Assembly: GCA_022843825.1 (NCBI GenBank)
Contig: JALHMX010000018.1
Location: 1-42,929 of the forward strand
Source of the DNA: Pseudobdellovibrionaceae bacterium
Lineage (GTDB): Bacteria > Bdellovibrionota > Bdellovibrionia > Bdellovibrionales > Bdellovibrionaceae
Direction of reading: 5' to 3'
DNA length: 42,929 bases
Position 1 is the stretch's first letter. Every line of letters starts with the position of its first letter. The notes under the pieces are model-generated. The model was not told where the DNA came from. It made no database searches and saw only the letters and a program-made list of their open reading frames with translations. Below are positions 1 through 42,929 of the stretch, in pieces. The position numbers were made by a program, and so were the translations under genes.

Positions 1-979
1 CAATTTTCCATGTTAGCGGTTTGAAAATATAATTTCCGCGCATTTCAATATCGCTGGGTATAATGTTCGGAATACTTGGGTCAGCCCCTCCAAACATCAC
101 GTTCTCGCCCGCGCCTTCCAGATAGTTATTATTGATTTTTAAAACTCGGCCATGAAAACTGCGAATGGCTTGGGTATCCTGACCAATCCCTTTAAACGCC
201 GAAAGATAAGAGTCAATTACAGCTAAATGTGCACCTTCCATACTAAGTCCATACTTAATGTGAGTGTTAGATTTTCCGTGAATGTAACAACGATCAAAAA
301 TAATATGGTGAGGTTGATGAGCTAGCGTCGTATCACGACCCAAACGCCCTAGATCAATGAGGCCTTGGTTGAAGCCACCTTTTCCGCCGCCAGGAAGATC
401 AGGTCCGTAAGGAGAGGGGTCGCCACTATCAGTAACTTCTATTCCAATAAAACGATAATAGTTAGCACCTTGATCAGCGATAATAACTTGACCAGCTCCT
501 TCAGCAATTATTTTTGGCATTAAGTTCGCTTGTGCTGGCGTTACTCTTTTTCCTTCAGCGGGTAAACTTGCTGTTTGCGAACTTTTAATAACAATCCATT
601 TATTTTGCGGATTATTTTTTTTCGGTAAAGTGAACTCACCTTTAAATGTGGCTCCGGCAGCGAGCACGATGGTGTCACCAGGAACCGCATTGTTAATAGC
701 TGTTTGTAAATTACCACCAGCACCAACGTTAATAGTAGCCCCAGTTTGTATCGGCATTGTGGTATCCACATAGGCCCGTGGCAATTCTGCGATTCCGTTT
801 GTTGGTGGCACATTGGTGGGCGGTGGGGGATTGTTAGATCCAGTATTTGTTTGGTCACTAGTACTTGTTGCCGATTGTTGCGGGGCACAGTTTTGAAATA
901 ATAATGATGTGGGTACAAAGATTAATCCTACGATATACAAAAGCGCTTTGTTTTTTTTGGAATAATAGGCGTTAGACAA
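1..979 (-). CDS. Exported lipoprotein with right-handed beta-helix fold (3' end outside window)
   Basis: I translated this from the reverse strand; the frame is open from a TTG at 979 to the window edge, about 326 codons, and the C-terminus is missing. The TTG start is chosen because GGAGG lies 5 bases upstream and because it yields a lipoprotein signal: a basic N-terminus, a hydrophobic stretch, then LLFQNC with the Cys near residue 31. A Thr/Asn/Pro-rich linker follows. The next part, including INVGAGGNLQTAINNAVPGD and many short I/V-N-N turns, looks like the start of a parallel beta-helix of the pectate-lyase or chondroitinase-B kind. Such folds often bind or cleave polysaccharides, but I see no catalytic motif, so substrate and activity are unknown. 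It would be anchored to a membrane facing the periplasm or the surface. It is divergent from the Fis-like gene at 1226. Confidence 0.75.
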   Translation of the reverse strand, partial: MSNAYYSKKNKALLYIVGLIFVPTSLLFQNCAPQQSATSTSDQTNTGSNNPPPPTNVPPTNGIAELPRAYVDTTMPIQTGATINVGAGGNLQTAINNAVPGDTIVLAAGATFKGEFTLPKKNNPQNKWIVIKSSQTASLPAEGKRVTPAQANLMPKIIAEGAGQVIIADQGANYYRFIGIEVTDSGDPSPYGPDLPGGGKGGFNQGLIDLGRLGRDTTLAHQPHHIIFDRCYIHGKSNTHIKYGLSMEGAHLAVIDSYLSAFKGIGQDTQAIRSFHGRVLKINNNYLEGAGENVMFGGADPSIPNIIPSDIEMRGNYIFKPLTWKI

Positions 980-1029
980 AGGCCCCTCCCTTTTTCTTAC
1001 TCATACAGGATATCTAAAAATCAGTTCTT

Positions 1030-1035
1030 ATTATA
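1030..1035 (-). promoter_or_regulatory. Candidate -10 box for the beta-helix lipoprotein gene
   Basis: On the minus strand these bases read TATAAT, about 50 bases upstream of the TTG start. No good -35 hexamer lies 16-18 bases further upstream, so an activator may be needed. The GTCTCA palindrome at 1062-1076 is in a suitable place for one. This is inference from sequence only. Confidence 0.3.
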
Positions 1036-1061
1036 TAGAATAGGAAATTTCTGTTGATAGT

Positions 1062-1076
1062 GTCTCACCCTGAGAC
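1062..1076. promoter_or_regulatory. Palindrome GTCTCA-CCC-TGAGAC, candidate regulator site
   Basis: Perfect 6+6 inverted repeat with a 3-base spacer in the intergenic region between the divergent beta-helix lipoprotein and Fis-like genes (980-1225). The same palindrome with the same spacing and the same following bases (CGAT) occurs at 39341-39355 upstream of another lipoprotein gene. The match, including flanks, covers TGTCTCAC-Y-CTGAGACGAT. It has no T-run, so it is unlikely to be a terminator. A dimeric DNA-binding protein site is the simplest reading. The rest of 980-1225 shows nothing I can name. Confidence 0.5.
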
Positions 1077-1225
1077 GATAAGTGTCCCAAAGTCTAGATT
1101 AAGTATAAAAATAGGTTTTTTTTGAGTCACACCTAAAGGTTTTTCATTTCAATCCGATACATTCATTGTGAGTCGTTTGATTCATTATTAACAGTTCGGA
1201 GATACCGCTAACAGGAGGAGACCCA

Positions 1226-1675
1226 ATGGCTCGATCATTTGTGTACATTGTCTCAGAAAATCCTGAAGTCGTCGAAAAAGTAAAACTATCTTGCGAAGGG
1301 CAGGACGTTGGATTTTTCACTTATTCAGGGTCGCAATGGAAGGAAGGAATGGAGAACCCATTTTTTCGATCACAGCTGGTAAATGGCATACCGTCTTTAT
1401 CGACGGGAAATCAACCAGTTCAAACCCCACAGTCGCAAGGAAATACGTTCACGTCTAACGTTGTGAATTTTCCATTTCCTCAGCAAACTGACAAAGTCCA
1501 AAGAATGGAAGACATGGAAGCCAAAGCTATTGAAGCCGCTATCCATCAGTATAAAGGCAATCTGACCGAGGCTGCAAAAGCTCTTGGTATTGGACGTGCA
1601 ACTTTGTATCGTAAAGTAAAACAATTTCACATCGACCCCTCCCAGGCTCGACGTCGTAAACTAGTAGCAGCTTAA
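1226..1675 (+). CDS. Small Fis-type DNA-binding protein with vestigial receiver-like N-terminus
   Basis: This 149-residue protein has a clear Fis-family helix-turn-helix at residues 95-135 (EAAIHQYKGNLTEAAKALGI then RATLYRKVKQF). That module normally ends NtrC-type sigma-54 activators. The N-terminal 40 residues (VYIVSENPEVVEKVKLSCEG) resemble the first strand and helix of a response-regulator receiver. However, the acidic pocket is SEN, and there is room for neither the phosphorylated Asp region nor an AAA+ domain. A Gln/Ser/Pro linker joins the two parts. The start is supported by AGGAGG about 8 bases upstream. It probably binds DNA as a dimer without phosphorylation control. The gene ends in a strong terminator at 1740-1781, so it is likely a single-gene transcript. 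Targets are unknown; the nearby GTCTCA palindrome could be one. Confidence 0.8.
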   Translation: MARSFVYIVSENPEVVEKVKLSCEGQDVGFFTYSGSQWKEGMENPFFRSQLVNGIPSLSTGNQPVQTPQSQGNTFTSNVVNFPFPQQTDKVQRMEDMEAKAIEAAIHQYKGNLTEAAKALGIGRATLYRKVKQFHIDPSQARRRKLVAA

Positions 1676-1739
1676 TTCTTTAAGCTGACTTCTGTTGCGA
1701 CTTTAGTATTGAATCTGTTTAACTAAAGTACTTTAAAGT

Positions 1740-1781
1740 AGGTTTTATGATTGAAAAAACAATCGTAAAACCTATTTTTTT
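1740..1781 (+). terminator. Rho-independent terminator after the Fis-like gene
   Basis: A 14-bp stem (AGGTTTTATGATTG pairing with CAATCGTAAAACCT, one G-T wobble) closes a loop of six A and is followed by a T run. An ATG at 1747 that would extend the next gene lies inside this stem, which argues for the later start at 1798. Confidence 0.85.
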
Positions 1782-1797
1782 ATGTCATAATTTAAGT

Positions 1798-2298
1798 ATG
1801 AAAATAATTTTATCTTTTGTGGTCGTCATAGCATCCGCTTTTTTAACGCATCATTTTTTTATATCCAAGTTAAGTGAATCTCAGAATCGTGATGTCGCGA
1901 ATTTTGGGGAAAGAAACAGTGCGCATCAGATTCAATGGGAACATCAAATGGCAGATGAGTTGGCGCAGAACAGATCGGGCGTACAAGTAGCTGTTCGACC
2001 GAATTGGCAAGATCAGTTGGCCTATGAGTTTTTTATGGGACAATATGATATTAGCTTGAGTGGTGGAGCGATTCAAAAAATCACGCTCCAAAAAGAAATG
2101 CGCGGAGTTCCGCTCTCAACGGATCAGTTTATAAAAAAATACGGCCATCAATTAAAAGAGTTTACAAGTTTTAAAAGACAGCAGGTTAATTCTCAAACTG
2201 AAATGGTGGATCTTTTCAATAAGTCCGGCCACCCCGCAGGCCATTTCCAGATTATACGTAACGACGAAGGTCGAGTTGTTGAGTTAGTCGTACAATAA
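1798..2298 (+). CDS. Membrane-anchored protein of unknown function
   Basis: A 166-residue protein that I do not recognise. It opens with a hydrophobic segment (residues 3-20, IILSFVVVIASAFLTHHFF) without a clear signal-peptidase site, so it is probably an N-terminal anchor with the rest in the periplasm. The soluble part is polar; its last third has an alternating pattern (HFQII, EGRVVELVV) suggesting a small alpha/beta domain. The start at ATG 1798 is preferred over the in-frame ATG at 1747, because the earlier codon falls within the upstream terminator. No strong Shine-Dalgarno sequence precedes it. It may be the first gene of the exported-protein run that continues to 8830, separated from the next gene by 51 bases. 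Confidence 0.6.
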   Translation: MKIILSFVVVIASAFLTHHFFISKLSESQNRDVANFGERNSAHQIQWEHQMADELAQNRSGVQVAVRPNWQDQLAYEFFMGQYDISLSGGAIQKITLQKEMRGVPLSTDQFIKKYGHQLKEFTSFKRQQVNSQTEMVDLFNKSGHPAGHFQIIRNDEGRVVELVVQ

Positions 2299-2349
2299 CT
2301 TAAGCTTCAGGCTTTAAGAAGTCCCATACAATTCCGATATATCCCTTAT

Positions 2350-2604
2350 ATGTCTTTCTTAGCGAGAGCAGGCTTTTTTATACTTTTTTTTATTGGAAAC
2401 TCATTTTCCTTGGCGTCGTCTATTCACGGCCAGCACACCATTATGTGTAAAACAAAAGACGGGTGTTTTAAACAAGTGAATTTTTTCACTGCAGAAAAAG
2501 CCGCACAATATGTAGAAAAACACAAGAACTGTGTAGATCCCACGAAACAACCTGAAGATCCAAAACCTGCGCCTTCAAAAAGTGGGAATCGCAATGTACG
2601 TTAG
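2350..2604 (+). CDS. Small exported cysteine-containing protein
   Basis: An 84-residue protein with a signal peptide (LARAGFFILFFIGNSFSLAS). The short mature part holds three Cys (MCKTKDGC, KNC) and a Pro/Lys-rich tail. The spacing CKTKDGCF with FTAEKAAQYVEKHKNC suggests a compact disulfide-bonded fold. The family is unknown. Its last 11 bases overlap the start of the 971-residue protein gene, so the two are probably translationally coupled and may act together. I see no clear Shine-Dalgarno sequence. Confidence 0.6.
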   Translation: MSFLARAGFFILFFIGNSFSLASSIHGQHTIMCKTKDGCFKQVNFFTAEKAAQYVEKHKNCVDPTKQPEDPKPAPSKSGNRNVR

Positions 2605-5509
2605 TTACATTATTACTGTAATTCTTTTATTTGGAATTCTTTTGTCTCCTGGAAAGTCCTACGCCTGTGTAATTAATCTTAAAGAACGGTGTGATGGCCC
2701 TGGGAATTCGGTTACATGTGTAGATAAAGCATACTGTCAAACAGCGAAAAATTGGTGCTTTGCCTATACCCAACAGACAGGTAAAAAATTTAATAGTGAA
2801 GCTGAAATCAGACAGCATTACAGCCGCTTCCCTGCACAATGGCAAAAGGGTACAAATCTTAATAAATTTATTAATGACTGGAATAGATGTAGAACTGGAG
2901 TATGGCGCAAAGCTTATGATAAAACTGATAAAAAGCCTACGCCTGAAAAAGCCAAATCGACAGGGTCTACAAGCGTGCGCGGATCGAATACAGGTACAGG
3001 CACTGGATCGTCGGATAAAATAAGTATGTGTTCTGGTTCGAATCAAGGTTCGGGGATTGGTACAGTAACTGATCCTTTCGCGGCGCCATTTTGTTTAAAC
3101 AGTTTAATGGAAAGAAAAAGTCTAAGGCCTGAAGGCGCTGGTCCGGGATTACTTGGTATCACCGAAGATCCGCAAACTTTACTGGATGAAAGCGTTGATC
3201 CAACTAATTCTCAGGTGTCAAAAAGCGATCGAAAATATGAGGATCAAGTTAGACGCGTTAGAGATAATTCTTTTAATGCTAGTACTGAAGTTGACCAACC
3301 TCAGCGCTTAAAAGCAATGAAGGAGTTGGCATATCAAAGGTTTAAAGATCTATCAGGCTTTGATATGGGATTTTTAGAAAAATGCACGGGCGAAAAAATA
3401 AATCCTGAAGAATTATTTCAAATGCGCTTTGAAGATCAAGATGATCCTATTAACTCTAAAAGTTTCGGGTCTACATTTAATCGTAAAGTTCAAGATCAGT
3501 GTTTAAAAATTGAAATGACGCCGAAGGCAGCTCATTTAGCATCTATCATGCGTTTAGCGACCAGAGGAAATGAGTTCAGAGTTAAGATTGATGAAAGTAA
3601 ACCGTTAAGTGAAGAAAATTCTAGAGTCTTAAAATGTGCCAACATTTCGGATGCAGGCTACTGTGGAACTACAAGGTGGGATGGAAAAGTAAAAGAGATG
3701 TTAATGCCAGGTTGTGTAACAAATATTAACACGGTATCTGCTGGCGTGGCAGGAGCCACTTTTGGTTTTGGTGATCCAAGGGACAAAACATTCATAGCTG
3801 ATTCTCATCGCCAGCAAATTTGTAATCAAGTTAAACAAACAGTATCACAAGATAATTCTCAGCAATCTCGTCAAGCGGCCTACAAAAAAGCTGAAGAAAT
3901 GTATTTACAGCAGTGTGAATCCTTAGATTACATTTACAGTTGGGCAGAGACTGGATTTAGATTTAGCAGTAATATAGCGATTATTGCAGGAAGTATGGTT
4001 ATCGCGGGCCCAGCTGGTCCGATAATAATGATAGGAACTTCTGCAGCGACAACGGCGGCACAAACATATAACGATTGCTACAGAAGAATACCAGAAGATC
4101 TTATATACTCTGGCAAATCAGATGCACAGACGGTAGCCGCAATAAACTCAGCAAAAAATGCCTGCTATACACAAGCAGCCCAAGACGGCGCTTTAGATGG
4201 TGTTATTAACTCATTAACAGCGGGTTTTGGTGCGGTCATTAGAAAAGGTGCAACAAACATAGCTGGAAATGCATTAAAGGACTTAGGTGAAGAGGCTGCA
4301 GAAAAAGCTTCTAGAGAAATTGTCGAAAAAACATTTAAAAATGGATTAGATATTAGTTCAGAGATTTTGAAAAACCCGCGCGTGGCTAATTTATTGACTC
4401 AAGCTGGGGTCAATGCAGCTGAATTGCCATTTGATATTGCCGCTGAATATACCCGATGCCATTTACAAAATGAATATATCGGAATGCAAGCGGAATGTAC
4501 TGCTGAACAAATACTGACGAACGTCGTACAGGGACGTATTATCGGTAGTTCTGTCAATAAAGTTGTAACTACGTCGGCCTTTCGTAAAGCGGATAATACA
4601 GCAAAGAAAGTTATGCTTGAGCAAGAGCAATCTTTGGCCAAAAAATCTAGTGAATTTCAAAAAGTAGTTAAGGATGTTAAGGCCGTAAAATTGAATGATG
4701 AGTTTTGGGGATACAAATTTACACCAGAAGACAAAGTTAGAATGCGAGAAAATGAGCGCATAATCAAAAGTGCGGAAAACGGTCAAATCGTTAAAATGGA
4801 TGATAAGACATATAAAGTGACTCTTAGTCCAGATGGCAGCAAAAAATTTTCCAGTATGAGTAATGGAATAGTTGATGGAAAAGAGTGGTTTAACACGTAC
4901 CCAAATGCGGCTGATGCAAAAAAATTTAAAGAGACTCAATCAGAATCGGTCATACCAGCTAAGGAAGTTAAGACAATGGATAGAACTGAAGCTTCTCAGC
5001 CTGTAGATCCAGAAGCCTTTAAAAAATTCCAAGAACAGAATATTCCTCGAAAGACAAATATTTATAATTTTGACGATTTACCAGAGTCTGTAAGAAATAA
5101 AACTAACACTATCGAAGAAACCCCAGACGTACTTCGTATGCGAGCCGAGCTTGCCAAACCAAATCCGACAGCTCCTGAAGGAGCTAATATTATGATGATT
5201 AATCCCGATGGATCAATGACGCGTGTAACTTCATCAAATTCGGCGGCAAAATCTCGTGTTAGAACGACTGATGCAGCAGATTTGTCAGGTACATCCCGAT
5301 CCACAGAGCGTGTTTTGACTGTTCGTGAAGTAAAAGACATAGGCATAGAAGTACAGCCGAAGCGTCAACCCACTTTGATATCGACTCAAGTTAAAAATGT
5401 AACGAGTGATCCGAAAATGGCACAATTTTTACAAAGAATTTTGGATAACCCTAAACACAAGTTAAAAAGTGACCCTGACTTTCAAAGAATAATAAAAGGG
5501 TGTAAATAA
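2594..5509 (+). CDS. Large exported multidomain protein of unknown function
   Basis: A 971-residue protein with a signal peptide (YIITVILLFGILLSPGKSYA followed by Cys) and no family I recognise. In order: a Cys-rich N-terminal region with at least six Cys to residue 100; a Gly/Ser/Thr-rich low-complexity linker near 120-155; a polar region with further Cys pairs; a hydrophobic Ala/Gly/Ile segment near 450-480 (SSNIAIIAGSMVIAGPAGPI) followed by Ala-rich helices to about 650; then a Lys/Glu-rich tail. This order recalls the pretoxin regions of polymorphic toxins, but I identify no toxin domain. The ATG at 2594 is preferred over GTG 2582 because GGGA lies 6 bases upstream and the signal peptide then begins properly. 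The stop overlaps the next start (TAATG). It is likely exported with the transglutaminase-like partner. Confidence 0.75.
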   Translation: MYVSYIITVILLFGILLSPGKSYACVINLKERCDGPGNSVTCVDKAYCQTAKNWCFAYTQQTGKKFNSEAEIRQHYSRFPAQWQKGTNLNKFINDWNRCRTGVWRKAYDKTDKKPTPEKAKSTGSTSVRGSNTGTGTGSSDKISMCSGSNQGSGIGTVTDPFAAPFCLNSLMERKSLRPEGAGPGLLGITEDPQTLLDESVDPTNSQVSKSDRKYEDQVRRVRDNSFNASTEVDQPQRLKAMKELAYQRFKDLSGFDMGFLEKCTGEKINPEELFQMRFEDQDDPINSKSFGSTFNRKVQDQCLKIEMTPKAAHLASIMRLATRGNEFRVKIDESKPLSEENSRVLKCANISDAGYCGTTRWDGKVKEMLMPGCVTNINTVSAGVAGATFGFGDPRDKTFIADSHRQQICNQVKQTVSQDNSQQSRQAAYKKAEEMYLQQCESLDYIYSWAETGFRFSSNIAIIAGSMVIAGPAGPIIMIGTSAATTAAQTYNDCYRRIPEDLIYSGKSDAQTVAAINSAKNACYTQAAQDGALDGVINSLTAGFGAVIRKGATNIAGNALKDLGEEAAEKASREIVEKTFKNGLDISSEILKNPRVANLLTQAGVNAAELPFDIAAEYTRCHLQNEYIGMQAECTAEQILTNVVQGRIIGSSVNKVVTTSAFRKADNTAKKVMLEQEQSLAKKSSEFQKVVKDVKAVKLNDEFWGYKFTPEDKVRMRENERIIKSAENGQIVKMDDKTYKVTLSPDGSKKFSSMSNGIVDGKEWFNTYPNAADAKKFKETQSESVIPAKEVKTMDRTEASQPVDPEAFKKFQEQNIPRKTNIYNFDDLPESVRNKTNTIEETPDVLRMRAELAKPNPTAPEGANIMMINPDGSMTRVTSSNSAAKSRVRTTDAADLSGTSRSTERVLTVREVKDIGIEVQPKRQPTLISTQVKNVTSDPKMAQFLQRILDNPKHKLKSDPDFQRIIKGCK

Positions 5510-6816
5510 TGTATTTAAAAAAATTATTTATATTTTTATTTATGCTTTCTTACTCAACTTTCGCCGTGTCGGCGAGCGGTGAATGTAGTATTGAAGCTAA
5601 ACAAAATTTAGAAAAAGAAGTTCAAGCGTTTATTGAAAAAGTTAAAACGGAACAAACTACAATATTAAATAATTATTTAAAAAGCCAAAATCCAGATTCG
5701 GCACGCGTGCTTGATATTATTAAAAAATATGAAGCAGATTTCTTGGAATTGCCATTAATATACGATACAAATGGGCCTACGGGTCGCAGATTGATGGGCA
5801 TTAACGAGAAGGGACAATGGATCATTGCAGAGCCGAGTGGGAGTTTTTCTATTTCTCCGAATGGTAACAAGTATTCATTAGTTTCTATGAGTGCAGTAAA
5901 TAATAAACCTGTAATAGTAACTAATGCTGATGAAGCTTTGTCTAAAAGCAGTGGCGTCTACGAAGTTGTTGGAGATAACAAAAAGATAACGCTTTATCAT
6001 GAGAACATAGATGTTTCACGAGACTTGCGTGGACAAACTGAATCAGTAAGTGTTCTTAGAGTTAATCAGAATAGCAAAGAAGTTACATATATGCGGACTC
6101 GTCGTAATGCGAGCACAGGCAATATAGAAAGCAGCATTGACACTATTTCTCTGGAGAAGTTTAATCAGCGCCGCGATCCTTTTGCGAAAGTTAAAAAAGA
6201 TAATTCTAATCTAAACACTGAGAAAATAGGCTATCAGCCACAATACGAATATAAATCAGATTATATAAGTCCTTCAGGCAAAAAAGCTAAAATTGATCCC
6301 AAGGAAATGGCTATTATTACTAAAGATGCATCAGAACAAATGGCAAAAGCTGGCTTCCCTCGAAATGCAGAAACCATAAGTAAAATGAATACAGATCCAA
6401 TATATCGTGAAAATTTTTTTAGACAACTCGGAGAAACTTTTCAGGATTATAATGATCAATCACGAGGTGGTCCCTTTAACAAGCAGTACGGTGAACGAGG
6501 CGCTGAAGTTTATAAAAAGGGAGGAGATGTTTGTCAAATATTGGCAACTGGTAAAGGAGTTTGCCGTGAAACATCCATTGGAATGAGTGCTGTGTTAGCT
6601 GACTATGGATATACAAGTACTGTGAGAACCGGAAATACAAAGAAAAAACCGTATGACGGACGACATGCATGGATAGAAGTCATTCTTCCTGACGGTAAAA
6701 AAGCAGTCATGAACGGCAATTGGGGTAAGGACGGATTTTATAGATCTGCTGAGGACTACTATAAGGAAACAGGATATGTGCCTGATAGTAATCAAACTTT
6801 ATTTAAACCAAAATAA
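5509..6816 (+). CDS. Exported transglutaminase-like cysteine enzyme
   Basis: A 435-residue protein with a signal peptide (LFIFLFMLSYSTFAVSASG). Residues 25-230 are an unrecognised strand-rich N-terminal region. Residues about 330-410 look like a transglutaminase/papain-like core: GKGVCRETSIGMSAVL puts the nucleophile at Cys352 at the start of a helix, and DGRHAWIEV supplies His386. The third position, usually Asp in VDPxWG, reads MNGNWG here, so Asn402 stands in. Such enzymes cut or cross-link proteins, or act on peptidoglycan peptides; the substrate here is unknown. Its ATG overlaps the upstream stop by one base, which implies coupled translation with the 971-residue protein. The assignment rests on motif order only. 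Confidence 0.6.
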   Translation: MYLKKLFIFLFMLSYSTFAVSASGECSIEAKQNLEKEVQAFIEKVKTEQTTILNNYLKSQNPDSARVLDIIKKYEADFLELPLIYDTNGPTGRRLMGINEKGQWIIAEPSGSFSISPNGNKYSLVSMSAVNNKPVIVTNADEALSKSSGVYEVVGDNKKITLYHENIDVSRDLRGQTESVSVLRVNQNSKEVTYMRTRRNASTGNIESSIDTISLEKFNQRRDPFAKVKKDNSNLNTEKIGYQPQYEYKSDYISPSGKKAKIDPKEMAIITKDASEQMAKAGFPRNAETISKMNTDPIYRENFFRQLGETFQDYNDQSRGGPFNKQYGERGAEVYKKGGDVCQILATGKGVCRETSIGMSAVLADYGYTSTVRTGNTKKKPYDGRHAWIEVILPDGKKAVMNGNWGKDGFYRSAEDYYKETGYVPDSNQTLFKPK

Positions 6817-6884
6817 CACCTCCACTTAAGGCCAGCATGTCAAAACTCGACTTATAAAATATCAAAATGAGCCGATAAGTGGCT

Positions 6885-7892
6885 ATGGTATTTCCTGATC
6901 TAAACGATGCTATTTTTTCTCATGATAAACATGTAAAAAACTATGCGGGTCCATTTAGTCGATTTTTGTCTGCACTATTGGATTATTTTATATTTTTTCC
7001 GGTGGTGTCTTTTGTGATGACGATTTTATTCAGAGATAGCGTAGCTGTCATATCTGATATTTTAGTTACAGGAGAGTTCACGTCTGTAATAGTTCACATA
7101 TTTATTTTTTATATTCTGGCTTTTACTTTATTGCAGACCTTGTTTATTTATTATTATGGAGCTACCCCGGGGCAGAGCTTCTTTAAAATATATATTCATT
7201 TTGAAGAAGTGCATTCTAATTTATTTATTCAAGTATGGTTAAGACAAATTGGTTTTGTTGTATCTTTGTTTTTATTGGGAATGCCTTATCTGTCTGTGCT
7301 TTATCATAGTCAGCGCAGAACGTTTTATGACCGTTTAAGTGAATGTGACGTGTTAACACGAGCCTCCTCTAATGAATTTTACTTACGTGAAATTGATAAA
7401 AGATATATCGCCGCTGGAGTTTCTACCGCTATATGTTTTTTTTCAACTGTCGCGGTGATTTCATTAATTCAATCCCATTTTATCACCGTTAATCAGTTTT
7501 ATGCGTCCTCTTCGCGAATACCGAGCATCAAGAAATGCTTTGACTTAGAAAATCAGACGACTGAGCAAAGAATGAAAACCGCTTTGGCGCTGAATGTCTT
7601 GGACATTATTCCTGACGAGTGTGTCATCAGCGAAGCTGATGCTTTATTTGGAAAAAACATAAGAAAAAATCAGCAGATAAATTCTTTGGCCTACTATGCT
7701 AAGTATTTATTAGCTGAAAAATCAGTGGTTTCTGAGTTAGCAGGGGACAAAGAGAAGTATCTGGAAAAAGCCTGCCAATCGGATGTCAAATCGGAGTTTT
7801 GTGAAAAGGGTGCGCGTGATGTCGCCTCCGAGATTAAGGTTGATACTTCAGAGTTTAAACTTAATTTTTTAAAGAAGTTGTTAGCAAAATGA
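6885..7892 (+). CDS. RDD-family membrane protein with C-terminal soluble domain
   Basis: About 335 residues. The N-terminal half is an RDD domain: GPFSRFLSALLDYFIFF starts the first membrane helix, GATPGQSFFKI follows the second, and RRTFYDRLSECDVLT closes the module. A further membrane helix near residues 175-195 leads to a soluble, helical C-terminal region with four Cys. RDD proteins are poorly understood; some affect ion transport or toxin handling. GTG 6879 in the same frame is an alternative start. The gene overlaps the rhomboid gene by 4 bases (ATGA), so both are probably made together, and it follows the exported pair after a 68-base gap containing an imperfect CCACTTA/TAAGTGG repeat. 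Confidence 0.75.
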   Translation: MVFPDLNDAIFSHDKHVKNYAGPFSRFLSALLDYFIFFPVVSFVMTILFRDSVAVISDILVTGEFTSVIVHIFIFYILAFTLLQTLFIYYYGATPGQSFFKIYIHFEEVHSNLFIQVWLRQIGFVVSLFLLGMPYLSVLYHSQRRTFYDRLSECDVLTRASSNEFYLREIDKRYIAAGVSTAICFFSTVAVISLIQSHFITVNQFYASSSRIPSIKKCFDLENQTTEQRMKTALALNVLDIIPDECVISEADALFGKNIRKNQQINSLAYYAKYLLAEKSVVSELAGDKEKYLEKACQSDVKSEFCEKGARDVASEIKVDTSEFKLNFLKKLLAK

Positions 7893-8830
7893 TTTTTCCA
7901 GGAAACATTTTTTTTAAAAAAGAGGATTTTACTGATGAGGCTTTAAAAAAAATCTTTTTTCAACCTGCCTTTTTTCTCGTTTTTTTAAATCTGATTATAT
8001 ATCTTGGGATTTCCTTTTCTTATACGACTACGTCAAACTTAAACTCTGATATTAAAATAATTAAGCGTCAATCAAACCTAAGCCTTATGCATCAAATGCA
8101 TATCCAGGCGCAAGATCCAATTATTAAGGACAGTATAGCCTATCGATCGCAACTTGATCCTTATTTATTTGTTAAAGACACGGCGTTTTGGAAAAAAGCT
8201 CAAACAATGAATTTCGTTGGCGATCAGATTCAAATTGATAACAATAAAAAAGTTCTTTCCAATTTAAACATTGCCTACGAATCGTCCGCACAGAAAGTCT
8301 ATGGCCTAGGGCATCAACAGAGCAGTGTTTTTAATTGGATGACTTATCAATTTACTCATCTTAGTTTTTTTCACTTTTTATCAAATGTAGTGTTCTTATT
8401 TTTAGTTGTTGGAATACTGCAAAAATTTGTGTCTGCCTATTGGATAGTTGGAGTATATATTTTCAGTGGTATAGCTGCAGGTGTTGGATATTTTCTGTTT
8501 AGCGATCAACTGAGCCTTCCACTAATAGGTGCCAGTGGATCAGTCAGTGGTTTAATGGTTTTTTTATGTGTTATAAAGGCTCAGCAAAATGTGACTTGGT
8601 CCTATTTTGTATCTCCATTGCCATCTGGTCATGGAAATCTGCTTATGCCAGCCTATCTGATTTTTCCAATTTATATATTAACTGACTTTACTAAAGTTTT
8701 GTTGGATGTAAATGGTGTTACAGGATCCGTGGCACATAGTGCTCATATCGGTGGAGCTTTATCTGGCTTTGCCTTAGGGCTGGGCTTTTTGGGTTATCGT
8801 CACTTTATGTCTAAATATTTGACAACATAA
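7889..8830 (+). CDS. Rhomboid-family intramembrane serine protease
   Basis: A 313-residue multi-pass protein with the rhomboid signature set. THLSFFHFLSN provides the conserved His162 and Asn166 that stabilise the oxyanion. GASGS provides the nucleophile Ser216, and AHIGG provides His286. GxxxG-like packing follows near the end. An extra N-terminal membrane helix (about 25-48) is followed by a roughly 100-residue soluble loop before the catalytic core, longer than in minimal GlpG-type enzymes and possibly a substrate-recognition domain. The family cleaves single-pass membrane proteins within or near the bilayer. Overlap with the RDD gene suggests a joint role; the substrate is unknown, but candidates are the membrane-anchored proteins encoded just upstream. 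Confidence 0.88.
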   Translation: MIFPGNIFFKKEDFTDEALKKIFFQPAFFLVFLNLIIYLGISFSYTTTSNLNSDIKIIKRQSNLSLMHQMHIQAQDPIIKDSIAYRSQLDPYLFVKDTAFWKKAQTMNFVGDQIQIDNNKKVLSNLNIAYESSAQKVYGLGHQQSSVFNWMTYQFTHLSFFHFLSNVVFLFLVVGILQKFVSAYWIVGVYIFSGIAAGVGYFLFSDQLSLPLIGASGSVSGLMVFLCVIKAQQNVTWSYFVSPLPSGHGNLLMPAYLIFPIYILTDFTKVLLDVNGVTGSVAHSAHIGGALSGFALGLGFLGYRHFMSKYLTT

Positions 8831-8871
8831 ACCGGACTCAAGTGCCGGTGTTTAGCACCGATAAACATAAA

Positions 8872-10110
8872 ATGAAAAATAATTATTTATTCAAGTATGC
8901 GAAACTCAGTGTCGTTGCGGTTCTTATGAGTAATTTACTCTTTTCGTGCGCACCAATGGAAAGTATTCCAGCGATTGAGGAAACGACTCACTCAGAAGAT
9001 GGCTTATCGCAAATTCCTCTCGATCAAGACATTGTTTCAAAAAATGTACAGCTTCAAGGCGATATGAACATACGCAAGTTAAGAAATAATATTTTAGAAC
9101 TTGTTTCAGAATTGCCAATGGGTACACGAATTAAGATTGATGATAATTATCAAGTTTTTCATAATGATTATAGAAACACATCGGGTGGTCTCAGTCGATC
9201 GAGTACTGGGTTTGTATCTCCGGTCAAAATTATTGAAGTGCCACCTGCGTATCGGGGAACTTTTACCGAACAATACATTAGTCAGTTAAATAGGACTCCG
9301 GGAGGACTATTTATTTCAGCTTCTGCGGTAGCGGCTAATGAAGGTGCTGCAGGAAACTTTGCAGTGATAAAGGCATCAACACCCGGAACAGGGTTTTTAA
9401 AATCATATAATTCTAACGGCCGACCTAAATTTAATTACACAACCTCAATAAAAAAACGTTTTTCAGCTCGTCTTAATTTGCCAGTATCGCCACTTAATCA
9501 AAGTGCGCAAGAGAAAGCAAAATGGACGGCGATATATAACGAGCTTAAGCGTGCTGCAGAGCGAACGGAAGCGGCACCAAAATCTCTTTTGTACATGGAC
9601 AAAGCGGCTGCAAAAGTGGCTGTAAATAAGTTTGAAACGCTTGGTATTTTCTCTAAAGTGGGTGCATGGACGATGGCGACGCAGGTGACGGCTGTTAAGC
9701 ATGGATTTGCCAATGTGCCCTGTGCTGAATTTCAGTCGGAGTTATTACGTCAAGCTTATGCTCGCGCCGGAGCAAACTTACTGAATGATTTTAGTAGAAC
9801 TAAAGGAAATCAACTTGTTTGGAGTAGCACAGCATCAGTGACAGGTTTTTCAAATGCCTTATACAAAGCTGGCTGGGTTCCTTGGACAGCAGATAAGTAT
9901 AAGCCAATGACCGGTGCATTTATGTTTCATTCGGCAGGGTTATCACCTGGGCATACTTATATATCTGGCGGACACAACGGACAAATCGTAGTTGATAATG
10001 GAGCTCCTCAGGGGCGCGACTTAAGAAAAACCTCAGAGTCTTCAATCAACATCCAATATAAAACCGGCTTTTTCTTTTTACCACCCGGAATTAATCCTCA
10101 GGCTTGGTAG
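8872..10110 (+). CDS. NlpC/P60-like lipoprotein, probable cell-wall peptidase
   Basis: A 412-residue lipoprotein: the signal peptide ends in LLFSC with the lipid-accepting Cys at residue 26. Residues about 60-130 may form an SH3-like wall-binding module (MGTRIKIDDNYQVFHND). The C-terminal third fits the NlpC/P60 or CHAP pattern: NVPCAEF gives Cys284 at the start of a helix, then GAFMFHSAGLSPGHTYI gives His361, followed by GGHNGQIVVDNG. These enzymes hydrolyse peptide bonds in peptidoglycan stems. ATG 8872 is chosen over GTG 8842 because the latter adds ten polar residues ahead of the signal peptide and lies in a small CGGTG/CACCG hairpin. The stop codon lies in a 12-base sequence repeated at 10200. 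Confidence 0.65.
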   Translation: MKNNYLFKYAKLSVVAVLMSNLLFSCAPMESIPAIEETTHSEDGLSQIPLDQDIVSKNVQLQGDMNIRKLRNNILELVSELPMGTRIKIDDNYQVFHNDYRNTSGGLSRSSTGFVSPVKIIEVPPAYRGTFTEQYISQLNRTPGGLFISASAVAANEGAAGNFAVIKASTPGTGFLKSYNSNGRPKFNYTTSIKKRFSARLNLPVSPLNQSAQEKAKWTAIYNELKRAAERTEAAPKSLLYMDKAAAKVAVNKFETLGIFSKVGAWTMATQVTAVKHGFANVPCAEFQSELLRQAYARAGANLLNDFSRTKGNQLVWSSTASVTGFSNALYKAGWVPWTADKYKPMTGAFMFHSAGLSPGHTYISGGHNGQIVVDNGAPQGRDLRKTSESSINIQYKTGFFFLPPGINPQAW

Positions 10111-10211
10111 GTGGTAGGTACCAGTTCCCTTTTCGTACTGCGGAACGTAATGGGGGTCTAATGCAACTCTGTTTAGGTACAAGTTGAGTTTAGTATTTGC
10201 AGGCTTGGTAG
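10099..10211. repeat. 12-bp direct repeat CAGGCTTGGTAG around the RAYT left end
   Basis: Copies lie at 10099-10110 (the last codons and stop of the NlpC/P60-like gene) and at 10200-10211 (just before the transposase ATG). They bracket the left inverted arm of the element. The repeat could be a trace of insertion or slippage, or a short chance duplication. Confidence 0.6.
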
Positions 10212-10857
10212 ACAATGCCGCGAAAAACTTTAACAAAAACTTCAGCATATCCTTATCAAATTACAAATCGGTCAAATAATAAAGATTTCTTTTATTTACA
10301 CATGAACGATCTATGGGAAATTTGTACGTCGTGCTTATACAGCCTTCAAGAGCAATACTCTATTAATGTTCATATGTTTGTATTAATGTCGAATCATTAC
10401 CATTTAATTATTGATACGCCCAAAGAAAATATCAGCGAGGCCATGAGATATTTTCATTGTGAAGTGGCACGAGCAGCCAATAAGAAAGCTTTTCGTACAA
10501 ATCACTTTTTTGGTGGTCGTTATAAATGGTGTTTGATTGATAATGAAAATTATTATTGGAACGCCATAAAATATAATTTTCGTAATCCTGTTGAGGCGGG
10601 CTTGAGTTGTAATGTTGAGAGTTACACGTACTCATCCTTAAATACTCAATCTAAAGTGCGATATAGGCTAACGGATTTTTTTAATGATCCAAATAAAAAC
10701 ATTCAACTTGATCTAGATTGGCTAAATGAGAAATTTGATTCGAGTAAAAGCGAAGCCATAAAGTGCGGGCTTCGCCGTCGGAATTTTCGATTACCTAAAA
10801 TATCAAAAAAACAAGTTACTTTGGAAACGCCGCGATACAAAAAGGGAACTGGTACCT
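10116..10857. mobile_element. RAYT element with perfect 18-bp inverted ends
   Basis: The left arm AGGTACCAGTTCCCTTTT (10116-10133) is exactly complementary to the right arm at 10840-10857, and similarity continues a few bases inward (CGTA against TGTA). Next to the left arm GTTCC (10124-10128) can also fold on GGAAC (10142-10146), as expected for hairpin-recognising HUH transposases. The transposase gene fills the interior and its stop codon lies at the edge of the right arm. The element has no flanking target duplication that I can see, consistent with IS200/REP-type chemistry. Confidence 0.75.
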
Positions 10858-10859
10858 AA
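10215..10859 (+). CDS. REP-associated tyrosine transposase (TnpA_REP / Y1 HUH family)
   Basis: A 214-residue protein with the RAYT hallmarks: HMFVLMSNHYHLIIDTP holds the metal-binding HUH motif (His-Tyr-His) and IKYNFRNPVEAGL holds the catalytic Tyr region ahead of the NPV-AGL signature. These single-strand endonucleases cleave at REP hairpins and are often domesticated single-copy genes. The length fits intact members (about 150-230 residues). A basic tail follows (KCGLRRRNFR). The start is ATG 10215. It runs toward putA on the other strand, and the two 3' ends overlap by 4 bases inside the right inverted arm. The frame is complete, so activity is plausible. Confidence 0.9.
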   Translation: MPRKTLTKTSAYPYQITNRSNNKDFFYLHMNDLWEICTSCLYSLQEQYSINVHMFVLMSNHYHLIIDTPKENISEAMRYFHCEVARAANKKAFRTNHFFGGRYKWCLIDNENYYWNAIKYNFRNPVEAGLSCNVESYTYSSLNTQSKVRYRLTDFFNDPNKNIQLDLDWLNEKFDSSKSEAIKCGLRRRNFRLPKISKKQVTLETPRYKKGTGT

Positions 10860-13807
10860 ATTTCCGGGGCAAAGCCACGACGAATGGTGTTTTCAGTGAC
10901 GACGATAGGCTCGGTGAATTGTTTTAAGTAATCGGGACCACCGGTTTTTGATCCGATACCAGACATTTTAAAGCCGCCGAAGGGATGTCGATCCACCATC
11001 GCGCCAGTGATGGCTCTGTTGATATAAAGATTTCCAACTTCTAATTCATGCTTAACTTTTTCAATGTTTGCGGGTGATCGACTAAACAAACCACCTGTTA
11101 AGGCGTACTCCGTTGAGTTTGCAAATTTGATGGCTTCATCTAAATTATTCGCTTCAATTAAAGCGATGATAGGCCCGAAGAATTCCTTTTGAGCCATATC
11201 ATCATCTGCTCTGACATTACTGAAGATGGCTGTGGGTACAAAATATCCTCCTGCCGGCACATCACTTTTAAACAGCAGATTGTGTTTTTGTTGAAGCTGT
11301 TCAATTTCAGAAAGTAAACGCTGATGCGCTTCTTCATCGACGACAGGGCCATAGTATCCTTTAGGATTTTCAGATGCAGTGATTTCGATTGATCGAGCCG
11401 CTTCAACCAGTCTTTGCGAGAATTTTTCAAAAACTTCTTTTAAAACAATAACGCGTGAGGCCGCCGAGCATTTTTGTCCAGAAAAACCCACAGCAGAGTA
11501 TAAAACGGCGTCTACGGCCTCATCTAAATCCGCATCAGTATCTATAATCAAAGCGTTTTTGCCGCCCATTTCAATAATACATCTTTTAACGTGAACTTGT
11601 CCGGGCTGCACAATCGCTGCATTTTTTTGAATAAGTAAGCCCACAGTTTTTGAACCAGTGAAAGCGATTGTGGTAGTGTGTCTATGTTTAACTAAGTGGT
11701 CACCAACAGTTTCACCGTATCCAGGAACAAATTGCAGAACATTTTCAGGTAAACCGGCTTCTTTAAAAATTTCAAATAACTCTTGCGCCACCAAACAGCT
11801 TTGCTCTGCGGGTTTCATGACTACAGTATTTCCTGTAACTAATGCGGCGGAAACCTGTCCTGCTAAAATAGCCAATGGAAAATTCCACGGAGAAATAACA
11901 ACAGCTACTCCACGGGGTTTGTAAATGTATTGGCTGACTTCCCCTGGTGCGTGACCTACGGTCATGGGCTGGGACAACTGACGTTGATGGCGGGCATAGT
12001 AACGTAAAAAATCAATGGCTTCAGTGATATCGCCATCGGCCTCAGCCCAAGGTTTTCCGACTTCTAAAATTTGTGTGGCCATTAATTTATAACGATCGCG
12101 CAACATAATGTTTGCCGCTTTATCTAAAATATCAGCGCGTTGAGACGACGGAACTTTTTTCCATCGCGCGAACTCACTGTGAGCGGACTCCATGGCTTTA
12201 TCGGCAAGGCTGATGTCAGCCATGTGCACTCTCGCAACTGTTTCCGAATTGTTGGACGGGTTAGGGCGATTAAATAAAGTTTGAGTGGATTGGATTTTAT
12301 TATCAATGACTGGTTGAACGGTGTAGGGCATTTTGGCTTTAAAGTTTTTTAAAGCAGCCATAGTTTTTTCTCTGACGTCCGAAACAGCAAAATCCAACAG
12401 AGGTTCATTAAAAAATAAATTTTTATGAGAAGGAAGCGAGCTTGGATTTGTTTTAATCAGGTCGATCGATGGATCTTTTAATAGCTGGGCAGAAGTTTTT
12501 CCGTCGGCAAACTTACCGCGTAACCAAGATTCATTTGAAGTGTTTTCTAAAAGACGACGAACTAAATAAGCCATGCCCGGCAGTAATTCCCCGACAGGAG
12601 CATATTCACGAACTCGATAGCCCATTTCAGCTAAGGATTTTTTAATCGGATCGGCCATTCCGTACAGCATTTGAATTTCAAAAGCATTTTTAGGAATATT
12701 TAAAGACTCTGCTTTAACTAAAGCGGCAGCGATTGAGCGCACATTGTGAGATGCAATAGCTATGCGTATATGATGATAATGATCAAAGATGGTATTGATG
12801 CAGTTTTCATAGTTGGCATCACTTTCTGCTTTATTAAGATAAACCGGGATATCCCATCCTTTTTGTTGAGCTTCAATTGTTTCAGAATCCCAATAAGCTC
12901 CTTTAACTAGACGAATTGTAAATGGAGTTCCCCGTTGCTTCGCAAAAGCGATCAGCTCTTTAGTGTCATCTAATGAGTCACGTAAATAAGCTTGTATTAC
13001 GCATCCAAAGAAGCGGTAATTTTTAAAGGCATCTTCCATCATCAATTCTTTAAATATTTCCAGAGTTAAATGCTTAACCGCATAGTGTTCCATATCAAGA
13101 TTTATAAAGACGCCGGCATCTATTCCCTTTTGAAATATAGGCCGCAAACGATTTTTAAGATTGTCCTTCGTGTTATCCCAGTCTTTATCATTAATCTGAG
13201 AATAAAGCGCTGTCATTTTAACTGACACATTAATTTTAGGAATGGCTCCGTCGGCATCGCGATCCAAAAGCGGAATCTCTTTCCACTCAGTGGAATCTTT
13301 TGCAAGCCAGTCGATAAGTTCTAAATATTTTCGCTGATAATCCAAGGCTTCTTTTTCTGATAGGGTTGCTTCCCCCAAAATATCAACGGTGAACGTTAAA
13401 TTATTTTTACGCGCTTTCTTAAGAACATCGAGAGCATCTTTTGGCGTTTCCCCAGTGATGAACATTTTTGCCATCGAGGTCACATTTTTTTTGATAGCAC
13501 CAGCCATGATACTTGGCATAAGTGATCCTAAGCCTAATCCTACATTGAAAACTGGTGGGAGTTCAGATTTTCCATTTTCAGAAAAATACTCTTTTAAATG
13601 TGAAGAAACTTCATCGGCGGAATGCAAGGATGGAAGCACGTCAACGAAGCGAAACATGTTGGTTTTGAATTTTTCATTCTTCATGCTCCAGTCCATAATA
13701 GATCCATACCAAAAATCTTTGGAGAAAAGTGAAATCTTCGACTGAGATTCCATCCGTTTAAGAATTTCTTCACCAGTAGAAATAATTTTGTCTTGAGTAT
13801 TTTGCAT
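10856..13807 (-). CDS. putA: Bifunctional proline dehydrogenase / delta-1-pyrroline-5-carboxylate dehydrogenase
   Basis: A 983-residue enzyme that oxidises proline to glutamate in two steps. The N-terminal FAD-dependent proline dehydrogenase barrel (about residues 130-450) shows RLVKGAYWDSE and YAPVGELLPGMAYLVRRLLE. The C-terminal NAD-dependent aldehyde dehydrogenase part (about 530-970) shows SPWNFPLAI, FTGSKTVG, EMGGKNALI and the nucleophile in GQKCSAASR. There is no ribbon-helix-helix DNA-binding domain at the N-terminus, so it is the short, non-autorepressing type of PutA. The start is ATG 13807, with no strong Shine-Dalgarno sequence in front. Its 3' end runs into the right arm of the RAYT element, which is downstream and leaves the domain intact. 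For a predator living on prey protein, proline catabolism is a plausible energy route (inference). Confidence 0.95.
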   Translation of the reverse strand: MQNTQDKIISTGEEILKRMESQSKISLFSKDFWYGSIMDWSMKNEKFKTNMFRFVDVLPSLHSADEVSSHLKEYFSENGKSELPPVFNVGLGLGSLMPSIMAGAIKKNVTSMAKMFITGETPKDALDVLKKARKNNLTFTVDILGEATLSEKEALDYQRKYLELIDWLAKDSTEWKEIPLLDRDADGAIPKINVSVKMTALYSQINDKDWDNTKDNLKNRLRPIFQKGIDAGVFINLDMEHYAVKHLTLEIFKELMMEDAFKNYRFFGCVIQAYLRDSLDDTKELIAFAKQRGTPFTIRLVKGAYWDSETIEAQQKGWDIPVYLNKAESDANYENCINTIFDHYHHIRIAIASHNVRSIAAALVKAESLNIPKNAFEIQMLYGMADPIKKSLAEMGYRVREYAPVGELLPGMAYLVRRLLENTSNESWLRGKFADGKTSAQLLKDPSIDLIKTNPSSLPSHKNLFFNEPLLDFAVSDVREKTMAALKNFKAKMPYTVQPVIDNKIQSTQTLFNRPNPSNNSETVARVHMADISLADKAMESAHSEFARWKKVPSSQRADILDKAANIMLRDRYKLMATQILEVGKPWAEADGDITEAIDFLRYYARHQRQLSQPMTVGHAPGEVSQYIYKPRGVAVVISPWNFPLAILAGQVSAALVTGNTVVMKPAEQSCLVAQELFEIFKEAGLPENVLQFVPGYGETVGDHLVKHRHTTTIAFTGSKTVGLLIQKNAAIVQPGQVHVKRCIIEMGGKNALIIDTDADLDEAVDAVLYSAVGFSGQKCSAASRVIVLKEVFEKFSQRLVEAARSIEITASENPKGYYGPVVDEEAHQRLLSEIEQLQQKHNLLFKSDVPAGGYFVPTAIFSNVRADDDMAQKEFFGPIIALIEANNLDEAIKFANSTEYALTGGLFSRSPANIEKVKHELEVGNLYINRAITGAMVDRHPFGGFKMSGIGSKTGGPDYLKQFTEPIVVTENTIRRGFAPEI

Positions 13808-13857
13808 GGAGGAAAATATCTCGCTTTAGTAGGATTTAGACAAGATAAATAATGCCT

Positions 13858-14346
13858 TCATAATACGCCCTTTTTCCGGTAATGGTAAATATGATCCTGA
13901 AGTTCAAATAATGCGAATTGGCCCGGAGCCCAGCTGCTTAATTCGTAAGAATGAGCATCTGAACCCAGTTGAATCATTGTAAGGGCTTCCTCAATCCAGT
14001 CATAATGCGTGCAAATAAAGTGAACCTCATTGGGCGTGGATCGGGCATGAAGTTCATTGAAGAATTTTTGAATACGATTTTTAAAGCTTTTATGGGTCTC
14101 ATCGTGCTCACGAGTGTTGAGTTCATTTTTTTCAAAAGTAATAATCGATGAGTTTTTAAAACACACCTCAAGAGTTTGGCGGGTGCGTATTTTAGGAGAA
14201 TACCAACAGTGGGTGGGTACTGGTAGCGCTTCAGAGCCAATAAGCTGAGCTAAGTTTTTTGCCTGTTCAAATCCTCTTTCGCTAAGAGAAGGATTTTCAT
14301 CAGCCGAAAATTGTTTGTGTCCATGTCTAAAAATAACGATAACCAT
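13858..14346 (-). CDS. Histidine phosphatase superfamily protein (SixA-like)
   Basis: A 162-residue single-domain protein with the phosphohistidine motif IFRHGHKQF near residue 7. The second catalytic His lies in ICTHYDWIEEAL, and SPKIRTRQTLEV provides the conserved Arg of the pocket. Size and motif order fit SixA-type phosphohistidine phosphatases or small phosphoglycerate-mutase-like enzymes. The substrate cannot be told from sequence. It is divergent from hslO with 56 bases between the start codons, so the two may share a promoter region. It lies 50 bases upstream of putA in the same direction and could be cotranscribed with it. Confidence 0.85.
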   Translation of the reverse strand: MVIVIFRHGHKQFSADENPSLSERGFEQAKNLAQLIGSEALPVPTHCWYSPKIRTRQTLEVCFKNSSIITFEKNELNTREHDETHKSFKNRIQKFFNELHARSTPNEVHFICTHYDWIEEALTMIQLGSDAHSYELSSWAPGQFALFELQDHIYHYRKKGVL

Positions 14347-14402
14347 GTGTCTTTTTACCTAAATACTTGTGAATAATATATCTATTTGATAGTTTGTGTA
14401 TT

Positions 14403-15296
14403 ATGTCAAAAATTCATCGTTTTTCCTCTAATGACTTCACAATACGTATTGCGGCCGTGGATGCCACAGAAGTGATTCAGGAACTGCAAACGTTACAGAA
14501 GATGTTTCCTATTCCTGTCATTGGGGTGGGGCAGGCGATGATCGGTGCCGTATTATTGGCTAGTCAGCTTAAAGATGATCAGCAAGTGGGTTTACTTTTT
14601 CGCGGCAACGGTTCCATTAAAAGTATATATGCGGAGGCTAATTTTAATGGCCATGTTCGAGCGTATACGCCTTACCCACAGTATGAACCGCCTCACTATC
14701 ATGACGGCTTTAAATTTAAGGATGCTTTAGGTCGGGGGACTTTGACAGTGGCTCGGCATCAGCCTTTTCAAAAACAACCCTTTCATGGAACTGTTGAAAT
14801 GATTTCTGGTGAAATTGCTGAAAATATTGCGCACTATCTGCATCAATCACATCAAATTCGCTCCGTCGTCGCTTTAGGAATTTATTTAGATGAATACGGT
14901 AAAGTTCAAAAAGCTGGGGGGATAGTTTTAGAAATTATGCCCGGGGTGGATGAGCTTGTCGTTGATAAAATACAAGCTAACGTTGAAAAAAACCAACCAA
15001 GTATTTCACAGATTTTAAAGGATGGCGGAAGGGTGATTGACCTGGTTAAGCCCTACATGGAGGGGATCGATTTTACTGAGTTAGATCATCCTTATGATGT
15101 TAAATATTTTTGTCCCTGTACTAAAGATCGTGTATCCGCGGCTTTAGAAGTTCTAGGTGAAGCTGATTTGCAAGATATGATTGAGAAAGAGGAACAGCCC
15201 GAAATTACATGTCAGATGTGCGGAAAGCCCTATCATTTTAATGTCGACGAAATTAAAGAAATCCGAGAAAGGATTCATCGCAATTCAATGCACTAA
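14403..15296 (+). CDS. hslO: Redox-regulated chaperone Hsp33
   Basis: A 297-residue protein matching Hsp33 throughout: an N-terminal folding domain (GQAMIGAVLLASQLKD, GLLFRGNGSIKSI), GGIVLEIMPG in the middle, and a C-terminal zinc switch with CPC (FCPCTKDR) and CQMC about 30 residues apart. Under oxidative stress the four Cys release zinc and form disulfides, activating holdase function in the cytoplasm. ATG 14403 is the start; an in-frame TTG nine bases earlier is less likely because family members begin close to this Met. It lacks a clear Shine-Dalgarno sequence. Confidence 0.95.
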   Translation: MSKIHRFSSNDFTIRIAAVDATEVIQELQTLQKMFPIPVIGVGQAMIGAVLLASQLKDDQQVGLLFRGNGSIKSIYAEANFNGHVRAYTPYPQYEPPHYHDGFKFKDALGRGTLTVARHQPFQKQPFHGTVEMISGEIAENIAHYLHQSHQIRSVVALGIYLDEYGKVQKAGGIVLEIMPGVDELVVDKIQANVEKNQPSISQILKDGGRVIDLVKPYMEGIDFTELDHPYDVKYFCPCTKDRVSAALEVLGEADLQDMIEKEEQPEITCQMCGKPYHFNVDEIKEIRERIHRNSMH

Positions 15297-15576
15297 AGCA
15301 GTAAATGGCGCGCGAGCTGGAGGCCTGGGTTGTTTCCCATTCCAGCGAAGGAAGTTTTAGGCGGGTTGAGTTTCACTTTATATGGCTCCACGATCGTGGT
15401 TAAAGCGAAGGTCTGTCTTAACAAGAGAATAAAGCAAAGACCTTGCCAGATTGGGACACATCTAAAAAACATAATAAATTCAGATATTTAAACCGAATAG
15501 TGTCATTTTGGTTTTTTATATTTTTAAATTGGGGCCATTAAGCATTAAGTCCAGAACTTAGCTGGCCGATGTAATT
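15297..15576. other. 280-base intergenic region with several hairpins
   Basis: No open frame of note. Visible pairings are GCTGGA (about 15319) with TCCAGC around an inner GGG/CCC; AAGGTCT with AGACCTT bracketing about 24 bases near 15405-15442; and a stem just before the next start, listed separately. The density of paired blocks in otherwise AT-rich sequence could mark a leader or small RNA, but it does not fit the conserved cores of SRP RNA, RNase P RNA, tmRNA or the c-di-GMP-I riboswitch as I know them. Confidence 0.4.
15533..15567 (+). promoter_or_regulatory. 5'-leader hairpin just before the subtilase-PilZ gene
   Basis: GGCCA (15533-15537) pairs with TGGCC (15563-15567), and inside it TAAGT (15546-15550) pairs with ACTTA (15556-15560). 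The stem ends 9 bases before the ATG, and there is no good Shine-Dalgarno sequence. It could influence translation initiation; this is inference. Confidence 0.3.
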
Positions 15577-17478
15577 ATGATGGGTAAACAATTAAAGGTC
15601 ACTTTAATCGCTATTATAGTATTCGCAATTCCATATTTAGCCTTGGCTTCAGGTGCACCTTTAGTTAAAGCCAACGAATATATTGTTAAAATGAAGTCGC
15701 CCTCTCAGGCAGGAGAGAATCGCAGCCAGAAAGCGTCTAACGCCCGCAATGCTACCCAAAAGGGTTTTAGACTTATGGGTACCCTTGGAAAAACAGTACG
15801 AGTCGTACGACAAATTCCTGAAACGGGTATGTTACATATCAACGCCACTCAACAAGACCAATTAAATTATTTAAAGTCTCATCCTGATGTCGAATTCGTA
15901 GAGCCGAATTATATTCTTTCAAGTATTCCAATAGAAGTGGGATCAATGGGTGCGCCTCCAGAGCCAGGAGATTCATACTCTCAATCTTATTCAGCCGTGA
16001 AGGTCACCGAATCTTGGGGCATTGCTAAGCCCTATAACGATGCTACCGAAAAAACCATTGTAGCGGTAATCGATACTGGCGTAGATATCAATCATAGTGT
16101 TCTTAAAGATTCTGGTTCTATTTGGGTTAACGACGCTGAAAAATTTGGGCTTCCCGGCGTGGACGATGATGGAAATGGGTTTGTAGATGACATCCACGGG
16201 TGGAACTTTCATGGGAAAAATTCTAATGTTTTAGATGACAACGAACATGGAACGCATGTCGCAGGAATTGTTTTGGGGTTAGGGCAAGACATACTTGAAA
16301 ATCCTGTTCGCGAATCTCGAATTAGAATTATGCCGTTAAAGTTTTTAGATCACTCAGGGTCAGGATCGACCAGCGATGCCATAGCTGCAATTATGTATGC
16401 GGTTAATAATGGCGCGCGAGTGATCAATAATTCTTGGGGCGGTGGTAACTACTCGAAGGCACTTCATGATGCTTACGCTCACGCTTACAATAACAATGTT
16501 GTGATTGTTTCCGCAGCGGGAAACTCTCAAGATAATATCGACGTGATTCCGACATATCCGGCCGCTTTAGATACTCCTAGTAATATAACAGTAGCTTCCA
16601 CCACTGATGCTGATAACCTTTCAAGTTTTTCAAACTACAGCGGGCAAGGTTTGGTTCACATCGCGGCACCTGGATCGGGAATTTTAAGTACTGTTCCTGG
16701 AACATGCCCTATGTCACCTTTAGGTTGTTTCCGCTACATGTCAGGAACTTCCATGGCCACACCTTTTATTGCAGGGCTTGCCGCACTCGTTATTCGCGAG
16801 GTCCCAGAGGCCTCAGCTTATCAAGTTAAGGGAATGATCTTAGGGGCTATAGATTATAAAGCGAACTTAAATAACAAGGTACAGGTTTCCGGAAGAACCA
16901 ATGCACTCAAAGCGGTGCAATCAGCAATAACTAATGCAGGATCAATCACCTACTGGTTACCTGCTTATCAGCCGTCGTACAAAGTGGAGACTCGTTCGGT
17001 GGCTTCTGAACCTGACAGTGGTGGTGCAGGTTGCGGCATGGTTAAAGTCGTGCGTTCCACACTGGGAACCGGTGGCCACGTGAGTGATGGGTTTACTGCA
17101 GTTGAGGCTTTAAATCTTTTAAGTTTATTATTCTTAATGTCGATACCGGTGTTTTTAGCGTTTAAACTTCGTTCGGAACAACCTGCCTATGTTCGACGTC
17201 ATACGCGTTTCAATTTAGCGAAGGCTCTGCAAATTAAAATTAATGATGAAGTTGTTAACTTAGTTTCAAGCAGTGTTTCGGTGGGTGGGTTTTCATTTTC
17301 AAAAGATTTAAGCATTGATAAAGGGCAAAAAATTAAAGTCAAAATTCAGGATCAAGAAGTAGATGCTGAAATTGTTTGGAATCGCGAGAATAAAGTATAC
17401 GGTGTTAAATTCGCAGAAATTACTGATGCGATTAAACGAGAAGTTGAGTCTTGGACAGCCGGTTTAGCACCAAACTAA
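15577..17478 (+). CDS. Membrane-anchored subtilase (S8) fused to a cytoplasmic PilZ domain
   Basis: A 633-residue protein. Domains in order: a signal peptide (residues 1-25); an I9-type inhibitor propeptide (about 30-112, EYIVKM then VEFVEPNY); and an S8 peptidase with a full triad, Asp166 (VIDTGVD), His227 (EHGTHVAG) and Ser392 (GTSMATP), plus oxyanion Asn315. A linker precedes one membrane helix at about 511-530 (LLSLLFLMSIPVFLAF), and residues 538-630 resemble PilZ. The PilZ part has RRHTR at 540-544 and SVSVGG at 566-571, where the usual Asp/Asn of D/NxSxxG is Ser. Protease outside, PilZ inside is the predicted topology. PilZ domains bind c-di-GMP, so external proteolysis may be tied to that signal. 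Either of two adjacent ATGs could start it. Confidence 0.85.
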   Translation: MMGKQLKVTLIAIIVFAIPYLALASGAPLVKANEYIVKMKSPSQAGENRSQKASNARNATQKGFRLMGTLGKTVRVVRQIPETGMLHINATQQDQLNYLKSHPDVEFVEPNYILSSIPIEVGSMGAPPEPGDSYSQSYSAVKVTESWGIAKPYNDATEKTIVAVIDTGVDINHSVLKDSGSIWVNDAEKFGLPGVDDDGNGFVDDIHGWNFHGKNSNVLDDNEHGTHVAGIVLGLGQDILENPVRESRIRIMPLKFLDHSGSGSTSDAIAAIMYAVNNGARVINNSWGGGNYSKALHDAYAHAYNNNVVIVSAAGNSQDNIDVIPTYPAALDTPSNITVASTTDADNLSSFSNYSGQGLVHIAAPGSGILSTVPGTCPMSPLGCFRYMSGTSMATPFIAGLAALVIREVPEASAYQVKGMILGAIDYKANLNNKVQVSGRTNALKAVQSAITNAGSITYWLPAYQPSYKVETRSVASEPDSGGAGCGMVKVVRSTLGTGGHVSDGFTAVEALNLLSLLFLMSIPVFLAFKLRSEQPAYVRRHTRFNLAKALQIKINDEVVNLVSSSVSVGGFSFSKDLSIDKGQKIKVKIQDQEVDAEIVWNRENKVYGVKFAEITDAIKREVESWTAGLAPN

Positions 17479-17480
17479 GC

Positions 17481-18836
17481 TTAAAGTAATAGGCCACTTA
17501 AAATAAGATTAGCCATGGTGAAATAGATGATCACTCCTGTCACATCTACGATTGTGGCTACGGCAGGGGCGGACGCAGACGCCGGGTCAAGATTTAGACG
17601 TCGCAAGATAAAAGGAAGCATTGATCCTGAGATTGTTCCCCACAACACACAACCTAAAACCGAGCAGGCTACTGTTAAGGCGATGTAGGCGTAATATTCG
17701 CCATACATCTCTTGCTTCCAGGGCCAGAATAAAATTCGAAGGGCCCCAATGGCTCCAAGAAAGGCTCCTAAAAGCAAACCCGCAGCGGCCTCTCGAACAA
17801 ATACACGCCACCAATCGCGGATTCTCACTTCACCTAAAGCCATAGCACGAATAATTAATGTTGAGGCCTGTGAACCTGAATTTCCGCCGGAACTGATAAT
17901 CAACGGAAGGAACATAGCCAGTACCACAGCTCGCTGTAGCTCATGTTCAAAATAACCTAAAGCGGTGGCTGTGAACATTTCCCCTACAAAAAGAACCATC
18001 AGCCATCCCGCGCGTTTTTTTAACATCTCTGTAAAGGATATTTGTAAATAGGGAGCATCAAGTGATTCCACACCACCGATTTTATGAATATCTTCAGTAG
18101 CTTCTTCTTCGGCGACGGTAGCCACGTCATCAAAGGTAACAATACCGACCATGCGTTGTTCAGAATCCACAACAGGAATAGCCATAAGGTCGTTTTTAGA
18201 AAATATCTGAGCAATATGCTCTTGATCGAGGTCCACCGGAATTTGGATGACATCAGTATGCATGATATCTTGAATTTTTTTATCCGAAGATGCCGAAAAT
18301 AATTCGCGAAAAGAAACGACGCCCAGAACTTTTTGGTCAGGACTGAGTACGTAGGCGTAGTAAATCGTTTCAACTTGCGTTTTGGCTTGAACACGAATGT
18401 AACTAATCGCTTCATCCACGCTCATGTAGGGTCGAAGACGAATGAAGCGCGAATTCATGATACCGCCGGCGATATCTTCGGCATAGGCCAACAGGGCATT
18501 CACCTCGCGTTTAGTCTGAGGATCGAGCAATGAAAGCAAATCTTCTTTTTCTTTGTCGTCAGCAGCAGCCTGAATTATATCGGCAGCATCATCGGGCGCT
18601 AATAATCTAACCCACGAGCGTTGCTCTAAGGCTGGATAGTTTGAAATTAAATCATACTGATCACTGGGGCCTAAATTTAAAAAAAACTCTTCCGCATCTG
18701 TGCGGCTAAGCAAAGAGAACTCTTCTTTTTTTTGATCCAAGCTAAGATGAGCCCAACGATCGGATAAATCAAATGACTTATCTTGGAGTTCAGCATGAGC
18801 TTGGCTCTCAATAGTGTTATTTTTATCTTCAGACAT
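17481..18836 (-). CDS. mgtE: MgtE-family magnesium channel
   Basis: A 451-residue protein with the standard MgtE layout: an N-terminal superhelical domain (about 20-130, with LLAPDDAADIIQ and LLSLLDPQ), a pair of CBS domains (about 135-260, MNSRFIRLRPYMSVDEAI and VVDSEQRMVGIVTFDDV), a plug helix, and five membrane helices from about 285, including SSGGNSGSQASTLIIRALA-like sequence and PASASAPAVATIVDVTGV. The CBS/N region senses cytoplasmic Mg2+ and gates uptake. It converges with the subtilase gene with only two bases between stops, and I see no hairpin there. Confidence 0.93.
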   Translation of the reverse strand: MSEDKNNTIESQAHAELQDKSFDLSDRWAHLSLDQKKEEFSLLSRTDAEEFFLNLGPSDQYDLISNYPALEQRSWVRLLAPDDAADIIQAAADDKEKEDLLSLLDPQTKREVNALLAYAEDIAGGIMNSRFIRLRPYMSVDEAISYIRVQAKTQVETIYYAYVLSPDQKVLGVVSFRELFSASSDKKIQDIMHTDVIQIPVDLDQEHIAQIFSKNDLMAIPVVDSEQRMVGIVTFDDVATVAEEEATEDIHKIGGVESLDAPYLQISFTEMLKKRAGWLMVLFVGEMFTATALGYFEHELQRAVVLAMFLPLIISSGGNSGSQASTLIIRAMALGEVRIRDWWRVFVREAAAGLLLGAFLGAIGALRILFWPWKQEMYGEYYAYIALTVACSVLGCVLWGTISGSMLPFILRRLNLDPASASAPAVATIVDVTGVIIYFTMANLILSGLLL

Positions 18837-18898
18837 GCTTTCAAATTAACCTGATGTTTTGAAAGCCTCAAGCCTTATTTCGTAACCCTATATTATCT

Positions 18899-19267
18899 TT
18901 AGAAATGACAGCTGACGGAGACCATATAAAGACCTTCAATGCCTGGGCCGTAGCATGTTGTTTGAACTCCGGAGTAAATATTTTTAGAGTTAAAAAGCAA
19001 GTCGCTATTGCATGCAGAGTCCTCAAAACCAGATATGGTGATATACTCTATGGTGTTATCTGGATTAACGGCTACGGATCTCAGTGTAAAGTCGATCTGA
19101 GCATGAAGTAGCTCGGCAGATGTTGTTTCTTCGAAGTTCGTAAGCACGACAGTTTGTAAAGTCGCTTTTGGGTTATGAATAAAACGACCTGAAACTTCAC
19201 AAGTGGCGGCATAAGCGCCTAGTGATAACGACAGCGTAATAAATAAAGCAAATATATTTTTTTTCAT
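18899..19267 (-). CDS. Small exported protein of unknown function
   Basis: A 122-residue protein with a good signal peptide (FALFITLSLSLGAYAA) and a mature part of about 100 residues with four Cys (ATCEVSG, SACNS, TTCYG, SCHF), probably two disulfides. Strand-rich sequence (TLQTVVLTNF, VSVSCHF) suggests a small beta-sandwich. I do not recognise the family. AGGAGT stands about 5 bases before the ATG, so the start is well supported. Unlike its neighbours it seems to have its own promoter region (19268-19334). Confidence 0.7.
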   Translation of the reverse strand: MKKNIFALFITLSLSLGAYAATCEVSGRFIHNPKATLQTVVLTNFEETTSAELLHAQIDFTLRSVAVNPDNTIEYITISGFEDSACNSDLLFNSKNIYSGVQTTCYGPGIEGLYMVSVSCHF

Positions 19268-19334
19268 AAGGACTCCTTTAACGGGGAACTTATACTAGTC
19301 AGGATTACGGAGCAAGTTGTTCATTTTATTCCGG

Positions 19335-21089
19335 TTAAAATGAATTGGCCTTAAAGACTTTAAGCACCTCATCTACGGGTCCCATCATTTTAATTTGGCC
19401 ACGATCTATCCAAACTAGGCGGTCGCATTTTTCAATAGTCACTAAGCGATGAGCTACAATAATTTGAGTCTTATTTTTTAAGGCTGTTTCTAATGTTTCA
19501 GTTAGAATTTGCTCGGATTGGGGGTCAATATTGGCTGTGGCTTCGTCCAAAATAACTATTGGGCTGTCTTTAAGCAGACAGCGAGCCAAGCTAATCAGCT
19601 GTTTTTCTCCAAAAGAAAGATTGTTGCCCTTTTCTTCTATGTGATGATTTAAAGGCAAATGAATACGTACCTGGTTTAATGCTCTACTTAAGACGTCTTC
19701 AGGATACTTTCCTGCTAAGTCTAGATTATCTTTAAGTGATCCCTGCAGAAAAAAAGTATCTTGGGAAACGACAGCAAAATGTTGTCGGTAAAAATCCAGA
19801 CTCATTGATTGGCTGTTATCAATATATACGTTGCCTTGATTAAAAGGGTAAAGCTTCATAATCGAGGAAATAAGACTGGATTTTCCTGAGCCAGTCGCAC
19901 CAATGATTCCAATTTTATCACCGGGCTGAATTTGTAAAGATATATTTTTTAAAGTAGGGTCTTTTTGTGTGTGATATTTTAATGTAATATTTTCAAGACT
20001 AAGCACTCCGTTGACAGCTTTTTTAGCTTCTTGTGTATTTGCAAAATCCCGAGATAATTTGTGACCTGTTTCAAAGGTGGCTTTTTGCGGTAAAATAGCA
20101 TCAGGCTCCAGCGGGCTTCTCAAGTACTCATCAAGACGATGCACGCCAATAAGGGCTTCATCAAATTGCGAAAACCACTCAAAAAACATTTGAAGAGAAT
20201 GAGTCGACAGGATGGTGTAACCCAGGATTATAGAAACTTGTCCAATTCCAAGGATATTTTTTCCCATAAGGTGAATTGATAGCCAGCCATTTAGAATAAA
20301 GAGAATAAATGACATTATGTTAAGCTGGGTGGAAAAAACAAAGACACGCTTAAAAACTAATTTACGTGCAGAAAGATAAATTTGATCGAGCCATTCAAAA
20401 CGCTCTGTAAACTTATCATTTGCATGCGCCAGTTTGATATTAGTGGCCCCTTGCACTGTTTCAGAAAAATGAGCCACTGACGGCGCACGAAGTTGCGCCA
20501 CTTCCGATCGTGAGTAGCGCAATTTTTCCTGATTGTACTTTAAGATTCCGTAGAAAATAATTAATGAAAATCCCATGGGCAAAATAAATAAAGGGTGAAT
20601 CAGTGCAGCTATAAGGGCTATGCTAATAATATCAAAAACAATACAGAAAAATTCGGCCAGTGGGCCTCCGAAAAGTCTAAAAATGTTTCCGTAGTCACTA
20701 GAAAATCGCGCCGTTATTTTTCCTACAGGTTGAGTATCAAAAAAACTTAATGGAAATCGCGATACACGGTAAGTCGTTTCGTCGTAGATTCTTGAAACAG
20801 CATAAGCGCAAAGCGCAGAAAAAACCACACGGAAAATACCCGTAATTATAAATGAAACTAATAAGATCCAAAATAACTTATAAACCAGTTCTTGCAACAG
20901 TTCCGCTGTGATATAAGGGCTTTGATCTAAGGCCTCGGCTATTATACGAGAATTATAGAGCAGCAAGAAGCGGCCTAAAAATCCTAAAATAATTAAAAAT
21001 GTCACACGAACAAGATATGGCCTGAAAGCTTGAAATAGGGTATTGTAGACCGTTGTGCTTGAATTGAACGGAAGAGTTTTATTTTTCAT
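19335..21089 (-). CDS. ABC exporter half-transporter with canonical Walker B (partner B)
   Basis: 584 residues: a six-helix exporter domain (about 20-310) followed by a nucleotide-binding domain with Walker A GATGSGKSS, Q-loop VVSQD, a signature that reads LSFGEKQ instead of LSGGQ, Walker B IVILDEATANID with catalytic Glu, and a canonical switch His in IVAHRL. With the upstream gene it forms a heterodimeric exporter of the MdlAB / ABCC-like type. The catalytic site would pair this Walker A/B with the partner's intact LSGGQ. The start is ATG 21089, giving an 11-base overlap with the upstream gene; a longer frame reaching 21209 would lie entirely inside that gene. The substrate is unknown (lipid, peptide or drug). 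Confidence 0.88.
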   Translation of the reverse strand: MKNKTLPFNSSTTVYNTLFQAFRPYLVRVTFLIILGFLGRFLLLYNSRIIAEALDQSPYITAELLQELVYKLFWILLVSFIITGIFRVVFSALCAYAVSRIYDETTYRVSRFPLSFFDTQPVGKITARFSSDYGNIFRLFGGPLAEFFCIVFDIISIALIAALIHPLFILPMGFSLIIFYGILKYNQEKLRYSRSEVAQLRAPSVAHFSETVQGATNIKLAHANDKFTERFEWLDQIYLSARKLVFKRVFVFSTQLNIMSFILFILNGWLSIHLMGKNILGIGQVSIILGYTILSTHSLQMFFEWFSQFDEALIGVHRLDEYLRSPLEPDAILPQKATFETGHKLSRDFANTQEAKKAVNGVLSLENITLKYHTQKDPTLKNISLQIQPGDKIGIIGATGSGKSSLISSIMKLYPFNQGNVYIDNSQSMSLDFYRQHFAVVSQDTFFLQGSLKDNLDLAGKYPEDVLSRALNQVRIHLPLNHHIEEKGNNLSFGEKQLISLARCLLKDSPIVILDEATANIDPQSEQILTETLETALKNKTQIIVAHRLVTIEKCDRLVWIDRGQIKMMGPVDEVLKVFKANSF

Positions 21090-22704
21090 ATGGACTCTGT
21101 TTAAACTCATCGTAAGTTCCATTAAAAATAATTCGGCCGTTTTCCATATAAATAACCCGATCGACATGTTGTAAGAAACTGTGTCGTTGAGTAGAGATAA
21201 GAAAGGCATGGTTTTTCATTCTCATCGTTTTAATGCTTTCAATCAGCGCCATTTCTGTTTTAATATCTACAGCGCTAAAAGGATCATCCAATAAAAATAA
21301 GGGCTGCGGTTGGTGAAATAACCGACTTATGTGTAGTCGCTGCTTTTGACCGCCAGAAAGATTGATGCCTCTTTCCCCAACGACCATTTCAAGTAAGCCC
21401 TTGCCCGTTTTAGAGGCTTCGTCAAAGCGGCCCATTTCTATAGAATTCAAAGCAGCGTTTTCATCATAAAATTCATCATAGGAAAAGGATAAATTATTAT
21501 GAACTGTGGAGCTAAAAATAAAGGGATCCTGTGGAAGATAGGAGATTTTTTCTATAGAAAAGTAATCTGCAGTAAATGGGGTTTCTTCGATAAGTGATTT
21601 GAGCAGCAAGGATTTTCCAGATCCAACCGGGCCTATAAGAGCAACAATTTCTGCAGGTTTAATTTCTAGATAGATAGACTTAAGTAAATGGTGATTTTCC
21701 AAAGTAAGATTCAAATTTTTAATTTTAACAAGTGTATTTTTATCTTTAATATCGAAGTGCCCAATGGGATATATGGGGAGAGTGTTTTTCAGCGATAAAA
21801 TTTTATGAAGTCGTCGGACAGAAGTAAGGCCGTCAAAGAAGATAGTTAACAGCCACGGAAGTTGTCTTAAGGGGCGAGAAAGAAATACGCCAACCACCCA
21901 AATCAACACAAGAATATCTTCTTTTTTAAGAGATTCGATGGTGGTCGTCAGAAAATATATAATAATGAGAACATTCAGCCAATACGTAATATTCGAAGAG
22001 AAGGCATTCATTGTTTGACCGTTGGTGACCATCGCTACACGGTTCTCAGTTTCCAAGACTCGCTTTTGATAAATTTTTTCCTCAAATGCAGGAATCCAAC
22101 CGAGTGTGCGCAAGTTTTTAATGTTTTGGATCCATTCATTGACAATCGTCATACGCTCTGCGGCCAGTTTTTTAAAAGTAAAGAAAAACAAGGACTGGCG
22201 ATGGGCCATAAGGTAATTGAAGGTTAAGATAACTATGATGCAAATCAAAGAGTAAGAGAGTGGGACTTGATAAGTTAATTTTAGAAAAATAGGCGTAAAT
22301 ATTAACGGCAAAAAGGTTGTTAAGATATAGGGTAGTGTTTGCTCAAGCCACATAGTGGCACTGGGTACGTCGGAGGTGTAGTGATTAACTAATTCTCCTG
22401 TAGACTTATTCATTTTGGCAAACGAGTTTAAAGTCAGAATATGTTTGTAAAGCATTTTCGATAGGCTTCTTTGGGCAATCACTGATTCATTTTGGCTAAA
22501 GTACAGAGTCAATTGATAAGCCAAAAATGAAATCAGCATTAAAACAGCAGCAAACATTAAATCATAAAAGGATTGGCGTAGCAGAAAATTTTTCTGATAA
22601 TACGGGGTGAGCAACCCAGATAAGCCAGCGACTACGGCCAAAAGAATGATTGTCGTTTTCCAAGCCCATCGATTTAAGAAGACATTTTTAATAATAGGAT
22701 TCAT
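21079..22704 (-). CDS. ABC exporter half-transporter with degenerate ATPase site (partner A)
   Basis: 541 residues: an exporter membrane domain (about 10-300) then a nucleotide-binding domain with Walker A GPVGSGKSL and an intact signature INLSGGQKQRL. Walker B is LFLLDDPFSAVD, where Asp replaces the catalytic Glu, and the switch-loop His is replaced by Gln (STQRH against the usual THR). This is the degenerate half of an asymmetric transporter, resembling the first domain of ABCC proteins. It probably binds ATP stably while its partner hydrolyses. ATG 22704 is taken as the start; a TTG directly before it is the alternative. It is divergent from folE. Confidence 0.88.
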   Translation of the reverse strand: MNPIIKNVFLNRWAWKTTIILLAVVAGLSGLLTPYYQKNFLLRQSFYDLMFAAVLMLISFLAYQLTLYFSQNESVIAQRSLSKMLYKHILTLNSFAKMNKSTGELVNHYTSDVPSATMWLEQTLPYILTTFLPLIFTPIFLKLTYQVPLSYSLICIIVILTFNYLMAHRQSLFFFTFKKLAAERMTIVNEWIQNIKNLRTLGWIPAFEEKIYQKRVLETENRVAMVTNGQTMNAFSSNITYWLNVLIIIYFLTTTIESLKKEDILVLIWVVGVFLSRPLRQLPWLLTIFFDGLTSVRRLHKILSLKNTLPIYPIGHFDIKDKNTLVKIKNLNLTLENHHLLKSIYLEIKPAEIVALIGPVGSGKSLLLKSLIEETPFTADYFSIEKISYLPQDPFIFSSTVHNNLSFSYDEFYDENAALNSIEMGRFDEASKTGKGLLEMVVGERGINLSGGQKQRLHISRLFHQPQPLFLLDDPFSAVDIKTEMALIESIKTMRMKNHAFLISTQRHSFLQHVDRVIYMENGRIIFNGTYDEFKQSPYEK

Positions 22705-22763
22705 CAAGCTGTTCTAAAGTTAAGCGGTTTGTACCCAAAGTGACCAAAATGATGTTAGCACTG

Positions 22764-22791
22764 TTGACGATTAAAGAAAAATACTTTTAAT
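22764..22791 (+). promoter_or_regulatory. Candidate sigma-70 promoter for folE
   Basis: TTGACG (22764-22769), a 16-base spacer and TTTAAT (22786-22791), about 29 bases upstream of the folE ATG. The same bases contain an 8-bp inverted repeat (CGATTAAA / TTTAATCG), so a repressor or hairpin could overlap the promoter. Confidence 0.4.
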
Positions 22792-22819
22792 CGCTTTTTG
22801 ACTAGTGTAGATAACAGGT

Positions 22820-23515
22820 ATGGCAAAAACACAAAAATCCCAAGTTAAAAAGAAACTCACCGCTATCGAAATGATAAATAGCACCATATTGTCTAAGGTT
22901 CGATCTTCACCGGTGGTACAAAATAGGTTGTCGGTAGATCAAAAGGTTCAAAAAATTGAGATTCATTTCACAGAAATAATGAAAATATTGGGGTTAGATT
23001 TAAACGACGACAGTCTTCGTGATACGCCTAGACGTGTAGCTAAAATGTATGTCAACGAAATTTTTGGCGGCCTACGCGATGATAATTTTCCAAAAATCAC
23101 TATTCTTGAAAATACCATGGACTACGATCAGATGGTTTGTGTCCAAGATATTGAAGTCATCTCAACTTGTGAGCATCACTTTCAACCTATTGATGGATTT
23201 GCAACGGTAGCTTATATCCCTGATAAAAAAGTGATCGGGTTGTCGAAAATTAATCGAATTGTCGAGTATTTTTCACGTCGTCCACAAGTGCAAGAGCGTT
23301 TAACAAAACAAATTGCCGATTGTTTGCAATATATTTTAGGCACAGATAATGTGGCGGTCCATATCAACGCTAAACATTATTGTGTTATATCCCGTGGGAT
23401 ACAAGACACTCATAGTACCACTACGACTTCAGACCTACGCGGTGATTTTAAAGTTCGTACAGAAACTCGGACTGAGTTTCTCAAGCAGTGCCGGGTCAGA
23501 TTTAACAACAACTAG
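22820..23515 (+). CDS. folE: GTP cyclohydrolase I
   Basis: A 231-residue enzyme that converts GTP to 7,8-dihydroneopterin triphosphate, the first step to tetrahydrofolate. The active-site and zinc motifs are all present: STCEHHFQPIDG, GLSKINRIVEYFSRRPQVQ and HYCVISRGIQD, preceded by RDTPRRVAKMYV. An N-terminal extension of about 45 residues, Lys-rich at first, precedes the conserved core, as in many bacterial forms. The protein works as a toroidal decamer in the cytoplasm. An AACAGG sequence precedes the ATG. The next gene follows after 45 bases and may be cotranscribed. Confidence 0.95.
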   Translation: MAKTQKSQVKKKLTAIEMINSTILSKVRSSPVVQNRLSVDQKVQKIEIHFTEIMKILGLDLNDDSLRDTPRRVAKMYVNEIFGGLRDDNFPKITILENTMDYDQMVCVQDIEVISTCEHHFQPIDGFATVAYIPDKKVIGLSKINRIVEYFSRRPQVQERLTKQIADCLQYILGTDNVAVHINAKHYCVISRGIQDTHSTTTTSDLRGDFKVRTETRTEFLKQCRVRFNNN

Positions 23516-23560
23516 ACTACAAGGTTGCAGTCATAAAAAAATATGTCATAGTATTATAAG

Positions 23561-25267
23561 ATGACCTATTTATCGAAAATAAGAACTAGCTTACAGTGGA
23601 CCATAGGACTTTTAGTCGTCTTGGGTATTTGCTTGATTCCACTTGTATGGAGTCGACAAGTTAATGCTAACTATGTAACCACAAAAAGCACCCTTTTATT
23701 TTTCACTGGTGGCTTATGTTTTCTTTATTTGGCTTTATCCTCTTTAAAAACTCAGTGGAACAGGACCACGCATATTTTGGGTCTATTTGGGGTAGCGATG
23801 GTGGCGTGGCATGTGGCTTACGCCTTTATTTTTAACTACCCAATCAGTCTTTTTTTGCTTCCTAAACTTTTTGCACTGGTCGGTATTTTTGTTTTTTTAG
23901 TCATAAAAGACTTTCAGTGGGATATATTCTATAAGAAATACGAGTGGCTGTATTTAGTTGTTTTTTCCGCAGTAATAGGTTTGGCCTTTCACAGCTTAAT
24001 AATATCTTCCAGCGAACTTGGTTATTATGAACGCAGTCATTTCATGGCGCCGTTTGGAAATGTCAATATGATGGCCGAGTTTTACCTATTAACTATTCCA
24101 TTTCATTACTACTGGGTAAAAAATAAATTTAAGGTGCCAACCTGGGCCAAGTGGACCATTTTTATACTGGCTAATTTAGTTATAATTATAGCTAATTCTC
24201 GGTCTACTCACATGGGCTTGTGTTTGTGGTGGATGTGGTATTTTTATAAAGTAATAGACGGCCACAAGAAGTATATTTTTATTATTTTAACTCCGTTCTT
24301 TTTTATTGGAACAATAAAAGTGCACACTTTAGTATCCATGGAAATTTCAGTTGATAAAACCAAGTCTAATTCAGAGAGGTCTAATTTTTATTTAGCCACT
24401 AAGGATATGATTATCGCAAATCCGTTGGGAATCGGACTCAAATTTTCTAATGAAGTCGTGCCGTACAGATTAAGCTACCCTGCGGGCCCTCTAGAAACTG
24501 AATATCCTGACCAGCCACATTCGGAAATTCTTAAGTGGGGAGCACAGTTTGGTTGGCCTGGATTAGTTGTATGTTTAACTCTGTTATTATGGATAACGTA
24601 TATTGTATTTTTAAAAAGTCGTTCATTTTTTCTACAGGGCGCGCTGCTGGCGTTGTCCCCTCAAGTGTTATTTCAGTTTCCTTTTGAAAATCCAGCTACG
24701 ATTATGGTTTTGGCATTTTTGCTTTACGGATTTTATCAGGTGCTGCCTTCGAAAAAAACCAGTATTCATATTTCGATGAATATTGCAGGATTGGTTTTGT
24801 CCGTGTTTTTAGTGTGGCAGGCGTGGGCCTATTGGACTGCGGTCTATAAAACCTCTCAATACCCATCAAGCTTATCCGAAACGACTAAAGCTTGCGAAGC
24901 CAATCCGGCTTACTTGCCGGGTTGTATTATGAAAAATTATAACATAATCCAATCCAAAGATTTTGTAAAAGCTAAGGAAAATTTTATAAAAGATTCATCG
25001 GATAACTACTACCATGTTGATTTTTTAAAAATTTTAATCAGCTATCTTTTTGAAACGGGAAAAGTATTGCCCCCGCCGCAACAAGAAGTTCAATTTAGAA
25101 AACTTTGTGAAGCCCTTCATATTTATGCGATTATTTTTAAAGACCAGAAGAATTACTCTGCACAGGACACTCGTAATTGTTTGCAAGTCCCTAAGCCCTT
25201 TGAATTTAATAATCCTCAGCAGTTTTCGACAGACTTTAAAGCCTGGTTCTCTCGGGTGCTTCAATAG
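23561..25267 (+). CDS. O-antigen ligase / polymerase-like membrane protein (Wzy_C type)
   Basis: A 568-residue protein with about ten membrane helices in residues 1-425 and a soluble tail. Two features fit the Wzy_C/WaaL family: the inner loop motif IIIANSRSTHMGL (an Arg-Ser pair before a helix), and a long periplasmic loop with NPLGIGLKFSNEV and DQPHSEILKWGAQFGWPGL, where the HSE-x(5)-G-G pattern is typical of O-antigen ligases. Such enzymes join or polymerise surface polysaccharide, or glycosylate pilin. The C-terminal 130 residues, with several Cys (SETTKACEANPAYLPGCIM), may form helical hairpins like TPR. The exact substrate cannot be told. Confidence 0.78.
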   Translation: MTYLSKIRTSLQWTIGLLVVLGICLIPLVWSRQVNANYVTTKSTLLFFTGGLCFLYLALSSLKTQWNRTTHILGLFGVAMVAWHVAYAFIFNYPISLFLLPKLFALVGIFVFLVIKDFQWDIFYKKYEWLYLVVFSAVIGLAFHSLIISSSELGYYERSHFMAPFGNVNMMAEFYLLTIPFHYYWVKNKFKVPTWAKWTIFILANLVIIIANSRSTHMGLCLWWMWYFYKVIDGHKKYIFIILTPFFFIGTIKVHTLVSMEISVDKTKSNSERSNFYLATKDMIIANPLGIGLKFSNEVVPYRLSYPAGPLETEYPDQPHSEILKWGAQFGWPGLVVCLTLLLWITYIVFLKSRSFFLQGALLALSPQVLFQFPFENPATIMVLAFLLYGFYQVLPSKKTSIHISMNIAGLVLSVFLVWQAWAYWTAVYKTSQYPSSLSETTKACEANPAYLPGCIMKNYNIIQSKDFVKAKENFIKDSSDNYYHVDFLKILISYLFETGKVLPPPQQEVQFRKLCEALHIYAIIFKDQKNYSAQDTRNCLQVPKPFEFNNPQQFSTDFKAWFSRVLQ

Positions 25268-25373
25268 GAGCACTATTTGTCGACTTTATTGGCACCAGAA
25301 TATCTTGACCTAAATTCTTGTTTTTACTACTGTAAGCGAAATTAAAATTTGAGATTTATTAAAAGGAGTTCTA

Positions 25374-27446
25374 ATGTTCGATATTCCTACCTACTTCCTT
25401 CTTTCGCCGATTATTGCTGGAGTAATTGGTTTAGTGATTGCGGTGATTCTTTATTTCCGTGTTAAGGCGCAGCCTTCCGGTAATGAGACTATGAATCGTA
25501 TTGCAGGATACATTCGTGAAGGTGCTATGGCCTTTTTAGTACGAGAATATAAAGTCCTTTCTGTATACTGTGTTGTCGTAGGGATAGTTCTATATTTTGC
25601 TTTAGGTGTTGTCGCGGCTATATGGTTTGTTGTAGGTGCGGTTTTATCATTACTTGCGGGCTTTGTGGGAATGAAGGCAGCAACATTCGCTAATGTCAGA
25701 ACAACTCAAGCTGCTGCAACCTCCACTAAAGGTAATGCCTTATTAGTCGCTTTGGATGGCGGAGCGGTAATGGGTCTTTGTGTTGGCGGCTTAGGAGTTC
25801 TTGGCTTAGGAGCTGTATATTACTGCTATAATGAAAGTGCCCACTTAGGAACTATTCTTCACTCATTTGCGGTGGGAGCTTCTTCAATTGCACTTTTTGC
25901 TCGTATTGGTGGTGGTATTTATACTAAAGCGGCTGATGTCGGCGCTGATATTGCGGGTAAAGTGATTGAAAATATTCCTGAAGATGATCCGCGTAACCCA
26001 GGTGTTATTGCTGATAACGTCGGTGATAATGTGGGTGACGTCGCCGGAATGGGTGCTGATATTTACGAATCTATGGTTGCGGCCATTGTATCGGCTATGG
26101 CCATAGCTTTAACTATTGAAGCTCAATTTTTACCAGCGTTATTAACTGGCGAAGCAGCTACTGCAGAGGCCGCACGTTGGATCGCTATTTCTTTACCGCT
26201 TGTTCTATCTGCGGTTGGATTATTTATTTCTATTATTGTTATTTTTATGGCGCGGGCTTTGAAAAATTCAAAACCTGCGAATGTTTTACGTTTATCACTT
26301 ATGCTGCCTCCGATATTATTAACACTCGTCTGCTTTATTGCTTTACCTCTTTTTGGTATTTCTCAAAACGTAACGTGGGCCTTAGCTGCCGGAGCATTTG
26401 GTGGAGCACTCATTGGTTTGGTTACAGAATTTTACACAGCGATGAGACCTATTCGCTTAGTCGCTGAGGCTGCGATAACAGGGGCGGGCACTGCGGTTAT
26501 TCGTGGATTAGCTGTGGGTATGGAGTCAGTTGCTGTTCCCATGGTTATTGTGGTGATCGCTGCTTATATTGCTGATCATATGTTAGGTCTTTACGGAATT
26601 GCCTTGGCCGCCGTGGGGATGTTAGCGGGTACAGCTGTAGTTATGACGGTAGATGCTTATGGGCCTATTGCAGATAATGCCGGAGGAATTTCTGAAATGT
26701 CAGGACTTCCGCCTCACGTGCGCGAAATCACCGATGAGTTAGATGCCGTTGGAAATACCACTGCAGCTATTGGAAAAGGTTTTGCCATTGGGTCTGCAAC
26801 GTTAACAGTTCTGGCTTTATTCTCCGCGTTCAACATGGAAGTGAATCATGTGCGCTTGGCTGCAGGCATGGCAAAAATTCAACTGGATTTAACAGCTTCT
26901 GGAGTATTGATTGGTATTTTATTGGGATCGATTCTTCCCTTTTTAGTTGGCTCAACCACCATGACCGCCGTAGGAAAAGCCGCTGGTAAAATTGTGCAAG
27001 AAATTGCTCGTCAATTTAAAGAAATTCCAGGATTACGTGAAGGTAAAGCTGAACCGGAGCCTGCTCGAATCGTTGATATTGCAACCAGTGCAGCTTTATA
27101 CGAAATGATTTTACCAGGAATGATTGCCGTCGTAGCTCCGGTCGCGATCGGATTTATTCTTGGTCCACAAGCTTTAGCGGGTATGTTAGCTGGAAGTTTA
27201 GCAGTTGGTGCAACCATGAGTTTATTTATGGCGAACGCTGGTGGAGCTTGGGATAACGCCAAAAAGTTTATTGAAAAAGGTGGCCTTCCTGGACACAAAA
27301 AAGGTTCTGATGCTCATAAAGCCGCCGTTGTCGGCGACACTGTTGGTGATCCCTTCAAGGATACTTCCGGTCCGGGTATTGCGATTTTAATTAAAGTGAT
27401 GTCTGTCGTGTCGTTGTTAATCGCTCAACTCATCGCACTTAAATAG
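25374..27446 (+). CDS. hppA: Membrane-bound pyrophosphatase, K+-dependent type
   Basis: A 690-residue, roughly 16-helix ion pump that hydrolyses pyrophosphate to drive H+ (or Na+) across the inner membrane. The pyrophosphate site is complete: DVGADIAGKV, then EDDPRNPGVIADNVGDNVGD, and near the end DAHKAAVVGDTVGDPFKDTSGP. GNTTAAIGKGFAIGSA carries Ala and Gly at the two positions where K+-independent enzymes carry Lys and Thr, so it belongs to the K+-stimulated class. Whether it moves H+ or Na+ cannot be decided by eye. AAGGAG sits 5-6 bases upstream of the ATG. A strong terminator at 27479-27514 ends the transcript. Confidence 0.95.
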   Translation: MFDIPTYFLLSPIIAGVIGLVIAVILYFRVKAQPSGNETMNRIAGYIREGAMAFLVREYKVLSVYCVVVGIVLYFALGVVAAIWFVVGAVLSLLAGFVGMKAATFANVRTTQAAATSTKGNALLVALDGGAVMGLCVGGLGVLGLGAVYYCYNESAHLGTILHSFAVGASSIALFARIGGGIYTKAADVGADIAGKVIENIPEDDPRNPGVIADNVGDNVGDVAGMGADIYESMVAAIVSAMAIALTIEAQFLPALLTGEAATAEAARWIAISLPLVLSAVGLFISIIVIFMARALKNSKPANVLRLSLMLPPILLTLVCFIALPLFGISQNVTWALAAGAFGGALIGLVTEFYTAMRPIRLVAEAAITGAGTAVIRGLAVGMESVAVPMVIVVIAAYIADHMLGLYGIALAAVGMLAGTAVVMTVDAYGPIADNAGGISEMSGLPPHVREITDELDAVGNTTAAIGKGFAIGSATLTVLALFSAFNMEVNHVRLAAGMAKIQLDLTASGVLIGILLGSILPFLVGSTTMTAVGKAAGKIVQEIARQFKEIPGLREGKAEPEPARIVDIATSAALYEMILPGMIAVVAPVAIGFILGPQALAGMLAGSLAVGATMSLFMANAGGAWDNAKKFIEKGGLPGHKKGSDAHKAAVVGDTVGDPFKDTSGPGIAILIKVMSVVSLLIAQLIALK

Positions 27447-28745
27447 TTAAGAAGCTTTATTAAAATTTGAAATATCGGAAGCCTGAGGTTGAAAACTCAG
27501 GCTTTTGTTTTTTTGAAAAGGAAGCACGCAAAGAAATCGTATTATTCCTGCAAAAATAAAAACAGTGGTGTAGTTATACTGAAAAACATATTTAATCATT
27601 AAGGCGCCGATACCGGTTCCAATCATTTGGGTAGCAATTCCGACGGAATTATACAATGTGATGGTTTCAATTTTATCTTTTGCAGGAATATTTTTGAAAA
27701 AAATTAGGGATAATCCAATTTCCCATAGTGCCCACGACATGCCCGAAGTAAAGTTTAACACATACATAGATTCAATAGTGGTGCAGAAAGGCCATAATAA
27801 CGGAAGTGGGGCTCCAAACATTCCACCGACAGCCATCAAGCGCATAGGGCTGAGTGGAAACTTTTTAAGATTGATCAAGTAAGTGGTCATTATTTTTCCT
27901 GCAAATAATGCGGCCGTGATCAACATAAATTGAAAGTAACTGGTGTGACGGATCGTCAGAAGATATCCAGTTACATAAGGCGTAGATAAAAACAACGATC
28001 CATTAAATAGTCCATAAGTACTGAAAAATATTTTATTCTGAGAGAATATCTTTCTCATTTTTTGTAAAGAGAAAGCCACCACCGAGGTGGAGTTTTGGTG
28101 TTTGTGAAAAGAGTAGTATTTTAATAGTAACCCTAAAAGGGCTGTTACGAAAATAAGACCGAATAAATGAGAGTGATTTAAAGTTGGCGGATTCCACTGT
28201 AAGATGGCCCCGCCGCAAACTAAACCAGTGATAACACCGAGCTGTATCATCCGTGTTCGCAGTGTGAAGTAGTCATGTCCGCGATCAGTTTTTAAAAGTT
28301 CGGATATCCATAAATTCCAAGCTGGAAGTGATGAAAAGTGTCCGTACCAGTACAATGAATACAAGCCCATTAACGTCCAAAATGAAAAAGACGCGTTCGT
28401 TAATAGCGTGGCTGAAAAAGCAATCAGACCAAGCATGGAAAATATTTGCAACAAGACATTTCGCTTAACTTTTTGTGAGACCGAGGTTCGCTGCATATGG
28501 GAATTAATTAATAGGTTCATAATGATGGCCACAATGGGCGGCATCGAAAGCAATAGACCCGATTGGATGGTGCTCATCCCTTTTTCAATAGCAAAGGCTG
28601 CAAAAAAACTTTCGGCAATACCGATAATAAAACTAGATAAAAAGGCTTCGAAGTAACTGTATTTTAGTTCTGATTTTAAAGAATAGTAATCGCTTTTCCA
28701 CTGATGAGTAATCCGCTTCTGGATTATGAGTAACTGCCGATTCAT
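27447..28745 (-). CDS. Major facilitator superfamily transporter
   Basis: A 432-residue protein with about twelve membrane helices arranged as 6+6 and a cytoplasmic N-terminus of about 30 residues (KRITHQWKSDYYSLKSELK). It has the general MFS look but no diagnostic substrate motif; SGMSWALWEIGLSLIFF in the second half is typical of the superfamily only. The sequence before the ATG includes AGGA. The last 20 codons contain the terminator hairpin of hppA, so the tail (FQPQASDISNF) is partly shaped by that stem. The gene converges on hppA with no gap. Confidence 0.82.
   Translation of the reverse strand: MNRQLLIIQKRITHQWKSDYYSLKSELKYSYFEAFLSSFIIGIAESFFAAFAIEKGMSTIQSGLLLSMPPIVAIIMNLLINSHMQRTSVSQKVKRNVLLQIFSMLGLIAFSATLLTNASFSFWTLMGLYSLYWYGHFSSLPAWNLWISELLKTDRGHDYFTLRTRMIQLGVITGLVCGGAILQWNPPTLNHSHLFGLIFVTALLGLLLKYYSFHKHQNSTSVVAFSLQKMRKIFSQNKIFFSTYGLFNGSLFLSTPYVTGYLLTIRHTSYFQFMLITAALFAGKIMTTYLINLKKFPLSPMRLMAVGGMFGAPLPLLWPFCTTIESMYVLNFTSGMSWALWEIGLSLIFFKNIPAKDKIETITLYNSVGIATQMIGTGIGALMIKYVFQYNYTTVFIFAGIIRFLCVLPFQKNKSLSFQPQASDISNFNKAS
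27479..27514 (+). terminator. Intrinsic terminator of hppA inside the MFS gene's 3' end
   Basis: Perfect 9-bp stem AAGCCTGAG / CTCAGGCTT with an 8-base loop, then TTGTTTTTTT. It acts on plus-strand transcripts and lies within the reverse-strand coding end of the MFS gene. Confidence 0.9.
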
Positions 28746-28800
28746 ATTTTCCTGTATAAGTCGCTGAGGTAAAAGCGTCTTAATAATAGCTTATCTGAAT

Positions 28801-28858
28801 CCTATCCGGCAGGAAGACCAGTCTTTTTTAGGCCTATTAAAGGCTAGGTCGTGATAGG
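28801..28858. other. Nested stem structure in the MFS / small-protein intergenic region
   Basis: CCTATC (28801-28806) pairs with GATAGG (28853-28858); GACC (28816-28819) pairs with GGTC (28847-28850); TAG-g-CCT (28829-28835) pairs with AGGCTA (28841-28846). The 3' strand is nearly continuous while the 5' strand has two internal loops. It could be a leader RNA of the 28953 gene or, read the other way, of the MFS gene. A TATAAT at 28865-28870 lacks a matching -35. The rest of 28746-28952 shows nothing further I can name. Confidence 0.3.
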
Positions 28859-28952
28859 GCGTATTATAATGAGATGCGGCTGACTTTGCGTCTTGGCTTT
28901 TTTGTAGAATTTTTGCTCGATAACCTTTAGAATGATACAAGGAGCTTAATTT

Positions 28953-29198
28953 ATGAAAATCCAAAACTTGAGTATCTTTGCGGTATTAGCTATTTTGAGC
29001 ACATCATTTTATGTCCTAGCGCAGGACGGGGATCGAGTGCCCCCTTGTATGCAAATCAAGAAAGCCTGTGAAAAAGCTGGCTTACATAAAAAGAAGGCCC
29101 GTGACTGTATGAAGCAGGTCATTGCAGGTGAAAAAGTTTCGGGAGTTGTCATCGATCCTAAGGTCGTAAACAACTGCAAAGAAAAGCATGAAAAGTAG
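28953..29198 (+). CDS. Small exported protein, unknown function
   Basis: An 81-residue protein with a signal peptide (LSIFAVLAILSTSFYVLAQ) and a basic mature part of about 55 residues with four Cys in a CMQIKKAC ... DCMKQ ... NCKEK arrangement, consistent with a small helical hairpin held by two disulfides. AAGGAG precedes the ATG by about 8 bases. Its end overlaps the dehydrogenase gene by 11 bases, so the two are cotranscribed, though their functions look unrelated. I do not recognise the family. Confidence 0.72.
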   Translation: MKIQNLSIFAVLAILSTSFYVLAQDGDRVPPCMQIKKACEKAGLHKKKARDCMKQVIAGEKVSGVVIDPKVVNNCKEKHEK

Positions 29199-29925
29199 TT
29201 TGTATCTAGTTACTGGGGGATCCCAAGGTCTAGGTCGTTCAATTGTACTTCAATTATTAAAACAAAATCACAAGGTCATATCCCTGGCCCGCACCAGCAT
29301 ACCAAAGCGTGATCTAAGCGATAACGTTAAGAATTTAATTCAGCTGAAAATTGATTTCTCGCAAAATTTTCAAAAAAAATTAACCAGCACTTTAAAAAAA
29401 ATTCCCTCAACAAAGCTAGAAGAGGTTTTTCTCATTAATAATGCCGGCATTATCGAGCCCGTTGATCGCATAGAAAACTTAAAGACAGATCAGGTCGAAA
29501 GACATTTAAAAATAAATTTGCTTGCGCCCATTATAATGAGTCAAATCTTTCTAAGTGTATTTGCTAAAGTTCCCCAAAAAACTATCGTCCAAATCACCTC
29601 CGGAGCGGCCACCAGACCCGTTGAAGGATGGGCTGTGTATTGTTCGGGTAAAGCGGGGCTTGATATGTTTAATGAAGTGTTGGCCTTGCAACATCAAAAC
29701 GACAATAACTTTAAAGCTATTGGATACAGTCCGGGAATTATGGATACGGCCATGCAAACTAAAATTCGATCTACAACAGCCAAGCAGTTTCCCGACGTGG
29801 CCGAGTTTAAAAAATATAAAACTGAAAAGCAATTGCGCTCGACTGATTATGTGGCGGCCGACCTGCTGAGTATTATAAACGACCCGACGAATTTAAAATC
29901 GGGACAAGTTTATCGCGTAAAATAG
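29188..29925 (+). CDS. Short-chain dehydrogenase/reductase
   Basis: A 245-residue classical SDR. The NADP(H)-binding motif TGGSQGLG is at residues 9-16 with SLARTS following beta-2, NNAG is at 84-87, and the catalytic set is Ser138, Tyr151 and Lys155 (YCSGK). The sequence after the active site (GYSPGIMDTAMQTKIR) resembles the sepiapterin-reductase / benzil-reductase group (YueD-like), so a carbonyl reductase role is likely but the substrate is open. The start lies within the previous gene (11-base overlap). The stop codon is inside the stem of the shared terminator. Confidence 0.85.
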   Translation: MKSSLYLVTGGSQGLGRSIVLQLLKQNHKVISLARTSIPKRDLSDNVKNLIQLKIDFSQNFQKKLTSTLKKIPSTKLEEVFLINNAGIIEPVDRIENLKTDQVERHLKINLLAPIIMSQIFLSVFAKVPQKTIVQITSGAATRPVEGWAVYCSGKAGLDMFNEVLALQHQNDNNFKAIGYSPGIMDTAMQTKIRSTTAKQFPDVAEFKKYKTEKQLRSTDYVAADLLSIINDPTNLKSGQVYRVK

Positions 29926-29955
29926 GCTCCAGAACTGGAACCTATTTACTTTTTA
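29920..29955. terminator. Shared terminator hairpin between convergent genes
   Basis: AAATAGG (29920-29926) pairs with CCTATTT (29941-29947), with inner TCC/GGA pairs and a mostly T tail on the plus strand (ACTTTTT). The stop codons of both flanking genes (TAG at 29923-29925 on plus, TAG at 29944-29942 on minus) lie in the stem. Minus-strand termination would be weaker because its T-run is short. Confidence 0.65.
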
Positions 29956-31198
29956 AAGTTTTAACTTCTATTTTAAGGGCATCGATTTCTTTTTGCTGCT
30001 GTTTAATAGCTTCAATCAAAAGACCGACCATATTTTGGTAAGCTACAGTTTTTACACCGTTTTCCATTGGATAAATAAGTTCCGGCGCAACTTTTTCAAC
30101 ATCCTGAGCAATCACGCCCATTTGTTTACGCGCACTAGGCACAGAATCATTCCAGTTAAAAGTTACTCCACGAATTTGTAATACTTTTTGTAAAGCATCC
30201 GGAATCAATTTGATATTATGTTTAAGGCGGCGATCTGATGTCGCAGTGATCGTTCCGCTAGCGGTGATATTACCATTAGATTGAAGGTTCCCCGTGGTTG
30301 TGTCACCGCTAACAACAAGACCAGCCCGCAAATCTGTAAGCCCCTGAACAATCATCTGTTGCCCGACTTGGACTGTTCCGCTGGCGACGATACTTGTGGT
30401 GGTAATTCCCGCACTCGCAGTTAAGGCCCCTGCCGCAGTGATTGGCCCGGCACTGTTTATACCTTGTTGCACATATAATCCCGTCGTACCTCCACCACCA
30501 GGATAAGTAGGAGCTTGTCCTACGTCCGCAACAGGAAGAGCAGTAAATCGACAGGTCTCTGGCGGTCCGGCTGCGTATTCACCTCCGAGCATGATACAAG
30601 AATCTTCAGGGCTGCTGCCACCACCACCAACACCGGCAGCCGAGCAGGATATTATTTCATTTGCAGCATTAACCTGGGCCCAAATTTCAACTATTCCAGG
30701 AGCTAAAGTTTCTACGCTTGTACCAGCGTCTTCGTCGATTACAGTACCAGTGGGTCCTGTTACATTACCTGTTTTTTGATAATTTAAGCGCAGCTGCATT
30801 CGAGCAGCTCCAGGTGAAGGATGTGGCTCCATAGTTTGAAGGACCATACTTGTTATGATAACGCCATCGACGTTGGCACCCACTGCGGCTAATACAGTTG
30901 TATCGCCAGTGTCAGGGTTAACCCTGACAAGTTGAGACAGAGTTTGAGGTGATCCCACAGCAGGTATCACTACCGGTGGGGAAGCATTAAGTATTTCTCC
31001 GCAGGCGTTACTTAACGCAGCAGTTAAACGAGAGTTAATACTATTAATTTCTTGGCTTTGAGCTGCGGACCTGCCGGATTTAACAGAGGTATTTACGATA
31101 TCCATAACCCCTACTGATATAATACCCAGTAATGCCACGGCCACCAGAATTTCGATTAACCCGAACCCACGATTATTTTGATATAGATTTCTTCCCAT
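29942..31198 (-). CDS. Pseudopilin-like N-terminus fused to an S74 endosialidase-type chaperone domain
   Basis: A 418-residue protein. Residues 8-30 are a type IV pilin / type II pseudopilin leader: NRGFGLIEILVAVALLG, with the prepilin-peptidase Gly-Phe site and Glu at +5, followed by helix residues. A strand-rich middle (about 45-230, PilW/PilV-like) is followed by Gly/Thr-rich repeats (TASAGITTTSIVASGTVQVG). The C-terminal 100 residues match the intramolecular chaperone of phage tail spikes (peptidase S74): ATSDRRLKHNI holds the self-cleaving Ser, then GVIAQDVEKVAPEL and a coiled-coil end (IEAIKQQQKEIDALKIEVK). The chaperone would trimerise and cut itself off. A piliated, fibre-like surface adhesin is the likely product (inference). 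Confidence 0.82.
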   Translation of the reverse strand: MGRNLYQNNRGFGLIEILVAVALLGIISVGVMDIVNTSVKSGRSAAQSQEINSINSRLTAALSNACGEILNASPPVVIPAVGSPQTLSQLVRVNPDTGDTTVLAAVGANVDGVIITSMVLQTMEPHPSPGAARMQLRLNYQKTGNVTGPTGTVIDEDAGTSVETLAPGIVEIWAQVNAANEIISCSAAGVGGGGSSPEDSCIMLGGEYAAGPPETCRFTALPVADVGQAPTYPGGGGTTGLYVQQGINSAGPITAAGALTASAGITTTSIVASGTVQVGQQMIVQGLTDLRAGLVVSGDTTTGNLQSNGNITASGTITATSDRRLKHNIKLIPDALQKVLQIRGVTFNWNDSVPSARKQMGVIAQDVEKVAPELIYPMENGVKTVAYQNMVGLLIEAIKQQQKEIDALKIEVKTLKSK

Positions 31199-31334
31199 AC
31201 TAATATGGTGAAATGATTAAGGTTAAGAGTCAATAAGGATAAAAAGTTGTTTAATTTAGCATTAAATAGGCTGCTATACATTTTATAGTCGAAAACAAAC
31301 GAAATCTCATAGTGAATGTCTCAATGTGAATGGC

Positions 31335-32207
31335 TTAAAGTTTTCTGACGTATTTCGAGGTTCTTAGTTTTTCACATTGGATAGAGTCTAATTTTGGCAG
31401 GGGGTCAAAGCCTATAATTTTAGAGCCGTCTAAAGAGGTATAGTAGGCATCGTTGTTGCCACCAGTACTCATTAAATAGCCTTTTTCGCAATGAGTTTCA
31501 GCCTCTGGGCACCAATGATCTCCATAAAAACCTGTGTCGGGATTGTAATTTTCAAAAATAAGGTGCCCCAGTTCGTGGGCCATCAAGCTGTAAGATCGGG
31601 GTTTACTGATCATCTGTGGATATTTTAAAAAAGAGTTTCTTTGAAGAGCAACCGTACCGATAGCCATAAAAACTCGGTTACCGGCAAGATCGGCCAAAGA
31701 CGGATTTTGCTGATGTAAAGGCCGAGGGTCATTAAAGTACACATTCAACAGGGTCGGATTAAACGCTTGTCCGTAGGTGGTGGCTCCGTTTAGTTTTTTT
31801 GTTTTTCTTATTTCCGTGTTCATATATTCGGTCATATGCACATCAATAACTTCAGACTGACGCTGGTTTGAAAAAGGAGTTACAAATTTTAAAAAATCTT
31901 TTGTAAAGTAGGACTTCGAGCCTTTGAAGTCTGTCATTTTTTCTTGAGTCGTGCTGGACTTTAAAGCTTGATATTCTAGCGGTGTAATCTTAACAGCGAT
32001 GCCAGGGCATTGAGCGAAAATAGTTTCAGTATGTCTTAACTGCTCAGCAATTAATTTTTCTTGTCCTTTTAATCCGTGCTGAAATAGCCGAATTTGAATT
32101 TCATGGGTGGGTTTAGCGATAGATTTTGTGTAAGGATCTGTAAGGATAAAATTTTCTGAAGCCTGGATATTGAATGGTAATAGTACAAGTAACAAAAGCA
32201 AAGCCAT
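31335..32207 (-). CDS. Exported metallopeptidase-like protein
   Basis: A 290-residue protein with a signal peptide (ALLLLLVLLPFNIQASE) and a zinc-binding helix MAHELGHLIFENYN. About 30 residues on, GYLMSTGG looks like the Met-turn of metzincins. The usual third ligand at HExxHxxGxxH is Tyr here; His in GDHWCP shortly after could replace it. Two Cys (HWCPEAETHC) may make a disulfide near the site. Secreted to the periplasm or beyond; substrate unknown. ATG 32207 is used: GGGGGGA stands 5 bases before it, and the longer TTG frame would place that Shine-Dalgarno sequence inside the gene. Confidence 0.68.
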   Translation of the reverse strand: MALLLLLVLLPFNIQASENFILTDPYTKSIAKPTHEIQIRLFQHGLKGQEKLIAEQLRHTETIFAQCPGIAVKITPLEYQALKSSTTQEKMTDFKGSKSYFTKDFLKFVTPFSNQRQSEVIDVHMTEYMNTEIRKTKKLNGATTYGQAFNPTLLNVYFNDPRPLHQQNPSLADLAGNRVFMAIGTVALQRNSFLKYPQMISKPRSYSLMAHELGHLIFENYNPDTGFYGDHWCPEAETHCEKGYLMSTGGNNDAYYTSLDGSKIIGFDPLPKLDSIQCEKLRTSKYVRKL

Positions 32208-32233
32208 ATGTCCCCCCAAGCGCTGAGGTTATT

Positions 32234-33004
32234 TTAAGTGAATCGCTTTGTAAACTGTTTATGTAATGACTTATCGTTGTATTTATCCTCAACGTCAGAC
32301 AGATCATCTTTGCTGTAGCCTGAGTGCAGCGATAATATAGAAATATTTTTATCGGTGATCACAAAACTTACTCTCCAGGTGCGATAGCTGAGTTGATGAA
32401 TATTATCCTGCGAAGTGACTCTTTTTTTATCAGTATTCAGGGGGTCATATTCAAGTTGTCGTTGAATAAAAGCGCGCACTTCGCGCAGATCATGGAGTTC
32501 TAAAAAATCCAGCTGATCTGCAGCATAGGGGGAGAAACTAACCTTATATTTAAGCTTTGGAGCTGAAGCTAGCCACTTAATTTCAGCATCTTTTATTTTA
32601 TCACTTTCAGGGTGATAGGGTTTTATATCCAGAATAGGTGTTCCATCCAAAATATCATTGGGTCCAACATGAAGATGTAGTCCGTCGATTTTAAGCAACT
32701 TAACGACAGACATACCGATTGGATTAGGACGATAAGGCGCCCGGGTCGCGAAAACCCCAATCTTTTTATCCGAGCGCGGAGTTTGAACCAAGGGCTTCCA
32801 GTTTTCATTATGATGAAAATGATAAATAATCCATATATGCGAACACCCATCAAGATCAGTGAGTGCTTGTTCGAAATTATTTTTAGGATTCAAAATAATT
32901 TCACCAGGCTGCGAGTTTTCATCCGGTTGCCGAGGCGCTTGATAAGGCTCTATTTGAGGGGACTTAAAGTAACCGATCGGGTGAAAAATAATTTCAGAGG
33001 ACAT
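32234..33004 (-). CDS. trmO: tRNA (N6-threonylcarbamoyladenosine37-N6)-methyltransferase TrmO
   Basis: A 256-residue protein of the TsaA/YaeB (TrmO) family, which N6-methylates t6A37 in tRNA-Thr with SAM. The N-terminal beta-barrel shows HPIGYFKSP, the middle has DGCSHIWIIYHFH and FATRAPYRPNPIGMSVVKL (the SAM-binding region), and LDGTPILDIKPYHP closes the core. The C-terminal 100 residues (YAADQLDFLELHD, YRTWRVSFVI) match the typical extension. ATG 33004 is chosen because the protein then starts directly before the conserved strand; the longer frame begins in the neighbouring gene. It overlaps the SpoU gene by 11 bases, so two RNA methyltransferases are coupled. Confidence 0.93.
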   Translation of the reverse strand: MSSEIIFHPIGYFKSPQIEPYQAPRQPDENSQPGEIILNPKNNFEQALTDLDGCSHIWIIYHFHHNENWKPLVQTPRSDKKIGVFATRAPYRPNPIGMSVVKLLKIDGLHLHVGPNDILDGTPILDIKPYHPESDKIKDAEIKWLASAPKLKYKVSFSPYAADQLDFLELHDLREVRAFIQRQLEYDPLNTDKKRVTSQDNIHQLSYRTWRVSFVITDKNISILSLHSGYSKDDLSDVEDKYNDKSLHKQFTKRFT

Positions 33005-33794
33005 GTTGAACTTCGGCCAGTTGCTTACGCCACTCATAACCTGCAATGGCCGCGGCCACCGCAGCATTTAAAGAGTTTTTTACTCCATAGGTTGGTATTC
33101 GACGGATTTCATCGGCTAACTCCAGTTGATCCTTATCTAACCCGAAACGTTCGTTGCCAATTAAAAATGCTGTGGGTGATTCAACATCAAAATCGAGGGA
33201 AATATCTTTAGCGTTAGTGGATGTTTCGAGCGCAATAATTTTAAAGTTTTTACTTTTAAGTTCTCGGATACAATCTTGAAAAGTTTTATTTTCCCACTCC
33301 ATAACTAAAGTGGAACCAAGGGCAGCTTTTTCTACCTGAATTTGGTGCGGAGTTGGCGTATATCCCGTCAGCCAAATTTTTTGGGCGCCTAAGGTGTCAG
33401 CGGTCCGAAAAATAGATCCGACATTGAAAGCCGATCGCATATTGTCGATAATAAAATGTAAGTGTGTTCGCGGAGTCACCAAGTGATCGCGATCTGTACT
33501 GGAAATTAGAAAGTCATCATCGGTTAAAGATTTTTTCAGGTAACGCTCAAACGGAACTGCAATGGTGGAAAAATGCTTTAATGTCATTGTTGGAGTTAAT
33601 GAATCTTTGTATCTTGAAAGTTTTTTTAAAATGGGATCTTCAGTTTTTTCTAATGAGGCGATCAGATTGATCAACTCCTCTAGCAGTTGACCATCAAAAC
33701 CGCCGTCTTTTGAGTCCTTTTCTAATCCTACAAAAAGTTTATGAATCTCTTCTAAAGTTTTACTTAACTTTACTTCCAACAGCGGCTCCTTCAT
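32994..33794 (-). CDS. SpoU/TrmH-family RNA 2'-O-methyltransferase
   Basis: 266 residues. The C-terminal knotted methyltransferase domain (about 110-260) has the three SPOUT motifs: DNMRSAFNVGSIFRTAD, FLIGNERFGL and YGVKNSLNAAVAAAIAGYEW, which form the knot and SAM pocket; Asn and Arg in motif 1 are the usual catalytic residues. The N-terminal 100 residues are a helical, charged extension (KLSKTLEEIHKLFVGLEKDSKDG) without known parallels to me, possibly for target recognition. Members modify tRNA Gm18 or 23S rRNA; which one cannot be told. ATG 33794 gives a 35-base overlap with metG. It lies between metG and trmO, all translation-linked. Confidence 0.88.
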   Translation of the reverse strand: MKEPLLEVKLSKTLEEIHKLFVGLEKDSKDGGFDGQLLEELINLIASLEKTEDPILKKLSRYKDSLTPTMTLKHFSTIAVPFERYLKKSLTDDDFLISSTDRDHLVTPRTHLHFIIDNMRSAFNVGSIFRTADTLGAQKIWLTGYTPTPHQIQVEKAALGSTLVMEWENKTFQDCIRELKSKNFKIIALETSTNAKDISLDFDVESPTAFLIGNERFGLDKDQLELADEIRRIPTYGVKNSLNAAVAAAIAGYEWRKQLAEVQHVL

Positions 33795-35793
33795 CGGCCG
33801 ATAAAATAAATAAATCGCTTCCACCTTCACCAGCGGCCAAGACCATGCCTTCGCTGATTCCAAATTTCATTTTACGGGGTTTAAGATTAACACAAACTAA
33901 AACTTTGCGGCCTAAAACTTTTTCAGCAGGGTAAGCGCTTTTAATTCCCGCTATGATTTGTTTAGTGATACCATTTCCAATATCGACTTTAAGTCGCAAC
34001 AGCTTGTCTGCCTCTTTGATTTCTTCAGCTTCAACAATATGCCCTATGCGCAAATCAATTTTAGCAAAGTCTTCGAAGTCTATTTCAGTAGGACCTGTGG
34101 ACAGAGTTTTTTTATTCGCAACTGGCGGCGCCGTTTTTTCATAGATTGCTTTTTGCTCATCGATCATGGCCTGAACATTTACGGGATCCACACGCTGAGC
34201 AAGATGAACGTAATCATTAATTTTCTGATGAGAAACAATTTTCTGTGCATCCGTCCAAACGTAGGGGGTCTCGTTAAGAAGAGTGGATACGGCCGCAGAC
34301 ATTTTTGGCATAATCGGAGTCAGATAAATGGCTAAAATGCGAAATGCATTAATGGTTGTCGTTAAAATTTTTTGTGTTTCTTCTGGATTTTGTTCTACTA
34401 ATTTCCATGGAGCTTTTTCATCAAAGTATTTGTTTGTTAACTCTGCAAGTTCACGAATTCTCGTCGTCGCCTTACCAAATTCACGATTATTATAATAATT
34501 AGAAATTTCATCGGAACTTGCTTGCAGTGTTTTAAGCAGTTTCAATCCGTCATCATCACAAATTGCTGTTTGACTGTTAAATTTTTTATTCAGCATCTGT
34601 GCGCCACGGGAAGCTAAGTTGACAATTTTTCCCACTAGATCAGAATTAATACGGTTGGTGAAATCAGGAAAATTTAAATCTAAATCATCCACATTGGCAT
34701 TCAACTTCGTAGCATAGTAATAACGTAAAAATTCAGGTTCTAAATGTTTTGCGTAAACGCTAGCTGAAATAAATGTTCCTTTAGACTTACTCATTTTTTC
34801 GCCGTTGACCATGACATGGCCATGAACGAAAATTCGGGTCGGCGATCGAAAGTCTGCACTTTTTAATAATGCTGGCCAAAACAAAGTGTGAAAGTACACG
34901 ATGTCTTTTCCAATGAAGTGATAAATTTCTGCGTTCGAGTTAGAACCCCAGTATTCATCAATAGTGCGACCTTGCTTTTTAAAATACTGATCTGCCGTAG
35001 AGATATAGCCCATGGGTGCATCGACCCACACATAAAAATATTTATTATCTTCGCCCGGGATTTGAATTCCAAAATAGGGTGCATCGCGCGAAATATCCCA
35101 ATCGCGCAAGTCCTCACTGAACCACTCTGACATTTTTTTCGCGATTTCTGGTGCGGTATGAGCTGGCAACCACTCTTTTAAATAATCTTTAAAAGCATTC
35201 AGTTTAAAAAAGATATGATCGCTGGCTTTCATCACGGGCGCTGTTCCACATAATGAACAGGCCGGCTTTTTTAAATCACTGGGTGAATACGTGGCGCCAC
35301 ATGAATCGCAAGAATCGCCATACTGATCTGCGGTGGAGCATTTGGGGCAAATCCCTTTAACAAAACGATCTGGTAAAAACATTTTATCGTGTGAACAGTA
35401 CAGTTGGTCGATGGATTTTTTATGAACATGACCGGCTTTTTTCATTCGAGTATAGAATAACTCGCACAAGGCTTTGTTCTCTGCCGAGTGGGTGGACCCA
35501 TAGTGATCAAATTGAATATTAAAAGTTTTAAAATCTTTTACATGCTCCTCGTGATATTTTTGAATAAACTCTTCTGGAGTTTTCCCCGCTTTTTGCGAGG
35601 CAATCATAATCGGAGTACCGTGGGTGTCATCCGCACAAAGAAAAATACACTCATGACCATTCATTTTTTGAAAGCGCGAAAAAATATCGGCTTCGATGTG
35701 CTCCAGCATGTGACCCAGGTGAATAGAGCCATTAGCGTAGGGAAGTGCACAGGTCATTAATATTTTTCGTCGCACAGGTGTCGGTGGGGTCAT
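33760..35793 (-). CDS. metG: Methionyl-tRNA synthetase with C-terminal tRNA-binding domain
   Basis: A 677-residue class I synthetase that charges tRNA-Met. The signature HLGH (HIGH variant) is near residue 25, and KMSKS (GEKMSKSKG) near 330. The connective-peptide zinc module has four Cys pairs in CPKCSTAD, CDSCG and CSLCG, as in MetG1-type enzymes. The C-terminal part (about 570-677; DLRIGHIVEAEEI, RKMKFGISEGMVL) is the EMAP-like OB fold that dimerises and binds tRNA. Length fits the E. coli enzyme (677). It sits 12 bases downstream of mreB and overlaps the methyltransferase gene. Confidence 0.96.
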   Translation of the reverse strand: MTPPTPVRRKILMTCALPYANGSIHLGHMLEHIEADIFSRFQKMNGHECIFLCADDTHGTPIMIASQKAGKTPEEFIQKYHEEHVKDFKTFNIQFDHYGSTHSAENKALCELFYTRMKKAGHVHKKSIDQLYCSHDKMFLPDRFVKGICPKCSTADQYGDSCDSCGATYSPSDLKKPACSLCGTAPVMKASDHIFFKLNAFKDYLKEWLPAHTAPEIAKKMSEWFSEDLRDWDISRDAPYFGIQIPGEDNKYFYVWVDAPMGYISTADQYFKKQGRTIDEYWGSNSNAEIYHFIGKDIVYFHTLFWPALLKSADFRSPTRIFVHGHVMVNGEKMSKSKGTFISASVYAKHLEPEFLRYYYATKLNANVDDLDLNFPDFTNRINSDLVGKIVNLASRGAQMLNKKFNSQTAICDDDGLKLLKTLQASSDEISNYYNNREFGKATTRIRELAELTNKYFDEKAPWKLVEQNPEETQKILTTTINAFRILAIYLTPIMPKMSAAVSTLLNETPYVWTDAQKIVSHQKINDYVHLAQRVDPVNVQAMIDEQKAIYEKTAPPVANKKTLSTGPTEIDFEDFAKIDLRIGHIVEAEEIKEADKLLRLKVDIGNGITKQIIAGIKSAYPAEKVLGRKVLVCVNLKPRKMKFGISEGMVLAAGEGGSDLFILSADEGAAVGSKVK

Positions 35794-35805
35794 GTGTAAA
35801 CCTCT

Positions 35806-36873
35806 TTAAACTTCAAGCTGAATTTTATCTAACAGTTCGGGATCAGACAGCAGCATCTGCCCGCCACGCGCAATTGCTGTCAGCGGGTCATCCGCAATAT
35901 GAACTGGAAGTCGGATCTCTGCTTCCAGTTTGCCGCGAATATCACGTATCAAAGCACCGCCGCCGGCCAAGGTTATTCCTGAATCAATAATGTCAGAGAC
36001 TAATTCCGGTGGAGTATTTTCTAAAGCGTTGAGCACTCCGTGAACAATAAGCTGAATAGAATCAGACAAAGCCATTCCAATCTCTTCAGAAGAGATACTG
36101 ACTTTTTTTTGAAAACCTGTGTCGGCATCGCGGGCCTCAATTTCAACGGTTTCAATATTTTTCTTTGGCATTGCCGTGCCTAAGCGAACTTTAAGATCTT
36201 CAGCTTGAGCCTCGGTGACAATAATTTTTTTTGTGTCTTTAAGATAGCGTATGATCACTTCATCAAATTTATGACCACCTAATCTCATGGGCTCGCAGTA
36301 AACAATGTCAGCTAAAGCAATAACGGCGATTTCAGTGGATCCTCCACCGATGTCGATGATCATTTGGCCGCGGGCTTCGCGAACATTCAAGCCGGCGCCG
36401 ATAGCCGCAGCCATGGGCTCATCAATTAAATAGGTGCGACTGGCGCCGGCGGATCGACAGGCTTCAATAACGGCTTTTTTCTCGACATCAGTGACACCAT
36501 AAGGCAAAGACACGATAACTTTTGGCCGTGAAAAAGAAAGATTTTTTATTACTTTAGAAAGAAAGTGTTTAAGCATATAACCAGTGGCTTCGAAATCAGC
36601 AATGACTCCATCTTTAATAGGCTTAATAATTGTGATATATCCAGGATTTTTTAAGTAGATCTCGCGACCCTCTAGGCCGACCCCTAAAACTTTTCTTTTT
36701 TTCGGGTCAATATCAGAAATCATAACTTCTGAAGGCTCATTCAAAACTAAACCTCTATCTCGGGCAGAAATAAGGGTGTTGGCTGTGCCTAGATCGACAT
36801 AGATATCGGCTATGCTGGCTCCGGACATTATTGGTTGTGATGGACTTTTATCTCCCCATAGCCATTTGAGCAT
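35806..36873 (-). CDS. mreB: Rod-shape actin homologue MreB
   Basis: A 355-residue actin-like ATPase that forms membrane-bound filaments and directs lateral wall synthesis. Motifs seen: phosphate-1 DLGTANTLI, IDIGGGSTEIAVI (phosphate-2), adenosine region GITLAGGGALI, and the hydrophobic N-terminus MLKWLWGDK, which may serve as an amphipathic membrane helix. The start is ATG 36873, one base after the upstream stop; a longer frame begins inside that gene and is unlikely. mreC and mreD are not next to it in this window. Some Bdellovibrio carry two mreB genes, and this one lacks the usual mreBCD context. Confidence 0.94.
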   Translation of the reverse strand: MLKWLWGDKSPSQPIMSGASIADIYVDLGTANTLISARDRGLVLNEPSEVMISDIDPKKRKVLGVGLEGREIYLKNPGYITIIKPIKDGVIADFEATGYMLKHFLSKVIKNLSFSRPKVIVSLPYGVTDVEKKAVIEACRSAGASRTYLIDEPMAAAIGAGLNVREARGQMIIDIGGGSTEIAVIALADIVYCEPMRLGGHKFDEVIIRYLKDTKKIIVTEAQAEDLKVRLGTAMPKKNIETVEIEARDADTGFQKKVSISSEEIGMALSDSIQLIVHGVLNALENTPPELVSDIIDSGITLAGGGALIRDIRGKLEAEIRLPVHIADDPLTAIARGGQMLLSDPELLDKIQLEV

Positions 36874-36874
36874 A

Positions 36875-37498
36875 CTAGTATTTTTTATATCCCGTTCCAG
36901 ATTCAAAGGGGAACATAAAGAAAACGGAAGCACTTGAGACTGAATCTTTTAGGTCCAAATTAAACTCGGCTCCAATCTGACCATTTTGCCATGGAAAAAA
37001 CAACGCTCCTAAGGCGATCTGAGAAGCGACAAAGTTGCTTCCCTTTTCAGAGATAAAAGTTATCGGAAGGCCCGCGTAGGAGATCATGTCGAGCTTCAAT
37101 GAGTTTGATTTTTTACTGATGATTGGAGCAACCTGAATATGAACAAAGTTTTCACTTTGATCGCGAACATAACCTAAAGCTCCACGCAGGCCCATGGCTG
37201 GCTGGTTGCCGACATCTGGAAACGGAACCCATTTCAAAGACCCTTGTGTCCAAAAATCGATTTCTCCGCCACCAATGGTGATACGACCATCAACATCATC
37301 CCAAAGGTGCGCATCAGCAAAGACGCTGATATCAAAACCTCCACCATCAGAAAGATAGGCTTGAGGGGCAAATCCTAGATTGAAATAATTCGCAGGAAGA
37401 ATTTCTGCGGTTTCATTCAATGAAAGATAGGCGTAAGAAGGAATTGTTAATAAAACAGAAACAAAAAAGATATGAAGTGGTTGTGTTATTTTTTTCAT
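36875..37498 (-). CDS. Exported beta-strand-rich envelope protein upstream of mreB
   Basis: A 207-residue protein with a signal peptide (LHIFFVSVLLTIPSYA) and a mature part of amphipathic strands alternating with turns (GGFDISVFADAHLWDDVDG, IGAEFNLDLK). It ends near SVFFMFPF, the kind of aromatic-ended strand found in outer-membrane barrels. I infer a small barrel or peripheral outer-membrane protein; the family is not recognised. ATG 37498 fits the signal peptide better than the frame start at 37534. mreB follows after one base, so it is probably cotranscribed with it. Confidence 0.65.
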   Translation of the reverse strand: MKKITQPLHIFFVSVLLTIPSYAYLSLNETAEILPANYFNLGFAPQAYLSDGGGFDISVFADAHLWDDVDGRITIGGGEIDFWTQGSLKWVPFPDVGNQPAMGLRGALGYVRDQSENFVHIQVAPIISKKSNSLKLDMISYAGLPITFISEKGSNFVASQIALGALFFPWQNGQIGAEFNLDLKDSVSSASVFFMFPFESGTGYKKY

Positions 37499-37506
37499 AG
37501 AAATAT

Positions 37507-37554
37507 CGTATATCGCCGCAGTCGATTTTGACAACTATAGTTTGACAATAATAT
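37507..37554. promoter_or_regulatory. Divergent overlapping promoters and TTTGACAA direct repeat
   Basis: Minus strand: TTGTCA (37534-37529), a 16-base spacer, TATACG (37512-37507), upstream of the envelope protein/mreB set. Plus strand: TTGACA (37528-37533), a 15-base spacer, TAATAT (37549-37554), upstream of the glycosyltransferase. TTTGACAA occurs twice 14 bases apart (37527-37534 and 37541-37548), which could be an operator covering both promoters. Confidence 0.4.
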
Positions 37555-37577
37555 TGAAAGACTGTGACATCAAAATA

Positions 37578-38327
37578 ATGAGTAAAATTTCTGTCGTCAT
37601 CATAGCTAAAAATGAAGAGTCGAACATTCGGCGTTGTATAGAGTCGGCACGGTGGGCTGATGAAATTATAGTGTATGATTCCGGATCAACCGATCAAACT
37701 GTTCAGATTGCTAGCAATCTTGGCGCAAAAGTGTCCTCTGGGGCATGGCTGGGTTTCGGTCCCACTAAATCTCATGCCACGGGGTTGGCCTCAAACGATT
37801 GGATACTGTCATTAGACGCTGATGAGGTGATCACTGAGTCACTTAAAACTGAAATCGTTCAAAAGATAAATAGCTTGAATCCTGAGGTAGGGTATTTGTT
37901 GCCGCGCCTTTCCTTCTATTTGGGACGATGGATTCGTTACGGGGGATGGTACCCGGATTATCAGCTTAGACTTTTTCACCGAAAACATTCCAGCTGGAGC
38001 ACTGAACTGATTCATGAAAAAGTTAAATCAAAACTTACGGAAAAATTATCAAATAACTTAAATCACTATGTTTTTAAAGACATTGAGCATCAGGTAAACA
38101 CCAATAACCGTTATTCTACATTGCTTGCGGCTGAGATGATCAGACAGGGACGTCGACCTAACTTATTTCATCTTATAACTAAACCATGGGTTAAGTTTGT
38201 AGAGTGTTATTTTTGGAAAAGGGGCTTGATGGATGGATGGCCGGGCTTTGTCGTGGCCGTCAATGCAGCGTATTCGGTATTTTTGAAATGGTGCAAACTG
38301 AAGGAAATGTATGATCAACGTTCATAA
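37578..38327 (+). CDS. Family 2 glycosyltransferase, LPS-core type (WaaE/KdtX-like)
   Basis: A 249-residue GT-A enzyme. It starts with the family pattern SVVIIAKNEESNIRRCIESA and has the metal-binding DAD (SLDADEVI) near residue 87, then GGWYPDYQLRLFHR and HEKV, both typical of the LPS-core glucosyltransferase WaaE/KdtX group. The C-terminal hydrophobic stretch (GLMDGWPGFVVAVNAAYSVFLKW) probably contacts the inner membrane. It likely adds a sugar to lipopolysaccharide core, with donor and acceptor unknown. ATG 37578 is preferred over the in-frame ATG at 37542. It overlaps the FecR-like gene by 17 bases. Confidence 0.85.
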   Translation: MSKISVVIIAKNEESNIRRCIESARWADEIIVYDSGSTDQTVQIASNLGAKVSSGAWLGFGPTKSHATGLASNDWILSLDADEVITESLKTEIVQKINSLNPEVGYLLPRLSFYLGRWIRYGGWYPDYQLRLFHRKHSSWSTELIHEKVKSKLTEKLSNNLNHYVFKDIEHQVNTNNRYSTLLAAEMIRQGRRPNLFHLITKPWVKFVECYFWKRGLMDGWPGFVVAVNAAYSVFLKWCKLKEMYDQRS

Positions 38328-39279
38328 AATCTATCAACATATTAAAAAACTGCCACAAGGACTGCTTTACGGAATAGTGGTGATTAATTTTTCAGGACAA
38401 CCAGAAGTCGAATTAAAAGAGGGGAATGTCAGACCTCAGTTGAAAGAAAACTTTGAAATCAAGGGTGACATGGTGGTTAGCACAAAAGCTAATGAGTTCG
38501 CCATTCTTAAGATTAATAACTTGTATTCTATAGCAGTATTGCCAGGATCCTCAGTTGTATTTGAGGGTGTTAAGGAAAAAACCTACTATGAGGTCCGAAC
38601 TGTGCGAATGCTGAGAGGTCAAAGTCATATAGAGTATGTTGGTGGTCCATCGAAACCTAAAAACTACTTTAAAGGTTCTGATGAAAAAGATAAGTTAGAA
38701 ACATTTGAACCCATGAGGATTGAATCTGATTTCTTTTCATTTTTAACGCAAGAAGATCAAAAGCTTTCTTTGTACATCAACCTTAATCTCAAAACAGCAT
38801 TACTGTCTGTTTGTAATTTGGGCGAAGAATTTAAATTAAACTTATTTAATCATGAAGTTTCGCCCATCTTAAAACCTAATGAGGGGATTAAATTTCAAGG
38901 GGTCTTGGATGATTCGGGGAAGGTGGCCTACGATCTTCTTTTAGAAAAGCGCAAGGCGCCCCAGGGCAAATGGATGGAAAAAGAAACCTGTCGCAATACT
39001 ATGGTTAAAGATATTCAGACCCAGGCCGAAAAAAACCAACTTTCTGAAAAACGAAAAAACGAAAAAAAACAAGCTGCTGTGCGAGCTCAAAAAAAGAGGG
39101 ATGATGCTAAGTACCTGTGTCATAAGCCCTACGGGCAACTGAATCAGTGCCGGTATATTTTAAAACAAAATAAGTGTTTTCGAGAGCGTTGCAACGCCGA
39201 AGGCAAATGGGCCGGCAGCGAAGAGGTCAGCCGCGACAAATACACCTGCACCCCCGCCGGCCAAGTTCAAGACTGTTAA
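38311..39279 (+). CDS. FecR-like domain protein with Cys-rich C-terminus
   Basis: 322 residues. The N-terminal part includes a FecR-type beta-sheet domain (about 30-115; GDMVVSTKANEFAILKIN, LPGSSVVFEG), the fold used by FecR signal proteins and by many periplasmic proteins in this group. A short hydrophobic run (GLLYGIVVINFSG) may serve as an export signal or anchor, though weak. Residues 230-275 are a Lys/Glu/Gln-rich helix (coiled-coil-like), and the last 55 residues contain seven Cys, probably disulfide-bonded outside the cytoplasm. The family is otherwise unrecognised. Its stop codon is in the first bases of the REP-like hairpin at 39278. Confidence 0.62.
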   Translation: MINVHKIYQHIKKLPQGLLYGIVVINFSGQPEVELKEGNVRPQLKENFEIKGDMVVSTKANEFAILKINNLYSIAVLPGSSVVFEGVKEKTYYEVRTVRMLRGQSHIEYVGGPSKPKNYFKGSDEKDKLETFEPMRIESDFFSFLTQEDQKLSLYINLNLKTALLSVCNLGEEFKLNLFNHEVSPILKPNEGIKFQGVLDDSGKVAYDLLLEKRKAPQGKWMEKETCRNTMVKDIQTQAEKNQLSEKRKNEKKQAAVRAQKKRDDAKYLCHKPYGQLNQCRYILKQNKCFRERCNAEGKWAGSEEVSRDKYTCTPAGQVQDC

Positions 39280-39340
39280 AAAGGTGCCAGGCTACTTTTA
39301 GGAATGCGATGCAGTACTAAAAGTAGCCTGGCACCTTTTT
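39278..39340. repeat. REP-like hairpin with perfect 24-bp stem
   Basis: Arms 39278-39301 and 39317-39340 are exactly complementary around a 15-base loop (GAATGCGATGCAGTA). The arm core AGGTGCCAGGCTACTTTTAG shares AGGTRCCAG and a TTTT end with the inverted ends of the RAYT element at 10116, so it may belong to the same repeat family. It also ends in TTTTT and can stop transcription of the FecR-like gene. Confidence 0.7.
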
Positions 39341-39355
39341 GTCTCACTCTGAGAC
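39341..39355. promoter_or_regulatory. Palindrome GTCTCA-CTC-TGAGAC, second copy
   Basis: Same arms and 3-base spacer as at 1062-1076, followed by the same CGAT. It sits directly after the REP-like hairpin and about 200 bases upstream of a lipoprotein gene. Apart from these elements and the sigma-54-like site at 39505, the 39280-39559 region shows nothing I can name. Confidence 0.5.
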
Positions 39356-39504
39356 GATGGCAGTGACACTTCCTGCTGATTTGTTTACGAGTGTTAACAA
39401 AATTTGTCCAATTACATCGAGCAACGCCCCATAAAGCGTATTCTTATGAGATAGTATTTTAAAATAGACTGTCAGTTCAATCAGTTATGCCAAAAATTAA
39501 AAGT

Positions 39505-39520
39505 CGGCACAGCCTTTGTA
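39505..39520 (+). promoter_or_regulatory. Sigma-54-like -24/-12 site before lipoprotein gene
   Basis: CGGCAC-N5-TTGTA matches the -24 GG and the spacing to the -12 element; the -12 is TTGT instead of TTGC. The expected start of transcription lies about 30 bases before the ATG at 39560. The GTCTCA palindrome 150 bases upstream is where an enhancer-binding protein would bind. Imperfect -12, so low confidence. Confidence 0.3.
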
Positions 39521-39559
39521 TATATCTACTGTATAAGTTTAATGAACTTTGGAGGATAT

Positions 39560-40360
39560 ATGAAAACGTACACTAAATACTGCAAGATAGTTTCATCGGT
39601 TCTGTTGGTATCAACAGTGTTGATGGCCGTAGGTTGTGGTAAGTCAGCTTCATCTGACTCAGTGGTGAACAACAACGGAAACCCAGTTGTTCCGCCGATT
39701 CATGTGCAACCACCAATAGGTGGAGGCGGTACTCCAACATTTTCTTCGGGAAGTACTTCTGATTTTACTCCGGTAAGTTTGCAGGCCATGAATGACTATG
39801 TAGGAACTCGTCCATTAAATAACCCATCAAATATTAAGATAAATGTGAATTTGGCTCAGGTTGAGGCCGGTCGTTACGGTGGAACAATTTCTATATCATA
39901 TATAGATAATGGCATCCAATACAATGGACAGTTAAAATCTGGTCTTGGTCGTAACCAATCGGCACCAGGCATGTATGATAATGATCGTTTAGAGTCGGAC
40001 TACAACTATTGGTTTCGATTAAACAACCAAACTATATTTTCAGGCTTCTTTGAAGACAATATCGGTGCGATCACATTGACTTTAGTTCCTATAAACAACA
40101 ATCAACCTGGTGGTAATGACGGTGAACCGATTGGAACCGCTCAATATAAAGGATATGTGTATTTTAAGAACTTTACAGTCGCAATGGTTCCGCATTCTCC
40201 ATACCGCTCTTGTTGGTTCAAATACATCGGGCCTTATGATTGCCGATCGAATATTATTCAAACGAAGCATGATTTATTCCCAGGTGCTGGTGCGGGCTAT
40301 AAATTACTAGGAACTTTCGAGAATATTTCAATAAACTCGGCGTTTAATTTAACACAATAA
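39560..40360 (+). CDS. Lipoprotein of unknown function
   Basis: A 266-residue lipoprotein: the signal peptide ends LMAVGC with Cys near residue 27. An Asn/Pro/Gly-rich linker (PVVPPIHVQPPIGGGG) precedes a strand-rich domain of about 180 residues (GTISISYIDNG, FEDNIGAITLTLVPI, GTAQYKGYVYFKNF) that may be a beta-sandwich. CYS pairing is possible between SCWFK and YDCRS. GGAGG stands 4 bases before ATG 39560, which decides against the earlier in-frame ATG 39542. It lies 28 bases upstream of a second lipoprotein, with a similar linker-and-domain plan, and both are probably one transcript ended by the terminator at 41096. Confidence 0.75.
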   Translation: MKTYTKYCKIVSSVLLVSTVLMAVGCGKSASSDSVVNNNGNPVVPPIHVQPPIGGGGTPTFSSGSTSDFTPVSLQAMNDYVGTRPLNNPSNIKINVNLAQVEAGRYGGTISISYIDNGIQYNGQLKSGLGRNQSAPGMYDNDRLESDYNYWFRLNNQTIFSGFFEDNIGAITLTLVPINNNQPGGNDGEPIGTAQYKGYVYFKNFTVAMVPHSPYRSCWFKYIGPYDCRSNIIQTKHDLFPGAGAGYKLLGTFENISINSAFNLTQ

Positions 40361-40388
40361 TTAATAAATGAAAAAAGAGGATAATAAC

Positions 40389-41069
40389 ATGAAAACAACA
40401 AACCAAAAACTAGCTCTAAAATCCATAGCCCTTTTTGTGGGCCTTGTCGGATTGACATTGATTTTGTTCTCGTGCGGAAAAGCAGGGGATGATAACAATG
40501 CAAATCAACATAACGTCTATCCCGGTTGTGTAAACTGCGGAAACATTGGCCCCAATGGCCAAGTTATTTTCCAGTCAAATTCAACGGATTTGAATAACCA
40601 ACTGAGCCTTTCACTGAGCTTTACCGGCGCGATGAATCAGTACCCACAACAATACCCGCAACAGTACCCTGGACAATATCCGACGCAATACCCAGGTCAG
40701 TATCCAACGCAGTATCCAGGATATGGATCACCGGTGACTTCATACTCAGGCCCGGTCTATGCGCAAGGACAAATGCAAATCACTCAAGGGTTAACATCTT
40801 ATTACGGATGTGTAATCCCGGCAGGAACATACACAGTTCAAGCGGTGCAAGCAGGTCAATGGCAACAGGCGATGGTATCAAACTTAGTATTGCAAGCTAA
40901 CGGACCGATCAGTTTAATGATTCACATTAATCAAGCACAGGTTTCTGCAGGAACAAATCAACCGGGACAAACTTGGAGTGAAGTGCAACCAGTGGGTCGA
41001 TTGTTTGGTAATATTTCTATTCAAGCTTTGAACGGAATGAATTGTCAGTACTCTAACTTGATCCGATAA
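40389..41069 (+). CDS. Lipoprotein with QYP-repeat linker
   Basis: A 226-residue lipoprotein: the signal peptide ends LILFSC, Cys near residue 29. After a short region with a Cys pair (YPGCVNCGNIG), about seven tandem QYP(x) units form a Pro/Gln/Tyr-rich stalk (residues about 84-111). A C-terminal domain of about 110 residues follows (QMQITQGLTSYYGC, GTYTVQAVQAGQW) that could be a small beta-sandwich. AGAGGA precedes ATG 40389 by about 8 bases; the ATG at 40368 is less well placed. It follows a related lipoprotein, and the two may be paralogues sharing organisation but not close sequence. Function unknown; probably exposed on the outer membrane. Confidence 0.75.
   Translation: MKTTNQKLALKSIALFVGLVGLTLILFSCGKAGDDNNANQHNVYPGCVNCGNIGPNGQVIFQSNSTDLNNQLSLSLSFTGAMNQYPQQYPQQYPGQYPTQYPGQYPTQYPGYGSPVTSYSGPVYAQGQMQITQGLTSYYGCVIPAGTYTVQAVQAGQWQQAMVSNLVLQANGPISLMIHINQAQVSAGTNQPGQTWSEVQPVGRLFGNISIQALNGMNCQYSNLIR
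40638..40720 (+). repeat. Tandem 12-bp coding repeat (QYPx units)
   Basis: About seven imperfect 12-base units of the form CAATAYCC-N4, giving QYPQ, QYPG and QYPT. Third-codon positions vary between units, so it is maintained at protein level and not a recent expansion. It could vary in copy number by slippage. Confidence 0.75.
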
Positions 41070-41095
41070 TTAAAATTCTTTTTAGTCCATATTTT

Positions 41096-41125
41096 AACCT
41101 CAAGATGAACTCTTGAGGTTTTTTT
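41096..41125 (+). terminator. Intrinsic terminator after the lipoprotein pair
   Basis: Perfect 9-bp stem AACCTCAAG / CTTGAGGTT with a 7-base loop and a run of seven T. It separates the lipoprotein genes from the recombinase gene. Confidence 0.9.
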
Positions 41126-41219
41126 ATTTTCATTGCAATTTTTTTTGAACTAGACTTAAATCATAAGTGTAAGCACTTTATCTACAACAGCATGATGACA
41201 ACAACAGGGATATACAGAT

Positions 41220-42188
41220 ATGGCTCACGTACCGAACGCAACACCTCAAAGCAGTGATAATACTAATGATCAAATACAGGCCGGCTTGCCTTTGTGGATT
41301 GATTTTTTTGATGATCTTCAAAATGTGCGCGGACGATCGCAAAACACTGTAATGGCCTACCGGCGCGATCTTGAGCTGTATATTAAGTTTAAAGAAGGTC
41401 GCCAAAGACTTATTGAATTTTACGAATTTATGAAAAAAGAGGGGCTGTCTCCGCGGTCTCAAGCTCGAATTATCAGTAGCTTAAGAACTTACTTTAAGTT
41501 TTGTGAAACTAAAGGGATGAAGTCCGATGAACTTCGCGAGCTCCGTCCACCTAAAATAAAAGCCTCTTTACCTAAAGTGTTAACCCAGGAAGAGTTTGAA
41601 AAATTATTCAAAGCGGCAGAAGTTCATGACCCAGCGAAGCATTTGCGTAACCAGGCGACCTTGTTATTTCTTTATGGATCCGGTTGCCGTGTCACTGAAA
41701 TGATCAATTTAAATCTGAACGACTTTTCACCGACAGAAAAATGGGTGAAAGTTTTAGGAAAAGGTCAAAAAGAGCGTCTTATTCCAATGACGGAAGCTTT
41801 ATATACGGTTTTAGAAAGATATATTTCGACCGCACGCTCATCGATTTTATCAAACAGCGATGACAATAACTCTTTATTTTTAAATGATCGCGGTCATCGG
41901 CCATCGCGAATAGATATTTGGCGTTGGTTGGCGGCTTGGTCAGCGAAAGCAGGATTTAAAGAGCCCGTGCATCCGCATCGCTTTCGTCATGGTTGTGCCA
42001 CCGCTTTGCTTGAAGGCGGAGCTGATTTGCGCTCTATTCAAATGCTTTTAGGGCATTCAAGTATCCAAACCACTCAGATATACACATCGGTTACGACTAA
42101 TGCTTTAGCTAAAGAAGTGGAAGATCATCATCCCTTGTCGAAGATGGAATCAAATATCGGAAAAAAGGATAAAGAGATCGGGATTTAA
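41220..42188 (+). CDS. Tyrosine recombinase of the XerC/XerD type
   Basis: A 322-residue recombinase. The N-terminal SAM-like core-binding domain (about 24-105, NTVMAYRRDLELYIKF) is followed by the catalytic domain with all residues in place: Arg157 (GCRVTEM), Lys181 (GKGQKERLIP), His253 and Arg256 (HPHRFRHGCATALL), His279 (LLGHSSIQTTQ) and Tyr288. Xer proteins resolve chromosome dimers at dif; the length and lack of phage context favour that role, but which of XerC or XerD is unclear. There are about 20 extra polar residues at the N-terminus. No dif-like site was found here. The comM-like gene follows in the same direction after 81 bases. Confidence 0.9.
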   Translation: MAHVPNATPQSSDNTNDQIQAGLPLWIDFFDDLQNVRGRSQNTVMAYRRDLELYIKFKEGRQRLIEFYEFMKKEGLSPRSQARIISSLRTYFKFCETKGMKSDELRELRPPKIKASLPKVLTQEEFEKLFKAAEVHDPAKHLRNQATLLFLYGSGCRVTEMINLNLNDFSPTEKWVKVLGKGQKERLIPMTEALYTVLERYISTARSSILSNSDDNNSLFLNDRGHRPSRIDIWRWLAAWSAKAGFKEPVHPHRFRHGCATALLEGGADLRSIQMLLGHSSIQTTQIYTSVTTNALAKEVEDHHPLSKMESNIGKKDKEIGI

Positions 42189-42210
42189 TTCCGATGATCG
42201 TATCAATTTA

Positions 42211-42237
42211 AGCTTATCATTTATAAAATGATAAGCT
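42211..42237. promoter_or_regulatory. Perfect 12-bp palindromic hairpin before comM-like gene
   Basis: AGCTTATCATTT (42211-42222), loop ATA, then its exact complement (42226-42237). There is no T-run, so it is not a typical terminator; it may be an operator or a 3' end-protecting stem of the recombinase mRNA. Confidence 0.45.
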
Positions 42238-42269
42238 CCATGGCGATGAAACTTGCATGATCAACATGG

Positions 42270-42929
42270 ATGAAATTATTAACACTAATTGAAAACCAAA
42301 GAAAGCTTGAAAAAGCTGAAGTCGAAATTCAAATGATTCCCGGGATTCCACAGATTCATTTTTTAGGATTGCCCGATCAAGCGATTAAGGAAAGTTTTTT
42401 AAGAATTAAATCGGCCTTAAAAGTCAGCGGCTTCAAGTTTCCGATGTCCCAGCAAGTGATCGTCAATATTAAGCCCAATCATTTAAAAAAATCCTCTAAA
42501 GGGGTAGAGCTGGCCGTGGCCTTGGGGATTTTGCATATGACTGGCCAGAAAATTCTGGCAGATTCAATTTTCAAAAGCATTATTTACGGAGAGCTCAGTT
42601 TAAATGGAGAGGTTAACGAGCCCACAGATTTGCACGCCTATCAGTCTATAGATATTCATGATGTGATCTTATCTGGTCGCTCCGAAAAAGTAACATCGAA
42701 GTATCTTTGTTTTCGTATTCCCCATTTGAAGGAAGATATTGAAATCGTCGAACAAAATGAACAAATGCCTGAACTCATACGTCCGCAGCATGGATTGGAT
42801 TTACTTTACACCCCTGATGAAGCTGAGCTTTTGTTTTTACTGGCCACCACTAAAATGCATCTATTGCTTTCGGGGCCCGCGGGATTCGGAAAAACCACCT
42901 TGGCCAAAAACAGTATTAGTTTTGTATTG
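42270..42929 (+). CDS. comM: ComM/YifB-type AAA+ Mg-chelatase-like protein (3' end outside window)
   Basis: The 220 codons present match the N-terminal half of ComM/YifB: VEIQMIPGIPQIHFLGLPDQ and AIKESFLRIKSAL form the first ribosomal-S5-like domain, VIVNIKPNHLKKSSKGVELA and YGELSLNGEV follow, and Walker A GPAGFGKTT stands near residue 205. In naturally transformable bacteria ComM is a hexameric helicase that extends branch migration after strand invasion. ATG 42270 is the first Met in the open frame (stop at 42258), although there is no Shine-Dalgarno sequence. Compared with typical ComM, the start lacks the usual alternative opening (MSLA-), so the N-terminus may be slightly short. Confidence 0.85.
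   Translation, partial: MKLLTLIENQRKLEKAEVEIQMIPGIPQIHFLGLPDQAIKESFLRIKSALKVSGFKFPMSQQVIVNIKPNHLKKSSKGVELAVALGILHMTGQKILADSIFKSIIYGELSLNGEVNEPTDLHAYQSIDIHDVILSGRSEKVTSKYLCFRIPHLKEDIEIVEQNEQMPELIRPQHGLDLLYTPDEAELLFLLATTKMHLLLSGPAGFGKTTLAKNSISFVL

Follow-up and report, generated by a model that had tools for sequence, protein, structure and literature searches.

How a predatory bacterium, which must time its envelope proteolysis, could steer cutting outside its inner membrane from within is the question raised by a gene that joins a subtilase and a PilZ domain in one chain, on either side of a membrane helix. The gene lies in a stretch of 42,929 nucleotides, here called the window, from the 2.4 Mb genome G000 of the class Bdellovibrionia, whose closest named relatives are uncultured Bdellovibrio and Pseudobdellovibrionaceae. 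In predatory bacteria, c-di-GMP controls the switch from predation to free growth and back, and 15 PilZ proteins that still await study are attributed to B. bacteriovorus (PMC3271064). No output joining c-di-GMP to a protease in predatory bacteria was found in the open-licence literature that was searched, and later work may exist. The domain pair itself has been known since 2008: a genome-wide survey of the serine proteases found in prokaryotes (BMC Genomics 2008 9:549, PMC2605481) lists Subt-PilZ NP_969350.1 of Bdellovibrio bacteriovorus, and places it among domains with an undefined or indeterminate role. Topology, residue conservation, the GCG tail described below and a mechanism are not part of that survey's account of Subt-PilZ. 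NP_969350.1 has the same domain pair and comes from the same bacterial group as the window protein; judged by these two features, it is very probably its ortholog. Relative to that account, what is new here is a putative single-chain variant of c-di-GMP-controlled envelope proteolysis and a tail with the possible role of a sorting signal not known before. On balance, we lean towards a protease of the envelope, anchored in the inner membrane, that is controlled by c-di-GMP within a single chain, possibly by way of release. The protein has a conserved architecture, a positive-inside sidedness, which is a prediction, and a PilZ fold given by both profile and model.

The open reading frame spans exactly 15577-17478 on the forward strand and encodes, as read from the sequence, 633 amino acids; the strand opposite is crowded with stops. 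Its parts are collected in Table 1. Pfam detects only an S8 domain, a PilZ domain and, weakly, an I9 propeptide. The Peptidase_S8 match (residues 159-425) has an E-value of 5.4e-52 and 177 bits against a cut-off of 21.8, and D166, H224, N316 and S392 are invariant across the 102 aligned full-length orthologs on which the conservation counts are based. The triad D166/H224/S392 is therefore intact, as the earlier note on this DNA had claimed in placing a full S8 triad behind a signal peptide; a hydrophobic N-terminal core is present in 100 of the 102. The I9 match is weak (E 0.07, residues 93-114), and E109 and P110 of the propeptide are invariant in an alignment of 17 sequences.

Table 1. Features of the subtilase-PilZ gene, related tails and a candidate processing enzyme
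Feature	Position	Strand	Size or basis
Whole gene: signal peptide, propeptide, S8 subtilase, GCG motif, membrane helix, PilZ	15577..17478	+	633 aa
Signal peptide, residues 1-24, likely cleaved after ALA	15577..15648	+	Read from sequence
I9-like propeptide, residues 33-113, terminating VEFVEPNY	15673..15915	+	Weak Pfam I9 match and alignment
Peptidase S8 catalytic domain, residues 159-425	16051..16851	+	Pfam and invariant residues
S8 catalytic residues D166, H224, N316, S392	16072, 16246, 16522, 16750	+	
G485-C486-G487 motif with lone invariant Cys, periplasmic linker (predicted)	17029..17037	+	Ortholog alignment
Membrane helix, residues 509-532, K/R after it	17101..17172	+	Family hydropathy
Invariant P524 within membrane helix	17146-17148	+	
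RxxxR motif R540-R544 (RRHTR, 540-544), about 8 residues past helix	17194..17208	+	Both Arg in 102/102
PilZ domain, residues 540-627	17194..17457	+	Pfam, AlphaFold2, Foldseek
SxSxxG, S566-G571, counterpart of D/NxSxxG	17272..17289	+	Alignment column counts
Tail (GCG-x-V, spacer, Pro-containing helix, K/R) at C-terminal ends of Bdellovibrionia exported proteins	L218, L219, L221-L225, L265-L284		
Rhomboid-family intramembrane protease, candidate tail processor	7889..8830	+	PF01694, E 1.3e-17

The single membrane helix that had been proposed before is recovered as one hydrophobic helix, with a best 17-residue mean hydropathy of 2.44 over the family; exactly one hydrophobic segment is found beyond residue 45 in 93 of the 102 orthologs. 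On average, the 15 residues that precede the helix hold 1.05 lysines plus arginines and the 15 that follow it 5.71, and these basic residues are commoner after than before in all orthologs but one (101/102). Together with the signal peptide, this positive-inside bias predicts a protease that faces the periplasm and a PilZ domain that faces the cytoplasm, on opposite sides of the membrane rather than on the same side, the latter being the arrangement that would have spoken against the original proposal. The full-length AlphaFold model is poor (pLDDT 53) and was excluded from the topology argument. The description of the protease as secreted holds insofar as it is placed outside the inner membrane; periplasm-facing and inner-membrane-anchored unless processed is the better wording.

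This single-chain combination is near-universal in the class Bdellovibrionia and is no local oddity. A match at E<=1e-60 is present in 126 of 144 genomes of the class, and in 101 of the 106 good ones, with nearly all of these matches extending through PilZ to residue ~630. Reduced genomes of 1.2-2.0 Mb that belong to one family lack the protein. Beyond the class, even the best relatives do not reach into PilZ, and among the matches listed none passes residue 541. In the tree, the outgroup proteins L122/L123 branch as the sister group of the class proteins with a support of 0.986, and the members of the class that lack PilZ fall at about five places inside it, which suggests that PilZ was gained once, by a protein that already had the GCG tail, and lost repeatedly. 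In these branches, about five in number, PilZ is lost or decayed and the protease and helix are retained; therefore, the protease has some function without PilZ. The loss is not explained by a loss of c-di-GMP synthesis, since 3 GGDEF domains are encoded in each of the PilZ-less genomes G063, G089 and G131, and some such genomes still carry other PilZ proteins as well. In one ortholog (L095, from G131) PilZ has decayed beyond recognition, with no PF07238 match, and the protease and GCG tail are kept. As a class-wide protein, the PilZ-protease would be a direct candidate for an output leading from messenger to protease.

The PilZ-like domain with RRHTR that the earlier note had described is matched by Pfam (PF07238, residues 540-627) with an E-value of 7.1e-9 and 36.4 bits, over a cut-off of 22.5. 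AlphaFold2 models residues 534-633 as a six-stranded barrel with a C-terminal helix (pLDDT 82.7). A search of PDB sequences with the PilZ domain gave no significant match, and the fold of the model was therefore searched with Foldseek; its top PDB matches are PilZ domains, many of them bound to c-di-GMP, the nearest being Alg44 with c-di-GMP and MotI, with BcsA and YcgR also among them. The structure prediction that the earlier note had suggested as a check thus yields the fold that it proposed.

Within the domain, R540, R544, G570, G571 and G609 are invariant in all 102 full-length orthologs, and S568 is kept in 99. Identity of the PilZ domain to the window copy, itself one of the more divergent of the set, averages only 32%, so that the arginines have been kept selectively. 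R540 and S566 are 26 residues apart in 101 of 102. In several relatives no other PilZ of the genome scores as high as that of the ortholog (70-72 bits in G018 and G091). Retention of the arginines is not required in PilZ domains that lack c-di-GMP binding. The window motif reads S566-V-S568-V-G570-G571, which matches xSxxG and lacks the Asp or Asn of the first position, and the doubt that this had cast on binding is partly answered by the comparison with homologues: this position is Thr in 53, Ser in 40, Cys in 5, Asp in 3 and Asn in 1, that is, Thr or Ser in 93 of 102 and Asp or Asn in 4. Going by the alignment, Ser566 is a family trait and not a peculiarity of the window, and there is no support for the idea that PilZ has decayed because of it. 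Rather, the retention of the arginine pair, the motif serine and the glycine pair throughout the class argues for a retained ligand site. Against binding counts the serine itself, given that alanine mutants of Alg44 R17, R21 and D44 are reported to lose c-di-GMP binding (PMC12564702). G000 encodes 3 GGDEF and 10 PilZ domains; c-di-GMP is therefore probably made in this organism. Judging from these conserved positions, this PilZ probably binds c-di-GMP.

It could also be imagined that PilZ, without being a c-di-GMP switch, binds other proteins or serves for placement, and so holds an otherwise ordinary protease of the envelope at a particular site of the cell. Some PilZ domains function without ligand, and both the Ser/Thr at the Asp/Asn position and the repeated loss of PilZ from a protease that is kept would fit such a role. 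A scaffold, however, would not need two arginines that stay invariant at such low domain identity, and we regard this explanation as unlikely.

If c-di-GMP control is indeed at work, the messenger would bind the cytoplasmic PilZ at the RxxxR junction, which lies between helix and barrel as it does in BcsA, and would reorder that junction. The change would then pass through the helix to the periplasmic protease, and the result might be an altered protease activity, an altered access to substrate, or the detachment of the protease from the membrane by way of its GCG tail. That PilZ controls the protease has, in our estimate, an even chance of being right, and release as the control point is a tentative proposal that we hold to be unlikely. 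The spacing between P524 and R540 varies from 14 to 25 residues; a strictly rigid lever is hard to reconcile with this, and control by release would be compatible with it.

Known systems share parts of this design. The earlier note had compared it to LapD/LapG, where the cytoplasmic c-di-GMP state likewise governs periplasmic proteolysis (PMC3032553, PMC3032545). LapD/LapG, however, consists of two proteins, with a degenerate EAL-type receptor and a non-S8 protease in LapG, whereas the window protein is one chain made of PilZ and S8. That system pairs a receptor of degenerate GGDEF-EAL type with a protease that is a protein of its own in the periplasm; the window protein, with S8, PilZ and a weak I9 as its sole Pfam matches, is not a member of it. 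Alg44, a membrane protein and among the top Foldseek matches, and BcsA are alike in tying a c-di-GMP-binding PilZ to a membrane helix in a single chain. The order in BcsA is described as helix, RxxxR linker, barrel (PMC12564702), and RxxxR is likewise in the helix-barrel linker of the window protein. Both differ from it in that their output is polysaccharide synthesis or export instead of proteolysis, and in the Asp that is given for the first position of their motif, where the window has Ser (PMC12564702).

An invariant tail, of which the earlier note made no mention, suggests another control point, through release or sorting. C486 is the sole invariant cysteine (102/102), its flanking glycines are nearly invariant, and P524 in the helix is invariant (102/102). 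In most of the PilZ-less relatives (L090-L093), and likewise in the outgroup proteins L122 and L286, the Cys-Gly motif and the helix are retained and form the end of the protein. A profile built from S8-type tails only (A2) matched other proteins at 5.7e-10, 1.6e-5 and 7.8e-5, and a wider profile (A3) gave more matches; because the tail was first found with the S8-only profile, its occurrence in other proteins is not circular. In 27 of the 28 other tailed proteins that were checked, the tail lies 1-16 residues from the stop codon. The carriers are nearly all unrelated to S8: they include M10 matrixins, gingipain-like C25 peptidases of ~2500 amino acids, LPMO_10/SCE4755-like proteins and a family of ~530 amino acids without a Pfam match. 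The sole exception comes from the end of a contig: in L270 (minus strand, 3-497), a protein with calcium repeats, the tail continues into a second signal-peptide-like and outer-membrane-protein-like stretch, apparently a second exported protein. The tail is nearly restricted to the class, with 4 genomes of the phylum outside it at E<=0.001; in G000 it occurs once only, in the subtilase-PilZ protein, and a PilZ domain behind it is found only in the subtilase family. From its sequence pattern, the tail is a candidate for an undescribed C-terminal sorting tag. If so, it would be a new signal that marks surface hydrolases such as the matrixins, the gingipain-like C25 peptidases and the LPMO-like proteins, and it would make the processing enzyme findable.

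The likeness to known tags is a matter of design. MYXO-CTERM has an invariant Cys in a GC motif, a spacer, a helix and a basic end, and is found on secreted hydrolases (PMC11980579); among the tailed proteins, the matrixins are similar to the 'myxosortase-dependent metalloprotease' family (NF041905), though they score below its cut-off. The GCG tail differs from it by an invariant proline in the helix. Furthermore, MYXO-CTERM sits at the extreme C-terminus, as the tail does in the 27 other proteins, whereas in the subtilase family PilZ follows the tail. MYXO-CTERM proper can be ruled out for G000, where no CPBP protease (PF02517) was found, and no NCBIfam or NCBI CTERM model matched the tail or the tailed proteins checked. 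CPBP proteases are present in 6 of the 20 genomes searched. GlyGly-CTERM with rhombosortase, as for VesB of Vibrio, is alike in that a serine protease carries a C-terminal helix whose proline is needed for cleavage by the rhomboid; its enzyme needs a Leu and a helix-kinking Pro within the substrate helix (PMC11389362). The GCG tail differs from this tag as well, by a GCG signature instead of SGGS and by the lack of a model match.

A rhomboid gene is encoded 7 kb from the subtilase-PilZ gene, and its product (7889-8830) is a candidate for the enzyme that might process the tail. It has a long N-terminal insertion and is nearer to the rhombosortase model than to GlpG. Its identification as a rhombosortase is only a lead, since it scores 46 bits on that model, below the cut-off of 84, its relatives mostly score still lower, and second rhomboids match the model too. 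In a profile of 24 genomes, a relative of the window rhomboid is present in 16 of 17 tail-bearing genomes against 0 of 6 reduced tail-less ones, a comparison that genome reduction confounds. G089, which bears the tail, lacks such a relative, and G107, which does not bear it, has one.

These findings bear on a regulated form of sorting, in which the GCG motif, spacer, Pro-containing helix and basic end would together be the tag, a rhomboid, perhaps that of the window, would cut near it, and PilZ would license or block the cut according to c-di-GMP; the cut would free the protease or re-anchor it for export. The invariant Cys and Pro, the terminal position of the tail on mostly non-S8 proteins, its near confinement to the class, the design shared with MYXO-CTERM and GlyGly-CTERM, and the co-occurrence of the rhomboid all speak in its favour. 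It is nevertheless improbable in our view, as the processing is itself a prediction, the MYXO-CTERM enzyme is not available in G000, the rhomboid falls short of the rhombosortase cut-off and has the two mismatched and confounded distributions, and known tags of such design end the protein. In its most extended version, which we hold to be quite improbable, the Bdellovibrionia would have a tag of their own on several hydrolases, cut by a rhomboid-type enzyme, and the PilZ behind it would make c-di-GMP the gate for sorting of the protease, setting the time of its release or of its dispatch to the surface.

The gene neighbourhoods bear on the process that is served. At 34 of 76 loci, none of them from the window's own family, the gene is directly downstream of a SurA/PpiC-type chaperone, and mreC and PBP2 genes are found within 5 kb in 27 loci each; these surroundings hint at envelope work. 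A housekeeping protease for envelope quality or wall growth, outside predation signalling, would suit them. We give it little credence: neither the window nor its family has the gene next to the chaperone in this way, and such a role would concern the process served and not the control by c-di-GMP, which is the reading that we continue to prefer. An operon logic in the window was rejected, as the neighbours Hsp33 and MgtE are not conserved past close relatives. Neighbouring S8 and PilZ genes acting in trans were likewise set aside: in G000, 3 of 5 other S8 genes lie <=2.5 kb from a PilZ gene (chance about 2e-4, noticed post hoc), and among 40 PilZ loci from three further genomes only two had an S8 gene near by, one of them clear and the other weak.

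Some minor observations can be added. In G000, a small PilZ gene and a PilZ-less S8 protease gene lie 25 bp apart on the same strand (L234:263-2264, minus) and resemble a split fusion; such a split pair is not general elsewhere. At L226, L233, L300, L304 and L336, PilZ genes stand beside a lipoprotein whose start is of the VDILFVIDNSRSM type (VWA-like); this lipoprotein recurs next to PilZ in three genomes. Within the window, the reading frame at 10215-10859 resembles, by eye, REP-associated Y1 transposases, and that at 40368-41069 is lipoprotein-like with QYPQQYPGQYPTQYPG repeats.
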